Source: an uncultured Dokdonia sp. (lineage in GTDB: Bacteria; Bacteroidota; Bacteroidia; Flavobacteriales; Flavobacteriaceae). Taken from it: a stretch of DNA of 64,000 nucleotides. The stretch covers positions 62,001 to 126,000 of the forward strand of contig NZ_CANMDS010000007.1 of assembly GCF_947496725.1 (NCBI RefSeq), read 5' to 3'. The notes below the pieces were generated by a model that had not been told where the DNA came from, ran no database searches, and worked only from the letters and a program-made list of their open reading frames with translations. Numbering within the stretch: the first letter of the stretch is position 1; each line of letters begins with the position of its first letter. This document shows, piece by piece, positions 1 through 64,000 of this stretch. Position numbers and translations under genes: made by a program.

Positions 1-697
1 GTCAGACACCACACATAATGCTTTAAAAAAGGTGGGAGCTATTATAGAGCGACCTAACTTTTACCCATATATGACTGCGGCACAAAACTTACAGTTAGTC
101 TGCAAGATAAAAGATGTCCCGTCAGATAAGATTCAAGAAAAACTTGAAATTGTAGGACTTCTAGACCGTATGCATAGCAAGTTTAGTACCTACTCACTAG
201 GTATGAAACAACGTCTAGCCATTGCCTCTGCACTTCTTAACGATCCAGAGATACTTATACTAGATGAGCCTACAAATGGTCTTGACCCACAAGGTATACA
301 CCAGATACGTGAGATTATAAAGAAAATTGCCGCAGGAGGTACTACCATACTACTTGCCTCTCACTTACTAGATGAGGTAGAAAAAGTATGTACACACGTA
401 GTTATCTTACGTAAAGGCGTAAAGTTATATTCAGGACGAGTAGATGCGATGAATGCCAGTCACGGCTTTTTTGAGTTGCGCACAGATAACTTATCTATGC
501 TCGAGACCTATCTCAATGCTCACTCAGATTTTGGCGAGGTAAAGATAGAAGGCGACTTGCTCACTGGGTTTTTATTAAATCCGCTAGAAGCCAAAGAGCT
601 CAACACGCAACTACACCAGCAAGGTATCGTGCTCACGCACCTTGTAAAGCGCAAAGAGAGCTTAGAAGAGCAATTCCTTGAATTAACTAAAAACTAA
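1..697 (+). CDS. ABC transporter ATP-binding protein (5' end outside window)
   Basis: ATPase subunit of a BcrA/CcmA-type ABC exporter, which hydrolyses ATP in the cytoplasm to drive the membrane subunit encoded next. The frame is open from base 2, so the N-terminus with the Walker A loop lies outside the window; an apparent GTG start at 32 is internal. Visible in order: the Q-loop region followed by PNFYPYMTAAQNL, the ABC signature YSLGMKQRLAIASALL, Walker B with D-loop LILDEPTNGLDP, and the H-loop LLASHLLDEVE. The C-terminal extension is typical of bacitracin- or lantibiotic-export ATPases. It ends 8 nt before the permease gene, so the two form an operon. The substrate cannot be read from sequence. 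Confidence 0.93.
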   Translation, partial: SDTTHNALKKVGAIIERPNFYPYMTAAQNLQLVCKIKDVPSDKIQEKLEIVGLLDRMHSKFSTYSLGMKQRLAIASALLNDPEILILDEPTNGLDPQGIHQIREIIKKIAAGGTTILLASHLLDEVEKVCTHVVILRKGVKLYSGRVDAMNASHGFFELRTDNLSMLETYLNAHSDFGEVKIEGDLLTGFLLNPLEAKELNTQLHQQGIVLTHLVKRKESLEEQFLELTKN

Positions 698-705
698 ACA
701 ACCCA

Positions 706-1548
706 ATGTTACGACTACTCACCATAGAATATCATAAACTCAGACATAGTAAGACATCACGTGTCCTTATCATAGGGTACTTTGTGTTACTATCTGCTAT
801 AGCACTGCTTGCCTCAATTAAGTTTAACCTTTTTGGAGCCGAGTTTCGTCTGGCAGACCAAGGTATTTTTAACTTTCCATACATCTGGCACTTCAATACG
901 TATGTAGCGGCAATACTCAAATTTTTCTTAGCCGTTGTAATAGTATCTATGACCGCAAATGAGTACAGCAATAGAACGCTTAAACAAAACCTCATAGACG
1001 GTTTGAGTAAGAAGGAATTTATACTCTCTAAGTTCTTAACCGTTGTTGTCTTCTCAGCCATCTCTACTTTATTTGTGGCGGTACTCAGTCTTATCTTAGG
1101 CTTCTCGTTTTCAGACTTTACAGAGATGTCTATCATATTTTCTGACCTAGAGTTCTTATTTGCCTTTTTCCTTAAGCTGGTTGCCTTCTTCTCATTCTGT
1201 TTATTTTTAGGGATACTTATAAAACGCTCTGCATTTGCACTTGGCTTTTTATTAATGTGGTATTTCTTTGAAGGGGTAGTTCAGCTCATCTGTTTATTCT
1301 TTCAAGAGAAGTATGATATGGAAGGACTGCGCAGCAATGTGTCACAATTTTTACCACTTGAGAGTATGAGTAATCTTATAGAACAACCACTCACAAGGCT
1401 CAATATTGTACAGTCTGCAGCAAATCAAATTCAGGCAGATGTCCTTTCAGATTACACGGTATACTTTCACGAGATAGCTATCGTATCGGTATGGACGTTC
1501 TTATTTATATATGCAAGTTTACTATTGTTAAAGAAAAGAGACTTGTAG
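706..1548 (+). CDS. ABC-2 type transporter permease
   Basis: Integral membrane subunit of the exporter whose ATPase precedes it by 8 nt. The 280-residue protein has about six hydrophobic helices: one near residues 20-38, one near 65-83 after a periplasmic loop, a cluster around 108-130, 148-170 and 175-195, and a last one at 255-275 followed by the basic tail KKRDL. The charged start (EYHKLRHSKTSR) is a usual cytoplasmic end for ABC-2 permeases, and ANEYSNRTLKQNLIDGLSKKEF resembles the conserved ABC-2 coupling segment. Family assignment is by topology, that segment and gene context. Substrate unknown. Confidence 0.85.
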   Translation: MLRLLTIEYHKLRHSKTSRVLIIGYFVLLSAIALLASIKFNLFGAEFRLADQGIFNFPYIWHFNTYVAAILKFFLAVVIVSMTANEYSNRTLKQNLIDGLSKKEFILSKFLTVVVFSAISTLFVAVLSLILGFSFSDFTEMSIIFSDLEFLFAFFLKLVAFFSFCLFLGILIKRSAFALGFLLMWYFFEGVVQLICLFFQEKYDMEGLRSNVSQFLPLESMSNLIEQPLTRLNIVQSAANQIQADVLSDYTVYFHEIAIVSVWTFLFIYASLLLLKKRDL

Positions 1549-1552
1549 TATC

Positions 1553-1570
1553 ACGCTTTCGCGAAAGCGT
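1553..1570. repeat. iterated palindrome copy 1
   Basis: Perfect ACGCTTTCGCGAAAGCGT palindrome, 4 nt after the permease stop codon and just before the terminator hairpin. Exact copy of the window-wide 14-mer GCTTTCGCGAAAGC. Confidence 0.95.
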
Positions 1571-1580
1571 AATCAATCAC

Positions 1581-1610
1581 AATGCAACCTCAAAAGGGTT
1601 GCATTTTTTG
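1581..1610 (+). terminator. Rho-independent terminator of the ABC operon
   Basis: Stem AATGCAACC / GGTTGCATT with a short A-rich loop followed by a T run. It lies 33 nt after the permease stop. Confidence 0.8.
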
Positions 1611-1760
1611 TATATTCATTTCAGAAAACGGCCCTAGCGGTGACTTAAAAACCTAATGCTTTAATAATCTTGAGAAAGTGATGGTAGTTGAAACCCCGTT
1701 TATAGCTGAAAATTAAAAGGATAATACCCTGTAAAGTACTGTGAATCTTAAAAAATAACC

Positions 1761-1768
1761 TATTTTCG
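1761..1768 (+). promoter_or_regulatory. -7 element (TATTTTCG) of the helicase gene
   Basis: TATTTTCG differs by one base from the Bacteroidota -7 consensus TAnnTTTG. It ends only 5 nt before the ATG at 1774, which would place transcription start at or next to the start codon (leaderless mRNA). No clear -33 TTG was found at normal spacing. Confidence 0.5.
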
Positions 1769-1773
1769 CGAGA

Positions 1774-3138
1774 ATGTCTATGACCTTTAAAGATCTCAAT
1801 CTCGATAAATTTTTGTGGAATGCCCTAGATGATATGGGGTACACACAACCTACTCCTATACAGGTAGATGCACTTGCGCCTGTAATGTCTGGAAGTGACG
1901 TAGTAGGAATTGCTCAAACCGGTACAGGTAAAACATTTGCATACCTCTTACCTATACTAAGAACATTACCATACTCAAGACAAGAAAACCCTCGTGTACT
2001 TATTCTAGTCCCTACTAGAGAACTTGTACTACAAGTGGTAAACGAACTTGAAAAGCTCACAAAATACATAGATGTGCGTATTGCGGGTGTTTATGGTGGT
2101 TCTAATATCAATACCCAAAAGGCACTCATTGCTCAAGGGCAAGATATTGTGGTAGCAACACCTGGTAGACTATATGATCTAGCCGTGAGTAGAGTATTGC
2201 AACTTAAATCTATCCAAAAGGTAGTGATAGATGAGGTAGATGTGATGCTGGATCTAGGTTTTAGACCACAGCTTATGAACATTTTTGACATTCTCCCAAA
2301 AAGGAGACAGCACATTATGTTTAGCGCCACGATGACAGAGGATGTAGATGCGCTTATTAAAGATTACTTTAACAAGCCTCAGTTCATAAAAGTTGCTCGT
2401 AGTGGGACACCACTAGAAAATATAAAGCAAGTAGGGTATAAGATACCTAACTTCTATACCAAGGTTAACTTTTTACTAGAAGAGCTCGCTTCCGCGAAAG
2501 CGTACCCAAAAACGTTGCTCTTTGTAAGAGACAAGCGTATGGCAGACAGGCTATACCTCAAGCTTGAAGAAGCGTTTCCAGGGCAAGTAGACCTCATACA
2601 CTCTAACAAGACGCAAAACTACCGTATAAACAGTATCAATGCCTTTTCTGAAGGTAAAGTACGTATGATGGTAGCGACAGATGTAATGGCGCGTGGTCTT
2701 GATATAGATGACATAACACACGTTATAAATGTAAACACACCTCGTTTTCCTGAAAACTATTTACATAGAATAGGGCGTACCGGTAGAGCACAAAAAGAAG
2801 GTACTTCAATAGTATTAAGCACTCCAGCCGAAGATGCTTTTCTAGAAGAGATAGAAGCACTGATGGGTGTAAAAGTACCTATAGAGACGCTGCCAGAAGA
2901 TGTTCAAATCTCTAAAGAACTCACACCAGAAGAGCGACCAGAAGCTAAAGAAATTTTTAATCCTCATAAATGGAATAAAAATGATGAGGATGCTCCGGGA
3001 CCAGCTTTTCACGAGAAGAGTGAGAAAAACTCTAAGGTAAATCTGGGAGGTTCTTACAGAAGAGAAATTGCAAAAAAATACAAGAAGCCTAAGACCAGAG
3101 GCGATAAAAACTATAATAAAAGAAATAAACGAAAGTAA
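1774..3138 (+). CDS. DEAD-box ATP-dependent RNA helicase (DEVD variant)
   Basis: Cytoplasmic ATP-dependent RNA helicase that unwinds short RNA duplexes, likely in ribosome assembly or cold adaptation (family knowledge). The 454-residue protein shows the Q motif (PTPIQ), motif I AQTGTGKT at 47-54, PTRELV, motif II at 153-156, SAT, the C-lobe motif ARGLDI and HRIGRTGR, then a basic tail rich in Lys, Arg and Asn that probably binds RNA. Motif II reads DEVD rather than DEAD; the catalytic D-E and final D are kept, so activity is expected. A degenerate copy of the genomic palindrome lies inside the gene at 2487 (peptide LASAKAY). It starts an apparent operon with the metallo-beta-lactamase-like gene 3 nt downstream. 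Confidence 0.93.
   Translation: MSMTFKDLNLDKFLWNALDDMGYTQPTPIQVDALAPVMSGSDVVGIAQTGTGKTFAYLLPILRTLPYSRQENPRVLILVPTRELVLQVVNELEKLTKYIDVRIAGVYGGSNINTQKALIAQGQDIVVATPGRLYDLAVSRVLQLKSIQKVVIDEVDVMLDLGFRPQLMNIFDILPKRRQHIMFSATMTEDVDALIKDYFNKPQFIKVARSGTPLENIKQVGYKIPNFYTKVNFLLEELASAKAYPKTLLFVRDKRMADRLYLKLEEAFPGQVDLIHSNKTQNYRINSINAFSEGKVRMMVATDVMARGLDIDDITHVINVNTPRFPENYLHRIGRTGRAQKEGTSIVLSTPAEDAFLEEIEALMGVKVPIETLPEDVQISKELTPEERPEAKEIFNPHKWNKNDEDAPGPAFHEKSEKNSKVNLGGSYRREIAKKYKKPKTRGDKNYNKRNKRK
2487..2504. repeat. iterated palindrome, degenerate copy in CDS
   Basis: CGCTTCCGCGAAAGCGTA: one base off the palindrome (T to C in the left arm), inside the helicase gene in the AFAKA reading frame (read here as ASAKA). 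Confidence 0.7.
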
Positions 3139-3141
3139 ACA

Positions 3142-3939
3142 ATGAAGCGACTACTGCAGATGTTAGGGATCTGTCTAGCCGTACTACTATTACATTCTTG
3201 TTTTGACAAGAGTAAGTATGCCCCCGAGCCTTACCTAAGGCCGCTAGAGATAATAAAACTATCTGATCAAGACTATATGCACGTCTCATATCTTAAGGAC
3301 GGTAAAGATGGTTACATACCTTGTAATGGTTATATACGTAAGGAGGGTGATGAGGTTTTTGTATTTGAGACACCCCTAGATGATTCAACATCTGTACAAC
3401 TTATTGACTTTATACAAAATGATCTTAACGCGACCATAAAGGCCGTTATGGTGAGTCACGCTCATATAGATGGCGCAGGCGGTGTAAAAGCATTTAATGA
3501 AGCAGGCATACCTACATATGGCTCGTCAAAAACAGCAGCATTACTTGCTAGAGATACAATCACCTTAAGTAATACTTTTCAGCGTAAAGATAGTTTGATG
3601 CTAGGGAAGACCCTCGTAAAGATGGATTACTTAGGTCCTGCACATACAGATGATAATGCGATAGCCTATCTAGAAGGACCAGAGGTATTACTAGGCGGGT
3701 GTATGATAAAATCTCTAGAAGCAGGAAAAGGCAATCTAGCAGATGCAAACCTAAAGGAATGGGCAAAGACCGTAGCCACAGCAAAGTATCTGTATCCAGA
3801 TGTAAAGCAAGTAATACCAGGTCACGGGATGCGTGGAGACAGCACACTGCTTACCTATACCATAAAAATGTTTCAGGAGGAAAAGCCCATAATTAAAGAA
3901 TTAACAAACACCACTGAGCAGGAAACTGTTCAATTATAA
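3142..3939 (+). CDS. lipoprotein of the subclass B1 metallo-beta-lactamase family
   Basis: Zinc hydrolase with the full ligand set of subclass B1 metallo-beta-lactamases. The 265-residue protein starts with a lipoprotein signal (LLLHSC, lipidated Cys20), so it is probably membrane-anchored on the periplasmic side. Ligands: H106, H108 and D110 in SHAHIDGAGG, H168 in GPAHTDDN, C187 in GGCMIKS and H228 in PGHG. The Lys of CMIKS (190) is where B1 enzymes bind the beta-lactam carboxylate, and GNLADANLKEW matches the B1 loop that carries the substrate-contacting Asn. General MBL hydrolases usually lack the Cys ligand, so B1 kinship is well supported; hydrolysis of beta-lactams is inference. It lies 3 nt after the helicase gene and 10 nt before the CDGSH gene. 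Confidence 0.85.
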   Translation: MKRLLQMLGICLAVLLLHSCFDKSKYAPEPYLRPLEIIKLSDQDYMHVSYLKDGKDGYIPCNGYIRKEGDEVFVFETPLDDSTSVQLIDFIQNDLNATIKAVMVSHAHIDGAGGVKAFNEAGIPTYGSSKTAALLARDTITLSNTFQRKDSLMLGKTLVKMDYLGPAHTDDNAIAYLEGPEVLLGGCMIKSLEAGKGNLADANLKEWAKTVATAKYLYPDVKQVIPGHGMRGDSTLLTYTIKMFQEEKPIIKELTNTTEQETVQL

Positions 3940-3949
3940 CTAATATATA

Positions 3950-4204
3950 ATGGAGAATAATAAAAAAGTAGCAGGTCTAGCACCTATAGCCGTAGAGCTT
4001 GAAGAAGGAAAAAAATACTCTTGGTGTACTTGTGGACACTCTGCAAAACAGCCATTTTGTGATGGCGGACATAAAGCGGCAGAGAGTACCCCTAGTTTAC
4101 GTTTTGAGGCAGTAAAAACAGGCACTGCCTATTTATGTAATTGTAAGATGACTAAAAATCCTCCTTATTGTGACGGGAGTCATAAAACCTGCGAGATAGG
4201 TTAA
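3950..4204 (+). CDS. double CDGSH iron-sulfur domain protein
   Basis: Small 84-residue protein that probably binds two [2Fe-2S] clusters, each through three Cys and one His as in mitoNEET-type CDGSH proteins. First motif: SWCTCGHSAKQPFCDGGH; second motif: YLCNCKMTKNPPYCDGSH. Both have the CxC-x(n)-CDG-x-H spacing. There is no signal peptide or membrane helix, so it is a soluble cytoplasmic protein. CDGSH proteins take part in redox sensing and cluster transfer; the specific role here is unknown. It is the last gene of the helicase operon and ends at a strong bidirectional terminator. Confidence 0.93.
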   Translation: MENNKKVAGLAPIAVELEEGKKYSWCTCGHSAKQPFCDGGHKAAESTPSLRFEAVKTGTAYLCNCKMTKNPPYCDGSHKTCEIG

Positions 4205-4228
4205 TACGGTCATTTATAGATATAAAAA

Positions 4229-4254
4229 ATCCCCTTGATATACTTCAAGGGGAT
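4229..4254. terminator. bidirectional terminator
   Basis: Ten-bp stem ATCCCCTTGA / TCAAGGGGAT with A run before and T run after. It sits between the converging CDGSH and CCA-enzyme genes and can serve both. Confidence 0.9.
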
Positions 4255-4276
4255 TTTTGTTTTATAAGCTATAATC

Positions 4277-5689
4277 TTATGCAGTAAGCCCCATAGTCTT
4301 TGCTTTATCCATCATAAAGGCAACGGCAGCTTCTTTTTCGTTAGGTATCTCTCCTTCTAGTATAGCTTCCTTTATGGCTTCTTTGAGCGTTCCTATCTCA
4401 CGACAAGGTTTTAGATTAAAGGTTTCCATAATTTCTTCACCAGATACTGGTGGCTGGAAGTTACGTATGTGATCGCGCTCCTCAACCTCTTTCATCTTCT
4501 CACGCACAACCTTAAAGTTGTTATGGTAGCGTCTAAAGCGTTTTGGGTTTTTTGTAGTAATATCTGCCTCACAAAGCGTCATAAGATCTTCTATATAATC
4601 TCCTGCGTCAAAAATGAGTCTGCGCACAGCACTATCTGTCACGTGATCTTCAGAGATAACAATAGGGCGTGAGCTCATCAATACCATCTTTTGAACAAAC
4701 TTCATCTTGTCATTAAGAGGCATTTTAAGGCGCTTAAATAGTTTGTAAACCATCTTTGACCCTACAAACTCGTGCCCGTGAAAGGTCCACCCCACTTTTT
4801 TTGAAAACTTCTTAGTAGGTGCTTTTCCTATATCGTGTAAAAGCGCTGCCCATCTCAACCATAGATTATCTGTATGGCGAGAGATATTATCTACCACCTC
4901 TAGGGTGTGGTAAAAGTTATCCTTATGTTTTTGACCCTCTATCTCGTCTATACCCTTAAGAGCAACAAGCTCTGGCAAGATATAAGGAAGTAAGCCTGTT
5001 TTTTCTAATAATAAGAATCCTTTAGAAGGCACTGGGCTCAACATTATCTTGTTAAGCTCGTCTACAATGCGTTCATTAGTAATAATCTTAATACGTGCTG
5101 CATTACGTGTGATAGACTCCATAGACTTGCGTTCTATCATAAAATCAAGCTGTGTGGCAAATCTTATGGCACGCATCATACGCAACGGGTCATCACTATA
5201 GGTAATATCTGGATCAAGTGGAGTGCGTATTATTTTGCGATCCAAATCACTTATCCCTCCAAAGGGGTCAATTAAATCTCCATAACCCTCGTCATTAAGA
5301 CGTATGGCTAGCGCATTTATGGTAAAGTCTCTACGGTTTTGATCATCTGCTAGCGTGCCGTCTTCTACTACTGGGTTGCGGCTATCTTTTGAGTATGACT
5401 CCTTGCGGGCTCCTACAAACTCTACATCTATCTGGTTAGAGCGCAACATTGCGGTTCCGTAGGTTTTAAAAACTTGAACTTTAGGTTTGTTAGGTAACAG
5501 TTCAGAGACTTTGCGAGCTAGCTTTATACCGCTCCCTACGGCTACAACGTCTATATCTTTTACCTCACCACGTTTAAGGATGTAGTCACGCACAAATCCT
5601 CCTATGACGTATGTCTCGAGTTGTAAATCATCTGCAGCGCGTGAGATGGTATTAAAAATAGGATTGTTTAAAGCGTTTTTAAGATTCAT
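4277..5689 (-). CDS. tRNA nucleotidyltransferase / poly(A) polymerase family with HD domain
   Basis: Nucleotidyltransferase of the class II CCA-adding or poly(A) polymerase superfamily, which repairs or adds the CCA end of tRNA using CTP and ATP. The 470-residue protein has the N-terminal fold with GGFVRDYILKR and the metal-binding DID of VKDIDVVAVG, then RRDFTINALAI, the RNA-binding head domain (DDPLRMMRAIRFA), and a C-terminal HD phosphohydrolase domain with LLHDIGKAPT and HGHE. Presence of the HD domain resembles bacterial bifunctional CCA enzymes with phosphodiesterase activity. Whether it adds CCA, A only or A tails is not decidable from sequence. A -7 element TACCTTTG lies 20 nt upstream of the ATG. 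Confidence 0.92.
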   Translation of the reverse strand: MNLKNALNNPIFNTISRAADDLQLETYVIGGFVRDYILKRGEVKDIDVVAVGSGIKLARKVSELLPNKPKVQVFKTYGTAMLRSNQIDVEFVGARKESYSKDSRNPVVEDGTLADDQNRRDFTINALAIRLNDEGYGDLIDPFGGISDLDRKIIRTPLDPDITYSDDPLRMMRAIRFATQLDFMIERKSMESITRNAARIKIITNERIVDELNKIMLSPVPSKGFLLLEKTGLLPYILPELVALKGIDEIEGQKHKDNFYHTLEVVDNISRHTDNLWLRWAALLHDIGKAPTKKFSKKVGWTFHGHEFVGSKMVYKLFKRLKMPLNDKMKFVQKMVLMSSRPIVISEDHVTDSAVRRLIFDAGDYIEDLMTLCEADITTKNPKRFRRYHNNFKVVREKMKEVEERDHIRNFQPPVSGEEIMETFNLKPCREIGTLKEAIKEAILEGEIPNEKEAAVAFMMDKAKTMGLTA

Positions 5690-5709
5690 TAGGTATGTAA
5701 AATATAAGG

Positions 5710-5717
5710 CAAAGGTA
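5710..5717 (-). promoter_or_regulatory. -7 element (TACCTTTG) of the CCA-enzyme gene
   Basis: CAAAGGTA on the plus strand reads TACCTTTG on the minus strand, an exact TAnnTTTG match, 20 nt before the ATG. No TTG -33 box found at normal spacing. Confidence 0.55.
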
Positions 5718-5795
5718 CGGCTTCATTCCCTCTTTGTAAAAGTAGTATGAGCTGTAAAAAGGGTTGCCTATGTAGTATGTTTATGTGGGGGTAAG

Positions 5796-5815
5796 TACGC
5801 TTTCGCGAAAGCGTA
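5796..5815. repeat. iterated palindrome copy
   Basis: Perfect 20-bp palindrome TACGCTTTCGCGAAAGCGTA, 5 nt beyond the stop codon of the TsaC/Sua5 gene (minus strand). Confidence 0.95.
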
Positions 5816-5820
5816 AAAAA

Positions 5821-6381
5821 CTACTTTCTAATAATAGTTACTTTACCGTCTTCTGTAAGTTTTATAATAGCACTTGGTTTGCTAGATTTACGACTACGAT
5901 CTATGTTTACTACATAATCTACACCATCTATAATCTCTTGTGAGATCTCGCTAAAGCTTTGTGGTGTAGGTTGTCCAGTAATATTTGCACTGGTTGAAAC
6001 GATAGGTTTTTTAAACTTTTTAAGAAGAAAATTACAAAACTGATTGCGACACACTCTAAAGGCTGTACTGTTATCTGGTGCAATAACATTAGTCGCTACA
6101 CGTATAGGATCGTCGTAGATAATGGTAGTGGGCTTTGCAGCATATTTAAGAATATCATAAGCTACCTCAGGTATATTTTCTACATACTGGTTGAGCATTT
6201 TGAAGTCACTTACTAAGCAGATTAGAGATTTACTTTCTGCTCGTTTTTTTAGGGCATATACTTTATCTACGGCGTCTGGATTAGTCGCATCACAACCTAT
6301 ACCCCATACGGTATCTGTAGGGTAGAGGATGAGACCCCCGCGTTTAAGTACTGCTAGTGCTGCGTCGTGTTCTTCTTTCAT
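5821..6381 (-). CDS. L-threonylcarbamoyladenylate synthase (TsaC/Sua5/YrdC family)
   Basis: Makes threonylcarbamoyl-AMP from threonine, bicarbonate and ATP, the first step of the universal t6A37 tRNA modification, in the cytoplasm. The 186-residue protein is a single YrdC-type domain without the Sua5 C-terminal extension. Recognisable segments: GGLILYPTDTVWGIGCDATN, KRAESKSLICLV, and PIVSTSANITGQPTP near residue 130, which line the nucleotide and threonine pocket in the family. It is 5 nt downstream of the glycosyltransferase gene on the same strand and probably cotranscribed. Linkage to the CCA enzyme further downstream puts two tRNA-maturation functions side by side. Confidence 0.93.
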   Translation of the reverse strand: MKEEHDAALAVLKRGGLILYPTDTVWGIGCDATNPDAVDKVYALKKRAESKSLICLVSDFKMLNQYVENIPEVAYDILKYAAKPTTIIYDDPIRVATNVIAPDNSTAFRVCRNQFCNFLLKKFKKPIVSTSANITGQPTPQSFSEISQEIIDGVDYVVNIDRSRKSSKPSAIIKLTEDGKVTIIRK

Positions 6382-6386
6382 TTAGT

Positions 6387-7469
6387 TTATTTATTGAGTA
6401 CCTCTCGGTATACGTTTATATATTGTCTCGCCGCCTCATCCCAGCAAAACTTTTTTGAGTGTGTTATACTTTTCTCTTGAAAAGCGCTTTTGTTGTGAGC
6501 TACCTCTGCAAGACCTGATGTTACTATTTCTGCCATATATTTGGCATCATAGTGATCCCAGTAAAAAGCGACATCACCGCCTACCTCTGGTAAGGAAGTG
6601 TTGTTAGATATAAAAGCAGGTTTGCCAAAACGCATAGCTTCGATTGCTGGTATACCAAAACCTTCTCTCAACGTAGGAAACATAAAAGCTTCACAATTTT
6701 TATAGTAATAAAATTTATCTAAGTCAGAGATACGTCCAGTGAGGTGTACACGATTTTCTAAGCCCAAATCTTTTATTGTTGCTTTTAGTTTTCCTTGTGC
6801 ATATTCTGATGCCATTTTACCCGAAATCACCAGGTCAAATCCATTTAAATACTTGAGCATCTTAACCAGTGCGTGTTGATTTTTGCGTTCACATACGTCT
6901 CCTATAGTAAATAGGAATGGCCTGGAAGGTGATATCTCTGGAGTGTATGTGTCTGAAATTTCGACCTCTTTTATAGTATTTCCATTATAAATAATATACT
7001 CTGGAACCTCTGGCACTTTGAAATATCGATGTGTAGATTGTTTTGCAAAAGTAGATATGTAAGTAATAGCTGTCGCTCTATCTAGTTTTTCTTGAAAACG
7101 TTTGTTTCTCTTATGATTTAGATCAGATGAAATTTCATCTATGAAGTTTACATCGTGTACTGTGAGTACATAAGGTAAATCGCGTAGAGGTTCAATTTTC
7201 GTATTTTGATTGAGTGAGTGCCATACATCAAAACGTTTCCGTATACCAATACTTTTATTTCTTGTAAAGTTGTAATACTTTTTTATTGCTACATTTTGAC
7301 CAAAATGTTCACTCCATTTATTCTTATCTCTTGCGTGTATTACAAATTGAAAATTATTTGAATTTTGACGTATGAGTGCGTCTATAAGATGCTTGTTAAA
7401 TTGCCCGAACCCAGAAAATTCATTTTTGAGGTTATGGCTTTCTAAAAAGATAGAGGACTGATTTGACAT
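6387..7469 (-). CDS. GT4-type (group 1) glycosyltransferase
   Basis: Cytoplasmic GT-B glycosyltransferase, probably acting in lipopolysaccharide or capsule assembly. Visible: a SGFGQFN glycine-rich loop near the N-terminus, LTVHDVNF, FTIGDVCERKNQHALVK at the start of the C-terminal domain, VHLTGRIS, and the nucleotide-sugar motif PTLREGFGIPAIEAMRFGKPAF with the E-x7-E pair. I set the start at 7469 rather than the upstream ATG at 7505. An exact -7 element (TATCTTTG) lies inside the longer frame 5 nt before 7469, and the first 12 residues of the longer version (MKPSISIAIFAAM) have no family equivalent that I recognise. It diverges from the Kdo-kinase-like gene, which also points to LPS. Confidence 0.88.
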   Translation of the reverse strand: MSNQSSIFLESHNLKNEFSGFGQFNKHLIDALIRQNSNNFQFVIHARDKNKWSEHFGQNVAIKKYYNFTRNKSIGIRKRFDVWHSLNQNTKIEPLRDLPYVLTVHDVNFIDEISSDLNHKRNKRFQEKLDRATAITYISTFAKQSTHRYFKVPEVPEYIIYNGNTIKEVEISDTYTPEISPSRPFLFTIGDVCERKNQHALVKMLKYLNGFDLVISGKMASEYAQGKLKATIKDLGLENRVHLTGRISDLDKFYYYKNCEAFMFPTLREGFGIPAIEAMRFGKPAFISNNTSLPEVGGDVAFYWDHYDAKYMAEIVTSGLAEVAHNKSAFQEKSITHSKKFCWDEAARQYINVYREVLNK

Positions 7470-7474
7470 AGCCG

Positions 7475-7482
7475 CAAAGATA
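7475..7482 (-). promoter_or_regulatory. -7 element (TATCTTTG) of the glycosyltransferase gene
   Basis: CAAAGATA on the plus strand; exact TAnnTTTG on the minus strand, 5 nt before the ATG at 7469. It decides the start and predicts a leaderless or nearly leaderless transcript. Confidence 0.55.
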
Positions 7483-7519
7483 GCAATACTAATGCTAGGT
7501 TTCATAGTTCACAAATCTG

Positions 7520-7527
7520 TACTTTTA
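7520..7527 (+). promoter_or_regulatory. -7 element (TACTTTTA) of the Kdo-kinase-like gene
   Basis: Seven of eight match to TAnnTTTG, ending 4 nt before the GTG start codon at 7532. Suggests a leaderless transcript, divergent from the glycosyltransferase promoter. Confidence 0.45.
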
Positions 7528-7531
7528 CCTC

Positions 7532-8290
7532 GTGAAACACACTTTTTCTGATACATATACAGGCGAGCAAGAGGAGATTTGCGCAATGATTGCAAATTTT
7601 GATACGCAAGGAAAATCCTTTGATGAGCGTGATCGTAACTCACTTAAACTATTTAATATAGGTGATGAGACGATTAATGTAAAGTCATTTAAAGTTCCTC
7701 ACCTTGTAAACAAAATTGCTTATAAATTTTTTAGAAGCTCAAAGGCCGAACGCTCATTTACTTACGCACATAAGTTGCTGGATAATGGTATTTTAACTCC
7801 TGCGCCTATTGCTTATTTTGAAGAAGAAACTATACTCTTTGGCCATAGTTATTATGTAAGTAAGCATCTTAAGTACGATCTTACATATAGAGAGCTCACA
7901 ACCGAAGGTATTTACAAGGGTAATAAAGAGATACTGGCAGCCTTTGCAAAGTTCACGTATACACTTCACAATAAAGGCATACATTTTCTAGATCATTCTC
8001 CTGGTAATACGCTTATAGTTATCAATGATGATGGCTATGATTTTTACCTCGTAGATCTCAATAGGATGAATTTTGGACCTATGGATTTTGAAACTCGTAT
8101 GGCAAATTTTGCACGCCTTTCATATAATGAGAGTGATATTGCTATTATGGCAAAAGCTTACGCGAAAGAAAGTGGAGAAGATCAAGAAAAAGTTTACAAA
8201 GCTATATGCAATGCAACTCAGTCTTTTCAAGAGAAATTTCATAAAAAGCAAAAGCTCAAAAAGAAGCTAAAATTCTGGAAGAAAGCATAA
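7532..8290 (+). CDS. lipopolysaccharide kinase, Kdo/WaaP-InaA family
   Basis: Protein-kinase-fold enzyme expected to phosphorylate the Kdo residue of the LPS inner core on the cytoplasmic side. The 252-residue protein shows an N-lobe segment SFKVPHLVNKIAYKFF and SKAERSFTYAHKLL, the catalytic loop FLDHSPGNTLI with the HxDxxxxN-type pattern read here as DHSPGN, and a metal-binding aspartate in YLVDLNRM. The C-terminus is very basic (KKQKLKKKLKFWKK), consistent with membrane contact. The start codon is GTG at 7532: the next Met is residue 19, and the residues before it (KHTFSDTY) look like the usual start of flavobacterial relatives as I recall them. Divergent from a glycosyltransferase gene. 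Confidence 0.85.
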   Translation: MKHTFSDTYTGEQEEICAMIANFDTQGKSFDERDRNSLKLFNIGDETINVKSFKVPHLVNKIAYKFFRSSKAERSFTYAHKLLDNGILTPAPIAYFEEETILFGHSYYVSKHLKYDLTYRELTTEGIYKGNKEILAAFAKFTYTLHNKGIHFLDHSPGNTLIVINDDGYDFYLVDLNRMNFGPMDFETRMANFARLSYNESDIAIMAKAYAKESGEDQEKVYKAICNATQSFQEKFHKKQKLKKKLKFWKKA

Positions 8291-8358
8291 AGTTGCGTCT
8301 ATTGTATCTAGATTAATTCTTACTAGAGATATTAAGACAGCAAGTCGTTATTTAGTTC

Positions 8359-8366
8359 TACCTTCG
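8359..8366 (+). promoter_or_regulatory. -7 element (TACCTTCG) of the rhlE-type gene
   Basis: Seven of eight match to TAnnTTTG, 48 nt before the ATG at 8415. The same TTCGCG ending is seen at the other helicase gene (1761). Confidence 0.45.
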
Positions 8367-8414
8367 CGATTATATAGAAGTGGCTGCATATAGGTCATTT
8401 CAGAAAACCTATTT

Positions 8415-9695
8415 ATGTCATTTAAATCTTTGGGGCTATCTGACGCCCTGCTCAAAGCTGTGAGCGAAAAAGGCTATACAACGCCATCACCTATTCAACA
8501 AAAAGCAATTCCAAAAGTACTAGAAGGTAAAGATGTTCTTGCCAGTGCTCAAACAGGTACCGGTAAAACCGCAGGCTTTACACTACCTATGTTACACAAC
8601 CTTATCGCAAACCCGCGACAAGGTAGGCGCAAAGTAAGAGCGCTTGTACTTACACCTACTAGAGAGCTAGCTGCTCAGATCTATGATAATGTGCGCGAGT
8701 ATAGTAAGTACGTAGATATTAAATCTACAGTAATTTTTGGTGGAGTAAACCAAAATCCTCAAGTACGTACCATACGTCAAGGAGTAGATATCCTTGTGGC
8801 AACACCTGGGAGACTACTTGATCTTGAGAATCAAGGCCTACTTAGTCTTTCTGATATTGAGTTCTTAGTACTTGATGAAGCAGACCGTATGCTTGATATG
8901 GGGTTCATACACGATATTAAAAAAGTATTAAGACTAGTGCCTGCAAAGAGACAGAACCTGCTTTTTAGCGCTACTTTTAATAAAGATATTAAGAAACTTG
9001 CAAGTAGTATACTTACAAATCCGGTACTAGTAGAAGCAACACCAGAAAACACAACCGCCGAAAAAGTAGACCAGAAGACGTATAGAGTAGATAAGTCTCG
9101 TAAGACTGAAATGCTTATAAAGTTTATTAATGAAGGTAACTGGGATCAGGTACTGGTATTTACGAGAACAAAGCACGGTGCAAACCGTCTTAGTCAAAAA
9201 CTAGATAAAGCAGGAATAACATCTGCAGCTATACACGGTAATAAAACACAAAATGCGAGAGTAAAAGCACTTGCAGGTTTTAAAAGTGGTAAAATAAGAG
9301 TGCTTGTAGCAACAGATATTGCTGCACGTGGTCTTGATATTCCATTACTACCTTATGTTATAAACTACGAGCTTCCTAATGTGCCAGAAGATTATGTACA
9401 TAGAATAGGTCGTACGGGTAGAGCAGGAGCTAGCGGCCAGGCTATATCTTTAGTAGGGGTAGATGAGGTTGCTTATGTACGAGGTATAGAAAAACTATTA
9501 GGAGAAAAACTTCATAGCGAGGTGCTAGAAGGTTTTCAACCTACAGATACAATAGAGCAACTTAAAAAGGAGGCAGCCGAAAATAAAGCGCGTCACCAGC
9601 AAGGGCGCCGTAATAGTCGTAATAACAAACCATCTGGTAATAGAGGTGGAGATACTTCTAATAGCCGTTCTAATAAGTCTAGAAGAAGAAGATAG
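8415..9695 (+). CDS. rhlE: DEAD-box RNA helicase, RhlE type
   Basis: ATP-dependent RNA helicase of 426 residues. Motifs in order: Q motif (TTPSPIQ), motif [26 protein letters not shown], motif [24 protein letters not shown] and [10 protein letters not shown], followed by a low-complexity Arg/Asn/Ser tail ([17 protein letters not shown]) of about 50 residues that should bind RNA nonspecifically. RhlE-group proteins act in ribosome assembly and the cold response. Monocistronic: a -7 element lies 48 nt upstream and a terminator follows. Its leader shares TCATTTCAGAAAAC with the leader region of the DEVD helicase at 1774. Confidence 0.93.
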
Positions 9696-9723
9696 GTATA
9701 TAGTTTTTACGAAGAATTTAATC

Positions 9724-9757
9724 AAAAGTCCTCTTGAAGATAAACAAGGGGACTTTT
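9724..9757 (+). terminator. terminator of the rhlE-type gene
   Basis: Thirteen-bp stem AAAAGTCCTCTTG / CAAGGGGACTTTT with one G-U pair, followed by a T run, 28 nt after the stop. Confidence 0.88.
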
Positions 9758-9871
9758 TTTTGGACTTTTCATAAATTTTGAAAATCATTAAGTAGGTGTT
9801 TAATCTATTGATAATAAGTGGTGTGTGTGGTTAATTGTGTTATGTAGACTTGTCTTAACAATTTCTTATTC

Positions 9872-9888
9872 TTATTTATTCTAAATAA
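9872..9888. promoter_or_regulatory. candidate iron-regulator operator (inverted repeat)
   Basis: Perfect inverted repeat TTATTTA-TTC-TAAATAA directly upstream of the -33 box of the iron operon. A second half-site, TCTAAATAA, lies at 9954-9962 just before the ATG. AT-rich dyads of this kind are plausible Fur-type sites in flavobacteria; regulator identity is inference. Confidence 0.4.
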
Positions 9889-9890
9889 AG

Positions 9891-9921
9891 TTGTGTAGAC
9901 CACTTCTCTCTATTATTTTTG
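9891..9921 (+). promoter_or_regulatory. promoter of the iron-uptake operon
   Basis: TTG at 9891-9893, 20-nt spacer, TATTTTTG at 9914-9921: a full match to the Bacteroidota primary sigma promoter (TTG-N17-23-TAnnTTTG), 43 nt before the ATG at 9965. Confidence 0.75.
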
Positions 9922-9964
9922 CCGTCGTAAACAAATTTACTATTTATAATAAGTCTAAATAAAA

Positions 9965-11179
9965 ATGAAGAACTACTTACCAATAGCACTAGCACTTACG
10001 ACAATTGCATTTACATCTTGTGAAGATGATGATCCAGTAATAACTGATGGAGGTACAGATATAGAAGTGACGGCACCGGCTACATACTCTTTTGAGAGAG
10101 ATGGAGAGAGTTCTGTAAGCTTTTCTGGTCAAACTACTAGAATACAAATGGCTCAAGAGCTTGTAAGCGAGATGAGCGATTTTGACAATGCAACTGTAGC
10201 GTCACTATCTAATATGTTTTCAAATGAAGAAAACCCTTTTGAGAACGAAGATTTAAATGCTTCAGATAAAAGTATAAAGAGCAAGGTTGCTGCATCAGCA
10301 GATTATTATGCTGGTAATACTGCAGCATCTGCAACAGTAAAGGCATTTTTTGAAGCACGTCTTGCAGATCAAGTAAACGAAGTTTTTCCTGCTCAAAACA
10401 CAGTTGCTACAGAAGGCGTAGCTGGACAAATTGCAGATGGAGAGAGTACAAGATATGTAAATGCTCAAGGTTTTGAGTACAACCAGATAGTTGCAAAGGG
10501 ACTTATAGGAGCTCTTATGATAGATCAAGCGCTTAATAACTATTTAGGTACGGCTGTTCTTGACGAAGCTACTAATGTGGAAGATAATGATAACGGTGTT
10601 GTAGTAGAAGGGAAGTCTTATACTAATATGGAACACAAGTGGGATGAAGCATTTGGTTACCTATACGGTAATGCTGCAGATGCGGCAAATGCAAATGCTA
10701 CAGCAGGAACAGATGACAACTTCCTTAATAAGTACTTAGGTAGAGTAGAAGGAGATGAAGATTTTGCAGGAATTGCTCAGGAAGTATTTGATGCTTTTAA
10801 ACTAGGTCGTGCTGCTATTGTAGCCGGAGATTATGAGCTTAGAGATGAGCAAGCAGAAATATTAAGAACAAGATTATCTGAAGTAGTAGGAATACGTGCT
10901 GTATACTACTTACAGCAAGGTAAAAATGCGATAGAGGCAGAAAACTTTGGTACAGCTTTTCACGACTTATCAGAAGGATTTGGATTTGTATATAGCTTAC
11001 AGTTTACACGTAACCCTAATACAGATGCACCTTACCTTTCTACAGAAGAGGTAAATACATTTATTAGTCAGCTTACAGCAGATAATGGTTTATGGGATGT
11101 TACTCCAGAAACACTTGATGCTATATCTACTGCTATTGCGGCACAATTTGATTTTACAGTGGAGCAAGCAGGAAGTTAA
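9965..11179 (+). CDS. DUF4856 lipoprotein of an iron-uptake operon
   Basis: Surface or periplasmic lipoprotein of 404 residues. Signal peptide ends in the lipobox FTSC (lipidated Cys19), followed by an acidic EDDD stretch that in Bacteroidota can act as a lipoprotein surface-export signal. The body (TYSFERDGESSVSFSGQTTR onward) fits DUF4856, a helical family regularly found next to imelysin genes. The biochemical role is unknown; iron binding or receptor support is inferred from context. First gene of a four-gene operon: imelysin, HTTM protein, FecA-like receptor. A hairpin in the 69-nt gap to the imelysin gene may lower downstream expression relative to this gene. Confidence 0.87.
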   Translation: MKNYLPIALALTTIAFTSCEDDDPVITDGGTDIEVTAPATYSFERDGESSVSFSGQTTRIQMAQELVSEMSDFDNATVASLSNMFSNEENPFENEDLNASDKSIKSKVAASADYYAGNTAASATVKAFFEARLADQVNEVFPAQNTVATEGVAGQIADGESTRYVNAQGFEYNQIVAKGLIGALMIDQALNNYLGTAVLDEATNVEDNDNGVVVEGKSYTNMEHKWDEAFGYLYGNAADAANANATAGTDDNFLNKYLGRVEGDEDFAGIAQEVFDAFKLGRAAIVAGDYELRDEQAEILRTRLSEVVGIRAVYYLQQGKNAIEAENFGTAFHDLSEGFGFVYSLQFTRNPNTDAPYLSTEEVNTFISQLTADNGLWDVTPETLDAISTAIAAQFDFTVEQAGS

Positions 11180-11201
11180 TTTGAGTTTGTATGTTTTCAA
11201 C

Positions 11202-11223
11202 AAGGGAGCCCATTGGCTCCCTT
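11202..11223 (+). terminator. intra-operon hairpin (possible attenuator)
   Basis: Stem AAGGGAGCC / GGCTCCCTT with loop CATT followed by only four T residues, between the DUF4856 and imelysin genes. It may be a partial terminator or an RNA-processing/stability element. Confidence 0.6.
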
Positions 11224-11248
11224 TTGGTGGTAAAAAGAAGAATTAATT

Positions 11249-12370
11249 ATGAAAAGAATTTTTGGAATACTAGCAATTTCGCTATTCATTTATGCCTGTG
11301 GAGGAGATGACACTACAGTAAGTACAGATGATACAGATACTGTAACTCCAGTAACTTTTGATCGTAGTGCAATGCTCACAAACTGGGCAGATAATATTAT
11401 AATACCAGGTTATCAAGACTTTGTTGCAAAAGTTAATACGCTAGAAGCGCAAGTAGCCTCATTTACAGATACGCCTAGTGACCTTACCGCGGTAAGAGCA
11501 GCTTGGCTAGATGCATATACCACTTGGCAACGTGTATCTATGTTTGAAGTAGGACCTGCAGAGACGGTTAACTTACGTCTTAATGTAAATATATACCCGG
11601 CGAATGTTGCTACTGTAGAAGATAACATCACAGCAGGATCTTATAACTTAGATCTTTCTTCTAACAGAGCAGCCAAAGGTTTTCCCGCAATAGACTACTT
11701 ACTTTATGGTCTAGGTGAAGACGACGCAGCTATACTTGCAATATATAATGGTACTAATGGTGATGCTTACAAGCAATACCTTCTAGATATAATAGCAGAT
11801 ATGAAAACTCTTTCAACCACAGTACTTAACGAGTGGGAAGGAGATTACAGAGATACTTTTATTGCAAACGATGGTGCCTCTGCAACGGCATCTACAGATC
11901 GTTTTGTAAATGATTATATCTTTTATTTTGAGAAGCACTTAAGAGCAGGAAAAATGGGTATCCCTGGAGGCGTGTTTTCTGGAAGTGTTGAGCCTAATAA
12001 TATAGAAGCACTTTATGCTGGAGGTGTCTCAAAAGATCTTTTTATAGTAGGACTTAACGCTACACAAGATTTCTTTAATGGTAAAGCATATAACAGTAGC
12101 GCACAAGGTGAGAGCCTTGCAAGTTACTTAGATGAACTTAATGCAATAAAGGATGGGGCAGATTTAAGCGAGATAATTAACTCTCAATTTGATGTCTCAA
12201 GAACTGTAGTTTCGGCTTTAGGTAACTTTGAGCAGGAGCTGGCTATAAACCCTCCTACAAATTTCTTAAACGCTTATGATGAGGTACAACGCCTTGTGCC
12301 ATTACTCAAAGTAGATATGGTAAGCGCTATGAGTATAAGCATAGACTTTGCAGATGCAGATGGTGATTAG
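11249..12370 (+). CDS. imelysin-family lipoprotein
   Basis: Iron-regulated imelysin-like protein of 373 residues, exported as a lipoprotein (LFIYACGG, lipidated Cys17). Imelysin proteins (related to EfeO, IrpA) are two four-helix bundles implicated in iron uptake. Visible: RAAWLDAYTTWQR in the first bundle and AKGFPAIDYLLYGLG, which corresponds to the GxHxxE motif of classical imelysins; here His is Pro and Glu is Asp, so the metal site differs or is absent, as in a known Bacteroidota subgroup. The protein ends 7 nt before the HTTM gene. Substrate binding is unproven. Confidence 0.9.
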   Translation: MKRIFGILAISLFIYACGGDDTTVSTDDTDTVTPVTFDRSAMLTNWADNIIIPGYQDFVAKVNTLEAQVASFTDTPSDLTAVRAAWLDAYTTWQRVSMFEVGPAETVNLRLNVNIYPANVATVEDNITAGSYNLDLSSNRAAKGFPAIDYLLYGLGEDDAAILAIYNGTNGDAYKQYLLDIIADMKTLSTTVLNEWEGDYRDTFIANDGASATASTDRFVNDYIFYFEKHLRAGKMGIPGGVFSGSVEPNNIEALYAGGVSKDLFIVGLNATQDFFNGKAYNSSAQGESLASYLDELNAIKDGADLSEIINSQFDVSRTVVSALGNFEQELAINPPTNFLNAYDEVQRLVPLLKVDMVSAMSISIDFADADGD

Positions 12371-12377
12371 ATAACTA

Positions 12378-13757
12378 ATGAGTACACGCATAACAACATA
12401 TTTTAATACCCAAAGAGAGGCCGCACCACTAGCGGTCTTTCGTGTGTTTTTTGGTGTACTAATGTTTGCGAGTATTGTGCGCTTTTGGAGTTATGGATGG
12501 ATAGAAAAATTTTATATCACTCCTAGCTTTCACTTTACTTTCTACGGGTTTGAGTGGGTGAGACCCTTAGGTGATTATACCTACTTACTTTTTGCCATTT
12601 GTGCATTAAGTAGTCTTTTTGTGATGGTAGGTTATAAGTACCGCTGGGCAATTATAATTTTCTTTTTGAGCTTTACTTACATAGAGCTTATGGATAAGAC
12701 AATGTATCTTAACCACTACTACTTCATAAGTATGTTGAGCTTCTTGATGATATTTCTTCCAGCTGGAGCTTACTTTTCTGTAGATGCTATTACGCTTTCG
12801 CGAAAGCGTAACACAACCCCACCACAATTCATCCCTGCTTGGACTATTGATAGTATAAAACTGCTTTTGGGTATTGTTTATGTGTATGCTGGTCTGGCAA
12901 AACTTAATAGTGACTGGCTCTTTAAAGCGATGCCGCTTAAAATATGGTTACCCTCTAAATTTGATATACCCGTCATAGGCAATCTTATGGGTGAGGAGTG
13001 GGTTCAGTATGCCTTTAGCTGGTTTGGTGCGGGTTATGACTTGTTTATTCCCTTCTTTTTACTGTATAAAAAGACGCGTCCTTATGCCTTTGTAATGGTG
13101 ATAATCTTTCACGTGCTTACACGCGTGTTGTTTCCTATCGGGATGTTTCCTTATGTGATGATTGTAAGCGCACTTATCTTTTTTGACGCAGCGTTTCATA
13201 AAAAGATTATTTACGCTTTCGCGAAAGCGTTAAAATACCCCACAGCACTACTTAAAACGAGTAGGCAATACGTTGCTAGTTCTGCTATTTCAAAAAATTA
13301 CGCGGTTGCTGTTGTTGTCATATTCTTTGTGATACAGATATTATTACCGTGGCGATACCTGGCTTATCCTGGTGAGTTATTCTGGACCGAAGAGGGTTAT
13401 CGTTTCTCCTGGCGTGTGATGCTTATGGAAAAATCTGGGTATGCTCAGTTTAAAATTGTAGACGGTGTGACGGGCAGACGGTTTTATGTAGATAACACAG
13501 ATTTTTTGACTCCGTTGCAAGAAAAGCAAATGAGTTTCCAGCCAGACTTTATTCTCGAGTATGCTCACTATCTTCGCGACCATTTTGAGAGTCAAGGCCA
13601 TCAAGAGGTACAAGTATATGTTGAGTCATATGTTGCTCTTAATGGGAGATTGAGTACAACATATATAGATCCAGAGGTAAATCTGGCAGAAATAGAAGAT
13701 TCTTTTAAACACAAAACGTGGGTTACCCCATTTACAGATGAGATTAAAGGTTTATAA
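12378..13757 (+). CDS. HTTM / vitamin K-dependent gamma-carboxylase-like membrane protein
   Basis: Polytopic membrane protein of 459 residues with about eight hydrophobic helices (first at roughly 22-40, last near 312-330) and a C-terminal soluble domain of about 110 residues. The arrangement and the segment LLLGIVYVYAGLAKLNSDWL match HTTM-domain proteins, relatives of vertebrate gamma-glutamyl carboxylase. No bacterial function is firmly known. It overlaps the TonB receptor gene by 20 bp and follows imelysin by 7 nt, so a role in iron uptake or maturation of the operon's lipoproteins is likely. Two exact copies of the genomic palindrome lie inside it (peptides TLSRKR and AFAKA), apparently tolerated in loops. 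Confidence 0.87.
   Translation: MSTRITTYFNTQREAAPLAVFRVFFGVLMFASIVRFWSYGWIEKFYITPSFHFTFYGFEWVRPLGDYTYLLFAICALSSLFVMVGYKYRWAIIIFFLSFTYIELMDKTMYLNHYYFISMLSFLMIFLPAGAYFSVDAITLSRKRNTTPPQFIPAWTIDSIKLLLGIVYVYAGLAKLNSDWLFKAMPLKIWLPSKFDIPVIGNLMGEEWVQYAFSWFGAGYDLFIPFFLLYKKTRPYAFVMVIIFHVLTRVLFPIGMFPYVMIVSALIFFDAAFHKKIIYAFAKALKYPTALLKTSRQYVASSAISKNYAVAVVVIFFVIQILLPWRYLAYPGELFWTEEGYRFSWRVMLMEKSGYAQFKIVDGVTGRRFYVDNTDFLTPLQEKQMSFQPDFILEYAHYLRDHFESQGHQEVQVYVESYVALNGRLSTTYIDPEVNLAEIEDSFKHKTWVTPFTDEIKGL
12791..12810. repeat. iterated palindrome copy in CDS
   Basis: Perfect 20-bp TACGCTTTCGCGAAAGCGTA inside the HTTM gene, read as TLSRKR in a predicted loop. Confidence 0.95.
13212..13231. repeat. iterated palindrome copy in CDS
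   Basis: Exact core, ends TACGC...GCGTT, second copy inside the HTTM gene but in a different reading frame (AFAKA). Confidence 0.95.
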
Positions 13758-16176
13758 TACACTTATTTTTATACTTATAGCAACTACTGCCATTGCTCAA
13801 AGCAGCCTGAGCGGTACGATCTCTTCTCAAGATGGGAAGGCGCTAGGAGATGTTGAGATTTACTTAAGAGAAGCAAATCAAGTAGCTAGTACAGATGCGT
13901 CTGGAAAATACCGTTTTGAAAATATAGAAAACGGCACTTATAACCTCATCGTTTTTGGACTGGCCTATGAACTTGTAGAGCAACAAATACGTATAGAAGG
14001 AGAAACTGTAAAAGACTATACACTTACACCACTAGGTGAATCCCTAAGCGAGGTAGTACTCACAAGCCGAAGAGAAAAGATTTTTGCCTTACGATCTCTA
14101 AAAAAAGTAGAAGGAACTGCAATTTATGCGGGTAAAAAAAGTGAAGTAGTATTGGTAGATCAACTTACGGCAAACCTTGCTGCAAATGCCCCGAGACAAA
14201 TATATAGCCAGGTAGTAGGCCTTAATATCTACGAGAACGGCGATGCAGGGTTGCAGCTAAATATAGGTGGCCGTGGTCTAGACCCTAATCGCTCTGCAAA
14301 CTTTAATATACGACAGAATAATTATGACATAAGCGCAGATGTGCTGGGGTACCCAGAGAGTTACTATACACCACCAGCAGAGGCGCTTAAAGAGATACAA
14401 GTAGTGCGTGGTGCTGCATCTTTACAGTACGGAACACAGTTTGGCGGATTGATAAATTTTAAATTCAGAGAGCCCGTAAAAGACAAGAAGATTGAATTAA
14501 TATCAAGGCAAACCGCAGGCTCGTATGGATTGCTTACCTCTTTTAATAGCCTAAGTGGTACGATAGGTAAATTGAGCTACTACACATATTTTAACTACAA
14601 AGAAGGTGACGGCTGGAGACCTAACTCTCAGTTTAATAGTCGTAATTATTTTGCACACGTGGCATATGAGTTAAGCGAGCGCACTACACTTACGGGAGAA
14701 CTTACCCTTTTTAATTATTTAGCAAAACAAGCTGGAGGTCTTACAGATGCTCAATTTATAGAAAACCCTGACTTTAGTAACCGTGATCGTAACTGGTTTG
14801 ATGTAGACTGGAAGGTGTACTCATTGCGTCTTGATCACGCTTTTAGTGATAAAACAGATTTTAGTTTAAATGTATTTGGACTTGATGCACAACGTAGCGC
14901 CGTAGGTTTTAGAACTAATAGAGTATCACAGCCAGATGATGTAGAAGAGCCTAGAGAACTTCTTGTAGATAATTTTACAAACTGGGGAGCAGAGGCAAGA
15001 TTACTTAGCAGGTATCGTATAGGTGATAAGGATGCGGTCTTCTTGATAGGAAGTAAGTACTATGATGCTAGTAATAGCCAGCAACAAGGACCTGGAACTA
15101 CAGCTGCCGATGCAGATTTTAGTTTTGCAACAGAGCAGTTTCCTAATTATGAACGACAGGCACAGTTTGATTTTCCTAATAAGAACTTAGCGGTTTTTGG
15201 AGAAAATATCTTTAATCTTACAGATAGATTTACGGTTACACCAGGCTTTAGATTTGAGTATATAAAAACAGCAAGTGCTGGTTCTTATAAAGACATCGTG
15301 TTAGATCTAGCAGGTAACGTGCTTGTAAATCAAGACCTGGCAGATAATCGTGATTTTGAACGTGACTTTTTATTATTGGGACTTGGTACTACATACCAGC
15401 TATCTCCTGCTGTTGAGTTGTATGGTAACTTTAGTCAAAACTATCGTTCTGTTACTTTTAATGATATACGAGTGGTAAATCCATCTTTTGTGGTAGATGA
15501 AGATATTAAAGATGAAGAAGGCTTTACCTTAGATATAGGGGCAAGAGGTCGCATAGATAATAAGTTTGCTTATGATGTAAGTGCCTTTGGTGTGCGCTAT
15601 GATGACCGTCTGGGAGAAGTGCTTTTTGAAGATACAGATGGTAGTATAAAAAGGCGTCGTGGTAATATAGGCGATGCTTTTATTTATGGTCTTGAAGTTT
15701 TTACAGACTGGAACCTACGCAATACTTTTTTTGAAAGTCATAAAGAGTTTAAACTCAATTTATTTACAAACCTCGCGCTTACTAGTTCAGAGTATCTTAG
15801 TTCTGAGGAGATTGGGGTAGAGGGTAATGAGGTAGAGTTTATACCAGATGTAAATTTAAAAACAGGATTAAATTTTGGTTATAAGAACCTTACAGCAAGT
15901 GTTCAATATACGTACCTCACAGAGCAATTTACAGATGCTACAAATGCGCCACAAGATGTAAATGATAATCAGCGTGGTATAGAGGGGAGTATTCCCTCAT
16001 ATGGAGTGTTAGATGTTTCGGCAGCTTACTCTTGGAAACAGTTTAAGTTAGAGGCCGGACTTAATAATGCACTTGATGAGTCATATTTTACAAGAAGAGC
16101 AACCGGGTATCCTGGTCCTGGTATTATACCTGCAGAGCCTCTCACATTTTATACTACATTACAGATTAAATTATAA
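13738..16176 (+). CDS. TonB-dependent outer-membrane receptor, FecA-like
   Basis: Outer-membrane receptor of 812 residues for a ferric chelate, energised by TonB. Order: signal peptide (LIFILIATTAIAQ), a carboxypeptidase-regulatory-like domain at about 22-95 (SGTISSQDGKALGDVEIYL), plug domain at about 120-235 with GGRGLDPNRSANFNIRQN and VVRGAASLQYGTQFGGLINF, then a 22-strand barrel ending in a C-terminal strand that closes with TLQIKL. The plug sequence is that of flavobacterial Fe(III)-dicitrate receptors (FecA). The ATG lies inside the upstream HTTM gene, 20 bp before its stop, which implies translational coupling. A 17-bp perfect terminator hairpin follows. The actual ligand is not determined. 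Confidence 0.92.
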   Translation: MRLKVYNTLIFILIATTAIAQSSLSGTISSQDGKALGDVEIYLREANQVASTDASGKYRFENIENGTYNLIVFGLAYELVEQQIRIEGETVKDYTLTPLGESLSEVVLTSRREKIFALRSLKKVEGTAIYAGKKSEVVLVDQLTANLAANAPRQIYSQVVGLNIYENGDAGLQLNIGGRGLDPNRSANFNIRQNNYDISADVLGYPESYYTPPAEALKEIQVVRGAASLQYGTQFGGLINFKFREPVKDKKIELISRQTAGSYGLLTSFNSLSGTIGKLSYYTYFNYKEGDGWRPNSQFNSRNYFAHVAYELSERTTLTGELTLFNYLAKQAGGLTDAQFIENPDFSNRDRNWFDVDWKVYSLRLDHAFSDKTDFSLNVFGLDAQRSAVGFRTNRVSQPDDVEEPRELLVDNFTNWGAEARLLSRYRIGDKDAVFLIGSKYYDASNSQQQGPGTTAADADFSFATEQFPNYERQAQFDFPNKNLAVFGENIFNLTDRFTVTPGFRFEYIKTASAGSYKDIVLDLAGNVLVNQDLADNRDFERDFLLLGLGTTYQLSPAVELYGNFSQNYRSVTFNDIRVVNPSFVVDEDIKDEEGFTLDIGARGRIDNKFAYDVSAFGVRYDDRLGEVLFEDTDGSIKRRRGNIGDAFIYGLEVFTDWNLRNTFFESHKEFKLNLFTNLALTSSEYLSSEEIGVEGNEVEFIPDVNLKTGLNFGYKNLTASVQYTYLTEQFTDATNAPQDVNDNQRGIEGSIPSYGVLDVSAAYSWKQFKLEAGLNNALDESYFTRRATGYPGPGIIPAEPLTFYTTLQIKL

Positions 16177-16206
16177 GCCTGTCTTTTACGAGATATGCTA
16201 CATATA

Positions 16207-16244
16207 ACAAAAGCCCTCTCATAAAGGTATGAGAGGGCTTTTGT
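16207..16244. terminator. bidirectional terminator of the iron operon
   Basis: Perfect 17-bp stem (starting ACAAAAGCCCTC) with a 4-nt loop and flanking A/T runs, between the receptor gene and the converging Cys-rich gene. Confidence 0.92.
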
Positions 16245-16265
16245 TATTTATTAATAAGTAAAGTA

Positions 16266-16511
16266 CTAAGCTTGTGCTTGTGGTGCCCACGATGCACAGA
16301 GCATACCTGGTGCAGCAGTTTTTGGGTTTGCACAATCACTTTCTTCATAGCGCTTGCAAGTAACACAGTTACGGTCATCCTTAAGAGCAGCCTTCATTTC
16401 AAAGCTGTCACAGGTATATGCTGAGTTTACGTGTACTTGGTGCTTGTTACAATAATTATCGTCTTTAAGTTGATCACAGTTTATACAGTTATGTGCGAGT
16501 TTAATAGCCAT
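16266..16511 (-). CDS. small eight-cysteine protein, two metal-ribbon-like repeats
   Basis: An 81-residue protein I cannot name. It is built from two homologous halves. The first has Cys at 9, 12, 21 and 34 (CINC...C...C), the second at 49, 52, 60 and 72 (CVTC...C...C). Both follow CxxC-x(7-8)-C-x(11-12)-C-x-S-[FW], as expected for two zinc or iron-sulfur binding knuckles. His24 and His27 in the first half could also ligate metal. No signal peptide, so cytoplasmic. It converges on the iron operon and shares its terminator. Possible metal storage, redox or regulatory role; none demonstrated. Confidence 0.75.
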   Translation of the reverse strand: MAIKLAHNCINCDQLKDDNYCNKHQVHVNSAYTCDSFEMKAALKDDRNCVTCKRYEESDCANPKTAAPGMLCASWAPQAQA

Positions 16512-16742
16512 TTTTTTCTTTTTTTAAGTTCGTATTCTTTCCTAAAGTTATGAATAAAGGATGTTTGAAAATTATAAATAACTGTTAATCAGGTTGTTTG
16601 TATTTAGATTGAGTAAGAATAAAGAGATAGTTGCGGTAAAATTGTTTCAAAATTTCTTAGCGATATTCTATTTAAATCACTCATTTTAAGTGTCTTAAAT
16701 GTAGATTTGATAGATGGGCGAGTTATATTGATTAATTAAGCG

Positions 16743-16750
16743 TATCTTTG
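16743..16750 (+). promoter_or_regulatory. -7 element (TATCTTTG) of guaB
   Basis: Exact TAnnTTTG. It predicts a 5' leader of about 85-90 nt that contains the palindrome at 16785. Confidence 0.55.
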
Positions 16751-16784
16751 CACGCAATTAATTGTTAGCGTGGATTTATAGTAG

Positions 16785-16804
16785 TACGCTTTCGCGAAAG
16801 CGTA
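16785..16804. repeat. iterated palindrome copy
   Basis: Perfect 20-bp copy in the guaB leader, 37 nt before the ATG; one of few intergenic copies upstream rather than downstream of a gene. Confidence 0.95.
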
Positions 16805-16841
16805 AAAAACTCCACTCTCACCTCTTAAAACAATAATTGCT

Positions 16842-18314
16842 ATGACTGCACACGAAAATAAAATTCTAGGAGAAGGGCTCACCTATGACGACGTACTTCT
16901 AGTTCCTGCTTTTTCTGAAGTATTACCTAGAGAAGTAAGCATACAATCAAAATTTACTCGCAACATCACTCTTAATGTACCTATTGTCTCTGCGGCGATG
17001 GATACGGTTACAGAGAGTCGTATGGCAATTGCTATTGCTCAAGAAGGCGGTATAGGAGTATTGCACAAAAATATGACTATAGATGAGCAGGCTATCAAGG
17101 TGCGTAAAGTAAAGCGTGCAGAGAGCGGGATGATTATAGACCCTGTGACATTACCTCTTAAATCTTTAGTAAGTGATGCAAAGGCTGCAATGCGCGAGCA
17201 TAGTATAGGAGGAATTCCTATTGTAGATGATAATGGAAAATTGATAGGTATTGTTACAAACCGTGATTTACGTTTTGAAAAAGACAATGACCGTCCGGTA
17301 AGTGAGGTGATGACATCAGAAAATCTTGTTACTGCAGCAGAGGGAACCTCTCTACAACAAGCAGAAGAGATACTTCAAAATCATAAAATAGAAAAACTAC
17401 CTGTTGTAACAGGAGATAATACACTTGTGGGGCTTATCACTTTTAGAGATATCACAAAACTTACTTTAAAGCCTAACGCAAATAAAGATAAATTTGGTCG
17501 CCTACGCGTAGCAGCTGCTATAGGTGTTACTGGTGATGCTGTAGAGCGTGCTGGAGCACTTGTAAAAGCTGGAGTAGATGCTATTGTTATAGATACAGCT
17601 CACGGTCATACTAAAGGTGTGGTAGAGGTCTTAAAATCTGTAAAAGCATCTTACCCAGAACTAGATTGTGTGGTAGGTAATATAGCTACTGGAGCAGCAG
17701 CAAAATATCTTGTAGAAGCGGGTGCAGATGCTGTAAAAGTAGGTATAGGCCCAGGATCAATCTGTACAACACGTGTTGTTGCAGGAGTTGGTTTTCCTCA
17801 GTTTAGCGCTGTGCTAGAGTGTGCAGCGGCTATAAAAGGAACAGGAGTTCCAGTAATTGCAGATGGAGGTATACGTTATACAGGTGATATCCCTAAAGCG
17901 GTTGCCGCAGGAGCAGACTGTGTGATGCTAGGTTCTTTACTTGCAGGCACAAAAGAGTCACCAGGAGAGACTATTATTTATGAAGGACGTAAGTTCAAAT
18001 CATATAGAGGTATGGGATCTGTAGAGGCTATGAAGCAAGGCTCAAAAGATCGTTACTTTCAAGATGTAGAAGATGATATTAAGAAACTAGTACCAGAAGG
18101 TATTGTAGGTCGTGTACCTTACAAAGGTGAGCTTAACGAGAGTATCCACCAGTTTGTAGGAGGTCTTAGAGCTGGTATGGGTTACTGCGGTGCTGGTAGC
18201 ATCGAGGCTCTTAAAGAAAATGGACAATTTGTAAAAATTACTGCTAGTGGTATAAACGAGAGTCACCCACACGATGTGACTATCACAAAGGAAGCTCCTA
18301 ACTATAGTAGATAG
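16842..18314 (+). CDS. guaB: inosine-5'-monophosphate dehydrogenase
   Basis: Oxidises IMP to XMP with NAD+, the committed step of GMP synthesis, in the cytoplasm. The 490-residue protein has the usual length and order: N-terminal TIM-barrel half ([20 protein letters not shown]), an inserted CBS-domain pair at about 95-210 ([23 protein letters not shown] and [23 protein letters not shown]), then the active-site loop [15 protein letters not shown] with the catalytic Cys, [15 protein letters not shown] and the mobile flap [10 protein letters not shown]. Monocistronic, with its own promoter and terminator; the palindrome occurs both in its leader and 12 nt after its stop. Confidence 0.98.
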
Positions 18315-18326
18315 AATTTTTTTAAT

Positions 18327-18346
18327 TACGCTTTCGCGAAAGCGTA
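18327..18346. repeat. iterated palindrome copy
   Basis: Perfect copy 12 nt after the guaB stop; symmetry extends further to AATT on both sides. Confidence 0.95.
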
Positions 18347-18368
18347 ATTACATATAGTGAAATAAAAA

Positions 18369-18397
18369 AAGAGCCGTCTCAAATTGAGGCGGCTCTT
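18369..18397. terminator. terminator between guaB and the converging T9SS gene
   Basis: Twelve-bp stem AAGAGCCGTCTC / GAGGCGGCTCTT (one G-U pair) with an A run on the left side, so it fits best the minus-strand gene but can serve guaB. Confidence 0.75.
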
Positions 18398-18419
18398 CGC
18401 ATTAAAAATTGGGGACTTA

Positions 18420-19475
18420 TTAATTTTTAATGAATCGTAGCGACTGGCTTGCTCTATCTCCAGTAAGTTTAAGGAAGTATACGCCTGTCTGTAAATCTGA
18501 AACATTAAGACTGGTCATAGCATTTTTAAGGTCAAATGACTTGACTACACTACCTACGATATTAATAATCTGTGCATTATGAATAGTCGTGTCTGTTGGG
18601 TTTGATACGGTTAGTGAGCTTTGAGCTGGATTTGGATAAATAGTGACACCAGTTTCTATTTGAGCAGTGGTAGTAGAGAGTGCTTCGGCATTTATTGCCC
18701 ACTCTAGAGTGTTAGACATAAGTTGCGCAACATCAGAACTGCTTTCCCAAAAATCTGCTCTAGAGTCTGAAGAGGGTGGATAGAGGTTTATAAATGCGCG
18801 TCTCGCATCCATAGGACCTATGTTTTCTTTAGTAATCACAAGAGGAGATCCATCTGTCCACTCTGCAACTACCGTTGCGCCACTAGCAACATATCCTTCT
18901 GCATTATGAAAAGATGCCATACCACCATCTATAGTATTGACCTCTGTAAGTATGTAACTATCTGGCTGGTGAATAGTGCCTAGACCTAAAAAAGAGTCGC
19001 TAGCTTGCCCGCATTGCATATACAGTTCATAGGGAGACCAGTTACCAGTAATAGGTATGTTTGCAGTAAAAGTGGCATCTACTACAGAACCACCACTTTC
19101 TAAGTACTCTGCGAGCACATTGCCAAAAGCAACAGGATCATTAGGCTCATTATCTGTAAAGGTAAATACAGCGTCATATGCTTGTAATTCTTCTAATGTA
19201 GGCGTGGCAGATGTTGTATTAAATGTGACAACATCGTGTTTGCCTATAGTTTCAATTTTTTCTTCAATATCAAAAAGCCATACAGCGTGTGCGGGTGAGG
19301 CAGCTATAAGAACGGTGGAGCTAGAAGAACTACGTAGGTTCTGATTGCCATAATGATTTTGATAGCCAGTAAGTGTGTCAGAAATTTGTGTTGCAGAGCC
19401 GCTCCCCTGTGCGAAACTCTGAGAACCAATTAGGAGTAAAAGGGTCGTAAGTAATGGTGTTGTAATTTTCTTCAT
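18420..19475 (-). CDS. T9SS-secreted protein with type A sorting domain
   Basis: Exported protein of 351 residues. Signal peptide LLLLIGSQSFAQ, then a roughly 230-residue domain (VLIAASPAHAVWLFDIEEKI, DAVFTFTDNEP, VLAEYLESGGSVVDATF) that looks like an alpha/beta, ThuA or glutamine-amidotransferase-like fold, then a C-terminal Por-type sorting domain from about residue 278 (IYPNPAQSSLTVSN, NIVGSVVKSFDL, LQTGVYFLKL, SLRFIKN). The last part is the signal for type IX secretion and surface attachment or release. The catalytic Cys of true amidotransferases is not evident. Single gene; a short palindrome lies just upstream of its start. Confidence 0.85.
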   Translation of the reverse strand: MKKITTPLLTTLLLLIGSQSFAQGSGSATQISDTLTGYQNHYGNQNLRSSSSSTVLIAASPAHAVWLFDIEEKIETIGKHDVVTFNTTSATPTLEELQAYDAVFTFTDNEPNDPVAFGNVLAEYLESGGSVVDATFTANIPITGNWSPYELYMQCGQASDSFLGLGTIHQPDSYILTEVNTIDGGMASFHNAEGYVASGATVVAEWTDGSPLVITKENIGPMDARRAFINLYPPSSDSRADFWESSSDVAQLMSNTLEWAINAEALSTTTAQIETGVTIYPNPAQSSLTVSNPTDTTIHNAQIINIVGSVVKSFDLKNAMTSLNVSDLQTGVYFLKLTGDRASQSLRFIKN

Positions 19476-21537
<2,062 letters not shown>

Positions 21538-21574
21538 ATAAACCCTTTGGCGAGTAAATTGCTTTGAGAAAATC

Positions 21575-21592
21575 ACGCTTTCGCGAAAGCGT
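21575..21592. repeat. iterated palindrome copy
   Basis: Perfect ACGC...GCGT copy in the 85-nt gap between pyrG and yidC, 37 nt after the pyrG stop. Confidence 0.95.
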
Positions 21593-21622
21593 AATCAAAA
21601 AACACCCACCTAAACAGGATTA

Positions 21623-23509
21623 ATGAAAAAGAACTTTGACACAAATTCACTTATTGGAATGCTCCTTATGGGAGGTATCCTTTTATGGATCATCTACTTT
21701 AATAAGCCTACAGCCGAAGAGCTAGAAGCTGAGAAAGCGGCACAAACAGAGCAGGTAGAATCACAAGATACAGATGTAGCTAGCCTGCCAGTTGCACAAA
21801 CAGCTCCTGCAGTAGCATCAGACTCTATTACAAATATTGCATTACAAAACAGACTAGGTGCATTTGCATACTCTGGCTCATTACCATCTGCAAAGGAGGG
21901 AGCAACCACTACCATTTCTAACGATGTTTTAGAAATTAAAGTGAGTAATAAAGGTGGATATATAACAGAGGTGAAGATGCTACAGCATAGCACTTATGAC
22001 TCGATACCTGTATACCTTATTAAAGATGGTAACAGTACTTTTAATGTAAGTTTTAGTACGTCTGATAACCGTAATCTTAATACTAAAGACTTGTTTTTTG
22101 AGCCTAGTCTTTCTAAAAACGGTAACAACGATGTGTTATCTATGAAGCTTAAGGTTTCTAATAACGAGTACCTAGAGTATCGTTACGAGCTTAAGGAAGG
22201 CGATTATATGATGGATTTTGGGATGCGTTCTCAAGGACTTTCTACTAGACTTAACACATCAAACCCTATGCGTATGCAGTGGGATTTTAAAGGGATGCGT
22301 CACGCACGTAGCCAGTCTTATGAAAATAGATACACGCGTCTTACATACAAGTATGAAGAAGATAAAACAGATAAGCTTTCACCAGCAGGAGATGATGATG
22401 AGATAGAAGAGGATCTTGTGTGGATGAACTACCGCCAGCACTTCTTTAGCTCAATGCTTATCTCTGAGACACCTTTTAAAGAAGCGAGACTTACCTCAAA
22501 AGATCTTTATAAAGAAGCAGACGATAGAGATGAAGAAACCATATTTACAAAACAGTATGGATCTGACGTTTTACTAGAAGCCAAAAACGGAGAGCTAGAC
22601 TACGCAATGCAGATGTACTACGGCCCTACAGATTACACAATCCTTAAGTCTTATGATCAAGGACTAGATGAGGCAATGCCATTAGGGTGGGGGATATTTG
22701 GGTTCTTAAATAAGTACCTCGTTATCCCTTTCTTTGGGTTCTTATCTGGATTTTTACCAGCAGGTATTGCTATTATAGTAATGACTATTGTTATAAAATT
22801 ATTTTTATCTCCTGTACAGTATAAACAGTACACGTCACAGGCTAAGATGAAGATTCTTAAGCCAGAAATTGCTGCTATCTCAGAGAAGTATAAAGATAAC
22901 GCAATGAAGAAGCAGCAGGAGACTATGGCGCTGTATAGTAAGGCAGGGGCAAGTCCCGCTGCAGGTTGTTTACCAGCGTTATTGCAAATTCCAGTGTTTT
23001 ATGCGCTATTTACTTTCTTCCCATCTGCGTTTGATTTAAGAGGAAAAAGCTTCTTATGGGCAGATGATTTATCTAGCTATGATGAGATTGCAAAGCTTCC
23101 GTTTGAGATTCCTTTTTATGGTGATCACGTGAGTTTATTTCCTATACTAGCTGCAGTTACTATTTTCTTCTCTATGAGATTAACTACAGGTAACCAGCAA
23201 ATGCAACAGCCTACTCAAGAAGGTATGCCAGATATGAGTAAGATGATGAAGTATATGATGTACTTCTCACCATTACTTATGCTTGTTTTCTTTAATCAGT
23301 ATGCAAGTGGTCTGAGTTTATATTACTTTATTTCTAACTTACTTACTATAGGTATTATCTTAGTTATTAAAAACGTGATTATCGACGAAGAGAAGATAAG
23401 AGCAAAGATAGAAGTGAAAAAAGCTAAGCCTAAGAAGCAAGGTAAGTTTGCAAAGAAAATGCAACAAATGATGGAGCAAGCAGAGCAACAGCAGAAAAAC
23501 AAAAAGTAA
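21623..23509 (+). CDS. yidC: membrane protein insertase YidC
   Basis: Inserts and folds inner-membrane proteins, with or without SecYEG. The 628-residue protein has the Gram-negative layout: an N-terminal membrane anchor (LIGMLLMGGILLWIIYF), a large periplasmic beta-sandwich domain to about residue 355, then the conserved five-helix core with FLSGFLPAGIAIIVMTIVIKLFLSPVQYKQYTSQAKM, a cytoplasmic coiled-coil hairpin rich in Lys and Gln, AAGCLPALLQIPVFYALFTFF and FNQYASGLSLYYFISNLL, and a basic C-terminal tail. Length and motifs are normal for Bacteroidota. Ends at a strong terminator. Confidence 0.98.
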   Translation: MKKNFDTNSLIGMLLMGGILLWIIYFNKPTAEELEAEKAAQTEQVESQDTDVASLPVAQTAPAVASDSITNIALQNRLGAFAYSGSLPSAKEGATTTISNDVLEIKVSNKGGYITEVKMLQHSTYDSIPVYLIKDGNSTFNVSFSTSDNRNLNTKDLFFEPSLSKNGNNDVLSMKLKVSNNEYLEYRYELKEGDYMMDFGMRSQGLSTRLNTSNPMRMQWDFKGMRHARSQSYENRYTRLTYKYEEDKTDKLSPAGDDDEIEEDLVWMNYRQHFFSSMLISETPFKEARLTSKDLYKEADDRDEETIFTKQYGSDVLLEAKNGELDYAMQMYYGPTDYTILKSYDQGLDEAMPLGWGIFGFLNKYLVIPFFGFLSGFLPAGIAIIVMTIVIKLFLSPVQYKQYTSQAKMKILKPEIAAISEKYKDNAMKKQQETMALYSKAGASPAAGCLPALLQIPVFYALFTFFPSAFDLRGKSFLWADDLSSYDEIAKLPFEIPFYGDHVSLFPILAAVTIFFSMRLTTGNQQMQQPTQEGMPDMSKMMKYMMYFSPLLMLVFFNQYASGLSLYYFISNLLTIGIILVIKNVIIDEEKIRAKIEVKKAKPKKQGKFAKKMQQMMEQAEQQQKNKK

Positions 23510-23534
23510 GCTGCTTCTTTATAAATATCATATC

Positions 23535-23566
23535 AAAAACTCCTACCTCTTCAGGTAGGAGTTTTT
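23535..23566 (+). terminator. terminator of yidC
   Basis: Fourteen-bp stem AAAAACTCCTACCT / AGGTAGGAGTTTTT with loop CTTC and a T run. Confidence 0.92.
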
Positions 23567-23588
23567 TTAGTTTTTATGGGGTATGAGA

Positions 23589-23606
23589 GCGCTTTCGCGA
23601 AAGCGT
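23589..23606. repeat. iterated palindrome copy
   Basis: GCGCTTTCGCGAAAGCGT, exact core with one outer mismatch, between the yidC terminator and the ECF promoter. Confidence 0.93.
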
Positions 23607-23628
23607 AAAAAGAAAATGTAACAACTGC

Positions 23629-23656
23629 TGTAACAAAACCTATGATGTATCGTCTT
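23629..23656 (+). promoter_or_regulatory. ECF-type promoter of the sigma operon
   Basis: TGTAACAA at 23629-23636 and CGTC at 23651-23654 with 16 nt between AAC and CGTC, the classical ECF -35/-10 layout, 26 nt before the ATG. A second TGTAACAA copy lies 12 bp upstream (23617). Suggests autoregulation by the encoded sigma factor. Confidence 0.6.
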
Positions 23657-23679
23657 CCTAATAACTAACCAATTAATCG

Positions 23680-24189
23680 ATGGACCAACACTCGTTCATA
23701 AAGCTTGTAAATCCTTTTAAGGATAAGATATATCGCGTTGCAAAGCGATTGCTCGTATCACAAGATGAGGCGCAAGATGCTACGCAGGAAGTACTACTGC
23801 GACTATGGACAAAGAGGTCTAAAATAAAAGAATATCGAAGTGTTGAAGCATTTGCGATGACGATGACAAAAAATTATTGCTACGATAAGCTTAAAGCTAA
23901 GGGAAGCAATAATCTTAAAATCGTTCATAACAATTATGAAGATCACTCAGGTAATACAAGCAAGCATATTGAGGTTGCAGATGAGGTCGCGTGGGTGTTT
24001 AAACTTATGGAAGACCTACCAGAGCAACAACGACTTATTGTACAAATGAGAGATGTAGAGCAAATGGACAATGCAGAGATTGCCGTGGCACTCCAGATGA
24101 ATGAGACCGCTGTGCGAGTAGCACTCTCTAGAGCCCGCAAAAAACTAAGAGAAGAATTGATTAAAAAACGAAATTATGGAATCTCATAA
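23680..24189 (+). CDS. ECF-family RNA polymerase sigma factor
   Basis: Alternative sigma factor of 169 residues. Region 2 is at about 10-75 (FKDKIYRVAKRLLVSQDEAQDATQEVLLRLWTK, with the core-binding and -10-reading helix), region 4 at about 108-160 (LPEQQRLIVQMRDVEQMDNAEIAVALQMNETAVRVALSRARKKL) with the helix-turn-helix that reads the -35 box. No extra C-terminal domain. The stop overlaps the next gene by 14 bp, as usual for a sigma/anti-sigma pair. The promoter upstream has ECF-type elements, so positive autoregulation is likely. Controlled genes should include the three genes that follow. Confidence 0.93.
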   Translation: MDQHSFIKLVNPFKDKIYRVAKRLLVSQDEAQDATQEVLLRLWTKRSKIKEYRSVEAFAMTMTKNYCYDKLKAKGSNNLKIVHNNYEDHSGNTSKHIEVADEVAWVFKLMEDLPEQQRLIVQMRDVEQMDNAEIAVALQMNETAVRVALSRARKKLREELIKKRNYGIS

Positions 24190-24613
24190 TATAGAGAAAC
24201 TACTAGAAGATTACTTTGAAGGAAGTACCACGCTCCAGCAAGAAACAAAACTACGTGACTACTTTACGGGTGATAACGTGGCGCCACATCTTAAAGAGTA
24301 TGAAAGTATGTTTACAGCATTTGCCGTAGCAAGTGAAGAGACTTATGATAGACCTATTGTATTACCTAAGCAGCACAAGCCTAGATATAGATTTATGGCA
24401 AGTGCAGCAGCAGCGGTAATAGTAGGACTAGTAATCTGGACACAAGGTACTCAGGTAGATAATCGTATCTCTACAAATTATGAAAACGAAGAAGTAGCCA
24501 TCTTAAAAACCAAGCAAGCTCTTGGTATGATGTCTCAAATGATTAACAGTAGCACCACACAGCTGGATGTGGTAGAAGAATTTGACAAAGCCTCTAGCAC
24601 CTTATTTAAATAA
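24176..24613 (+). CDS. putative anti-sigma factor, single-pass membrane protein
   Basis: 145-residue protein whose start overlaps the sigma gene by 14 bp. The N-terminal 65 residues (NIEKLLEDYFEGSTTLQQETKLRDYF) form an acidic helical region like that of cytoplasmic anti-sigma domains, followed by one membrane helix at about 79-95 (MASAAAAVIVGLVIW) and a 50-residue periplasmic tail. No zinc motif (HxxxCxxC) of the ZAS type is present. Function as anti-sigma is inferred from position, topology and length, not from a clear family match. Confidence 0.7.
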   Translation: MESHNIEKLLEDYFEGSTTLQQETKLRDYFTGDNVAPHLKEYESMFTAFAVASEETYDRPIVLPKQHKPRYRFMASAAAAVIVGLVIWTQGTQVDNRISTNYENEEVAILKTKQALGMMSQMINSSTTQLDVVEEFDKASSTLFK

Positions 24614-24632
24614 AAATCAAAAAACAAAGAAG

Positions 24633-25169
24633 ATGAAAAAGTTAATAATGATAGCAGCTCTTGCATTAGTAACCCTAGCAAGTAACGCTCAGAGCCCTTT
24701 TGATAAGTACGAAGATCTTAAAGGAGTAAGCTCTATAGTAATGAACCAGAAGATGTTTAAGCTACTCAGTAAAGTAGACCTTAACTCATCAGACCCAGAG
24801 ATGCAGCAGTACATAAACCTAGTAGATAATCTAGAGAATGTAAAAATGTATACCAGTGCAAATGCAGGTATAATGGACCAGATGAACGCCTCTATGAAAG
24901 GCTACATAGCAAGCAGCGGTTTACAAGAACTAATGCGAGCAAAAGACGATGGTAAGAATGTAAAGTTTTACTATAAAGAAGGAAGTAGTGAAGACTATGT
25001 AAAAGAGTTTGTAATGTTCTTAAACGGAAATATGGAAGGTGAGCAACGCGCTGTATTCTTTCAGGTAACTGGAAACATAGATTTAAAGCAAATATCTAAG
25101 CTAGCTCAAGACCTAGATTTTAAAGGGAGTGAAGCTCTTAAGGAAGTTCAAAACGCAAAAAAGTCATAA
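24633..25169 (+). CDS. DUF4252 exported protein
   Basis: Exported protein of 178 residues with signal peptide MIAALALVTLASNAQS. The body matches DUF4252, a small Bacteroidota family often found behind ECF sigma genes; function unknown. I start at 24633 because the signal peptide begins there (MKKLIMIAAL); the in-frame ATG at 24582 lies within the preceding gene and would add a non-signal leader. It is 19 nt after the anti-sigma gene and 1 nt before the second DUF4252 gene. Confidence 0.82.
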   Translation: MKKLIMIAALALVTLASNAQSPFDKYEDLKGVSSIVMNQKMFKLLSKVDLNSSDPEMQQYINLVDNLENVKMYTSANAGIMDQMNASMKGYIASSGLQELMRAKDDGKNVKFYYKEGSSEDYVKEFVMFLNGNMEGEQRAVFFQVTGNIDLKQISKLAQDLDFKGSEALKEVQNAKKS

Positions 25170-25170
25170 T

Positions 25171-25719
25171 ATGTATAACACAATAAAAACAGTAGTAGCA
25201 GCCTTTGCGGTGGTGCTCACACTTGCAAGTTGTAGTAATAAACAATCGTTGCAAGAGTATTATGTAGATAATCAAGAAAACGGCGACTTTATTCTTGTAG
25301 ACGTACCTACTAGTTTACTAGGTAAAAATGTAGAGGCGTTAAGTGAAGAGCAGCAAGAGGTTTTTAAAACCGTGCGTAAAATAAACCTAATGGCATACCA
25401 GACTAAGTCTGGTGACACGGCAGCAATGCAAGTAGAGCGCGATAAGGTAAAAGACATCCTTACCTCAGATGATTATGAGGAGCTTATGAAAGCCAGCGGA
25501 GATATGGGACAAATGCGTCTCTATTTTAAAGGAGAAGAAGATGCTATAGATGAGGTGATCTTCTTTGGTGCAGATGATAATAAAGGTTTTATGCTTGCTC
25601 GCTTACTAGGTAATGATATGAATATAGGAGATATGATGCGTATGGCAGAGTCTCTAGAAAAGAGTGATATAGATGTATCACAATTTGGAAGCATTATGGA
25701 AGTTTTTGATAATAAATAA
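25171..25719 (+). CDS. DUF4252 lipoprotein
   Basis: 182-residue lipoprotein (signal VVLTLASC, lipidated Cys20), a diverged paralogue of the preceding DUF4252 protein (both contain a hydrophobic-acidic core with KGEEDAIDEVIFF- or KEFVMFLNG-type segments). I set the start at 25171 because it gives a proper lipoprotein signal; the in-frame ATG at 25129 lies in the upstream gene. Last gene of the sigma operon, closed by a terminator. Probably envelope-stress related, by context only. Confidence 0.8.
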   Translation: MYNTIKTVVAAFAVVLTLASCSNKQSLQEYYVDNQENGDFILVDVPTSLLGKNVEALSEEQQEVFKTVRKINLMAYQTKSGDTAAMQVERDKVKDILTSDDYEELMKASGDMGQMRLYFKGEEDAIDEVIFFGADDNKGFMLARLLGNDMNIGDMMRMAESLEKSDIDVSQFGSIMEVFDNK

Positions 25720-25773
25720 AGTCAAAAAATGTTGAACGCATAAGCCCTATTTGGCGATAGGCTTTCCATATAT

Positions 25774-25797
25774 AGAGGTACCCGCAAGGGTGCCTCT
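25774..25797 (+). terminator. terminator of the sigma-factor operon
   Basis: Ten-bp stem AGAGGTACCC / GGGTGCCTCT with GCAA loop, followed by nine T residues. Confidence 0.92.
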
Positions 25798-25834
25798 TTT
25801 TTTTTGGAGTATATTCAGCAGGTGTATTTACAAG

Positions 25835-25925
25835 AGCAGTATCCCGCTTTACGTTGCAATTCCTCGGGATGGCACAGCCAGCCCTGCGGGATTTACACTA
25901 CAATCGGGGCTAGCTATGAGATTTA
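25835..25925. repeat. GC-rich structured intergenic element
   Basis: A GC-rich patch in AT-rich surroundings, with ATCCCGC at 25841-25847 able to pair with GCGGGAT at 25886-25892, and a nested CGGGAT at 25865-25870. It looks like a remnant of a dispersed intergenic repeat; no reading frame in it is convincing. Confidence 0.4.
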
Positions 25926-26005
25926 TAGAGTACTCCCTTAGTACCTTATAATTGGCAAGTATATTTTCATCTAAACGTGTATCTTAGACAACCTAATTTT
26001 ACGAT

Positions 26006-28399
26006 ATGAAAAAATACAGCATTCTTGCCATTTGTTTATTAGTCGCAACCAGCACCTTTGCACAGTTTTTAGATTCAAAAAAAGATCTAGTAACCTCAAA
26101 AGGATTTTTCACACTGCATTATGATGAGAGTGATGATAAGATATATGTAGAAGTAGATAAGCTAGATGAAGAATTTTTATACGTACACTCACTGCGTACA
26201 GGCTTAGGAAGCAACGACATAGGTCTAGATAGAGGGCAACTAGGTGGTAATGCAGTAGTAAAATTTCAGAAAGTAGGTAATAAAATAATGCTGGTACAGC
26301 CTAATATGCGCTATAGAGCAAATACTACAAATGAGCTAGAACGCAAATCTATAGAAGAAGCCTTTGCAAAGTCTGTACTCTTTGGGTTTCCTATAAAAGA
26401 GCAAAAAGGAGGGAAGTACCTCATAGACTTCACACCGTTTTTACTAGAAGACACACACGGTGTAGCTGCGAGATTAAAACGTGGTAAGGAAGGTACTTAT
26501 AAATTAGACAAAACAAGAAGCGCTATGTATATGGAGCGCACAAAGGCTTTTCCAGAAAACACAGAGTTTGAGGCGTTACTCACTTTTAAAGGAAGCCCAA
26601 CGGGAAGAAACATACGCTCTGTTGCACCAGATGCAAAGGCACTTACTGTGGTACAGCACTACTCATTTGTAAAGTTGCCAGATAATAAGTACGTGCCTCG
26701 TCCTTTTGATCCTCGTGCTGGAGTAAACGCAACTACATACCTAGATTATGCAACACCGGTACAAGAGCCTATAATAAAGCGCTATGCAAACCGTCATAGA
26801 CTGGAGAAGAAAAATCCTAATGCAGCTATGAGTGAAGCAGTAGAGCCTATTATCTACTACCTAGATCCTGGTACACCAGAGCCAGTAAGATCTGCATTAC
26901 TTGAGGGAGCAAGCTGGTGGAATCAAGCATATGAGTCGGCGGGATTTAAGGATGCATTTCAGGTAAAAATGTTGCCTAAGGATGCAGACCCTATGGATGT
27001 GCGTTACAATGTAATACAGTGGGTACACCGTAGTACTAGAGGGTGGAGTTATGGAGCAAGCGTGCGTGACCCACGCACTGGGGAGATCATAAAAGGTCAC
27101 GTAAGCCTAGGGAGTTTAAGAATACGTCAAGATTTTTTAATCGCTCAAGCTTTGATGAATAAGCCTTTTGCAGAGCGTGATGATAATTATGAGCCTATGC
27201 TAGAGATGGCGCTCGCAAGAATAAGACAATTAAGCGCTCACGAGGTAGGTCACACTATAGGGTTTGCACACAACTTTGCAGCAAGTTCAAACGGTAGAGC
27301 CAGCGTTATGGACTACCCGCATCCTACACTTACGTGGGATGGAAGTGAAGTAGATTTTTCTAATGCCTATGCAACAGGTATAGGAGAGTGGGATAAAGTT
27401 ACTGTACAGTATAACTACGGAGTGGCTCCTAAGGGAGTTTCAGAAAAAGACTTTCTCAATACTATCTTAACTAAAGCAGAGCAAAGCGGCTTACGTTATA
27501 TAACAGATAGTGATGCAAGACCGCAGGGAGGAGCTCACGCTAAGGCGCATCTATGGGATAATGGCGCTAGTGCTTACCAAGAGTTAGATAAGATGCTTGC
27601 TTTAAGAAAAGGAGCTATCACAAACTTCTCTGTAGATAACATACGTAGCAATGAGCCCTACTCTGTGCTTGAAGATGTATTTGTACCACTATATTTTTAC
27701 CACAGATATCAAACTGAGGCAGCGGTAAAAATGGTGGGAGGTCTTGAGTATAACTATGCTGTAAAAGGAGATAATAATCTTGACGTTACAAAAATTCTTG
27801 ACGCTGGTGAGCAAAAAGCAGCGCTTAGTAGTGTTTTAATAACCTTAACTGCAACAGAGCTGGCTATACCTAAAGACAAGTTGGCCTTATTCCCTCCTCG
27901 AGCACAAGGGTATGGGAGATCACGTGAAAGTTTTAAAAGTAATGATGGCGTAGGCTTTGATGCTTTAGGCGCTGCAGCAACAGCAAGTGATATGACGTTG
28001 TCACTGCTTCTTCATCCAGAAAGAGCAAACAGACTTGTGCAACAGAAGGCGATAGACCCGTCTCAAATGGGACTTGATGGAATGCTCTCTACGCTTGTAA
28101 ATAGCACCATATTCAGCAACGAGCAAGATTCTTATAAAGCAGGAGTACAACAAACTATAAATTACAATGTACTTAAACATCTTATGAATCTTTCGGCGCA
28201 TAGTAAGTCTATACCACAGACTAAAGCTTTTACGAGAGCACAGCTTAAACAGGTGAGAGCAAAACTCGCTAGTCAAACTACAGATGCAAATGCGGCATTT
28301 ATGGTAGATGAAATTGAGACATTCTTAAAAGCACCAGAAAAGTTTAAGGTGTTACCATCACCAAAAATTCCAGATGGATCACCTATAGGATGTATGTAA
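26006..28399 (+). CDS. zinc-dependent metalloprotease, DUF5117 family
   Basis: Exported zinc peptidase of 797 residues. Signal peptide ILAICLLVATSTFAQ, then a DUF5118-like N-terminal segment, a DUF5117 beta-rich domain (residues about 80-270), then the catalytic domain with the metzincin-type motif HEVGHTIGFAH at 412-422 followed by a Met-turn candidate in ASVMDYPHP about 14 residues on. The extended HExxHxxGxxH motif with three His ligands supports peptidase activity; substrates are unknown. Single gene. A genomic palindrome begins 1 nt after its stop codon. Confidence 0.9.
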   Translation: MKKYSILAICLLVATSTFAQFLDSKKDLVTSKGFFTLHYDESDDKIYVEVDKLDEEFLYVHSLRTGLGSNDIGLDRGQLGGNAVVKFQKVGNKIMLVQPNMRYRANTTNELERKSIEEAFAKSVLFGFPIKEQKGGKYLIDFTPFLLEDTHGVAARLKRGKEGTYKLDKTRSAMYMERTKAFPENTEFEALLTFKGSPTGRNIRSVAPDAKALTVVQHYSFVKLPDNKYVPRPFDPRAGVNATTYLDYATPVQEPIIKRYANRHRLEKKNPNAAMSEAVEPIIYYLDPGTPEPVRSALLEGASWWNQAYESAGFKDAFQVKMLPKDADPMDVRYNVIQWVHRSTRGWSYGASVRDPRTGEIIKGHVSLGSLRIRQDFLIAQALMNKPFAERDDNYEPMLEMALARIRQLSAHEVGHTIGFAHNFAASSNGRASVMDYPHPTLTWDGSEVDFSNAYATGIGEWDKVTVQYNYGVAPKGVSEKDFLNTILTKAEQSGLRYITDSDARPQGGAHAKAHLWDNGASAYQELDKMLALRKGAITNFSVDNIRSNEPYSVLEDVFVPLYFYHRYQTEAAVKMVGGLEYNYAVKGDNNLDVTKILDAGEQKAALSSVLITLTATELAIPKDKLALFPPRAQGYGRSRESFKSNDGVGFDALGAAATASDMTLSLLLHPERANRLVQQKAIDPSQMGLDGMLSTLVNSTIFSNEQDSYKAGVQQTINYNVLKHLMNLSAHSKSIPQTKAFTRAQLKQVRAKLASQTTDANAAFMVDEIETFLKAPEKFKVLPSPKIPDGSPIGCM

Positions 28400-28400
28400 G

Positions 28401-28420
28401 TACGCTTTCGCGAAAGCGTA
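28401..28420. repeat. iterated palindrome copy
   Basis: Perfect 20-bp copy starting 1 nt after the metalloprotease stop codon. Confidence 0.95.
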
Positions 28421-28470
28421 AACTTAAAACTCACCACCACATATTATAATTATATCATACACTAGAATTA

Positions 28471-29490
28471 ATGAAAATAGATTTACGCTCAGATACACTC
28501 ACAAAGCCTACTCCGGCTATGCTCGATTTTATGATGAAAGCACAAGTGGGTGATGATGTTTACAAGGAGGACCCTACAGTAAACGAGTTAGAAAGTCGCC
28601 TGGCTAGAATGTTTAAGATGGATAGCGCTCTATACTTTCCTACGGGGAGTATGGCAAATCAAGCAGCCATTAAGTTACACACACAGCCAGGAGAGCAACT
28701 TATAGCAGACCAATATGCGCACGTTTATAATTATGAAGGAGGAGGAGTATCCTTTAATAGTGGCGTGTCGTGCAAGCTTATTAATGGCACTAGGGGTATG
28801 ATAACTGCATCCCAAGTAGAGGCAGCTATAAATCCGCCAGATTTTTATCATAGTCCGCTCACAACATTAGTGTGTCTAGAAAACACAACAAATAAAGGTG
28901 GAGGAGCTTGTTATGATCTAGAAGAGATAAAGAAAATTAAAGCAGTATGCAATAAACACGGTTTAGGTTTACACCTAGATGGTGCAAGATTATGGAATGC
29001 TCTTGTGGCAAAAGGAGAGGAGCCATCTAGTTATGGAGAACTATTTGATACAATATCTGTGTGTCTTTCAAAAGGTCTTGGAGCGCCTATGGGATCTGTA
29101 TTAATAGGCAAGCAGCAATTTATGGATAAGGCAATGCGCGTGCGTAAAGTTTTAGGCGGCGGTATGCGTCAAGTAGGTTATATGGCGGCTGCAGGGCTGT
29201 ATGCGTTAGATAATCACGTAGATAGAATGGTAGAAGATCACCAGCGAGCGCAAGAGATAGCAACTTTATTAAAAAGTCAAACTTACGTTAAATCTGTTGA
29301 GCCTACAGAAACTAATATTGTCATATTTAACCTTAAAGAAACAATTAATGAGACTTCATTTGTAAAGTATCTTTTTGATAATGAGATAGCTATAAGTGAT
29401 ATGGGCCAGGGTAAATTAAGAATAGTTACTCATTATGATTATAATAAAATTGCACACGCCCGTGTTCTAGACGTTTTAGGCAGATTTTGA
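28471..29490 (+). CDS. low-specificity L-threonine aldolase
   Basis: PLP enzyme of 339 residues that cleaves threonine or allo-threonine to glycine and acetaldehyde. Start motif IDLRSDTLTKPTPAML is the family signature; also GDDVYKEDPTVNELE, the HLDGARLWNA segment with the PLP-binding Asp, and the Schiff-base Lys in SVCLSKGLGAPMGSV. Cytoplasmic. Single gene; no clear terminator after it before the ompA-type promoter. Confidence 0.93.
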   Translation: MKIDLRSDTLTKPTPAMLDFMMKAQVGDDVYKEDPTVNELESRLARMFKMDSALYFPTGSMANQAAIKLHTQPGEQLIADQYAHVYNYEGGGVSFNSGVSCKLINGTRGMITASQVEAAINPPDFYHSPLTTLVCLENTTNKGGGACYDLEEIKKIKAVCNKHGLGLHLDGARLWNALVAKGEEPSSYGELFDTISVCLSKGLGAPMGSVLIGKQQFMDKAMRVRKVLGGGMRQVGYMAAAGLYALDNHVDRMVEDHQRAQEIATLLKSQTYVKSVEPTETNIVIFNLKETINETSFVKYLFDNEIAISDMGQGKLRIVTHYDYNKIAHARVLDVLGRF

Positions 29491-29637
29491 GCGATTTATC
29501 ATAATTAGAAAAATCACTAAAAATGCGTTAAGACGTGGAGATTGAGTTTTTTTGTGTTGTTGGTCGTTTTAAACGTGTATTTAATCCTTTTTAAACTTTC
29601 TTAAAAAAAAGTTAACGTCTTTATAAGGGAAAGCGGT

Positions 29638-29645
29638 TATTTTTG
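29638..29645 (+). promoter_or_regulatory. -7 element (TATTTTTG) of the OmpA-family gene
   Basis: Exact TAnnTTTG, 50 nt before the ATG at 29696. Confidence 0.5.
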
Positions 29646-29695
29646 TACTTTTAAAATTGAATTCCAACACTTTAATCTTTTAACTATCAATTATT

Positions 29696-30802
29696 ATGAA
29701 GAAAATTTTATTTTTATGTGCATTAGTAGGATTTGCATTTGCAAATGTTCAAGCACAAGATTTACCTACAAATCCAGAACCAGGTAAGTGTTACGTACGT
29801 TGTACAACTCCAGACATCTATGAGACTCAGAGTGTACAGATCCAAAAAACACCTGCTTACAAAGTACTTAAAGTAGTACCAGCTCAATACGATACAGTAA
29901 CTGAGCGTGTAATGGTAAAAGAAGCTTCTAAGCGTCTTAGAATTATACCAGCTACTTACAAGACTGAAACAGTAACTTATGTAAAGAGTACTTCAGGTTC
30001 TTCTTTAAGAGTAGTTCCTGCTTCTTTTTCTAACGATTCTGAAACTATCGAAGTTAAGTCTGCTTACGCGCAGTGGGAATTAGGTGCTCCAGCTCCTGAT
30101 TGTGCTTCTTCTAACCCAGACGATTGTCGTTACTGGTGTTACAAAGGATACCCAGCTGAGTATACTACAGTATCTAAGCGTGTACTTGCTGCAGATGCAA
30201 CTGTACAGTCTACTCCAGGAGGTTCTGCAAACGGAACTTACACTAAGAGAGTTGTTGATCAGCCTGCAAGCGTAGTAGAAGAAGAAATTCCTGCTGAATT
30301 TGCAACTATCACAAAAACTGTTCTTGTAAAAGATGCTACTACTACTGAAGATGTAGTACCTGCAACTTTCAACACTGTTTCTAAAGAAGTTCTTAAGCAA
30401 AAAGGTGGTCTTACTACTTGGAGAGAAGTTGAGTGTGCTCTTGTTGAGTACCAAGCACTTCCTATCAACTGGAATACTAACTCTGCAACTTTAACTCCTG
30501 CTGCAAAAAACATTATCGATACTAGATTAATGCCATTACTTGCTGAAAACCCAGGTGTAAAATTAGAGATCGCTTCTCACACAGATTCTAGAGGAGCTGC
30601 TTCTTCTAACCAAGATCTTTCTGAGCGTCGTGCACAGTCTGTAGCAAACTACCTTATCTCTAAGGGAGTAAACAACAGTCTTCTTGTAGCAAACGGATTT
30701 GGTGAGCGTAAGCTTAAAAACCGTTGTGCAGATGGTGTTTCTTGTACTGAGCGTCAGCACGCTGCAAACCGTCGTACTGAGTTCCGTCTTATCAACAACT
30801 AA
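29696..30802 (+). CDS. OmpA-family outer-membrane protein with 23-residue repeats
   Basis: Envelope protein of 368 residues. Signal peptide LFLCALVGFAFANVQA, a repetitive middle of about 200 residues, and a C-terminal OmpA peptidoglycan-binding domain (about 255-365) with INWNTNSATLTPAAKNII, ASHTDSRG and the diaminopimelate-contact pattern LSERRAQSVANYL and NRRTEFRL. The middle carries a motif [VIY]PAx[YF]xT at residues 62, 85, 108, 153, 199 and 222, spaced 23, 23, 45, 46 and 23: a 23-residue period with two weakened units. Codon use is strongly biased and the gene has its own promoter and terminator, suggesting very high expression. It anchors the outer membrane to peptidoglycan; the repeat's role is unknown. 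Confidence 0.9.
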   Translation: MKKILFLCALVGFAFANVQAQDLPTNPEPGKCYVRCTTPDIYETQSVQIQKTPAYKVLKVVPAQYDTVTERVMVKEASKRLRIIPATYKTETVTYVKSTSGSSLRVVPASFSNDSETIEVKSAYAQWELGAPAPDCASSNPDDCRYWCYKGYPAEYTTVSKRVLAADATVQSTPGGSANGTYTKRVVDQPASVVEEEIPAEFATITKTVLVKDATTTEDVVPATFNTVSKEVLKQKGGLTTWREVECALVEYQALPINWNTNSATLTPAAKNIIDTRLMPLLAENPGVKLEIASHTDSRGAASSNQDLSERRAQSVANYLISKGVNNSLLVANGFGERKLKNRCADGVSCTERQHAANRRTEFRLINN

Positions 30803-30837
30803 GACTTACATTAGCACTAGCTAATCAGTTATATATT

Positions 30838-30864
30838 AAAGCGCCTTCATAATGAAGGCGCTTT
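30838..30864 (+). terminator. terminator of the OmpA-family gene
   Basis: Thirteen-base arms AAAGCGCCTTCAT / ATGAAGGCGCTTT around a single A, followed by a T run. Confidence 0.9.
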
Positions 30865-30897
30865 TTTTTGCTTTATACTCAAATAAGTGATTATAAC

Positions 30898-30932
30898 AAA
30901 AAAGGCAACCACGGTATGTGGTTGCCTTTTTT
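30898..30932. terminator. second terminator, bidirectional
   Basis: Perfect 15-bp stem AAAAAAGGCAACCAC / GTGGTTGCCTTTTTT with a 5-nt loop; serves the converging ybaB gene and backs up the OmpA terminator. Confidence 0.92.
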
Positions 30933-30952
30933 AATGCATAATATATATTGTA

Positions 30953-31276
30953 TTATTTAAACATATCCATTCCTGGTATATTAGGCATACCTTCCTTAGC
31001 AACGGCAGCCATTTCTGTGTCGTGTATACCTTGTGCCTTTTCTAGTGCCTTATTAAGGGTTAATACAAGATAGTCCTCTAGTTGTTCTTTATCTTCAAGT
31101 AACGCTTCATCAAGGCTAATCTCTTTTATACGTCCACTTGCTGTAACAGTAGTTTTAAGCAATTGGTCTGACGATACTTCGTCTATTAAAACTGTTTTAA
31201 GTCTTTCTTTTGTTTCTTCAGCTTTTGCTTTGGCTTCTTGTAGTTTTCCCATTAAGCCCATCATATCTCCAAACAT
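30953..31276 (-). CDS. nucleoid-associated protein, YbaB/EbfC family
   Basis: Small DNA-binding protein of 107 residues that dimerises into tweezers and binds the nucleoid. N-terminal Met-rich segment [26 protein letters not shown] is a helical arm; the central strands [21 protein letters not shown] and the helix [23 protein letters not shown] match the family. Usually next to dnaX and recR in other phyla, here it stands alone. A -7 element TAACTTTG lies 28 nt upstream. A possible partner for the abundant palindrome, though EbfC sites differ in known cases. Confidence 0.92.
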
Positions 31277-31304
31277 AAGTATTGTTTTTAATCATTAGTG
31301 AGTA

Positions 31305-31312
31305 CAAAGTTA
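31305..31312 (-). promoter_or_regulatory. -7 element (TAACTTTG) of the ybaB-type gene
   Basis: CAAAGTTA on the plus strand; exact TAnnTTTG on the minus strand, 28 nt before the ATG. Confidence 0.5.
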
Positions 31313-31349
31313 TTAAAAGCTTTGATGACCTATTTCATACAAGCCAGAA

Positions 31350-31376
31350 TTGTTAGACAGATGGGTTGTACTTTTG
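31350..31376 (+). promoter_or_regulatory. promoter of the oligopeptidase B-like gene
   Basis: TTG at 31350-31352 and TACTTTTG at 31369-31376 with 16 nt between; the -7 element is an exact consensus match, 23 nt before the TTG start codon. Confidence 0.6.
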
Positions 31377-31399
31377 CATTTCTATAAAATATAAAGCTC

Positions 31400-33460
31400 T
31401 TGATAAAAAATAATATACCACCTGTAGCCAAAAAAATCGCTGTTCAACTAGAAAAGCATAATGATACCCGAGTAGATGATTATTTCTGGATGAATGAAAG
31501 AGATAGTCCAGAGGTGTTATCACATCTTAAAGAAGAAAATAGGTATTATGATGAGATGACGTCCCATACCAAAGCTTTTCAAACTGAACTTTTTGAGGAG
31601 ATGAAAGGTAGAATAAAAGAAGATGATACCTCTGTACCTTATAAGCATAATGGATACTGGTATTATAGGCGTTTTGAAACAGGTAAGGATTACCCATTAT
31701 ATTGTAGAAAAGAGGGAAATTTAGATGCCCCAGAAATCATCGTTTTTGATAATAATGAGATGGCTTCTGGTCATTCATATTTTAGTCAAGCTAGTTACTC
31801 TGTCTCAGAAGATAATACCATTGCAGCTTACGGTGTTGATACTGTAAGTAGACGCCAGTATACCATACGTTTTAAGAACCTCCTTACTGGAGAGATATTT
31901 AGTACAGAAATTAAAAATACAACCGGTGGTGCTGTATGGGCAAATGATAATAAAACTGTCTATTACTCTAGAAAAGACGAAGAGACACTGCGCTCTAATC
32001 AGATATTTAAACACACATTAGGTACAGATCCTAGTGAAGATGTGCTTGTTTATCAAGAAGACGACGAGACTTTTTATACATATGTCTTTAAGTCAAAGTC
32101 AAAAAAATATATTCTCATAGGTTCTGACAGTACGATGACGAGTGAGTTTAGATTTGCATCTGCAGCCCGAGGAACAACAGATTTTAAAGTTTTTCAAGAG
32201 CGTACACGAGGTCTTGAGTATGCAGTATCGCATTATGATAACGCGTTTTATATACAGACTAATAAAGATAAGGCTACTAACTTTAAGGTAATGAGAACCC
32301 CAGAAAACCAAACAGCGATGCAGCACTGGGAAGACCTTATACCTCATAGAGAAGACACGCTTATAGAAGATGTAGAGATTTTTAAGGAGTACTTAGTGAT
32401 AAGTGAGCGCAGCAACGGGTTAAATAAGATAAGAATCAAAAGCTGGGATGATAGCGTAGACTATTACCTTCCTTTTGATAATGAAACTTATGATGCATAC
32501 CCTACGACAAATATAGATTTTGATACTCCGGTACTCAGATATGCCTACAATGCTCTAAATACGCCTGCATCTGTTATAGACTTTGATATGAAAACTCAAG
32601 AAAAAACGGTTCTTAAAGAACAAGAAATTCTGGGTGGTAATTTCTCAAAAGATAACTATAAGATGGAGCGCATCTGGGCACCTGCTCAAGACAGTGCAAA
32701 AATTCCAATCTCTATCGTTTATCATAAAGATACAGTACTAGATGGAAACGCTCCGCTATTACAATATGCATACGGAAGCTATGGAAGTACCATAGATCCA
32801 TCCTTTAGCAGTATACGTCTTTCTCTGCTTGACAGAGGTTTTATCTATGCCATTGCCCATATACGAGGTGGTGAGTATCTAGGTCGTAAATGGTATGAAG
32901 ATGGAAAACTCTTAAAGAAGAAAAACACTTTTACAGATTTTATAGATGTTTCAAAACATCTAATAGCACAAAATTATACGTCTTCAAAACACTTGTATGC
33001 CTACGGAGGGTCTGCCGGAGGGTTGCTTATGGGTGCGGTAATAAATATGGCACCAGAGCTTTACAACGGGGTCATTGCTGCTGTTCCTTTTGTAGACGTA
33101 GTTACAACAATGCTTGATGATACCATACCACTCACCACCGGAGAGTATGATGAGTGGGGTAACCCTAATGATAAGGAGTTTTATGAATATATGAAGAGTT
33201 ACAGTCCATATGATAACGCTTTCGCGAAAGCGTACCCAAACTTATTAGTAACAACAGGATATCACGATAGCCAGGTGCAATATTGGGAGCCAGCCAAATG
33301 GATTGCAAAGCTAAGGGAGAATAACACTTCTAATAACCAAATCATCTTTCAGTGTAATATGGATGCAGGTCACGGCGGAGCATCAGGACGTTTTGAGGCT
33401 CTAAAAGAGGTGGCGCAAGATTATGCGTTTTTGCTTGATTTAGAAGGGGTTACTAAGTAG
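31400..33460 (+). CDS. S9A prolyl oligopeptidase-family protease, oligopeptidase B type
   Basis: Serine peptidase of 686 residues that cuts short peptides, after basic residues in oligopeptidase B. N-terminal PPVAKK...RVDDYFWMNER, then a seven-bladed propeller to about residue 430, then the alpha/beta-hydrolase domain with nucleophile elbow YGGSAGGLLMG (catalytic Ser), the catalytic Asp near TTGYHDSQVQYWEP and His in NMDAGHGGASGR. No signal peptide, so cytoplasmic. The start codon is TTG: the conserved PPVAKK segment begins six residues in, and no ATG or GTG lies between it and the promoter. An exact genomic palindrome inside the gene encodes AFAKA at about residue 607. Confidence 0.92.
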   Translation: MIKNNIPPVAKKIAVQLEKHNDTRVDDYFWMNERDSPEVLSHLKEENRYYDEMTSHTKAFQTELFEEMKGRIKEDDTSVPYKHNGYWYYRRFETGKDYPLYCRKEGNLDAPEIIVFDNNEMASGHSYFSQASYSVSEDNTIAAYGVDTVSRRQYTIRFKNLLTGEIFSTEIKNTTGGAVWANDNKTVYYSRKDEETLRSNQIFKHTLGTDPSEDVLVYQEDDETFYTYVFKSKSKKYILIGSDSTMTSEFRFASAARGTTDFKVFQERTRGLEYAVSHYDNAFYIQTNKDKATNFKVMRTPENQTAMQHWEDLIPHREDTLIEDVEIFKEYLVISERSNGLNKIRIKSWDDSVDYYLPFDNETYDAYPTTNIDFDTPVLRYAYNALNTPASVIDFDMKTQEKTVLKEQEILGGNFSKDNYKMERIWAPAQDSAKIPISIVYHKDTVLDGNAPLLQYAYGSYGSTIDPSFSSIRLSLLDRGFIYAIAHIRGGEYLGRKWYEDGKLLKKKNTFTDFIDVSKHLIAQNYTSSKHLYAYGGSAGGLLMGAVINMAPELYNGVIAAVPFVDVVTTMLDDTIPLTTGEYDEWGNPNDKEFYEYMKSYSPYDNAFAKAYPNLLVTTGYHDSQVQYWEPAKWIAKLRENNTSNNQIIFQCNMDAGHGGASGRFEALKEVAQDYAFLLDLEGVTK
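33216..33233. repeat. iterated palindrome copy in CDS
   Basis: Perfect ACGC...GCGT inside the oligopeptidase gene, read as NAFAKAYP, in the catalytic domain. Confidence 0.95.
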
Positions 33461-33531
33461 TGGTGAGCGGTGTTGTTTATAACTGTGTGGAATAGAACCC
33501 ATAAGAAAGAACTTATTTTTAAAAATTATGG

Positions 33532-33539
33532 TACTTTTG
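33532..33539 (+). promoter_or_regulatory. -7 element (TACTTTTG) of the PLP lyase gene
   Basis: Exact TAnnTTTG, 56 nt before the ATG at 33596. Confidence 0.55.
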
Positions 33540-33595
33540 CCCTGTTTTGAGCACAAGTTTTAACCAGAAACCGCTCAAGGCGCTAACCTAGATAT

Positions 33596-34636
33596 ATGAA
33601 CAAGGACTTAAATGTTTATGATAACGCGTTACAACTTATAGGTAACACACCACTCATAAAATTAAATAGCATTACGGCAGACTTTGATGGTGAATTTTTA
33701 GCCAAAGTTGAAGCTTTTAACCCAGGCCACTCATCAAAAGATCGTATAGCACTTCACATTATAGAAGAAGCAGAGCGTACGGGAGTACTTAAACCTGGTG
33801 ATACCATTATAGAAACTACATCTGGTAATACAGGTTTTAGTATTGCTATGGTAAGTATTATAAAAGGTTATGAGTGCATACTCGCTGTAAGCTCAAAATC
33901 TTCTCCAGATAAAATTGATGCTCTTAAAGCAATGGGAGCAAAGGTGTATGTATGCCCGGCAAATGTAAGTGCAGACGACTCTAGATCTTATTATAGTGTA
34001 GCAAAAAGACTGCACGAAGAAACTAAGGGTTCTGTATACATTAATCAGTATTTTAATGAGCTCAATATAGATGCTCATTACTTATCTACAGGTCCAGAAG
34101 TGTGGAATCAGACAGAAGGGAAGATTACTCACCTCATTGCTTGTAGTGGTACAGGTGGCACAATATCTGGTACGGCTAGATTCTTAAAAGAGCAAAACCC
34201 AGAGATAAAAGTAATAGGAATAGATGCTTATGGGTCTGTGATTCAAAAGTATCACCAGACACGTGAGTTTGACGCTACAGAGATTTATCCATACAGAATA
34301 GAAGGTTTAGGTAAAAACTTAATACCTACAGCTACAGATTTTGACGCTATAGACGAGTTTGTAAAAGTAAGTGATGAAGAGGCAGCACATAGTGCTAGAG
34401 AGATTGCGACCAGAGAGGGGTTATTTGTAGGTTATACAAGTGGTGCCGCTATACAAGGTTTAAAGCAGCTTGCTGCACAAGGGGAGTTTACAAAAGATAG
34501 TAAAGTAGTTATCATATTTCCAGATCACGGAAGCCGCTATATGAGTAAGGTCTTCTCTGATAAATGGATGAGTGACCAAGGCTTTTTTGATAGTCAAAAT
34601 GAAGAAGCTGTCGCAACTATAGAATACATAAAGTAA
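33596..34636 (+). CDS. PLP-dependent beta-replacement enzyme, probable cysteate synthase
   Basis: Fold type II PLP enzyme of 346 residues. [13 protein letters not shown] Lys48 in GHSSKDRI, the [12 protein letters not shown] loop, [10 protein letters not shown] phosphate cradle and [11 protein letters not shown] resemble the catalytic core of cystathionine beta-synthase and cysteine synthase, without CBS domains. Cystathionine, cysteine or cysteate synthesis are all compatible. I favour cysteate synthase (O-phosphoserine plus sulfite, as in capnine synthesis) because the next gene, 135 nt downstream on the same strand, is an alpha-oxoamine synthase unlike biotin BioF. Each gene has its own -7 element and a terminator lies between, so they are neighbours rather than one transcript. 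Symbol left empty because the substrate is inferred. Confidence 0.8.
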
Positions 34637-34657
34637 TCTAAAATATTACGTATATTT

Positions 34658-34682
34658 AAACTCCTACCTCGTGTAGGAGTTT
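34658..34682 (+). terminator. terminator of the PLP lyase gene
   Basis: Ten-bp stem AAACTCCTAC / GTAGGAGTTT, loop CTCGT, followed by a T run. Confidence 0.9.
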
Positions 34683-34741
34683 TTTGTTTTTGGCAATCAT
34701 ACTATTAGATTTTACTGTTAGGTAAAAATGTCAAAATTGTG

Positions 34742-34749
34742 TACTTTTG
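34742..34749 (+). promoter_or_regulatory. -7 element (TACTTTTG) of the oxoamine synthase gene
   Basis: Exact TAnnTTTG, 22 nt before ATG 34772. It overlaps the earlier in-frame ATG at 34739, which rules that start out. Confidence 0.65.
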
Positions 34750-34771
34750 CACCTGTTTTCAAAACAAGCAT

Positions 34772-36031
34772 ATGAAAGATTTATTTGATAAAATTTACAA
34801 GGATAAGGGACCATTAGGTAAATGGGCATCAGTAGCAGAGGGATATTTTGTATTCCCAAAGTTAGAAGGGCCTATTTCTAACCGTATGAAGTTTCAAGGG
34901 AAAGAAGTGATCACGTGGAGTGTAAATGATTATTTAGGTCTTGCAAATCGTCCAGAAGTAAGAGCAGTAGATGCACAAGCAGCTGCAGATTATGGATCTG
35001 CTTACCCTATGGGTGCTCGTATGATGTCTGGTCACACAGAGCTACACGAGCAACTTCAAAATGAGTGTGCAGCCTTTGTACAAAAGGAAGCAGCTTACTT
35101 ACTTAACTTTGGTTATCAGGGCATTATGTCTACTATAGACGCGCTGGTAGGTAAGGATGATATCATTGTGTATGATGTAGATACCCACGCTTGTATTATA
35201 GATGGTGTGAGATTGCATATGGGTAAACGTTTTACCTACAAGCATAACGATATGGCAAGTATCGAAAAAAATCTTGAGCGTGCTACAAAAATGGCAGAAC
35301 AGACAGGTGGTGGAATCTTAGTGATTTCTGAAGGTGTGTTTGGTATGCGTGGAGAGCAAGGAAAACTAAAGGAAATAGTTGCTCTTAAGAAAAAATTTAA
35401 CTTCCGTTTACTTGTTGACGATGCACACGGTTTTGGTACACTAGGTGCTACTGGTGCAGGAGCAGGTGAGGAGCAAGGTGTTCAAGATGATATAGATGTA
35501 TACTTTGCAACGTTTGCAAAGTCTATGGCATCTACAGGAGCATTTATTGCTGGAGATCAAGAAATAATAGATTACTTAAAATATAACCTACGTTCACAAA
35601 TGTTTGCAAAGTCACTGCAAATGCAACTTGTGGTAGGAGCACTTAAGAGATTAGATATGCTACGCTCTATGCCAGAACTTCGTGAGAAGTTATGGGAGAA
35701 TGTAAATGCATTACAAGGTGGTCTTAAGGAAAGAGGTTTTGATATAGGTACAACACAATCTTGTGTAACACCAGTATATCTTAAAGGATCTGTGCCAGAA
35801 GCAATGGCACTTGTAAAAGACTTACGTGAGAACCACGGAGTATTCTGTTCTATTGTTGTATACCCTGTAATACCTAAAGGTCTTATACTTCTTAGAATGA
35901 TACCTACGGCATCACATACGCTTACAGACGTAGAAGAAACACTTAATGCTTTTGAAGCGATACGTGAGCGTCTTGATAATGGAACGTACAAGAGACTTTC
36001 GGCAAAGGTGGCAGAGGCTTTTGGAGCTTAA
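34772..36031 (+). CDS. alpha-oxoamine synthase, probable cysteate acyltransferase (sulfonolipid synthesis)
   Basis: Fold type I PLP enzyme of 419 residues that condenses an amino acid with an acyl thioester, losing CO2. Motifs: SVNDYLGLANRPEV, YPMGARMMSGHTELHEQLQ, DDAHGFGTLGATGAGAGE and the Schiff-base Lys250 in FATFAKSMASTG. BioF, Kbl and serine palmitoyltransferase share this fold, but no biotin gene is nearby. Adjacency to a cysteate-synthase-like gene and the flavobacterial setting point to cysteate-fatty acyltransferase, first step of the capnine backbone that is linked to gliding motility. Start at 34772: the in-frame ATG at 34739 overlaps the -7 element. Cytoplasmic or membrane-associated. 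A reductase for the third step is not in this window. Confidence 0.78.
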   Translation: MKDLFDKIYKDKGPLGKWASVAEGYFVFPKLEGPISNRMKFQGKEVITWSVNDYLGLANRPEVRAVDAQAAADYGSAYPMGARMMSGHTELHEQLQNECAAFVQKEAAYLLNFGYQGIMSTIDALVGKDDIIVYDVDTHACIIDGVRLHMGKRFTYKHNDMASIEKNLERATKMAEQTGGGILVISEGVFGMRGEQGKLKEIVALKKKFNFRLLVDDAHGFGTLGATGAGAGEEQGVQDDIDVYFATFAKSMASTGAFIAGDQEIIDYLKYNLRSQMFAKSLQMQLVVGALKRLDMLRSMPELREKLWENVNALQGGLKERGFDIGTTQSCVTPVYLKGSVPEAMALVKDLRENHGVFCSIVVYPVIPKGLILLRMIPTASHTLTDVEETLNAFEAIRERLDNGTYKRLSAKVAEAFGA

Positions 36032-36052
36032 GTCTTAAGCATAATAAAAATT

Positions 36053-36084
36053 AAAACCCGTTACTAGTTATAGTAACGGGTTTT
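36053..36084. terminator. terminator of the oxoamine synthase gene
   Basis: Perfect 14-bp stem AAAACCCGTTACTA / TAGTAACGGGTTTT with GTTA loop and a T run. Confidence 0.93.
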
Positions 36085-36087
36085 TTT

Positions 36088-36105
36088 ATGCTTTCGCGAA
36101 AGCGT
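36088..36105. repeat. iterated palindrome copy
   Basis: Exact core, outer ATGC...GCGT (one mismatch), between the terminator and the converging MscS gene. Confidence 0.93.
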
Positions 36106-36113
36106 AATAACAA

Positions 36114-36992
36114 CTATTCACTTTCACTTACCATTGATAGTTTGTTATCAAATTGCAGCGTTCTTATAGGGAATGGAATATTTACATCATTTGCATCAAA
36201 TGCTTTTTTAATAGCTAGCATCCCTTTGTGCTTTGCTGTGAGCTTCTCTTTTCCGTTTTGACAGTCTACCCAGTAACGACATACAAAGTCTATAGAACTG
36301 CCACCAAAGGCCGTGTAAAAGAATTCTACCTCCTCATTAGATCCATCTTGTGCAAATGTATTATTAATGGTCTCTTTAGTAAGCTTTTCTACCATCTCAA
36401 GGTCAGACTCATAGCCTACACCACATTCTATAACAATACGTGCGCGGTCTGTGATAGAGTAATTCTTTAGTGGATTATCTGTAATCGTTTTGTTAGGAAT
36501 GATTACAATATTGTTATCTGGTTCACGTAGGCTAAAATTATTGAGTTTTATGTCTTCTACATAGCCTGTATATCCACTCGTTTCAATCCAGTCACCTATA
36601 TTAACTCGTTTTCTAAAGGAGAGTATAATCCCTGCAATACCATTTGCAAGCGCTCCTTGTAGAGCCAGACCTATAACGAGTCCAGATACACCGGCACCAG
36701 CTATAAGTGTGTTGAGCGTTTTATCAAGATTAAGAACGCCTAAGGCAAGAAATAAGCCTACAAGCACAACGATTACGGCAAGGGCTCTACCTATAAGTTT
36801 TGTAATAGACTTTTGCGGTACATACTTCTTTACTACCTTTTGTGAGTACTTGTTTACTAGGCGTGATACAAAGTATGCGATCACAAGTACAAGTATAGCG
36901 ACTGCTAGATTAGGAAGGTTTCTTATAAATGCTTCTACCCATCCCCATAATTTGGTTGATAGATTATTTAATGATTCTGTTATTTTATCCAT
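36114..36992 (-). CDS. small-conductance mechanosensitive channel, MscS family
   Basis: Inner-membrane tension-gated channel that releases solutes on hypo-osmotic shock. The 292-residue protein has three membrane helices (about 25-45, 65-85, 93-115; the last, TLIAGAGVSGLVIGLALQGALANGIAGIIL, is the pore helix TM3 with Gly/Ala packing), followed by the beta domain (VNIGDWIETSGYTGYVEDI, NNIVIIPNKTITDNPLKNYS) and the C-terminal alpha/beta domain. Length equals E. coli MscS within a few residues. Single gene. Confidence 0.95.
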   Translation of the reverse strand: MDKITESLNNLSTKLWGWVEAFIRNLPNLAVAILVLVIAYFVSRLVNKYSQKVVKKYVPQKSITKLIGRALAVIVVLVGLFLALGVLNLDKTLNTLIAGAGVSGLVIGLALQGALANGIAGIILSFRKRVNIGDWIETSGYTGYVEDIKLNNFSLREPDNNIVIIPNKTITDNPLKNYSITDRARIVIECGVGYESDLEMVEKLTKETINNTFAQDGSNEEVEFFYTAFGGSSIDFVCRYWVDCQNGKEKLTAKHKGMLAIKKAFDANDVNIPFPIRTLQFDNKLSMVSESE

Positions 36993-37114
36993 TAGGTTTT
37001 TTTCTTTGGTTTAAAACCAAATTACCGTCAAATGTTAAAATTTCTATCTCATTTAACCTTCATTAACTAGTAAATATGGGTATTTCTAAAAAAAATTAAG
37101 AAAAATAGGAGTGC

Positions 37115-37128
37115 GCTTTCGCGAAAGC
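37115..37128. repeat. iterated palindrome copy
   Basis: Exact 14-mer that includes the last base of the stop codon of the EEP gene at 37128-38201 (minus strand). Confidence 0.93.
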
Positions 37129-38201
37129 TATCTCGTCGCCTCTAGCTCTTCTTGCTCTGCAATGCGGGCAGAAATCCTCCCATCTGCTATGATCTCTTTG
37201 ATGTCTTGAACTTCTTCTTTTGACATACTAGGGTTAGGAACGTCTACATCTACAAGCGGGAAAGCGATGTTATAATACATCGCAAAATGATCTGAACCAA
37301 AGCGTGGTAAACGCTTCATCTGGGTGACGTGCAAATCCTTTGAATAAAATAAATGATCTAGCGGAAATCTAAGCAACCAGTAGTTTGCGTGGAAGGATGG
37401 ATACAACCCTCTTCCTACACGTGGGTCAAGATATCCTGTCATTTTACTAAAAAGGCGTGAGGTTTTAGACCATACCACATCATTGAGATCACCACATACT
37501 ACGGTAGCGTCTTGTGACTCTCTACATTTTTTACCCACAAGCATAAGTTCTGCATCCCGTTCTTTTGACGTTTCATTTTCTGTAGGGCTAGGTGGAGCAG
37601 GGTGTATTGCTATGAGATTGAATAGCTGGTTTGCGTAGTTTATCTCACAATGTATGGAAGGAATATCCTTTTCTACTAGATAATGTACATCTGCACTCTT
37701 AAAGGGAATTTTAGAATAGATATGCATCCCATAAAAGTTATCTAGCGTAGCTTTTACAGTATGTATATACTCTGGAAATGCCATAGAGATAGCGTCATCC
37801 CACTTTTGGTCTGACTCCATCGTAATAAATATATGAGGCTTGCTTTCTTTTATGAGTTCTATAAAGGCATCATAATGTGTATTAGTTTGTAAAACGTTTG
37901 CTGTGACCAGCGTGAGTTGTTCTTTGTGAAATTGCTGCTTAGGCTTACGTCTGTGATAAAATGGCGTGTATGGTCTTATAAGAATGACCTGGTATAGTAG
38001 TACAGCAGCAATGGCAGTAATAGCAATTATTTGCAAGACATTAAATTGCTTCCAGAAAATAAAAGCAAGGGCAATGAGTATAACTTGTATAACAGCCGTT
38101 TGTAATCGCACAAAATCAAAAAACCTAACGGTCCAGTGAGATTTAGGCAAAAGTGGTAGCAGTGGTGCTACAATAAACAAACAGATAAGCCCTATTAACA
38201 T
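37128..38201 (-). CDS. membrane-anchored endonuclease/exonuclease/phosphatase family protein (paralogue A)
   Basis: 357-residue protein with three N-terminal membrane helices (about 3-18, 35-52, 58-76) and a C-terminal EEP (DNase I-like) domain. Catalytic segments: VTANVLQ, ME in FITMESDQKWD, AIHPAPPSP, VCGDLNDVVWS (metal and catalytic Asp-Asn), and SDHFAMY (catalytic His). Substrate could be phospholipid, sugar phosphate or nucleic acid; unknown. The domain may face either side. It has a clear paralogue at 53353 with the same GDxNDVxWS, LDPR(V/I)GRG and PLDHLF signatures. A palindrome abuts its stop. Confidence 0.87.
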   Translation of the reverse strand: MLIGLICLFIVAPLLPLLPKSHWTVRFFDFVRLQTAVIQVILIALAFIFWKQFNVLQIIAITAIAAVLLYQVILIRPYTPFYHRRKPKQQFHKEQLTLVTANVLQTNTHYDAFIELIKESKPHIFITMESDQKWDDAISMAFPEYIHTVKATLDNFYGMHIYSKIPFKSADVHYLVEKDIPSIHCEINYANQLFNLIAIHPAPPSPTENETSKERDAELMLVGKKCRESQDATVVCGDLNDVVWSKTSRLFSKMTGYLDPRVGRGLYPSFHANYWLLRFPLDHLFYSKDLHVTQMKRLPRFGSDHFAMYYNIAFPLVDVDVPNPSMSKEEVQDIKEIIADGRISARIAEQEELEATR

Positions 38202-38268
38202 AGTAGTAAATGTAAACAGGCTATATGATATTTACTATATTTTTTACAATACTTTGTGACGACAGCTT

Positions 38269-39405
38269 TTAGCTCTCGCCTAAAAGCTCTTTCATTTTTG
38301 CACCTAGGGCAGACCCTCTAAGGTCTTTTGCGATAATAACTCCATTCTCATCAAGTAAAAATGTAGCTGGTATTGCACGCACACCATAGCTTCTAGGTAT
38401 TGGGTCTTGCCAGTAGTTTAAGTTAGAGACGTGGTACCAGTCCATTTTATCATCTTTAATAGCTTTTTTCCACCTAGCATCTTGCCCTGGTCTATCTAGA
38501 GATACACTTATAATGTTAAGTCCTTTATCGTGATACTGGTTGTATACATTTACAACATTAGGGTTTTCCATACGACAAGGTCTACACCAAGAAGCCCAAA
38601 AGTCTATGATCGTGTACTTTCCTAATGCATCAGATAAGGAAAGTTCTTTACCTTCTGGAGTCTTTGCGCTAAACTCTGGAGCTTTGTTACCCACACTAGC
38701 CAGAGCACTTGCAATACGTTGTGATTTGAGCTGTGCGATATAGTTTTCTACACTTTCACCTATAGGAGAATCTTGTATGTCTTTTGATAGGCTCTGGAAA
38801 TAGGCATCAGACTCTTCTACCTTAAGAACTTTTGCATTAATAAGATCAGATAGAGCTATAATTGAGACCATCTTGTCTGTATTATTCTCTACTACGGCTT
38901 TTTTATCAACAATAAATTGCTCGTCTATGTCTGAAATTTTTTCACGCATAAGAGTGACCATTACGCCATCTGTCTCACGTTGCGCTTTTTGCATTTCTTT
39001 AATGTATTGTTGTTTTTTTACAGCAGTCTGTCTAGCGCTATTTCTGTAAGAATTAAATAATTCATTTTCTAAACTTCCTGTCACAATTGATGCGCCTAGA
39101 CTATCTTTGTACAATTCTACAGTAAGAGGTTTTGCGTCCTTTACTAGTAAGAGTTGGTTATTTGGTTTTCCTTGGCTTAAGATTAAAATGCCTGTACCGT
39201 CAGTAATAGGTTTTTGAAAAGTAAACTTTTCTGCTGTTACAAGAGCAGTATCTACAGCTACACGTTTATTGTTAGAACCTAATTCTTCTAAGTAAAGCTC
39301 AGTGCCATCAGGCATTCCAGCAGCGGTACCTTGTATTGGAGAAATGTCATTATTCCCACAAGAATAAAGTAAGAAAAGTACGGCTATCGCTACTAATTGT
39401 TTCAT
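38269..39405 (-). CDS. TlpA-like thioredoxin-fold lipoprotein with DUF4369
   Basis: Envelope disulfide reductase or electron-transfer lipoprotein of 378 residues. Lipobox LLYSC (lipidated Cys16), then an N-terminal DUF4369-type beta domain to about residue 110 (TELYLEELGSNNKRVAVDTALV), a helical linker, and a C-terminal thioredoxin domain with TIIDFWASWCRPCRMENPNV (CRPC active site) and PRSYGVRAIPATFLLDENG (cis-Pro). Typical of Bacteroidota; partners unknown. A -7 element TATTTTTG lies 19 nt upstream. Confidence 0.92.
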   Translation of the reverse strand: MKQLVAIAVLFLLYSCGNNDISPIQGTAAGMPDGTELYLEELGSNNKRVAVDTALVTAEKFTFQKPITDGTGILILSQGKPNNQLLLVKDAKPLTVELYKDSLGASIVTGSLENELFNSYRNSARQTAVKKQQYIKEMQKAQRETDGVMVTLMREKISDIDEQFIVDKKAVVENNTDKMVSIIALSDLINAKVLKVEESDAYFQSLSKDIQDSPIGESVENYIAQLKSQRIASALASVGNKAPEFSAKTPEGKELSLSDALGKYTIIDFWASWCRPCRMENPNVVNVYNQYHDKGLNIISVSLDRPGQDARWKKAIKDDKMDWYHVSNLNYWQDPIPRSYGVRAIPATFLLDENGVIIAKDLRGSALGAKMKELLGES

Positions 39406-39424
39406 AAATGATTATTTTAAGTAA

Positions 39425-39432
39425 CAAAAATA
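39425..39432 (-). promoter_or_regulatory. -7 element (TATTTTTG) of the TlpA-like gene
   Basis: CAAAAATA on the plus strand; exact TAnnTTTG on the minus strand, 19 nt before the ATG at 39405. Confidence 0.5.
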
Positions 39433-39483
39433 AGAATAGTGCGTATAATAAAGAAAGAAAGAGGGCTATAGAAGCCAGAAGTT

Positions 39484-41871
39484 ATGAAAACGAGTATGCA
39501 ATTTAAAAATCAAGATTTTCCGTTGGACCTACGTTTTAGCGTGGAGAAGCTTATGGCGCACTACACGCAAGAAGCAGCAACAGATCATCTACAGGCTCAA
39601 AATAGAATTAAAGAGCTTACTCAAATAACACAAAAGTTTCCAGAGCTTGTAACAGGTATAAGCGATCTAGACAACTTATCACAATATCAAGAGCAGATAG
39701 ATAATTTACTCTTAGATCTTTTTCCTGCAGTATTACAAGGCAATGAGATAAAAATAGTCTCAATGCCATTTCAAGAGACGGTATTACAATCTACAAAGCG
39801 ATATAAGTCTATTATAGCTAGCGGAGGTGAAGAGTATACTCCAGAGATAACAAACTTTGATGATAACCATTATTATATAATGGGGTGCAGCATTATCTTA
39901 ATGCAGTATTACGGATATAAGATTGATTTTAGAAGGCCATTTTATTACGAGATACCAGATGCAAGTGGTATGACACGTTCATATAGAATGCTATATAACG
40001 GAGACTTTGTAGGTATAGAAAAAAAGCCAGAAACTCCAGAAATCACAGAAGAGGATGTTGCCGTGTTACTAGATAACTTTGATAACATAGAGGTGTGGAA
40101 AGAAAAATTCCCTTCTCAAGGTTATATTTTTAAGGGCTTTGTAATTGCAAATCTATATGATGCTACGGTAGATGTATCCATATCAAACCTAAAATCTGGT
40201 CTATTACAATATGACCAAGAGAACACAAACTTTACAGAAGATTTTCATAAAATCTTTCAGGCAATATTCAATTTACCAGAAATCCAAATAGGTTTTTCTA
40301 ACTATAATGAGCAAGAAGGTAAATTTGAGCTGGTACCCCTTAAAAAAATAAACAGCTATATCCTTTATGGTGAGACTGAGGCTACCTGTACATCTGCACT
40401 CTGTACAGGATCATATGACGCCGTTTTTAAGACAGGTAAGTATTTTGCAGTTTCAGACATCAACCATCATCATAAAAGTTTTCCAGACATCAAGATGTAT
40501 GAAAACTTTAAAGATCAAGGTATAGGGAGTGTGATTCTTGCCCCTGTGAGGTATAAGGGCAAGTTACTAGGTATTTTTGAGTTAGCTTCTCCTAATGTAG
40601 GTGAGCTTAACACTATTAATGCAAATAAGCTAGAAGATGTAATGCCTTACATTGTAGAGGCAGTAGTTAGAAATAAAGAGCAGCAAGAAAATGAGATAGA
40701 ACTCATTATTCAAAATGAGTGTACCTCAATACATCAGAGTGTCTATTGGAAGTTTGAGCAAGAGGCAAAACGCTTCTTAAAGTTGCAAGCTCAAGGAGAT
40801 GCAAATGTTCAGTTTAGAGATGTTGTTTTTAAGGATGTATATCCGTTATTTGGTCAGATTGACATAAAAGGGTCATCAGAGTCACGTAATAAAGCAACCC
40901 AAAAGGATATCTTGTTACAGCTAGATAAGGCTATAGAAATTCTAAAAGAAGCGCGTAGCATTGAGAATTTACCCATATATGAGCAACTAGAGTTTAATCT
41001 TAATGAGTTTCTAATTGAAACTACTGAGCAACTTGAGGTAGACAGTGAGCGTAAAATACTTAACTTTTTAAAAGAGAATATACGCCCATTATTCAGTCAT
41101 TTATTAAAACGCAGTGATAAGCTTAAATCACTCATCACATCATATAGAAGCCAGATAGAAGATAATCTAGGGCTTGTGTACCGACACCGTAAAGAGTATG
41201 ATGAGTCTGTTATGTTGCTTAACAAGCGTATGGCGGCCGTACTCGAAAAGAAGCAAAAAACGGCTCAAAAAATGTATCCACACTTTTTTGAATTGTTTAA
41301 AACAGATGGAGTAGAGCACAATATGTACCTGGGAGAGTCTATAACAAAAGACGATAGCTTCAATAAAATTTACCTCTATAATTTACGCTTGTGGCAACTA
41401 CAAGTAATGTGTGAGATGGAAAATGAACATTTCTCGCTTTCGCGAAAAATGGATCACCCACTAGAAGTTGCTTCTATGATATTAGTTTTTAACACCTCAT
41501 TATCGGTACGTTATAGAATGGACGAAAAACGTTTTGACGTAGATGGTACTTATAACGCAAGATATGAAGTTGTAAAAAAACGTGTAGATAAAGCTTATAT
41601 AAAAGGCACTCAAGAGCGTATTACACAAGCTGGTAAAATTACCATCGTGTACTCGCAATATGAAGACGAACAAGAATACTTACGTTATATAAAATTCTTG
41701 CAGACCAAAAATTATTTAGGATCTGAGATAGAGATACTTAAGTTAGAAGATTTACAGGCTGTTACTGGCCTCAAGGCATTACGCGTTAACGTACTTTACG
41801 CTCAGAAAAAGGGAAAAGCAAAAAAGAGCTTCTATACCTATGAAGATCTTATGGAAGAGATAAAAGCATAA
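39484..41871 (+). CDS. large GAF-domain protein of unknown function
   Basis: 795-residue cytoplasmic protein without signal peptide or membrane helix. Only the middle is recognisable: residues about 255-400 look like a GAF sensor domain (FSNYNEQEGKFELVP, ILAPVRYKGKLLGIFELASPNVGELN). The N-terminal 250 residues and the C-terminal 390 residues, helix-rich with long charged stretches (EQLEFNLNEFLIETTEQLEVDSERKI), show no kinase, cyclase, GGDEF or HTH motif. It converges on the HD-Pycsar gene, sharing a hairpin. A degenerate palindrome lies inside at 41435 (SLSRK). Role presumably in sensing a small ligand, but no output domain is visible. Confidence 0.7.
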   Translation: MKTSMQFKNQDFPLDLRFSVEKLMAHYTQEAATDHLQAQNRIKELTQITQKFPELVTGISDLDNLSQYQEQIDNLLLDLFPAVLQGNEIKIVSMPFQETVLQSTKRYKSIIASGGEEYTPEITNFDDNHYYIMGCSIILMQYYGYKIDFRRPFYYEIPDASGMTRSYRMLYNGDFVGIEKKPETPEITEEDVAVLLDNFDNIEVWKEKFPSQGYIFKGFVIANLYDATVDVSISNLKSGLLQYDQENTNFTEDFHKIFQAIFNLPEIQIGFSNYNEQEGKFELVPLKKINSYILYGETEATCTSALCTGSYDAVFKTGKYFAVSDINHHHKSFPDIKMYENFKDQGIGSVILAPVRYKGKLLGIFELASPNVGELNTINANKLEDVMPYIVEAVVRNKEQQENEIELIIQNECTSIHQSVYWKFEQEAKRFLKLQAQGDANVQFRDVVFKDVYPLFGQIDIKGSSESRNKATQKDILLQLDKAIEILKEARSIENLPIYEQLEFNLNEFLIETTEQLEVDSERKILNFLKENIRPLFSHLLKRSDKLKSLITSYRSQIEDNLGLVYRHRKEYDESVMLLNKRMAAVLEKKQKTAQKMYPHFFELFKTDGVEHNMYLGESITKDDSFNKIYLYNLRLWQLQVMCEMENEHFSLSRKMDHPLEVASMILVFNTSLSVRYRMDEKRFDVDGTYNARYEVVKKRVDKAYIKGTQERITQAGKITIVYSQYEDEQEYLRYIKFLQTKNYLGSEIEILKLEDLQAVTGLKALRVNVLYAQKKGKAKKSFYTYEDLMEEIKA
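41435..41448. repeat. iterated palindrome, degenerate copy in CDS
   Basis: CGCTTTCGCGAAAA: right arm decayed, inside the GAF-protein gene, read as SLSRK. Confidence 0.7.
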
Positions 41872-41880
41872 ATAATATAT

Positions 41881-41908
41881 CTTAGGCTTTATTTATATAA
41901 AGCCTAAG
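41881..41908. terminator. shared convergent hairpin overlapping a stop codon
   Basis: Twelve-bp perfect stem CTTAGGCTTTAT / ATAAAGCCTAAG with loop TTAT. Its right half covers the stop and last codons of the HD-Pycsar gene. Only a weak T run; function as terminator is probable. Confidence 0.6.
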
Positions 41909-43134
41909 GTCATATTAGTAAGATCTCCCACGCCTTCTACCACTGTTGCGGCTTTATCTCTATAGATAAAGAATACTGCAAACGTGATTACAGATATGAT
42001 AATACCTATCATAAAGACATTATAGGTCATACGCAGCAACTTATATTTCCTGTCGAGTACGACTCCTAAGAAGTATAAATCTTTTGTAAGTGCAGAGTAT
42101 ATATACTCTTTATCTTGCAACATTTCTCCTATAGCCCACTCATAATCTTCAAGTTTCATTTTATGAAAATTTCCAAAGAAGAGTAGGTTTACCTTTTTCT
42201 GGCGCACATCTTCTTTGTCAAATTCACCACGAGTAACATTTGGTCTAGTAGCTATAATAGACATTACCATAGAGATCATTGCAAATAGCACAAATACGGC
42301 AGTAGGATATATTAAGTGAGCATTACTTTCATTCTCAAGTTTTGGGATAAGATTTGCAAGAGCAAGAGAGATCACAATAGCGTTTACAGAGAGTAAAATG
42401 TTTGCCTTCGTATCAGCAATATCACTAAGCTTGATATGATTACGCAAAGCGATGCGATACATAGACTGTATACCTTTCTCTGGGCTTGCATCTTTAAGTT
42501 GCATTTTAAGTTTTTCCTTCTTTTTGGCTTTTTTTGCCTTTTTACGAGCCTTTGTTAGGTCATTGAGGTTACTATCTTTCTTGGGTTTCCAGTTTTCTTG
42601 GGCATAGGTGGTATAGTATCTATGCTTAACTGTAAACATCTCTATATTAGCCTTTGTCCACTCCTCTGGAGTATATTCTTTTATATCTTTAATTTTAAGT
42701 TCTTGGCGTAAATATTCGCTAGCTTCAGGAAAGTAGTCTTTTGCAAAGTGTGATGCATCTGCATCTCTAAGCACCTTCTCTAGGTAGGTTTCTGGCTCTA
42801 CTCGCATATCTGTTGCGAGTATTACTTTTTTAACTTCAGAGATGATATGATCATCTACACCTTCACCTTTTAAGAAGGTCTCAGCCATTTGTGCACTACG
42901 TGCTTCGTGCTCTTTTGTACCGTCTACATACCCTATATCGTGCAATAGTGCACCTAGTTGAAGAATGAGTTTTTCTTCATCTTTAAGGTTTTCTTCACTA
43001 TTATCTATAATTTCTTGGGTACTTTTAAGGACTCTCTTAGTATGTACGTAATTATGATATATACACGTCTTAGGTAGTTCGTTATCAAAAAGTTGTGAGA
43101 TATAGTTATCAGTTTTTTCCAGTAATTCGGTCAT
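41893..43134 (-). CDS. HD phosphohydrolase fused to Pycsar-type transmembrane effector domain
   Basis: 413-residue two-domain protein. Residues about 20-170 are an HD domain (H31 in HNYVH, HD at 65-66 in LLHDIGYVDG, D124 in LRDADASHF, all metal ligands of the superfamily). A Lys-rich linker at 196-212 follows. Residues about 222-395 match the PycTM/DUF5706 domain: IALRNHIKLSDIADTKANILLSVNAIVISL, membrane helices at about 247-263, 276-296 and 371-391, and the ATRPN segment. PycTM proteins are membrane-disrupting effectors of cyclic-pyrimidine (Pycsar) anti-phage defence. No cyclase gene is adjacent. The HD domain may degrade or sense the nucleotide. NCBI-type annotation would probably read 'Pycsar system effector family protein'. 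Divergent from the giant gene at 43182 (47 nt apart). Confidence 0.85.
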   Translation of the reverse strand: MTELLEKTDNYISQLFDNELPKTCIYHNYVHTKRVLKSTQEIIDNSEENLKDEEKLILQLGALLHDIGYVDGTKEHEARSAQMAETFLKGEGVDDHIISEVKKVILATDMRVEPETYLEKVLRDADASHFAKDYFPEASEYLRQELKIKDIKEYTPEEWTKANIEMFTVKHRYYTTYAQENWKPKKDSNLNDLTKARKKAKKAKKKEKLKMQLKDASPEKGIQSMYRIALRNHIKLSDIADTKANILLSVNAIVISLALANLIPKLENESNAHLIYPTAVFVLFAMISMVMSIIATRPNVTRGEFDKEDVRQKKVNLLFFGNFHKMKLEDYEWAIGEMLQDKEYIYSALTKDLYFLGVVLDRKYKLLRMTYNVFMIGIIISVITFAVFFIYRDKAATVVEGVGDLTNMTLGFI

Positions 43135-43181
43135 AGTGATCGTAAACGATTAGACTTCTAAAGTACATTAAAAATAGCCAT

Positions 43182-46100
43182 ATGAACAAATATTACGTTT
43201 TTCTTAACTTCTTACTCGCCCTCTTTTTAAGTGGTTGTGCGACGTATGCGCCTAAGTATGCAAATGAAGTAACTGAGCCTCAAAATTTTGATAGTAGTAC
43301 GCTTTCGCGAAAGCGTATACATAAAACCTTTTACCTTATAGGTGATGCTGGTGGTGACAAAGACGGCGGTAGTACATATGCGCTTGATGCTTTCAAAAAA
43401 GTAATAGATACAGCAGATACAGAAAATGACTATGCAGTCTTTCTGGGAGATAATATTTATGATGCTGGATTGCCTAAAAAAGATCACCCAGAGCGCGCAG
43501 AAGCAGAGCGCAGACTTGATATACAAACCGCTGCTGTAGAAAACTTTAAGGGGAAAACACTTTTTATACCAGGTAATCACGACTGGTACGCCGGTGGAGT
43601 AGAAGGTGTAAAACGTCAAGAAAAGTATATCGAAAAGGCACTAGATGATAAAGAAGCTTTTCAGCCAGAAAATGGATGCCCTATCGAGATGAAAGAGGTA
43701 AGTGATGATGTGGAGTTAATGATTATAGACACGCAGTGGTATCTAGAAGACTGGGATGAAAATCCTACTATAAATGACGATTGTAGCATACGTACTCGTG
43801 AGGGGCTATTTTTAGAAATAGAAAATGAGTTTAAAAAGAACAATGAGAAAACGATAGTTGTTGTAATGCATCACCCTATGTATACAAATGGGGTACACGG
43901 TGGTAAATTCAGTTTTGATAAGCAATTATATCCTACGCAAGGTAAGTTTCCGCTTCCGGTGCTAGCTTCTCTTGTAGCACAGATTAGATCACAAGGTGGT
44001 GTTTCTATACAAGATAGATATAATAAACGCTACAATGAGCTTATGAAACGTATAGCGGTACTTGCTACAGATACAGATAAAGTAATTTTTGCATCTGGTC
44101 ACGAGCATAGTATACAATATATAGAAAAGGACGGTATCAAGCAGATCGTGAGTGGAGCTGGGGCAAAAAACTCTGCAGCAGCACTGGGAGAAGATGGGCT
44201 TTTCTCTTACGGAGGTCAAGGCTTTGCAATATTAGATATTTATGAAGACGAGTCTTCGGCAGTACGATTTTATGCGGCAAACCAAGGAGAGCCAGAATTA
44301 TTATTTACCTCACAAGTACATCCACCTCGCGAGCCGGTTAATCTAGACTCGCTGCCAGAGTTTTATCCAGAGACGGTAATGGCAACGGTATATGAACAAA
44401 ATGATACAGACGTCTCAGATGTACATACGTCACTCTGGGGAGATCATTATAGAGAAGTTTATGGTACGCCAGTTACCGCTCCTGTTGCAACGCTAGACAC
44501 GCTTATGGGAGGTTTTACAGTAGATAGAAAGGGTGGTGGGCACCAGACACGCTCTTTACGACTTAAGGATAAAGATGGGCGCGCTTATAACTTGAGAGCC
44601 GTACGTAAGAGTGCAGTACAGTTCTTACAGAGCGTGGCATTTAAGGATAATTTTATTCAAGAAGATTTTAGAGATACGTTTACAGAAGACTTAATTCTTG
44701 ATTTTTACACATCTGCACACCCTTATGCTTCACTTGCGGTGGCACAACTCTCTGATGCGGTAGGTATATACCATACTAATCCGCGTTTAATTTATGTACC
44801 TAAGCATAAAGCTCTTGGTAAGTATAATGCAGATTATGGAGATGAACTATATCTCATAGAAGAACGACCAGACGAAGATTTTACAGATGTAGACTCTTTT
44901 GGTAATCCAGACAGTATAGATAGTACAGATGATGTATATGAAAATTTAAGAGATGATGAGGAGTACCAGATAGATGAAGCAGCTTACCTAAGAGCACGTA
45001 TTTTTGATATGCTTATAGGTGATTGGGACCGTCACGCAGACCAGTGGAGGTGGGCTCGATTTGATTCAAAAGGAACAAAACTTTATAGACCTATACCTCG
45101 TGATAGAGATCAAGTGTTTTCAAAATTTGATGGAGCAATTTTAGGTCTTCTTAAAACGCTTATCCCAGCGGTAAAACAATTTCAAAACTATGATGGAGAT
45201 CTAGAAAACGTAAAGTGGATTAATGAGGCGGGTATCAAAATGGATCGCGCACTACTCAAAAATGCCGTAAAAGAAGACTGGCTACGTGAGGCTACATATC
45301 TACAAGAAAATCTAACAGATCAAGAGATAGATGAGGCTTTTAAAGCTTTACCTCTAGAGGTGCAAAACCTAGGAGTTGATGAAATTAAAAAGAGCCTGCG
45401 AGAAAGAAGATCTAACATTGTAGATATAGCAGAGACTTACTATGACTATATCTCTACACTCGTAATTCTTACGGGAACAGATAAAGATGATCACTTTGAG
45501 ATTACAAGAGGTGATGAGAGTACCAGAGTACAAATCTCTAGAATAAAAGATGGAGAGGTTAAAAAACCTTTTGTAGATAGAACAATTTCATCACAAGAGA
45601 CTAGCGAAATATGGATTTACGGTCTCGATGATGATGATGTTTTTAATGTAAGTGGAGGAGGGAAGAGACCTATTAAAATGAAAATTGTAGGTGGTCAAAA
45701 CAACGACATTTATGAGATAAAAGACGGACGTAGACTTAAAGTGTATGAGCATAAAACAAAGCCAAATACCGTAAAAGAAAAGAGCGGAGCAAATGTGAAG
45801 TACTCAAATATCTATAACTTTAATACATACGACCCACTCAAGAAAAAAAGTACAGCAAATAGTACATTACCAGCCATAGGCTTTAACCCAGATGATGGGC
45901 TTCTCATAGGCGTGACTAATGTATTTTCTACATATGGGTTTAAAAATGACCCTTTTAGCAGTAGGCATACACTTAATGCGACATATTCATTTGCGACAGA
46001 GTCACTTAATTTAAAATATGAAGGCGACTTTGCAAATGCTTTCGGACAATGGAATCTCGTAGTAGGAGGTAAGTTTACAAACGAGGCATTCTCTCGTAAC

Positions 46101-46904
46101 TTCTTTGGTTTTGGAAATGAAACAGTAAATAATGACGACGATTTAGGACTCGACTTTAACCGTGTACGTAATGGCGAGATTGGTGCACACATAGGTGTAG
46201 AGAGTGATAATACCTTTGGTAGTAAACTACGTTTTGTAGCAAACTTTGAGCGTATAGAAATAGAGCAAACAGGAGGACGTATTATAGACGATGCTACACT
46301 ATTTACCCCAGATACAGATAACTTTTTTGGAGGGCAATCTTTTATAGGTGTAGAAGGTTCATACAGTTATGTAAGTGCAGATAATCAAGCAAACCCAACT
46401 AGAGGTATGGAGTTTGAAACAGTTATAGGTGCTAAGCGCAACTTGAGCTCTGGTGATAGAATGTATGCATATATCAACCCAAAAATAGGGTTTTATAATG
46501 CGCTTTCGCGAAATAGGAAATTAGTCTTAAAAACACTCGTACAATCACAAATAAGAATAGGTGACGACTTTGAATTTTATCAAGCAGCCTCACTAGGAGC
46601 AAGAACAGGATTAAGAGGCTATCGCTTTAATAGATTTACCGGGGAGTCATCACTAGCAGCTTCTGGAGATATAAGATATAGTTTTGATCGTTTTAGTACA
46701 GGTCTTATCCCTATACAGCTAGGAGTTTTTGGAGGAGCAGATGTAGGTCGTGTGTGGGTTGATGGTGAAGAAAGTAAGAAATGGCACAACGACTTTGGAG
46801 GTGGTTTCTGGATAAATATGGTAGAAACCATATCTGGACAAATAGGAGCCTTTGCTGGTGAAGACGGGATGCGTATAGATTTTAGATTTGGAGTTAGATT
46901 GTAA
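43182..46904 (+). CDS. giant lipoprotein: metallophosphoesterase, kinase-like domain, RTX-like repeats, BamA-type barrel (active copy)
   Basis: 1240-residue outer-membrane protein. Lipobox LSGC (Cys19). Residues about 46-390 are a calcineurin-like phosphoesterase with intact motifs: GDAG at 54, GDN at 89, GNHD at 131, HHPMYTNG and GHEHS. Residues about 450-760 are not covered by that family and look like an atypical kinase: Gly-rich GGGHQTRSLRL, a Lys in NLRAVRK, GDWDRHADQW at 613 and PIPRDRDQVF at about 640, the DRH...DxD pattern of HipA/CotH/Fam20-type kinases. At about 765-850 lie RTX-like units (GTDKDDHF, GLDDDDVF, GGQNNDIYEI). The rest is an Omp85-like barrel (FNPDDGLLIGV ... FRFGVRL). 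Paralogue at 46985. Function unknown. Confidence 0.75.
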   Translation: MNKYYVFLNFLLALFLSGCATYAPKYANEVTEPQNFDSSTLSRKRIHKTFYLIGDAGGDKDGGSTYALDAFKKVIDTADTENDYAVFLGDNIYDAGLPKKDHPERAEAERRLDIQTAAVENFKGKTLFIPGNHDWYAGGVEGVKRQEKYIEKALDDKEAFQPENGCPIEMKEVSDDVELMIIDTQWYLEDWDENPTINDDCSIRTREGLFLEIENEFKKNNEKTIVVVMHHPMYTNGVHGGKFSFDKQLYPTQGKFPLPVLASLVAQIRSQGGVSIQDRYNKRYNELMKRIAVLATDTDKVIFASGHEHSIQYIEKDGIKQIVSGAGAKNSAAALGEDGLFSYGGQGFAILDIYEDESSAVRFYAANQGEPELLFTSQVHPPREPVNLDSLPEFYPETVMATVYEQNDTDVSDVHTSLWGDHYREVYGTPVTAPVATLDTLMGGFTVDRKGGGHQTRSLRLKDKDGRAYNLRAVRKSAVQFLQSVAFKDNFIQEDFRDTFTEDLILDFYTSAHPYASLAVAQLSDAVGIYHTNPRLIYVPKHKALGKYNADYGDELYLIEERPDEDFTDVDSFGNPDSIDSTDDVYENLRDDEEYQIDEAAYLRARIFDMLIGDWDRHADQWRWARFDSKGTKLYRPIPRDRDQVFSKFDGAILGLLKTLIPAVKQFQNYDGDLENVKWINEAGIKMDRALLKNAVKEDWLREATYLQENLTDQEIDEAFKALPLEVQNLGVDEIKKSLRERRSNIVDIAETYYDYISTLVILTGTDKDDHFEITRGDESTRVQISRIKDGEVKKPFVDRTISSQETSEIWIYGLDDDDVFNVSGGGKRPIKMKIVGGQNNDIYEIKDGRRLKVYEHKTKPNTVKEKSGANVKYSNIYNFNTYDPLKKKSTANSTLPAIGFNPDDGLLIGVTNVFSTYGFKNDPFSSRHTLNATYSFATESLNLKYEGDFANAFGQWNLVVGGKFTNEAFSRNFFGFGNETVNNDDDLGLDFNRVRNGEIGAHIGVESDNTFGSKLRFVANFERIEIEQTGGRIIDDATLFTPDTDNFFGGQSFIGVEGSYSYVSADNQANPTRGMEFETVIGAKRNLSSGDRMYAYINPKIGFYNALSRNRKLVLKTLVQSQIRIGDDFEFYQAASLGARTGLRGYRFNRFTGESSLAASGDIRYSFDRFSTGLIPIQLGVFGGADVGRVWVDGEESKKWHNDFGGGFWINMVETISGQIGAFAGEDGMRIDFRFGVRL
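43298..43317. repeat. iterated palindrome copy in CDS
   Basis: Perfect 20-bp copy in the giant gene, just after the lipoprotein signal, encoding TLSRKR in the linker at residues 40-45. Confidence 0.95.
46500..46514. repeat. iterated palindrome, degenerate copy in CDS
   Basis: GCGCTTTCGCGAAAT: left arm intact, right arm lost; in the barrel region of the giant gene, read as ALSRN. Confidence 0.65.
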
Positions 46905-46930
46905 AAATCTATAACTCAAATAGCTTTAAC

Positions 46931-46962
46931 AAATAAAGGCTCCCAAGTGGGAGCCTTTATTT
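46931..46962. terminator. bidirectional terminator between the two giant genes
   Basis: Perfect 15-bp arms AAATAAAGGCTCCCA / TGGGAGCCTTTATTT with a 2-nt loop, between convergent paralogues. Confidence 0.92.
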
Positions 46963-46984
46963 TAGTCTAATCTCAAGCATACCT

Positions 46985-49900
46985 TTACAAACCTAATGAT
47001 AACCCAAAACCTAGTCTGCCTCCTTCTGGCCCGTAAAAATAATGTACATCTGTTTTAAGCACTGCAGCGGTAGTAAATTGTAATCCGCCGCCATAGCTGT
47101 AGTGTAATGTGCTATCTTCATTTCCACTAGTCCAGACGCGTCCCGTATCGTAACCTACGTATCCTTGCGTACGCAAAGGAAATAAAAAGGTACGCAAGGG
47201 TTTTAATTTAAAGCCTATATCTACAGATCCAGCAAGTGATTGCTCACCTCTAAAACGACCTTGTCTATAAGATCTCAATCCATTATTTGCACCTAGCCTT
47301 GCAAGTCTATAAAATGGAATATCATCACCAAATCGTAACTCACTAGCAATACTTGTTTTTAAAACTATATTGCGTGATCTATCTATAGCATTCCAGAATG
47401 TTATACTAGGATCTATGGCTCCCACATATTGCGATGAGGTAAGCTCATCTGCTACACTACTACGTATTGTAAAATGCATTCCTCTTGTGGTAAAAGCTTC
47501 ATCATCTCTACTTTCATACTCATATTTCCCAGTGAGGGAGAGATACTCTGTACTTGCTAGTGCAGGAGTTGTGACATTTATACCTCTCAGATCTGTGTTT
47601 TCATAAGTAAGATCAAAAGCTGTAGAAGAGCCATATTCACCAGTATAGTATAGACCTATCCCACCTTGTAAATATTGAGTGTACACTCTATTATCATCAA
47701 AGCTATTTGCATTGTTCAAGCTACCATTACCGAGTCCAAAAAAATTCTCTGTATAATTTGCAGATGTCAAACGCCCAAAAGCTTTAAAATTCCAATCGTG
47801 AAAGAGGTGAGCCTTATGCCACTCTAGTGAAGCGTCTACCGCCTGTGTGAGTGATATATAACGGGCATCGAGCTCAATCTTTGTTGTAAAAGGATGCCTC
47901 TCGTAGCCCAATGTAGATTTTCCAAAAATAAGTCGCGGTGAGAAGCCCTCATCCGGATTGTAATTTGCCTCAAGGCCAAAAGTACCGCCGCTATCTGGTC
48001 TACGCTCGCTGTCATAAATATGATTCTCGTAAATATCATCTATGTGGCGAGTTGCCTTCCCTTTATTTGTAATCGAATTTTTATAAGACTTTTGATCATA
48101 AATGGTAACATTTTTTCCGCCATTTACAGTAAACGTGTCATTCTCTAGTCCTCCTACAAGCACTATTTTTATAGGACTAATAAGTGAGCCGTTTACTTCA
48201 AATATATCTTTATCATCAAGGCCATAAATCCATATGTTTTCTGTCACGTCTTTATCCAGTATTCGGTCAAAGAGTAGTGTGCCTTTCTTACCATCCTTAA
48301 TACGATAAGCCATCACTCGCACATTTCCATTTGTCAGGTTTTCAATGATAAAGTGATCATCTTTATCAGTTCCTTTAAGAGATACAAACTTGCTTAAATG
48401 GCTATAATAGCGTTGTACGATATCGTGAAGATTACGCTTTCGCGAAAGCAAACTCTCCTGTATCTCCATCCACGTAGCATCTTGGATTTCTTTTGGAGCA
48501 GCTTTAAAAGCACTTTGCACAACCTCTTCTGTAATGCGTTCTTGAATATAAGTTACCTCCTCTAGCCAAAGCGATAGATCTGCTCGCTGTAATATGGCTC
48601 TGTCTAGGTTTACGGCACTCTCGCTAAATTGCTCAATAAATGGAATGTCTGCCCCATAGTTACCAAACTGTCGCATCCCGCTCATTATTTTTTGTGCTTT
48701 TTCTAAAAATGCTCCGTCAAATTTTGCAAACACCTGATCCCTATCTCTGGGTACAGCAAGATATTTTATGATACCATCTGCCTCATCTACCTTATCTTGG
48801 GCCCAGCGCCACTGGTCTTCGTGTCTATCCCAGTCTCCTATGAGCATATCAAATATGCGCGCTCGTATGTACATACGCTCATTAAGCTGGTTAGACTCAT
48901 CCTCTCGTAGTTCTTTAAATAAATCTGGTGTGCTTTCTACCTCATTGCTAAATTCAAACATATGTGACTTATTAAAGTCACCACTAGGTTTTTCTACAAT
49001 CATATAAAGCACATTACCGTGATCTTTATTAAAGTTGCCTAGTGCTTTTTGCTTGGGTATATAATATAGTTTTGGGTGTGTGTGAGGGATATCTATAGCA
49101 CCAGCAAGTCTTGGTATTGCAAATGCGCCATAAGGATGCGCGGCTGTATAAAAGTCTTCAATTACAGTTGCGGGCACGGTATCTTCAAAATAATTTTCGG
49201 CATCAAGATCATTATACCCCGCCGACTTTAAAAAAGCAAGCGGATCTTTTGCAATAGCTCTCATATTATACTCACGCCCTTCTTTGTCCTCAAGGCGTAG
49301 ACCATTAGTCTGATTTCCGCCACCAGCACGTTGCACCGTGAGGCCTCCATACAATGTGTCGAGCAGGGCGACGGGAGCTTCAACAGGCACTCCATATACA
49401 TATCTATAATGCTTTCCCCAGAATTTTTCATACTTAGCACTTTTTATAACGCTTTCTTGGGGGTAAATAGATGCCACCATCGTTTTTGGAAAACGTGTAG
49501 GAAGGCTGTCTATGTTATAATCCTTAGGTTTTTGAAAAGCTGTTTTTGAGTATAGTTCTGTCAGGACCCCATCTTGTAATCCATAAAAATGAACAGAAGA
49601 TGCGCCTCCCTCATACAGTCTCACCTCAGAAAAACCAGGTTTTGTAGACGTAAAAAGTCCTTTTTTACTCAATCTTGCAGGCTTTACAGAACTTCCCGTA
49701 CCGGCAATGACTTGCTTTATTTCTCCCTGGTCTATGTATTGCATAGATCGCTCGTGTGAAGAGAGGATAATAACTCTAGGTGCGTCAAAACTAACGAGCT
49801 CTATATGAGACATAAGCTCGTTCATAAGTGGGTTGTATCTGTCTTGTTTTGATAATCCTCCTTGTGATCGTAAAAAAGACCAAAATGTTCCCACTCCTGG

Positions 49901-50662
49901 GATAAAGAGGTTTTCTGCCGTGGGACGATAAGTAACCTCTGCAGGTATTTCGCCTCCGTATACACCATTTGCATAGAGCGGGTGGTGCATCCCTATAATA
50001 ATTGTTTTGTGACGAGCCTTGCGTATCTCGCTACTTAGTAATGTAGTAAACTGCTCGCGTGTCTTAAGCTCACACTTGTCGTTCATCTCTTTTACTTTAC
50101 TCCAGTCTTCTATATACCACTGTGAGTTAATGAGAATGAGCTCAACTTCGTCATTAATTTCTATGGTTTCTAGTGGGCAACCATTTTTCGGTATAAAATG
50201 ATCTTCTTCGTCATAAAAGTCTTCTATGGCATCTTCTATTTCTTCCATTCCCTTAAGACCAGTCTCGTTCCACTCAAGTTCTCCTGGTAAAAAGAGTGCG
50301 GTGCCCTTAAAGTTTTTTGTGATCTCAAGTTGTTGTAAAAGTTGTTTTTTACTGCGAGTATCTTTTATGTCATTGCGATGTAGGTTATCGCCCGTAAATA
50401 AAAAGTAATCTTCTTTTTTACTATGTTTTTTTATGTAGTTACTTACACCATTTAGTAATGACTCATTTGCACCGCGCGCATAGGCACCAGCGTTACCTAG
50501 CTGGAAGAAACTTACATAATTTTGGCTGGTGTCAACTGTTATGTTATGTGTTTGTTCTCTATACAAGTCGTGATGTACAGCACAAGATGCACATAGTACT
50601 ATGGCCCCTAGCAGGAGGAATTTTGTGATTATAAATGAAAGGGAGTGTACTGTTTTATTCAC
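46985..50662 (-). CDS. giant lipoprotein paralogue with pseudo-phosphoesterase and conserved kinase-like domain
   Basis: 1225-residue paralogue of the preceding giant, on the opposite strand. Lipobox CASC (Cys27). The phosphoesterase domain has lost its metal ligands: GDAG reads GNAG (56-59), GNHD reads GELE (127-130), GHEHS reads SHERS, while GDN (91-93) and HHPLYANG remain, so it is predicted inactive. The middle domain is better conserved: GGGNQTNGLRL, IGDWDRHEDQWRW and AVPRDRDQVFAKFDG. RTX-like units (GTDKDDHF, GLDDKDIF, GGLENDTFTV) and an Omp85-type barrel follow. A palindrome inside encodes LSRKR. I infer that the middle domain, not phosphatase activity, is what both copies share. Terminal sequence GLSLGL. 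Confidence 0.75.
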   Translation of the reverse strand: MNKTVHSLSFIITKFLLLGAIVLCASCAVHHDLYREQTHNITVDTSQNYVSFFQLGNAGAYARGANESLLNGVSNYIKKHSKKEDYFLFTGDNLHRNDIKDTRSKKQLLQQLEITKNFKGTALFLPGELEWNETGLKGMEEIEDAIEDFYDEEDHFIPKNGCPLETIEINDEVELILINSQWYIEDWSKVKEMNDKCELKTREQFTTLLSSEIRKARHKTIIIGMHHPLYANGVYGGEIPAEVTYRPTAENLFIPGVGTFWSFLRSQGGLSKQDRYNPLMNELMSHIELVSFDAPRVIILSSHERSMQYIDQGEIKQVIAGTGSSVKPARLSKKGLFTSTKPGFSEVRLYEGGASSVHFYGLQDGVLTELYSKTAFQKPKDYNIDSLPTRFPKTMVASIYPQESVIKSAKYEKFWGKHYRYVYGVPVEAPVALLDTLYGGLTVQRAGGGNQTNGLRLEDKEGREYNMRAIAKDPLAFLKSAGYNDLDAENYFEDTVPATVIEDFYTAAHPYGAFAIPRLAGAIDIPHTHPKLYYIPKQKALGNFNKDHGNVLYMIVEKPSGDFNKSHMFEFSNEVESTPDLFKELREDESNQLNERMYIRARIFDMLIGDWDRHEDQWRWAQDKVDEADGIIKYLAVPRDRDQVFAKFDGAFLEKAQKIMSGMRQFGNYGADIPFIEQFSESAVNLDRAILQRADLSLWLEEVTYIQERITEEVVQSAFKAAPKEIQDATWMEIQESLLSRKRNLHDIVQRYYSHLSKFVSLKGTDKDDHFIIENLTNGNVRVMAYRIKDGKKGTLLFDRILDKDVTENIWIYGLDDKDIFEVNGSLISPIKIVLVGGLENDTFTVNGGKNVTIYDQKSYKNSITNKGKATRHIDDIYENHIYDSERRPDSGGTFGLEANYNPDEGFSPRLIFGKSTLGYERHPFTTKIELDARYISLTQAVDASLEWHKAHLFHDWNFKAFGRLTSANYTENFFGLGNGSLNNANSFDDNRVYTQYLQGGIGLYYTGEYGSSTAFDLTYENTDLRGINVTTPALASTEYLSLTGKYEYESRDDEAFTTRGMHFTIRSSVADELTSSQYVGAIDPSITFWNAIDRSRNIVLKTSIASELRFGDDIPFYRLARLGANNGLRSYRQGRFRGEQSLAGSVDIGFKLKPLRTFLFPLRTQGYVGYDTGRVWTSGNEDSTLHYSYGGGLQFTTAAVLKTDVHYFYGPEGGRLGFGLSLGL
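48433..48450. repeat. iterated palindrome copy in CDS
   Basis: Exact core, ends TACGC...GCA, in the second giant gene; read on the minus strand as LLSRKR. Confidence 0.93.
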
Positions 50663-50737
50663 GTTTTAATTTTATTCAATCTACACATCATTTTTCATAA
50701 TTATCCTTAGCAAAAGATTAATGTTTGTTAAATAAAA

Positions 50738-50767
50738 ACTGCCTATCTCATTAATGAAATAGGCAGT
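50738..50767 (-). terminator. terminator of the gene at 50791
   Basis: Fifteen-bp stem beginning ACTGCCTAT with one mismatch, followed on the minus strand by a T run. Confidence 0.8.
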
Positions 50768-50790
50768 CTAAAGAAGCTTTATGTCTTTGT

Positions 50791-51168
50791 CTAAATGCGA
50801 ATATAATTTTTGTTGAGGTTCGTATCTGCTATCATATCACGTGTAAAACTTAGATGCCCTTTTGTGGTGATAATTCTAAAGCGATAGTCTTTCATTTTTG
50901 TGAGTGTGTCTAGTAGTAGCCACTTGGTTTTAAGCAGCTGAGGTTTTGTAGATTTTAAACTCACCTCAAAGAAGTATTTTATGCCACGCTTTTCGGCCAC
51001 GATATCTGGTATGATGGTGTTTCCGGTTTCTTGTCTTGTAAAGGATGTAGGCGTCTCATAGCCTGCTACATCTGCTTTGATATTTTCAAAACCTTTGTTT
51101 TCAAGATAGGTAATGGTCGTGTTTAAAAATGCGTTGTTTTTGTTTTCTTCTTTGTCTAAATGTATCAT
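50791..51168 (-). CDS. small PD-(D/E)XK-like protein of unknown function
   Basis: 125-residue protein I cannot name. The pattern TIIPDIVAEKRGIKYFFEVSLKS reads as PD-x(n)-E-x-x-K, the catalytic core of PD-(D/E)XK nuclease folds such as small archaeal-type Holliday resolvases; the rest (KWLLLDTLTKMKDYRFRIITTKGH) is compatible with the strand-helix remainder of that fold. Nuclease activity is inference. I start at 51168 (MIHLDKEENK); a longer frame from 51198 adds ten residues that include TATCTTAC, a possible -7 element. It follows the endonuclease I gene on the same strand by 131 nt with a palindrome between. Confidence 0.6.
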   Translation of the reverse strand: MIHLDKEENKNNAFLNTTITYLENKGFENIKADVAGYETPTSFTRQETGNTIIPDIVAEKRGIKYFFEVSLKSTKPQLLKTKWLLLDTLTKMKDYRFRIITTKGHLSFTRDMIADTNLNKNYIRI

Positions 51169-51260
51169 AACCCGTAAGATACAGTTGTAGTATCCCATTT
51201 TGTACTAAAAAAGGGTTAAAAGAAAACGACACAATGTTAAAACCTGTAGGGTGTAGTGGT

Positions 51261-51278
51261 GCGCTTTCGCGAAAGCGT
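51261..51278. repeat. iterated palindrome copy
   Basis: Exact core with one outer mismatch (GCGC...GCGT), 21 nt after the T9SS endonuclease stop (minus strand). Confidence 0.93.
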
Positions 51279-51298
51279 AATTACCCCGAAGTGCTGTT

Positions 51299-53260
51299 TT
51301 ATCTCACAATGAGTAAACGTGTTGTGGCAGTTGTACTTGTCATCACTTTTAAAATATATACACCGCTAGGTAGGTTATGAATGATAGGGCTACCACTCTG
51401 AAAGTTATCTTTATAAACCTCACGACCTAGAGTATCAAACAAGAATACCTCACCAGTTTCTTGAGGGGTAGTTATAGTAATTGCACCCGAAGATGGGTTA
51501 GGATATATAGTCATATCACTAAGCTTATTATCTTCAACCCCCAACGGATTAGTCCACTGCTCACCTACGTTTGTACCCCAGATATACTCTACAAGTTCTG
51601 GCATATCTATAAAGGGATTACGATTAAACTGCCAGTTATAAATAACGTTATTACGATTCATCTCATAATCATCTGGTGGGTCGTTACGGTGCCAGTCTAG
51701 TAAAATATCTAGGTCACCTAGAGCTCCCACAGTCGTATTTGCGGGATTGCCAGATACTACGTCAAGCCCGTTATAGCGTATGGTTAAGAAAAAGATACTA
51801 CGCGCTACATCACCATAAAAACTACCTTGATTACCTGTAGGGCCACTGTACTCGCCGTAGTCTTGGTTACCGCGAGAGCTATTTTCTGGTCCATCTGCTG
51901 CACGCAGTGCGTGGGCATCACTATTTGCGTGGCGTAGTGAGTCTGCCTTTGTGGTTGTAAAAATGTCTATACCATCTGCTACTTGATCGTACTCTATGTC
52001 ATTAAAACCTCCACGCGATCGTGGGTAGGTGTGCTCTCTGTTCCATAAGCCCTCATTACTACCTCCAGAAGTCTGAAAATCTAACTTAGGACGCTGCTGC
52101 TCTGTATAGACTAGCCATACCTGATTACTGTTAAGTGGGCTTTGGTCTGCCTCTTTTAAAATATCTATAATATCTGCATAGGTTTGCGCACGTACAATAG
52201 ATGGATCTGCTATGATATCTTGTAAGGCTTGTATAAGTGCGTCATCTGCAAGTGTATCAATGGGGTCGTAATAGCCATCTGGTTGTGTACTCTCTACTTG
52301 GTCATAGGTAGGAGCGAGGGGAGTACCGTATGAGGCAGTTGTAAAGTCATTGTCTATGATACGTATGATAATATTATCATTTGCTCTTTTAAAACCATCT
52401 GGCATTTCGCCAAAGGTGATTTTCAGCTCCTCATCACCCTCATCGTCTTGATCGTCTATAATTGTAATGGTAGTTTGTCCTGTAGAAGCACCCGCTGAAA
52501 TGGTAACACTTGTGTCACCCGTAAAATCTGCCGAGTTAAAGCCTGCATTGTCCAGGGTAAATGTAAATATGGTAGTGTTTGTAACGGCTGTAGTCGTGGT
52601 GAAGTTTATGGTAATCTCTTCACCTTCATTATAAGCTGTTTGAGAAGTACTAGCGCCTATAAAATTAAATACCACTCCAGATCCATCATTAAGTTGTCCT
52701 GGGGTAGGGGTTGTGACATCATATCCTCCCGTACTATTAAGTTGGATGGAGTTACTGGATGATGCACCATTACCACCTTCGTTTACTTGTGTGGTTTCTC
52801 CTAGTAGATTGAGGAGGTTTGTATCATTACTATCGTTAGTATCATAAACTAGTGCATCTACAAGATTTGCTGTGGTAGCAAGTGTACCTTCAGGAAAGTC
52901 TTGTTCGTCTCCTTGATATATTGCAACGGCATCTGCGCCGTTTTGTATCGTATTATCAAACAGTATAAAATCTGGTACAGGTACCACATTATTACTGCCT
53001 ATAAGTACAATACCGTTTACATCTGCCACAAGGCCATCTAGATCAAGTGCAAAGTAGCTGCTATCACCGCCACTACTAGATCCATTAAATAAAACAAGCA
53101 CATATCCGTCTAGAGAAGCTTCTGGAGTGGTAAGGAGTTCTATAAACTCTTGGTCATCTGTACTAGGTGTATCTGCATCAAGTTCATTTATAGTGACCTG
53201 CGCTATTAAAGGATTACAGCAAATAGAAATAAGAAAAGCAACTAAGTAAAAATGTTTCAT
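51299..53260 (-). CDS. T9SS-secreted endonuclease I family protein with lamin-tail-like domain
   Basis: Secreted nuclease of 653 residues. Signal peptide FLISICCNPLIAQ, an N-terminal LTD-like domain (TINELDADTPSTDDQEFIELL, to about 190), a Calx-beta-like stretch (about 205-300), then an endonuclease I / NucA-NucB-fold domain at about 320-560 with the His-metal motif LWNREHTYPRSRGG and DAHALRAADGPENSSRGN, and a C-terminal type A sorting domain (MTIYPNPSSGAITI ... LPSGVYILKV). Likely released or surface-bound DNase used to harvest nucleic acid. A -7 element TAATTTTG lies 19 nt upstream. Confidence 0.92.
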   Translation of the reverse strand: MKHFYLVAFLISICCNPLIAQVTINELDADTPSTDDQEFIELLTTPEASLDGYVLVLFNGSSSGGDSSYFALDLDGLVADVNGIVLIGSNNVVPVPDFILFDNTIQNGADAVAIYQGDEQDFPEGTLATTANLVDALVYDTNDSNDTNLLNLLGETTQVNEGGNGASSSNSIQLNSTGGYDVTTPTPGQLNDGSGVVFNFIGASTSQTAYNEGEEITINFTTTTAVTNTTIFTFTLDNAGFNSADFTGDTSVTISAGASTGQTTITIIDDQDDEGDEELKITFGEMPDGFKRANDNIIIRIIDNDFTTASYGTPLAPTYDQVESTQPDGYYDPIDTLADDALIQALQDIIADPSIVRAQTYADIIDILKEADQSPLNSNQVWLVYTEQQRPKLDFQTSGGSNEGLWNREHTYPRSRGGFNDIEYDQVADGIDIFTTTKADSLRHANSDAHALRAADGPENSSRGNQDYGEYSGPTGNQGSFYGDVARSIFFLTIRYNGLDVVSGNPANTTVGALGDLDILLDWHRNDPPDDYEMNRNNVIYNWQFNRNPFIDMPELVEYIWGTNVGEQWTNPLGVEDNKLSDMTIYPNPSSGAITITTPQETGEVFLFDTLGREVYKDNFQSGSPIIHNLPSGVYILKVMTSTTATTRLLIVR

Positions 53261-53279
53261 ACAAGAGATATTGTAGCTA

Positions 53280-53287
53280 CAAAATTA
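53280..53287 (-). promoter_or_regulatory. -7 element (TAATTTTG) of the T9SS endonuclease gene
   Basis: CAAAATTA on the plus strand; exact TAnnTTTG on the minus strand, 19 nt before the ATG. Confidence 0.5.
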
Positions 53288-53352
53288 TTACTTAAGTGTT
53301 CTAGGGGTGTTAAGTGAGCGTTAAGTCCCTTGAGAACAAATTACTAAAACAA

Positions 53353-54438
53353 CTAGTTTACACCCATATTGAGTAAGTTCTGCTCTTTGAGTTGACTTTT
53401 TGCACTTTTTATTTCAGAGTCTGTTGGTTCTTGGGGAAGTTGTAAACTTGCTCCTTGTGGCTCATAGGTAAGCTCTGAATATACTGGGAAATGATCAGAT
53501 TTTATATGACCTGTGCGCTCTAGCTTTTTTACTCTAAACTCTTGAGAGGTAAAAAGGTGATCAAGAGGCCATCTCATCAGTATATTTTTCGCATTAAATG
53601 TGTTGTAAAAACCACGGCCTATGCGGGGGTCTAGTAGTTTACTCACTTTTCTAAAGAGCGAAGTCGTTCTTGACCAAGCCACATCATTAAAGTCACCCAT
53701 CACAATTACGGGAAGCGTTCTTTTATTTACTGTAAATGCCGTTTTCATCATCTCTGTGTCTCTATCCGAACTCATAGGGTTGTGTTGAGGCATAGGTGGA
53801 GTAGGGTGTATGGCATAAAGTTGTATTTGGTCTCCGCTCTCTAGTGTAACAATGGCTTCCATAGATGGAACTTCCTTATCTACGAGGTGTCTTACCTTTT
53901 TTTGGGTAAGCGGTAGTTTTGAATAAAGTAGCATTCCATACGTATTACCACGCGGCTCAAGTAAATGGTGGGAGTATGTAGATGCGAGACTACTGTGTAC
54001 CGCTTTTTTCCAGACTGTATCTGTTTCCATAAGTAATACAATGTCTGGATCATAATCTGCTACTTGAGATAGTAGAAGGTCATATTGTGTGTTTTTTTGT
54101 AAAACGTTTGCACTATATATTTTTATAGACTTGCTAGTGTCTGTGATTGTATTTTCTAGTGCTTCTGGAGCTGCAAGTGGTGTATAGTCATAAATCTTAA
54201 CAAGCTGAAATATAAAACACGCAGCGAGAACACTCACAAAAATATAATCTCCTACATACTTGATATTAAAGCGTATAAAATAGGTGACAAGAGCTATAAA
54301 CGTAAGCAGCGTAAGCTGCGCGTGCGGAAAATCAAAAATGCGTATCCACCAGTAGTCTATAGCAATAAGCGGTAATAAGGTGAGGATAATGGCTATAATA
54401 CCAAAACCTTGTAGGAAGTTTTTAAGTGAGAATTTCAT
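53353..54438 (-). CDS. membrane-anchored endonuclease/exonuclease/phosphatase family protein (paralogue B)
   Basis: 361 residues, paralogue of the protein at 37128. Three N-terminal membrane helices, then an EEP domain with YSANVLQKNTQYD, METDTVWK, AIHPTPPMPQ, VMGDFNDVAWSRT, LDPRIGRGFY, PLDHLF and SDHFPVY, so all catalytic residues (Glu, Asp-Asn, His) are present. A long C-terminal tail (residues about 335-361, Gln/Lys-rich) is not part of the fold. Substrate unknown. The two paralogues flank the giant-gene region on either side, both on the minus strand. Confidence 0.87.
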   Translation of the reverse strand: MKFSLKNFLQGFGIIAIILTLLPLIAIDYWWIRIFDFPHAQLTLLTFIALVTYFIRFNIKYVGDYIFVSVLAACFIFQLVKIYDYTPLAAPEALENTITDTSKSIKIYSANVLQKNTQYDLLLSQVADYDPDIVLLMETDTVWKKAVHSSLASTYSHHLLEPRGNTYGMLLYSKLPLTQKKVRHLVDKEVPSMEAIVTLESGDQIQLYAIHPTPPMPQHNPMSSDRDTEMMKTAFTVNKRTLPVIVMGDFNDVAWSRTTSLFRKVSKLLDPRIGRGFYNTFNAKNILMRWPLDHLFTSQEFRVKKLERTGHIKSDHFPVYSELTYEPQGASLQLPQEPTDSEIKSAKSQLKEQNLLNMGVN

Positions 54439-54516
54439 TTAATGTGATTGGTTAGTACAGTAAAGTTACTTCTAACCTAGCCTAACTATCTTAAAACCAT
54501 ATTAAATGGGATAGAT

Positions 54517-54975
54517 TTAAGATTTTAATTGTTTCATAAAACAGAGACTATTTGCTACTCCTTTATATTGCCCATAGTTTGCGATACTAGTGTAACCTAA
54601 CTTGTTGTAGAGTTGGACGGCATCTTGCATACGCTTACCAGTTTCTAGTACGGTATGTGTGGCACCTAGTTCTTGCGCCCATTCTTCTAGTGCATTTACA
54701 AGTTGTATTGCATATCCTTTACCTCTTGCAGTGTGGTGTACGTACATTCTTTTTATTTCAAAGCTTGTGGACTCAAACTTTTTGATGGCACCACAACCTA
54801 CGGCAACGTTATCATCATAAATTACGAGGCAGTGTTGCAAGGTAGTTATGCCATTAAACTGGTTATAAAAATGGTGGTCGTCACCATCTACTTGAGCTAG
54901 ATATGCATCAAGTAATGCGACTAGTTTTATAAAGTCTGGATGCGACGAGCTTGTACGTTCTAAAAGTATCATCAC
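54517..54975 (-). CDS. GNAT-family N-acetyltransferase
   Basis: 152-residue acyl-CoA-dependent acetyltransferase. The acetyl-CoA loop reads HHTARGKGYAIQLVNALE (motif A, R/Q-x-x-G-x-G/A), preceded by KRMYVH (beta 4) and followed by LETGKRMQDAVQLYNKLGYT (motif B). N-terminal sequence HHFYNQFNGITTL is typical of YjhQ/ElaA-like small GNATs. Its ATG overlaps the stop of the YbjQ gene by 4 bp, so the two are translationally coupled. Substrate unknown. Confidence 0.9.
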   Translation of the reverse strand: MMILLERTSSSHPDFIKLVALLDAYLAQVDGDDHHFYNQFNGITTLQHCLVIYDDNVAVGCGAIKKFESTSFEIKRMYVHHTARGKGYAIQLVNALEEWAQELGATHTVLETGKRMQDAVQLYNKLGYTSIANYGQYKGVANSLCFMKQLKS

Positions 54976-55289
54976 CTTAATACTACAGCGGTACCCATTG
55001 CAGAGACGCCTAGTTTTGTGTTTTGGCTTATAACCTCTACATCCATAGTGACTCCCACAATCGCGTGAGCTCCCATTTCCTTAGCTTTCGCTTCCAGTTT
55101 CTTGAGTACTTCTTGTTTGGCGGCATCTATTCCTTCTTCGCCACTTTTATAGACTTTACTCATACTAAAGGAATCTTTAAAACTGAGTCCCTTTGTATCA
55201 AAAAGTTTGGCATACATAAAACTTGTAATCACACCTAAGTACTGTGTGATCTCTCTGCCTTGTATACTGTTTGTAGTTGTTATAATCAT
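54972..55289 (-). CDS. YbjQ/UPF0145 family protein
   Basis: 105-residue cytoplasmic protein of the YbjQ (heavy-metal-binding-like) family, which forms pentamers; function unknown. Typical segments: TTTNSIQGREITQYLGVITS near the N-terminus, EAKAKEMGAHAIVGVTMDVE and VSAMGTAVVL at the end. Normal length. The stop overlaps the GNAT start (ATGA). Divergent from the membrane LuxR-type gene, with a palindrome between. Confidence 0.92.
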   Translation of the reverse strand: MIITTTNSIQGREITQYLGVITSFMYAKLFDTKGLSFKDSFSMSKVYKSGEEGIDAAKQEVLKKLEAKAKEMGAHAIVGVTMDVEVISQNTKLGVSAMGTAVVLR

Positions 55290-55331
55290 TTATATGAGTT
55301 TGTATGTAAGTAGCTTTTAAAATGGTTTTGT

Positions 55332-55351
55332 TACGCTTTCGCGAAAGCGTA
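55332..55351. repeat. iterated palindrome copy
   Basis: Perfect 20-bp copy in the 124-nt divergent region between the YbjQ and LuxR-type genes. Confidence 0.95.
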
Positions 55352-55413
55352 ATTGAAAACAATCAAAATTACAGAGGTATTTAATAGTAAACAATCTCTT
55401 ATATTAGTACTCT

Positions 55414-56526
55414 ATGCTCACGACCACTGTTTACACCGTTACTGCCATTGTCTGTCTTATTACGGCTGTGGTTATACAGCGCATTTACTTTAAGGAATTA
55501 CAACGCGGAGCTTCTTTGAAGGCTGTAAACGGTATAAAATGGTTTGGATGGGCCATTTTAGTTTGGGGAGTAGGCGCATTATCTAACCTTGTACTGGTAG
55601 GGATATTTGACAGTAATTACAGCAGTAGATCAATCATATATCTAGGTGTACTTTTTTCCTTAGTAAACTCGCTGTGTATTTTACTCTCATTACCATCTAT
55701 AGAACATAACAAAGAGCGTAGCCTAGTTGTACGACTAGTAGAACGTTTTACAGAGCGTGAGTTTGTGCGCGTATTTTTAGGGATACTTATGATGATCTCT
55801 TTTGTTTTTATAGTAACCTCGTATAATAATACAGCTATAAGCAATACACTTATCTGGCTTATAGATATCCCTATTTCTATTGTTGTGGCGGTGGCATTAC
55901 TTATCGAGTTGCATAAAGCATTTAATAATAGAGATATGCGATTTATGGTAATCCCTGTAATTGCTCTTTTTATCCTGATTGTAATTGCAGTGACGCATCG
56001 TATTATACCAAATAGCTACATAGAGAATACATCACTAGCAGCAAGTTGGGCAGCCATAGGTGCGGTAACTTCTATATCATTTAAGTTTCTCTTTATTTTA
56101 TTATTTTCCATCTTGTTATATAGTTGGAAATTCTTATCAGAAAAAGAACAAGAAGAAAGTAGAGCGGCATCACTCACCCTTGAAAATAGTAGACTACTTA
56201 AAAATCAAGAGCAACTTACACTGGCAAATGAGAGCCATCTTGATACTATAAAAAGTATGAAGTCTGAGCTTAAAACGCTCAAGGCAGCACATAAGATTGA
56301 ACTCTCAGACAGGCAAAAAGAAGTTTTAGGCAACTTAGGGTTATATGGCGATACAATGTCTTATGGAGAGATGGCAGAGGCGATGCACATCTCGCTAGAT
56401 GGTTTTCAAGCCCATATACACCAAATCAAAAAGATGCTAAGCATAAGCGGAACAGGAGGTAAGGAACGACTAATTGCATTTGCAAAAGCAAATGACTTAT
56501 TGCAGCACGCTTCTATAAAACAATAG
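55414..56526 (+). CDS. membrane-anchored LuxR-type transcriptional regulator
   Basis: 370-residue protein with about seven membrane helices in residues 1-245, a coiled-coil linker (about 247-298, EKEQEESRAASLTLENSRLL) and a C-terminal DNA-binding region (about 300-360). ELSDRQKEVLGNLGLYGDTMSYGEMAEAMHISLDGFQAHIHQIKKML fits the LuxR/GerE four-helix HTH (DRQKEVL, scaffold helix, recognition helix DGFQAHIHQIKKML). Unusual in that the regulator is tethered to the membrane like ToxR. The signal it senses is unknown. It precedes the AGCS symporter by 104 nt and could regulate it. Confidence 0.75.
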   Translation: MLTTTVYTVTAIVCLITAVVIQRIYFKELQRGASLKAVNGIKWFGWAILVWGVGALSNLVLVGIFDSNYSSRSIIYLGVLFSLVNSLCILLSLPSIEHNKERSLVVRLVERFTEREFVRVFLGILMMISFVFIVTSYNNTAISNTLIWLIDIPISIVVAVALLIELHKAFNNRDMRFMVIPVIALFILIVIAVTHRIIPNSYIENTSLAASWAAIGAVTSISFKFLFILLFSILLYSWKFLSEKEQEESRAASLTLENSRLLKNQEQLTLANESHLDTIKSMKSELKTLKAAHKIELSDRQKEVLGNLGLYGDTMSYGEMAEAMHISLDGFQAHIHQIKKMLSISGTGGKERLIAFAKANDLLQHASIKQ

Positions 56527-56630
56527 GGTTAAGAAGTACTTAAGTACTTAACTATGTCTTTTTGAACACTGCGTAACCTTTTATAGTGAGCATAAGTATA
56601 TGACTTTTGAGAAGATCAAAAACATATACT

Positions 56631-58157
56631 ATGAATCTCTTTTTATGTATTCAAAACAGCTCTCTAGATGAGCGTATTAATGAACAATTTGATAAGGCAA
56701 CTAGCTGGTTTGTAGATGCAGTAATGTGGCAAATTCCCATTACTGAAAATGTGGGCTTGCCTTGGGTACTTATCGTTCTTATTGCTGGAGCTACATATTT
56801 CACCTTCTATTTTAAGGCTATTAATGTAAGAGGTTTCTGGACTTCTATTCAGGTTGTGCGAGGTAAGTATGATGCAATAGAAAAGGGAGAAACGCATACG
56901 ACCACAGTAGATTTACCAGATACTATAAGAGACGAAAGTGAGCAGGGAGAGGTAAGTCACTTTCAAGCCCTCACAGCAGCATTATCTGCAACAGTAGGAC
57001 TTGGTAATATTGCAGGGGTTGCAATTGCACTTTCTATAGGTGGTCCAGGTGCAACTTTCTGGATGATTGTTGTCGGGTTGCTAGGTATGTCATCAAAGTT
57101 TGTTGAGTGCACGCTAGGTGTTTCTTATAGAGAAGTAGCAGCAAATGGAACTGTATATGGAGGGCCTATGTATTATTTGAGTAAAGGTCTCAGGAGTAAA
57201 GGATTCACAAAACTAGGAAAGGTGCTAGCTGTTATTTTTGCTATAATGTGTATAGGTGGGTCTTTTGGTGGAGGTAATATGTTTCAGGTAAATCAAGCAT
57301 TTAAGTTATTTGAACACGTCACGGGAGCAGAGCAAAGTTGGTTTTATGGTAAGGGATGGCTTTTTGGACTAATAATGTCCATACTTGTGGGTATCGTTAT
57401 CATAGGAGGAATAAAGAAAATAGCCACGGTTACAGATAAAATTGTTCCAGCTATGGTGGTGATGTATGTACTTGCCGTGCTCACAGTAATAGGGCTAAAT
57501 ATAGACGCATTGCCTGCAGCATTACTAAGTATATGGGACGGAGCATTTAGCCCAGAAGGTGTTACTGGTGGTTTTGTAGGTGTGATGATACAAGGCTTTA
57601 GGCGTGGCGCTTTCTCTAATGAGGCGGGTATAGGTAGTGCCTCTATCGCACACAGTGCTGTGAAGACCAATTATCCAGCAAGTGAGGGATTAGTAGCTTT
57701 GCTAGAGCCTTTTATAGATACCGTGCTGGTTTGTACAATGACTGCGTTAGCACTTATTATAACAGATACACTAGTGGTAGGGGCAATTTTGAATGATGAG
57801 CAAGGCGTCTTGCTCACGGCATCTGCGCTAGAGAGCGGGATTTCTTGGTTTCCTTATTTACTTTCTTTTGCAGTGATACTTTTTGCCTTTTCATCTATGA
57901 TATCGTGGTCTTATTATGGGTATCAATCGTGGAGTTATCTCTTTGGGAGAGGTAAAAAAGTGGAGTATGCCTATAAGACGCTCTTTTGCATATTTGTAGT
58001 AATTGGTGGTGCAGCTAGTCTAGGAGCGGTCATAGGATTTTCTGACGCAATGGTATTTGCGATGATGGTACCTAATATGATAGGGCTTGTGATACTTGCT
58101 CCTAAGGTTGCAAATGAATTAAAGAAATATATGTCTGTCATTAACAAGCCATCATAA
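56631..58157 (+). CDS. alanine/glycine:cation symporter, AGCS family
   Basis: Inner-membrane Na+ or H+ coupled importer of alanine or glycine, 508 residues, about 11 membrane helices. Family signatures: ALTAALSATVGLGNIAGVAIALSIGGPGATFWM (AGCS motif with GxGNIAGVA), GGPMYYLSKGL, and RGAFSNEAGIGSASIAHSAVKTNYPASEGLVALLEPFIDT. I start at ATG 56631; a TTG eight codons upstream in the same frame is unlikely. Ends with a basic tail KKYMSVINKPS. Single gene. Confidence 0.93.
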   Translation: MNLFLCIQNSSLDERINEQFDKATSWFVDAVMWQIPITENVGLPWVLIVLIAGATYFTFYFKAINVRGFWTSIQVVRGKYDAIEKGETHTTTVDLPDTIRDESEQGEVSHFQALTAALSATVGLGNIAGVAIALSIGGPGATFWMIVVGLLGMSSKFVECTLGVSYREVAANGTVYGGPMYYLSKGLRSKGFTKLGKVLAVIFAIMCIGGSFGGGNMFQVNQAFKLFEHVTGAEQSWFYGKGWLFGLIMSILVGIVIIGGIKKIATVTDKIVPAMVVMYVLAVLTVIGLNIDALPAALLSIWDGAFSPEGVTGGFVGVMIQGFRRGAFSNEAGIGSASIAHSAVKTNYPASEGLVALLEPFIDTVLVCTMTALALIITDTLVVGAILNDEQGVLLTASALESGISWFPYLLSFAVILFAFSSMISWSYYGYQSWSYLFGRGKKVEYAYKTLFCIFVVIGGAASLGAVIGFSDAMVFAMMVPNMIGLVILAPKVANELKKYMSVINKPS

Positions 58158-58239
58158 TGCGTTAGGGATAGAGGCAATTGTTGAAGCTCCTCGTAGAGAG
58201 CGACTGCCGAAAGCCCGACCGACAGGTAACGCCCAACTA
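58158..58239. other. GC-rich intergenic patch
   Basis: 82 bp between convergent genes with a GC-rich core (GCCCGACCGACAGG near 58214). It is clearly richer in GC than neighbours, like the patch at 25835. Possibly a decayed dispersed repeat; no coding potential and no terminator hairpin. Confidence 0.35.
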
Positions 58240-58953
58240 TTAAAACTGCATAGGCACCTCGATAAGTAATATTTTAGAGTCAGATTGTGCGGTAATTTCT
58301 AGCTCGGCAATGTCATAAACTCCTATGGCATCACGTCTGTCTAGTAGTTCGCCAGCGGCGTGAGCACTACCTTCAAGTACAAAAATAAAAAGGCCGTTCC
58401 CTTTTTTATGTAATTTGTGTACAAGCGTTTGCTCTTGTGTAAACTCACCCATATGAAACCAAGCATCTTGGTAAATCCATACACCCTCATCACCTTGATT
58501 TGGTGATAGTATTTGTACAAATTCATTTTTGAGGTGATGCTCATTTATTTTAATCTGATCATATCGAGGCGAGACTGGACGCTGGTTAGGCATAATCCAG
58601 ATTTGTAAAAACTGCACCTCGCGATCCTTATTTTTATTATACTCACTGTGATCTATTCCAGTCCCAGCACTCATCACTTGGATGTCACCTTGCTGTATCA
58701 CCGTCTGGTTACCCATACTATCCTTATGCTCTAGATCACCAGAGAGCGGGATGGATACAATTTCCATATTGAGATGCCTGTGCATATCAAAACCTCTACC
58801 AGCCGCAACCGTGTCATCATTGAGCACACGCATCGCTCCAAAGTTCATACGATTAGGGTTATGGTAACTCGCAAAGCTAAAGGTGTGAAAACTCTGTAAC
58901 CAGCCGTGGTTTGCGTTTCCTCGACTGTTTGCTTTATATAGAATCGTTTGCAT
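58240..58953 (-). CDS. pirin family protein
   Basis: Bicupin of 237 residues. N-terminal ANHGWLQSFHTFSFASYHNPNRMNFGAMRVLNDD and the metal-binding cluster FDMHRHLNMEIVSIPLSG (two His) plus GTGIDHSEYN with a third His and the Glu in MNEIV-type position match bacterial pirins (YhhW/YhaK-like), some of which are quercetin 2,3-dioxygenases. Likely a soluble redox-related or dioxygenase protein. Single gene; a degenerate palindrome lies downstream. Confidence 0.92.
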   Translation of the reverse strand: MQTILYKANSRGNANHGWLQSFHTFSFASYHNPNRMNFGAMRVLNDDTVAAGRGFDMHRHLNMEIVSIPLSGDLEHKDSMGNQTVIQQGDIQVMSAGTGIDHSEYNKNKDREVQFLQIWIMPNQRPVSPRYDQIKINEHHLKNEFVQILSPNQGDEGVWIYQDAWFHMGEFTQEQTLVHKLHKKGNGLFIFVLEGSAHAAGELLDRRDAIGVYDIAELEITAQSDSKILLIEVPMQF

Positions 58954-59032
58954 AGGTGATAAATTAGGGGTTAAGTAGCTCTATTTTTTGTTATAAAGTT
59001 ACGATATGTGAACTTGTTTTTAAATGTGATTG

Positions 59033-59054
59033 TTACGCTTTAGCGAAAGCGTAA
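59033..59054. repeat. iterated palindrome, variant copy
   Basis: Longest arms seen (TTACGC...GCGTAA) but one centre base changed (TTTAGCGAAA), 8 nt after the GreA/GreB stop (minus strand). Confidence 0.85.
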
Positions 59055-59062
59055 ACCTCATA

Positions 59063-59566
59063 CTACTCTACGTAAGCTATATTTCTAATAGTGAGTTTCT
59101 TCTCGTCATTACCTAGCTGAAATGTAGGTGTTTCATCCACCTTTCTGCCAATAAGGGCTCTAGCAATAGGAGCGGTGAAGGCAATTTTTTTGTCTTTTAC
59201 ACTAGCCTCATCTACGCCCACAATCTGGATGGTAATGGGCTTAGTCATACCAGCGATGGTATAGGTGACTGTGGCGCCAAAACGTATTTCTCCCTCATCC
59301 TTTATGTGATCAAGTAGTCTTGCGCTCTGTATGCGTTCCAATAGTAAGTTGCGCTTCCCATTAAGAACTGCGAGTGCGCGCCTGCGCTCGCGCTCATCTG
59401 TCTCATCTAGGGTGGAGATTTTATTATCTAGCGTGCTAAGCTCTTCCTTAAGTTGCGTTAATCCGTGGCTAGTGACGTAGTTTGTCACACCATCTGGTAG
59501 TGCTGCCCTAGGCGGAATTATAGGAGTTTCTTCTTGGTCATCTTCTTTTACAAATCCTCTGCTCAT
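59063..59566 (-). CDS. GreA/GreB-family transcript cleavage factor
   Basis: Rescues backtracked RNA polymerase by stimulating transcript cleavage. 167 residues: N-terminal extension (MSRGFVKEDDQEETPIIPP, unlike canonical GreA and more like GreB-type or Rnk proteins), coiled coil with the acidic tip (DNKISTLDETDERERRRALAVLNGKRNLL, D/E pair at the tip), and the C-terminal FKBP-like domain (FGATVTYTIAGMTKPITIQIVGVDE, TAPIARALIGRKVDE). It lies 5 nt downstream of the FAD-enzyme gene, so the two may share a transcript. Confidence 0.88.
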   Translation of the reverse strand: MSRGFVKEDDQEETPIIPPRAALPDGVTNYVTSHGLTQLKEELSTLDNKISTLDETDERERRRALAVLNGKRNLLLERIQSARLLDHIKDEGEIRFGATVTYTIAGMTKPITIQIVGVDEASVKDKKIAFTAPIARALIGRKVDETPTFQLGNDEKKLTIRNIAYVE

Positions 59567-59571
59567 CTTCT

Positions 59572-61311
59572 TTATTTTTCGTTCTTCATTAAGGCTATAC
59601 TGCGCTCAGACCAGCTTATAGTGCGCGGTCCAAAACATTCTAAAATTGCATCTACACCTATCACACTTCCCTTAGATAGTCTGCCCAATACCGCTAGTGG
59701 TACAAAACTTTTACCTTCTGGTACTTCTACATAACCATAATCGTCTGTGCGTATGCCTAGATCTGTATGTTTAGGCTCAATCATCTCGTTGCCTAGTAAG
59801 TTTTTAATGATAGGTGTATCTACGGTGACAAGTTGTGGAGAATCTAGTACGGAGTTAAGCATTACATCTACGGTAACCTTATTACTATCAGATTTAAGTT
59901 GCCAGCCTCCGTCTACGTAAGTGATTTCTGGATTATTTACAAAGCCGAGATCTAACAATCCTGCTTTTGCAAGCGCAATAAGTTGTTGTATGCTTTCAAC
60001 GGGTGGACCGTAAGAATATCGTTTTGATGCTTCGTCTAGCGCAATAACTTCGGCAACCACATCATCTGCGATTGCTGGATATGAGAACTCTCTGTAGATG
60101 GTAGGCTGGCAGTGTCGCCATACTTGACCTATAAAGTAGTCGAGGCTTACCGGTGCTTCTCCTACTGCCATTTCCACTTGTTGTTGCATCATTTGCAAGA
60201 CAGGTTTTTGATGCGATAGGAGTAGGGGATGCGCTAGTGCTTTATTGTTGAGGTAGTTTATGGTTAAGTAATAAACTTCTTCTTCGGTAAGATCGTGTCG
60301 TATGGCTTTGTCTCCTAATTTTAAAAATAAGGGAGCCACAACAGCTGCCATTGCTTCTAGTAGGAAGTATTGATCCTTGGCAGGGTGATCGCCACAAGCT
60401 CCTTTATGTATCGCTTTCGCGAAAGCGTTTATAACATCATCACTTGGCATAAACCACTTATCTACCGCTTTATTTATAGGTTTTGGCACCATAGGAAGTC
60501 CATCTAAGGAAAAGGGAACAAACCGTTGTGGATGGTTTTTTCCGCCGTGAAAAGCTACTTCTTTGGTATCATTATCAAGTATCTCAAAATGTGCACCGCG
60601 CTGCAAGGTAAGCGCACGTATCTGATCAATCATTGCAAGTCCAAAACCTCTAAAAGCAACTACGCTCTCTGAGGTGATGTTTGCATTTATCATTTTTTCT
60701 ACGGGATAGGCTTCTGTAAATAGGAGGGCGTTATCAGTTTGTGCAATGTGATCTTTCCACTCTTGCAGCTGCTCTGATAGTTCCGTATCCTGATGCCCAA
60801 TGGTAAGTACTACTTCATCTATTGCGGTGATGGATGTATCTTTTGTATTTGCTGTGAATTCTGGTGGGATATAGGTGAGTTTAGTGACAGTCTCCTGTAC
60901 AATATTTAGCAAGTCAAATCCCTTAAGCGCACTTGTAATAGTCTCAAAACGAGCATTAAGATAGGTTCCCATCTTTGCCCGTGGAGGAAACTGATCTGGA
61001 TGCGTAGCTGGTGGATTTTGTTGTTTTTCTGGTAACCACTCCGTATATGAGGGAAATGCAGGGATAATATCATTACCTAGTTTTATTTCTGGTCTGCCAG
61101 GTAAGTCTTGTAAGGCACGCTCAGTAATATTAAGCCAGTTGCTCGCTACTTGCTCAGGATTCCATACCCAGCCTGCTCCAGGATATTTAAAAGGTTCAAA
61201 TAAGGTAACTTTTATTTGAGCTTCTGGAGCGTTATTGTAGAGCGCGGTAAAAAGGCTTTCAAGAGCAAAAAGTCCTCTGGGACCTCCTCCTATTATGGCG
61301 TAGTGTTTCAT
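59572..61311 (-). CDS. FAD/NAD(P)-binding domain protein
   Basis: 579-residue flavoprotein-like enzyme. N-terminal dinucleotide fold YAIIGGGPRGLFALESLF (GxGxxG) and FEPFKYPGAGWVWN match the FAD-NAD(P)-binding (NAD_binding_9) family; EVVLTIGHQD is the second dinucleotide or ATG-like segment. The C-terminal half (VVAFRGFGLAMIDQIRAL, AHFEILDNDTKEVAFHGG) is family-typical. The substrate is unknown. No signal peptide. An exact palindrome inside the gene encodes AFAKA at about residue 299. First gene of a likely pair with the gre gene. Confidence 0.85.
   Translation of the reverse strand: MKHYAIIGGGPRGLFALESLFTALYNNAPEAQIKVTLFEPFKYPGAGWVWNPEQVASNWLNITERALQDLPGRPEIKLGNDIIPAFPSYTEWLPEKQQNPPATHPDQFPPRAKMGTYLNARFETITSALKGFDLLNIVQETVTKLTYIPPEFTANTKDTSITAIDEVVLTIGHQDTELSEQLQEWKDHIAQTDNALLFTEAYPVEKMINANITSESVVAFRGFGLAMIDQIRALTLQRGAHFEILDNDTKEVAFHGGKNHPQRFVPFSLDGLPMVPKPINKAVDKWFMPSDDVINAFAKAIHKGACGDHPAKDQYFLLEAMAAVVAPLFLKLGDKAIRHDLTEEEVYYLTINYLNNKALAHPLLLSHQKPVLQMMQQQVEMAVGEAPVSLDYFIGQVWRHCQPTIYREFSYPAIADDVVAEVIALDEASKRYSYGPPVESIQQLIALAKAGLLDLGFVNNPEITYVDGGWQLKSDSNKVTVDVMLNSVLDSPQLVTVDTPIIKNLLGNEMIEPKHTDLGIRTDDYGYVEVPEGKSFVPLAVLGRLSKGSVIGVDAILECFGPRTISWSERSIALMKNEK
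60412..60427. repeat. iterated palindrome copy in CDS
   Basis: CGCTTTCGCGAAAGCG inside the FAD-protein gene, minus-strand frame NAFAKAIHKG. Confidence 0.93.
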
Positions 61312-61354
61312 AGGTTGGTTGTTAAACTCACCCTTTGTAAAAGGGCAAGTGTAA

Positions 61355-61362
61355 CAAAGCTA
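61355..61362 (-). promoter_or_regulatory. -7 element (TAGCTTTG) of the FAD-protein gene
   Basis: CAAAGCTA on the plus strand; exact TAnnTTTG on the minus strand, 43 nt before the ATG. Confidence 0.5.
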
Positions 61363-61412
61363 TGGCATTACTACGCTAGACGGTAGTTGTTTAAGATTGT
61401 GTTAGGAGTTAT

Positions 61413-61973
61413 TTAAGACCCCATACTGATAGTTACATCATTTGCAAAGCGCTCGTTATTAACCACAAATCGTGTGTGCAACTCTTTAAATAAATCTATA
61501 AGCGGAAGCACAGGACTGTTCCAATTATCAAATTCTAGATGATATTTTGCTATCAAAAGATAATGATCATCCTCGTTTGTACCCGTAATTATAGGCTGGA
61601 AGCTATCTTCTTGAGCAATTTCTTTTAAGATTGCAATTTGACTGTTGTTTCTTAAAAACTCAGCCATTTGAGCGCTGTCGCTATTGATGTTAAAGCGCTT
61701 TGATTTACCTATAAAAAGTGATTTAATATGCGAGTTTGTAGTGAGTTCAAAAGTGTGACTCTCTGGCTGTTTTGGTAACTTCATAGAGATATGACCAGAA
61801 AATTCTTTTCCTGTGATATTGATGATGTTTATCTCAGTATCCCCTACAGGTATTTTTAATAAATACTGAACCTTAGGAAGGCGTATGCCGCCACCTATGC
61901 TAGTATCTTGATCTTGGTATAAAAAAGTACCTCCTTGCTCTGTCGCTATATTTTGAAAAAATGATTTATACAT
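61413..61973 (-). CDS. hypothetical protein
   Basis: 186-residue soluble protein that I do not recognise. No signal peptide, membrane helix or cysteine cluster. It begins with MYKSFFQNIATEQGGTF and contains a beta-rich half (YLLKIPVGDTEINIINIT, GHISMKLPKQPE) followed by a helical segment (SAQMAEFLRNNSQIAILKEIAQ). The gene stands alone between the FAD-protein and DUF5916 genes on the same strand. Coding potential is good: length, codon use like its neighbours and no overlap. Confidence 0.7.
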   Translation of the reverse strand: MYKSFFQNIATEQGGTFLYQDQDTSIGGGIRLPKVQYLLKIPVGDTEINIINITGKEFSGHISMKLPKQPESHTFELTTNSHIKSLFIGKSKRFNINSDSAQMAEFLRNNSQIAILKEIAQEDSFQPIITGTNEDDHYLLIAKYHLEFDNWNSPVLPLIDLFKELHTRFVVNNERFANDVTISMGS

Positions 61974-62008
61974 ACCCTATATGTAGGAAAGTATTTCACT
62001 TTGTTACA

Positions 62009-64000
62009 TCAACTACGTTTTTTTAATCTGTTAAAGTCTAAAAACCAACGCATACGTAAACTCAAGGTTTCTATACCTGTAGCATCACTAAGTGTATGTA
62101 TTCCGTCTAAGTAATCTCCATCTACATTATCTGCAAAGGCAGTTTTACCTACACGATACCCTAGTGATAGCTCACTTGCGGGAGCAAACTGCCAGCGCGC
62201 GACAAAGTCAAGATTAAAAGCATTAAATGTGCTGTCAAAACTATCAGGATCTATAGAGAGGTTATTTACCGTCAGGTTTCCGTCCTGCTGTAAAGCGTAT
62301 TGATTTTTATAATCTACTTTAATCCAGTAGTGACGTAGTCTTAGATTCATATTAATTTTTGCGTTTACCGCATAGTTGAGCTGTATTGCATTGGTGAGCT
62401 GGTTTATAGAACGCTGGCCTATGATGATCTGGTCCTCTTGATTTGTGATATAACCTATATCGTTAGGGTTATCTGTATAATCTTGCTCAAACTCTGCAAA
62501 GAAGTGTTGCCCCAGTCTTGCACGTAAACCATAACCCATCACGTACTGTTCGGTTTGTATGTTGTGATTTTTATAATCTACTGCTACAAAGTAACCAGCC
62601 CACGATAGATTCTTATTTCGGTTAGTTTGATATTCAAGAACGATCTCAGAGAGCGCAGGTCTATTAAAAACGCGGTCTTGTACTCGTGCTTCAAAAAAGT
62701 CTTGACGTTTTGAGACGTAGCTTAGCGTGACAAAGAGATTTTGGTTACCCTTTGTCGTAGCAAAACTTGAGAAGCGATATTGCGAGCGCTCACGTTCCAT
62801 AAGGCTGTAATAAAATCGCTGCTGGTGATCTAGATCTAGTTGATACTGCTGGAACCATTTTTTTGGAGCAGTATTGCGATAATTTACATTCCCACGGAAA
62901 ACCATACTGTTGTTACGCTGCAAGAAGCCAAAATCATTATTATCAAAATCTTCATCCTTTAAGTTCCAGCTCACGCCTCCCGTCCAGGCGCCACTTACTT
63001 TTGATACATAAGCATTATACTCGTGTCCAAAAATATTATCTCCGTCCAGCCCATATTGTTGTGACACGGCCTTCTTAAAGCTAGCCCTATAAGTGCGTTT
63101 TGCATTAAACCATTCGTATAAAAGTGCGCTAAAGTTACTGTCATAAGCACTTCCAGATCGTAATACGGAGTTATTTATGAGCGTGACAGAACTATTGTTT
63201 TTGAGTTGTTTATCTATGACCAGCGCATTATAATTTGTGAGCGGATTTGTAATTACCTCTCTTACTTCATCTGTAGATGTGTTTTTTATTTCCGCTTTCG
63301 CGAAAGCGGTTACCCCATTAAGCACCCCTACAGAGAGTCCGTTTTGTGACTTTCCGGTAAATTTCACAAGATTTATAATATTTGAACTTGTAGGATAACT
63401 AACCACCGTCTCATTATCTGAAAGCGTAAAAGCATTTGCATTTATAGGTCTACCACCTATGCGACGTGTAAAGAGGTAGCCGCCTTTATCAAAAAGCTCT
63501 GTACCTTCAATAAAGAATGGACGTTGCTCTGCAAACTGTACTTCAAAAGGAGATAGGTTGAAAACCTGGTCATCACTGCGTGCCTGGCTAAAATCTGGAA
63601 TAACAGATACATCAAGCGTGTATGCATTATCAATCACATACTTTACATCGAGTCCAGGGTTAAGCGTGGTCTCTGTAGCGCCATCGCTATCTGTCTCGTG
63701 TACGGCAGATACAAAGGGTACAAAAGACAAGTTGAGCGGTGGCTTTACACGCTCGATACCTACAAGCGACCCAAACTGGTTGAGGTATCCATCTATAGTA
63801 GGATCTATGGGACTCCAGAAAGATTCTTCATTAAGCGCCCCAGAAAAACGCTGAAAGTTAATCGTAAAATCTGATAGGTCTTCTTTTGGGAAACGTATGC
63901 TATTCCAGGGGATGCGTATCTCAATGTCCCAGTGAGTATCGTGCACGGTGACTTCACTTTCCCAGATAACATTAAAATTTTCGTCTGCACCGGTGTTGCC
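62009..64000 (-). CDS. DUF5916 outer-membrane protein (5' end outside window)
   Basis: Large exported protein; 664 codons lie in the window and the frame is open to the edge, so the start is missing (a GTG at 63946 is internal). The first visible part (ADENFNVIWESEVTVHDTHWDIEIRIPWNSIRF) is the end of a CBM9-like domain, followed by a DUF5916 beta-barrel region (FSPFEVQFAEQRPFFIEGTELFDKGGYLFTRRIG) with aromatic, alternating strands up to the end, which reads LRMRWFLDFNRLKKRS. DUF5916 proteins are Bacteroidota outer-membrane proteins linked to carbohydrate or hydrolytic functions; role not proven. An exact palindrome inside encodes AFAKA. Confidence 0.88.
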   Translation of the reverse strand, partial: GNTGADENFNVIWESEVTVHDTHWDIEIRIPWNSIRFPKEDLSDFTINFQRFSGALNEESFWSPIDPTIDGYLNQFGSLVGIERVKPPLNLSFVPFVSAVHETDSDGATETTLNPGLDVKYVIDNAYTLDVSVIPDFSQARSDDQVFNLSPFEVQFAEQRPFFIEGTELFDKGGYLFTRRIGGRPINANAFTLSDNETVVSYPTSSNIINLVKFTGKSQNGLSVGVLNGVTAFAKAEIKNTSTDEVREVITNPLTNYNALVIDKQLKNNSSVTLINNSVLRSGSAYDSNFSALLYEWFNAKRTYRASFKKAVSQQYGLDGDNIFGHEYNAYVSKVSGAWTGGVSWNLKDEDFDNNDFGFLQRNNSMVFRGNVNYRNTAPKKWFQQYQLDLDHQQRFYYSLMERERSQYRFSSFATTKGNQNLFVTLSYVSKRQDFFEARVQDRVFNRPALSEIVLEYQTNRNKNLSWAGYFVAVDYKNHNIQTEQYVMGYGLRARLGQHFFAEFEQDYTDNPNDIGYITNQEDQIIIGQRSINQLTNAIQLNYAVNAKINMNLRLRHYWIKVDYKNQYALQQDGNLTVNNLSIDPDSFDSTFNAFNLDFVARWQFAPASELSLGYRVGKTAFADNVDGDYLDGIHTLSDATGIETLSLRMRWFLDFNRLKKRS
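63292..63309. repeat. iterated palindrome copy in CDS
   Basis: CCGCTTTCGCGAAAGCGG, symmetric variant of the outer arms, inside the DUF5916 gene, frame TAFAKAEIK. Confidence 0.93.

Follow-up and report, generated by a model that had tools for sequence, protein, structure and literature searches.

A probable capA-capB gene pair for the start of capnine sulfonolipid synthesis in a Dokdonia-like marine bacterium

Two adjoining genes of an uncultured Dokdonia sp. are, with high confidence, capA and capB, the pair with which capnine sulfonolipid synthesis starts, their enzymatic reactions being assigned from characterised homologues. They lie within the window, the stretch of 64,000 nucleotides analysed here (C7:62001-126000, from a 3.29-Mb genome). 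Family membership, active-site residues, gene layout, sequence-level transcription signals and presence in relatives are seen directly. By analogy, CapA, a PLP enzyme, would use sulfite to replace the phosphate of O-phospho-L-serine, yielding L-cysteate, and CapB would join cysteate and a fatty acid (as acyl-ACP) to form 3-ketocapnine. A short-chain reductase encoded elsewhere would convert this to capnine, and an N-acyltransferase would lead to the outer-membrane sulfonolipid, with putative genes for both of these steps; neither is clustered with the capA-capB pair. We infer from these genes that the organism produces sulfonolipids, a lipid class that published work connects with gliding, host immunity and the development of choanoflagellates. 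The capA-capB system is already known and is standard for the family, the Flavobacteriaceae, and the window pair is a further member of it. An earlier note on this DNA had described a cystathionine-synthase-like PLP enzyme beside an alpha-oxoamine synthase (AOS) and read the two as cysteate synthase and cysteate fatty acyltransferase (CFAT). Both open reading frames are present where the note placed them, with Pfam PALP and Aminotran_1_2 matches over cut-off, and the reading is borne out by a CapA score over its family cut-off and by the agreement of CapB with SulA and the CFATs in score, residues and clade.

The first gene, capA (33596..34636, + strand), encodes a predicted cysteate synthase of 346 amino acids with PLP fold type II, identified by NCBIfam, PDB match and tree. 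Its product scores over the cut-off for Pfam PALP (263.1 bits) and for the NCBIfam model NF053679, CysteaSynCapA (637.9 bits versus an equivalog cut-off of 600). Among solved chains, PDB 9k2p is matched at 507.3 bits, the next being a cystathionine beta-synthase (CBS) at 272.2 bits, with other CBS chains lower. The codon for Lys48, at 33737..33739 on the + strand, lies in an SSKDR motif, the KDR of which is common to the two solved chains aligned in the PDB search, and this lysine is presumably the one that binds PLP. The protein also scores well on the cysta_beta (388.9 bits) and cysK models, as would be expected of a cysteine synthase or CBS of sulfur assimilation. However, these scores fall under the models' own cut-offs (510.25 bits for cysta_beta), whereas the CapA score is over its own, and the genome holds a separate cysteine-synthase-like gene on contig C4 and a CBS-like gene at C7:164596. 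The products of both paralogues are under the CapA cut-off and outside the 22-row clade (SH-aLRT 98) in which the window protein groups with 9k2p, the outside rows of this tree being these two paralogues and one mycobacterial CBS (n=3). A role in sulfur assimilation is thus very unlikely for gene 1, and the grouping with cysteine synthases that the earlier note had named as evidence against a cysteate synthase was sought and not found in the NF053679 score, the paralogue scores or the tree. The wider CapA group is without branch support because the divergent rows from two genomes, G037 and G380, are not firmly joined to the clade. The protein is thereby placed with the NCBIfam CapA cysteate synthases by equivalog score and by the clade of 9k2p, with no substantive sequence difference seen, and its substrate use is predicted on that footing. 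A CapA cysteate synthase was reportedly described in Capnocytophaga by Liu et al. in 2022. The CBS-like PLP enzyme just mentioned (G000:C7:164596-165579, ∼39 kb downstream of the window) falls short of both cut-offs, with 486.1 bits on cysta_beta (cut-off 510.25) and 467.8-468.9 bits on the CapA model.

The second gene occupies an open reading frame at 34739-36031 on the + strand, 430 amino acids counted from a GTG. Translation most likely starts at the ATG at 34772, since this methionine is also the first residue of the solved homologue 28eh and a predicted -7 promoter box falls between the GTG and the ATG; capB (also sulA), a predicted cysteate acyl-ACP transferase (3-ketocapnine synthase) of 419 amino acids recognised by PDB matches and clade, therefore spans 34772..36031. 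Its product is over the cut-off for Pfam Aminotran_1_2 (135.3 bits), and the closest CapB among the matches listed, with 95% identity, is from an uncultured Dokdonia. Against solved structures it scores 703.8 bits on 28eh, annotated as "Cysteate-C-fatty acyltransferase", and 567.9 bits on SulA (7u7h), compared with 246.5 bits on the serine palmitoyltransferase (SPT) 3a2b and 191.8 bits on the Kbl 1fc4. In the available part of PMC9304779, SulA is described as making 3-ketocapnine from cysteate and acyl-ACP without using serine or phosphoserine.

Residues were compared in an alignment of 61 rows comprising CapB-type proteins, solved CFATs, SPT, plasmid AOS, BioF and Kbl, with SulA numbering as given in the available part of PMC9304779. 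The PLP lysine, K250 of the window protein (codon 35519..35521, + strand), corresponds to SulA Lys251, and the active-site set Asn53, His140, Asp217, His220, Thr248, Lys251 and Arg376 is fully conserved in the window protein. K280 (35609..35611, + strand) corresponds to SulA Lys281, a position that is alanine in SPT. Lysine occupies it in the window protein, as in every one of the 36 other CapB-type rows and the two solved CFATs; alanine is found in all 14 SPT loci, in 3a2b and in all four plasmid AOS, threonine in the genome's own BioF and in 8s1y, and asparagine in its own Kbl. All ten active-site positions compared, Lys281 included, agree between the window CapB and both 7u7h and 28eh, and the three proteins share a clade. 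A tree of the AOS superfamily, built by a quick search with SH-aLRT values only and no bootstrap and with some long branches flagged, places 39 CapB-type rows (the window protein and 38 others) on one side of a branch with an SH-aLRT of 100, apart from SPT and BioF/Kbl. Three CapB rows from one large genus of the same family (g2) are sister to 28eh (SH-aLRT 94); capA and capB lie apart in g2 genomes, unlike the window pair. The Alistipes finegoldii enzyme 7u7h comes from a genus that, according to the available part of a review (PMC10191378), uses another type of cysteate synthase. Fjoh_2419 of F. johnsoniae belongs to the SulA/CapB-type system named in papers and is likened to the window gene by description only.

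If gene 2 instead encoded SPT, the pair would belong to ordinary sphingolipid synthesis. The two enzymes share the AOS superfamily, PLP residues of 3a2b and the window protein are the same at nearly all positions compared, and the top NCBIfam score of the protein is on SerpalmtaseCFB (NF047600). That score, however, is 295.8 bits, less than half of the 640-bit cut-off, 3a2b differs from the window protein in Ala281, in clade and in the 246.5 bits that it scores against 703.8 for 28eh, and SPT has no need of the cysteate synthase encoded next door. An SPT assignment is therefore extremely improbable, and a profile search of this genome found no SPT over cut-off. A BioF or Kbl of biotin or glycine metabolism would have the same fold, and the protein scores 276.1 bits on TIGR00858 and 284.2 bits on PRK06939. 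Both values are under the cut-offs (426.45 and 460, respectively), but the bioF-type protein of this genome, with 316.2 bits on TIGR00858, its best match, is under the cut-off as well, so a missed NCBIfam cut-off is weak evidence when taken alone. Also against BioF or Kbl are the tree, which sets CapB apart from both, the CFAT score of 703.8 bits, and the location elsewhere in the genome of a bioF-type gene and of a true Kbl. In keeping with the earlier note, which had placed the alpha-oxoamine synthase away from biotin and glycine genes, the bioF-type gene is on contig C2 together with bioB and bioA, each of them over cut-off, and with a bioD between them named by eye, and the true Kbl (706.2 bits, cut-off 493) is elsewhere on that contig. 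The probability that gene 2 is BioF or Kbl is next to nil. A placement of the protein with BioF or SPT was sought in the PDB scores, at position 281 and in the tree, and all three put it with SulA and CFAT, the preferred assignment.

Sequence signals suggest that the two genes are expressed separately. A predicted -7 box with the sequence TACTTTTG lies upstream of capA (33532..33539, + strand) and another, also TACTTTTG, upstream of capB (34742..34749, + strand), both fitting a TA..TTTG pattern that we take to be the -7 element of Bacteroidota. In the 90 bp preceding the gene, such a box occurs in 69 of 77 relatives for capA and in 58 of 80 (the best 80 of at least 589) for capB, compared with 6.9 and 5.9, respectively, expected from mononucleotide shuffles. 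A predicted intrinsic terminator with a 10-pair stem and a T tail lies between the genes (34658..34682, + strand), and a terminator-like hairpin is present between capA and capB in 45/77 relatives versus 2.0 expected. Downstream of capB, a 14-pair stem listed on both strands (36053..36084) is a predicted bidirectional terminator that faces an MscS-type gene on the other strand. Promoters of the sigma-70 type were not above chance (5 found, 8.4 expected). Since each gene has a predicted -7 box of its own and a terminator stands between them, capA and capB are best read as two neighbouring transcription units, and a plain capA-capB operon was set aside on these signals alone.

Conservation of the locus was assessed on the best 80 of at least 589 confirmed relatives, a selection that leans toward close kin because the best matches were taken. 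The two genes share a strand in 79 of these best 80 loci, with capA 18-507 bp upstream of capB, and 77 of the loci have a matched S9 family peptidase. The latter corresponds to the conserved upstream neighbour in the window (31400..33460, + strand), identified by Pfam as oligopeptidase-B-like, and we know of no role for it in the sulfonolipid pathway. In a phylum sample of 395 genomes, 41 of which belong to the family of the window, CapA is over cut-off in 41 genomes, exactly those of the family, and CapB is matched at E <= 1e-95 in 139, including all 41 family genomes and all eight genomes of another sampled family of the same order. SPT at E <= 1e-140 is matched in none of the 41 family genomes. 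Given CapB in 139 of 395 genomes versus CapA over cut-off in 41, many CapB genomes may obtain cysteate another way. CapA matches below the cut-off were seen at 541-552 bits in eight order-level genomes and at 508.5 bits in G037, and in G380 the gene adjoining capB (L120) is a divergent CapA-like one.

Adjacency of the two genes is not obligatory, since they adjoin in 16 of the 41 family genomes and are apart in 25, these being all 23 genomes of g2 and two of a further genus (g3). In ten of the split genomes one contig carries both genes, separated by 123 kb to 3.3 Mb, and in the other 15 they are on different contigs. In the three g2 genomes looked at (among L122-L127), capA stays with the genes for the S9 peptidase, ybaB and threonine aldolase, and capB stays with the block found downstream of capB elsewhere. 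The layout in g2 is, from gene order, as if one ancestral capA-capB locus had split. Of the 17 genomes in the phylum sample with SPT over cut-off, 10 also have CapB at E <= 1e-95, which speaks against the suggestion, made in the available part of PMC10191378, that members of the Bacteroidota may have either sphingolipids or sulfonolipids but not both. G254 contains a 1143-amino acid fusion protein (L140:2145-5576) in which acyl-AMP ligase and ACP are joined to a CapB-type AOS with Lys281 retained; a VOC (glyoxalase-fold) protein follows, and the fusion might load its own acyl-ACP. CapB-like matches lie in similarly long open frames, of 1113 and 1171 amino acids, in G219 and G179.

The third gene of the pathway is absent from the window, as the earlier note had said: none of the genome's 14 matches to PF13561 and none of its 12 matches to the KdsR model is inside it. 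The note had also suggested looking for a short-chain reductase elsewhere in the genome. A candidate is present at C1:123008-123802, a short-chain reductase (SDR) that matches nearly the whole KdsR model, although its 262.5 bits are under the cut-off of 400; the next SDR scores 105.4 bits. A KdsR match at E <= 1e-55 is found in all 41 family genomes and in 50 others of the 395. According to the available part of PMC11211663, each of two genomes has three active 3-ketocapnine reductases, none of them adjoining the first two genes. In two class-level genomes, G064 and G158, the start of capB shares 4 bp with an SDR gene (L128:6178-9279 and L129:6099-9155), and the same VOC-protein family follows, an arrangement that may mark a lineage with a 3-ketocapnine reductase coupled to capB. 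We used this SDR to look for the reductase of the present genome and set it aside. Its best match there is the KdsR-like SDR, but orthology is not established because the identity is 30% and the score, 96.3 bits, is barely above the 93.6 bits of another SDR.

For the fourth step we tentatively consider a tandem-GNAT protein of 372 amino acids as an N-acyltransferase of capnine (or 3-ketocapnine), a possibility that we rate at somewhat less than even. A gene for such a protein lies on the opposite strand, convergent to and near capB, on 54 of the best 80 loci (of at least 589), at a distance of 1.5 kb or less on 52. Among the 26 of these best 80 (of at least 589) that have no tandem-GNAT gene near capB, the contig ends within 3.1 kb on three. 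In the phylum sample, the distance to capB is 1.5 kb or less in 24 of the 39 family genomes with both genes, and a tandem-GNAT gene adjoins SPT in 39 of the 55 genomes with both listed. Relatives likewise adjoin SPT on 10 of 14 SPT loci, the flanks of which extend only ∼1.5 kb. The organism's own gene (C3:186372-187508) is not near capB in the window; its product groups with the capB-adjacent tandem-GNATs, and the gene is flanked by homologues (∼43% identity) of the usual two flanking genes. This capB-type group is the sister of, and distinct from, the SPT-linked group and adjoins SPT in only 2 of the 28 genomes outside the family with both listed.

Tandem-GNAT matches were found in 44 plasmid records, seven of which were examined, and in five of the seven AOS or acyl-AMP ligase genes lie within ∼7 kb. 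No such lipid neighbours were seen in the other two, which carry closer homologues and are from Bacteroides finegoldii and a Chloroflexota, and the N-acyltransferase reading is weakened by the occurrence of close homologues without lipid neighbours. More remote relatives are accompanied by AOS, ACP, NAD-epimerase and acyl-AMP ligase genes in E. coli (yghO) and Rahnella, and lie beside AOS genes in Rubrobacter and Aureispira. The E. coli plasmid record (L273:2528-8125), with yghO and these four genes, has a ceramide-type gene set. A Roseomonas relative follows two LptF/LptG genes, resembling the Caulobacter order CC_1156-CC_1155-CC_1154 (cerS) given in the available part of PMC11324152. The ceramide synthase CerS (CC_1154) is thus likened by gene order only; a point in common is that a tandem-GNAT relative lies near capB on those 54 loci of the best 80 (of at least 589), and the differences are that none is near capB in the window and that the capB-linked proteins belong to the sister group of the SPT-linked ones.

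Presence alone says little, since 378 of 395 genomes have a member of the tandem-GNAT family; CapB-bearing genomes with no match to it are G053 and G355, of the family, and also G064 and G158. The predicted model of the protein (mean pLDDT 88.6) has a tandem-GNAT fold, with a Z score of 22.2 to 7q3a and of near 15 to N-myristoyltransferases, and such a fold does not indicate the substrate. The GNAT match in Pfam is weak, at 26.0 versus a cut-off of 20.7, and no NCBIfam model is over cut-off. The sulfonolipid N-acyltransferase is not named in the available parts of PMC10191378, PMC9304779, PMC7721639, PMC13422219, PMC11334938, PMC6148460, PMC10865984 and PMC11324152, most subscription literature being outside the search, and "N-acyl" is absent from PMC11211663. 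If the tandem-GNAT protein does act at this step, a single N-acyltransferase superfamily would serve both sulfonolipid and sphingolipid synthesis, with the condensing enzyme of the genome deciding between them.

The genome encodes the gliding proteins GldJ (966 bits, cut-off 458.2) and SprA (2769.3 bits, cut-off 200). Work cited in the available part of PMC10191378 found sulfonolipids to be needed for gliding, and through this link from the literature sulfonolipids may have a role in the gliding of this organism. Both committed steps of sulfonolipid synthesis are thus represented among the genes of a Dokdonia-like marine bacterium. Worth following are the prediction that capA and capB are transcribed separately, the split locus of one large genus, and the candidates for the two later steps.
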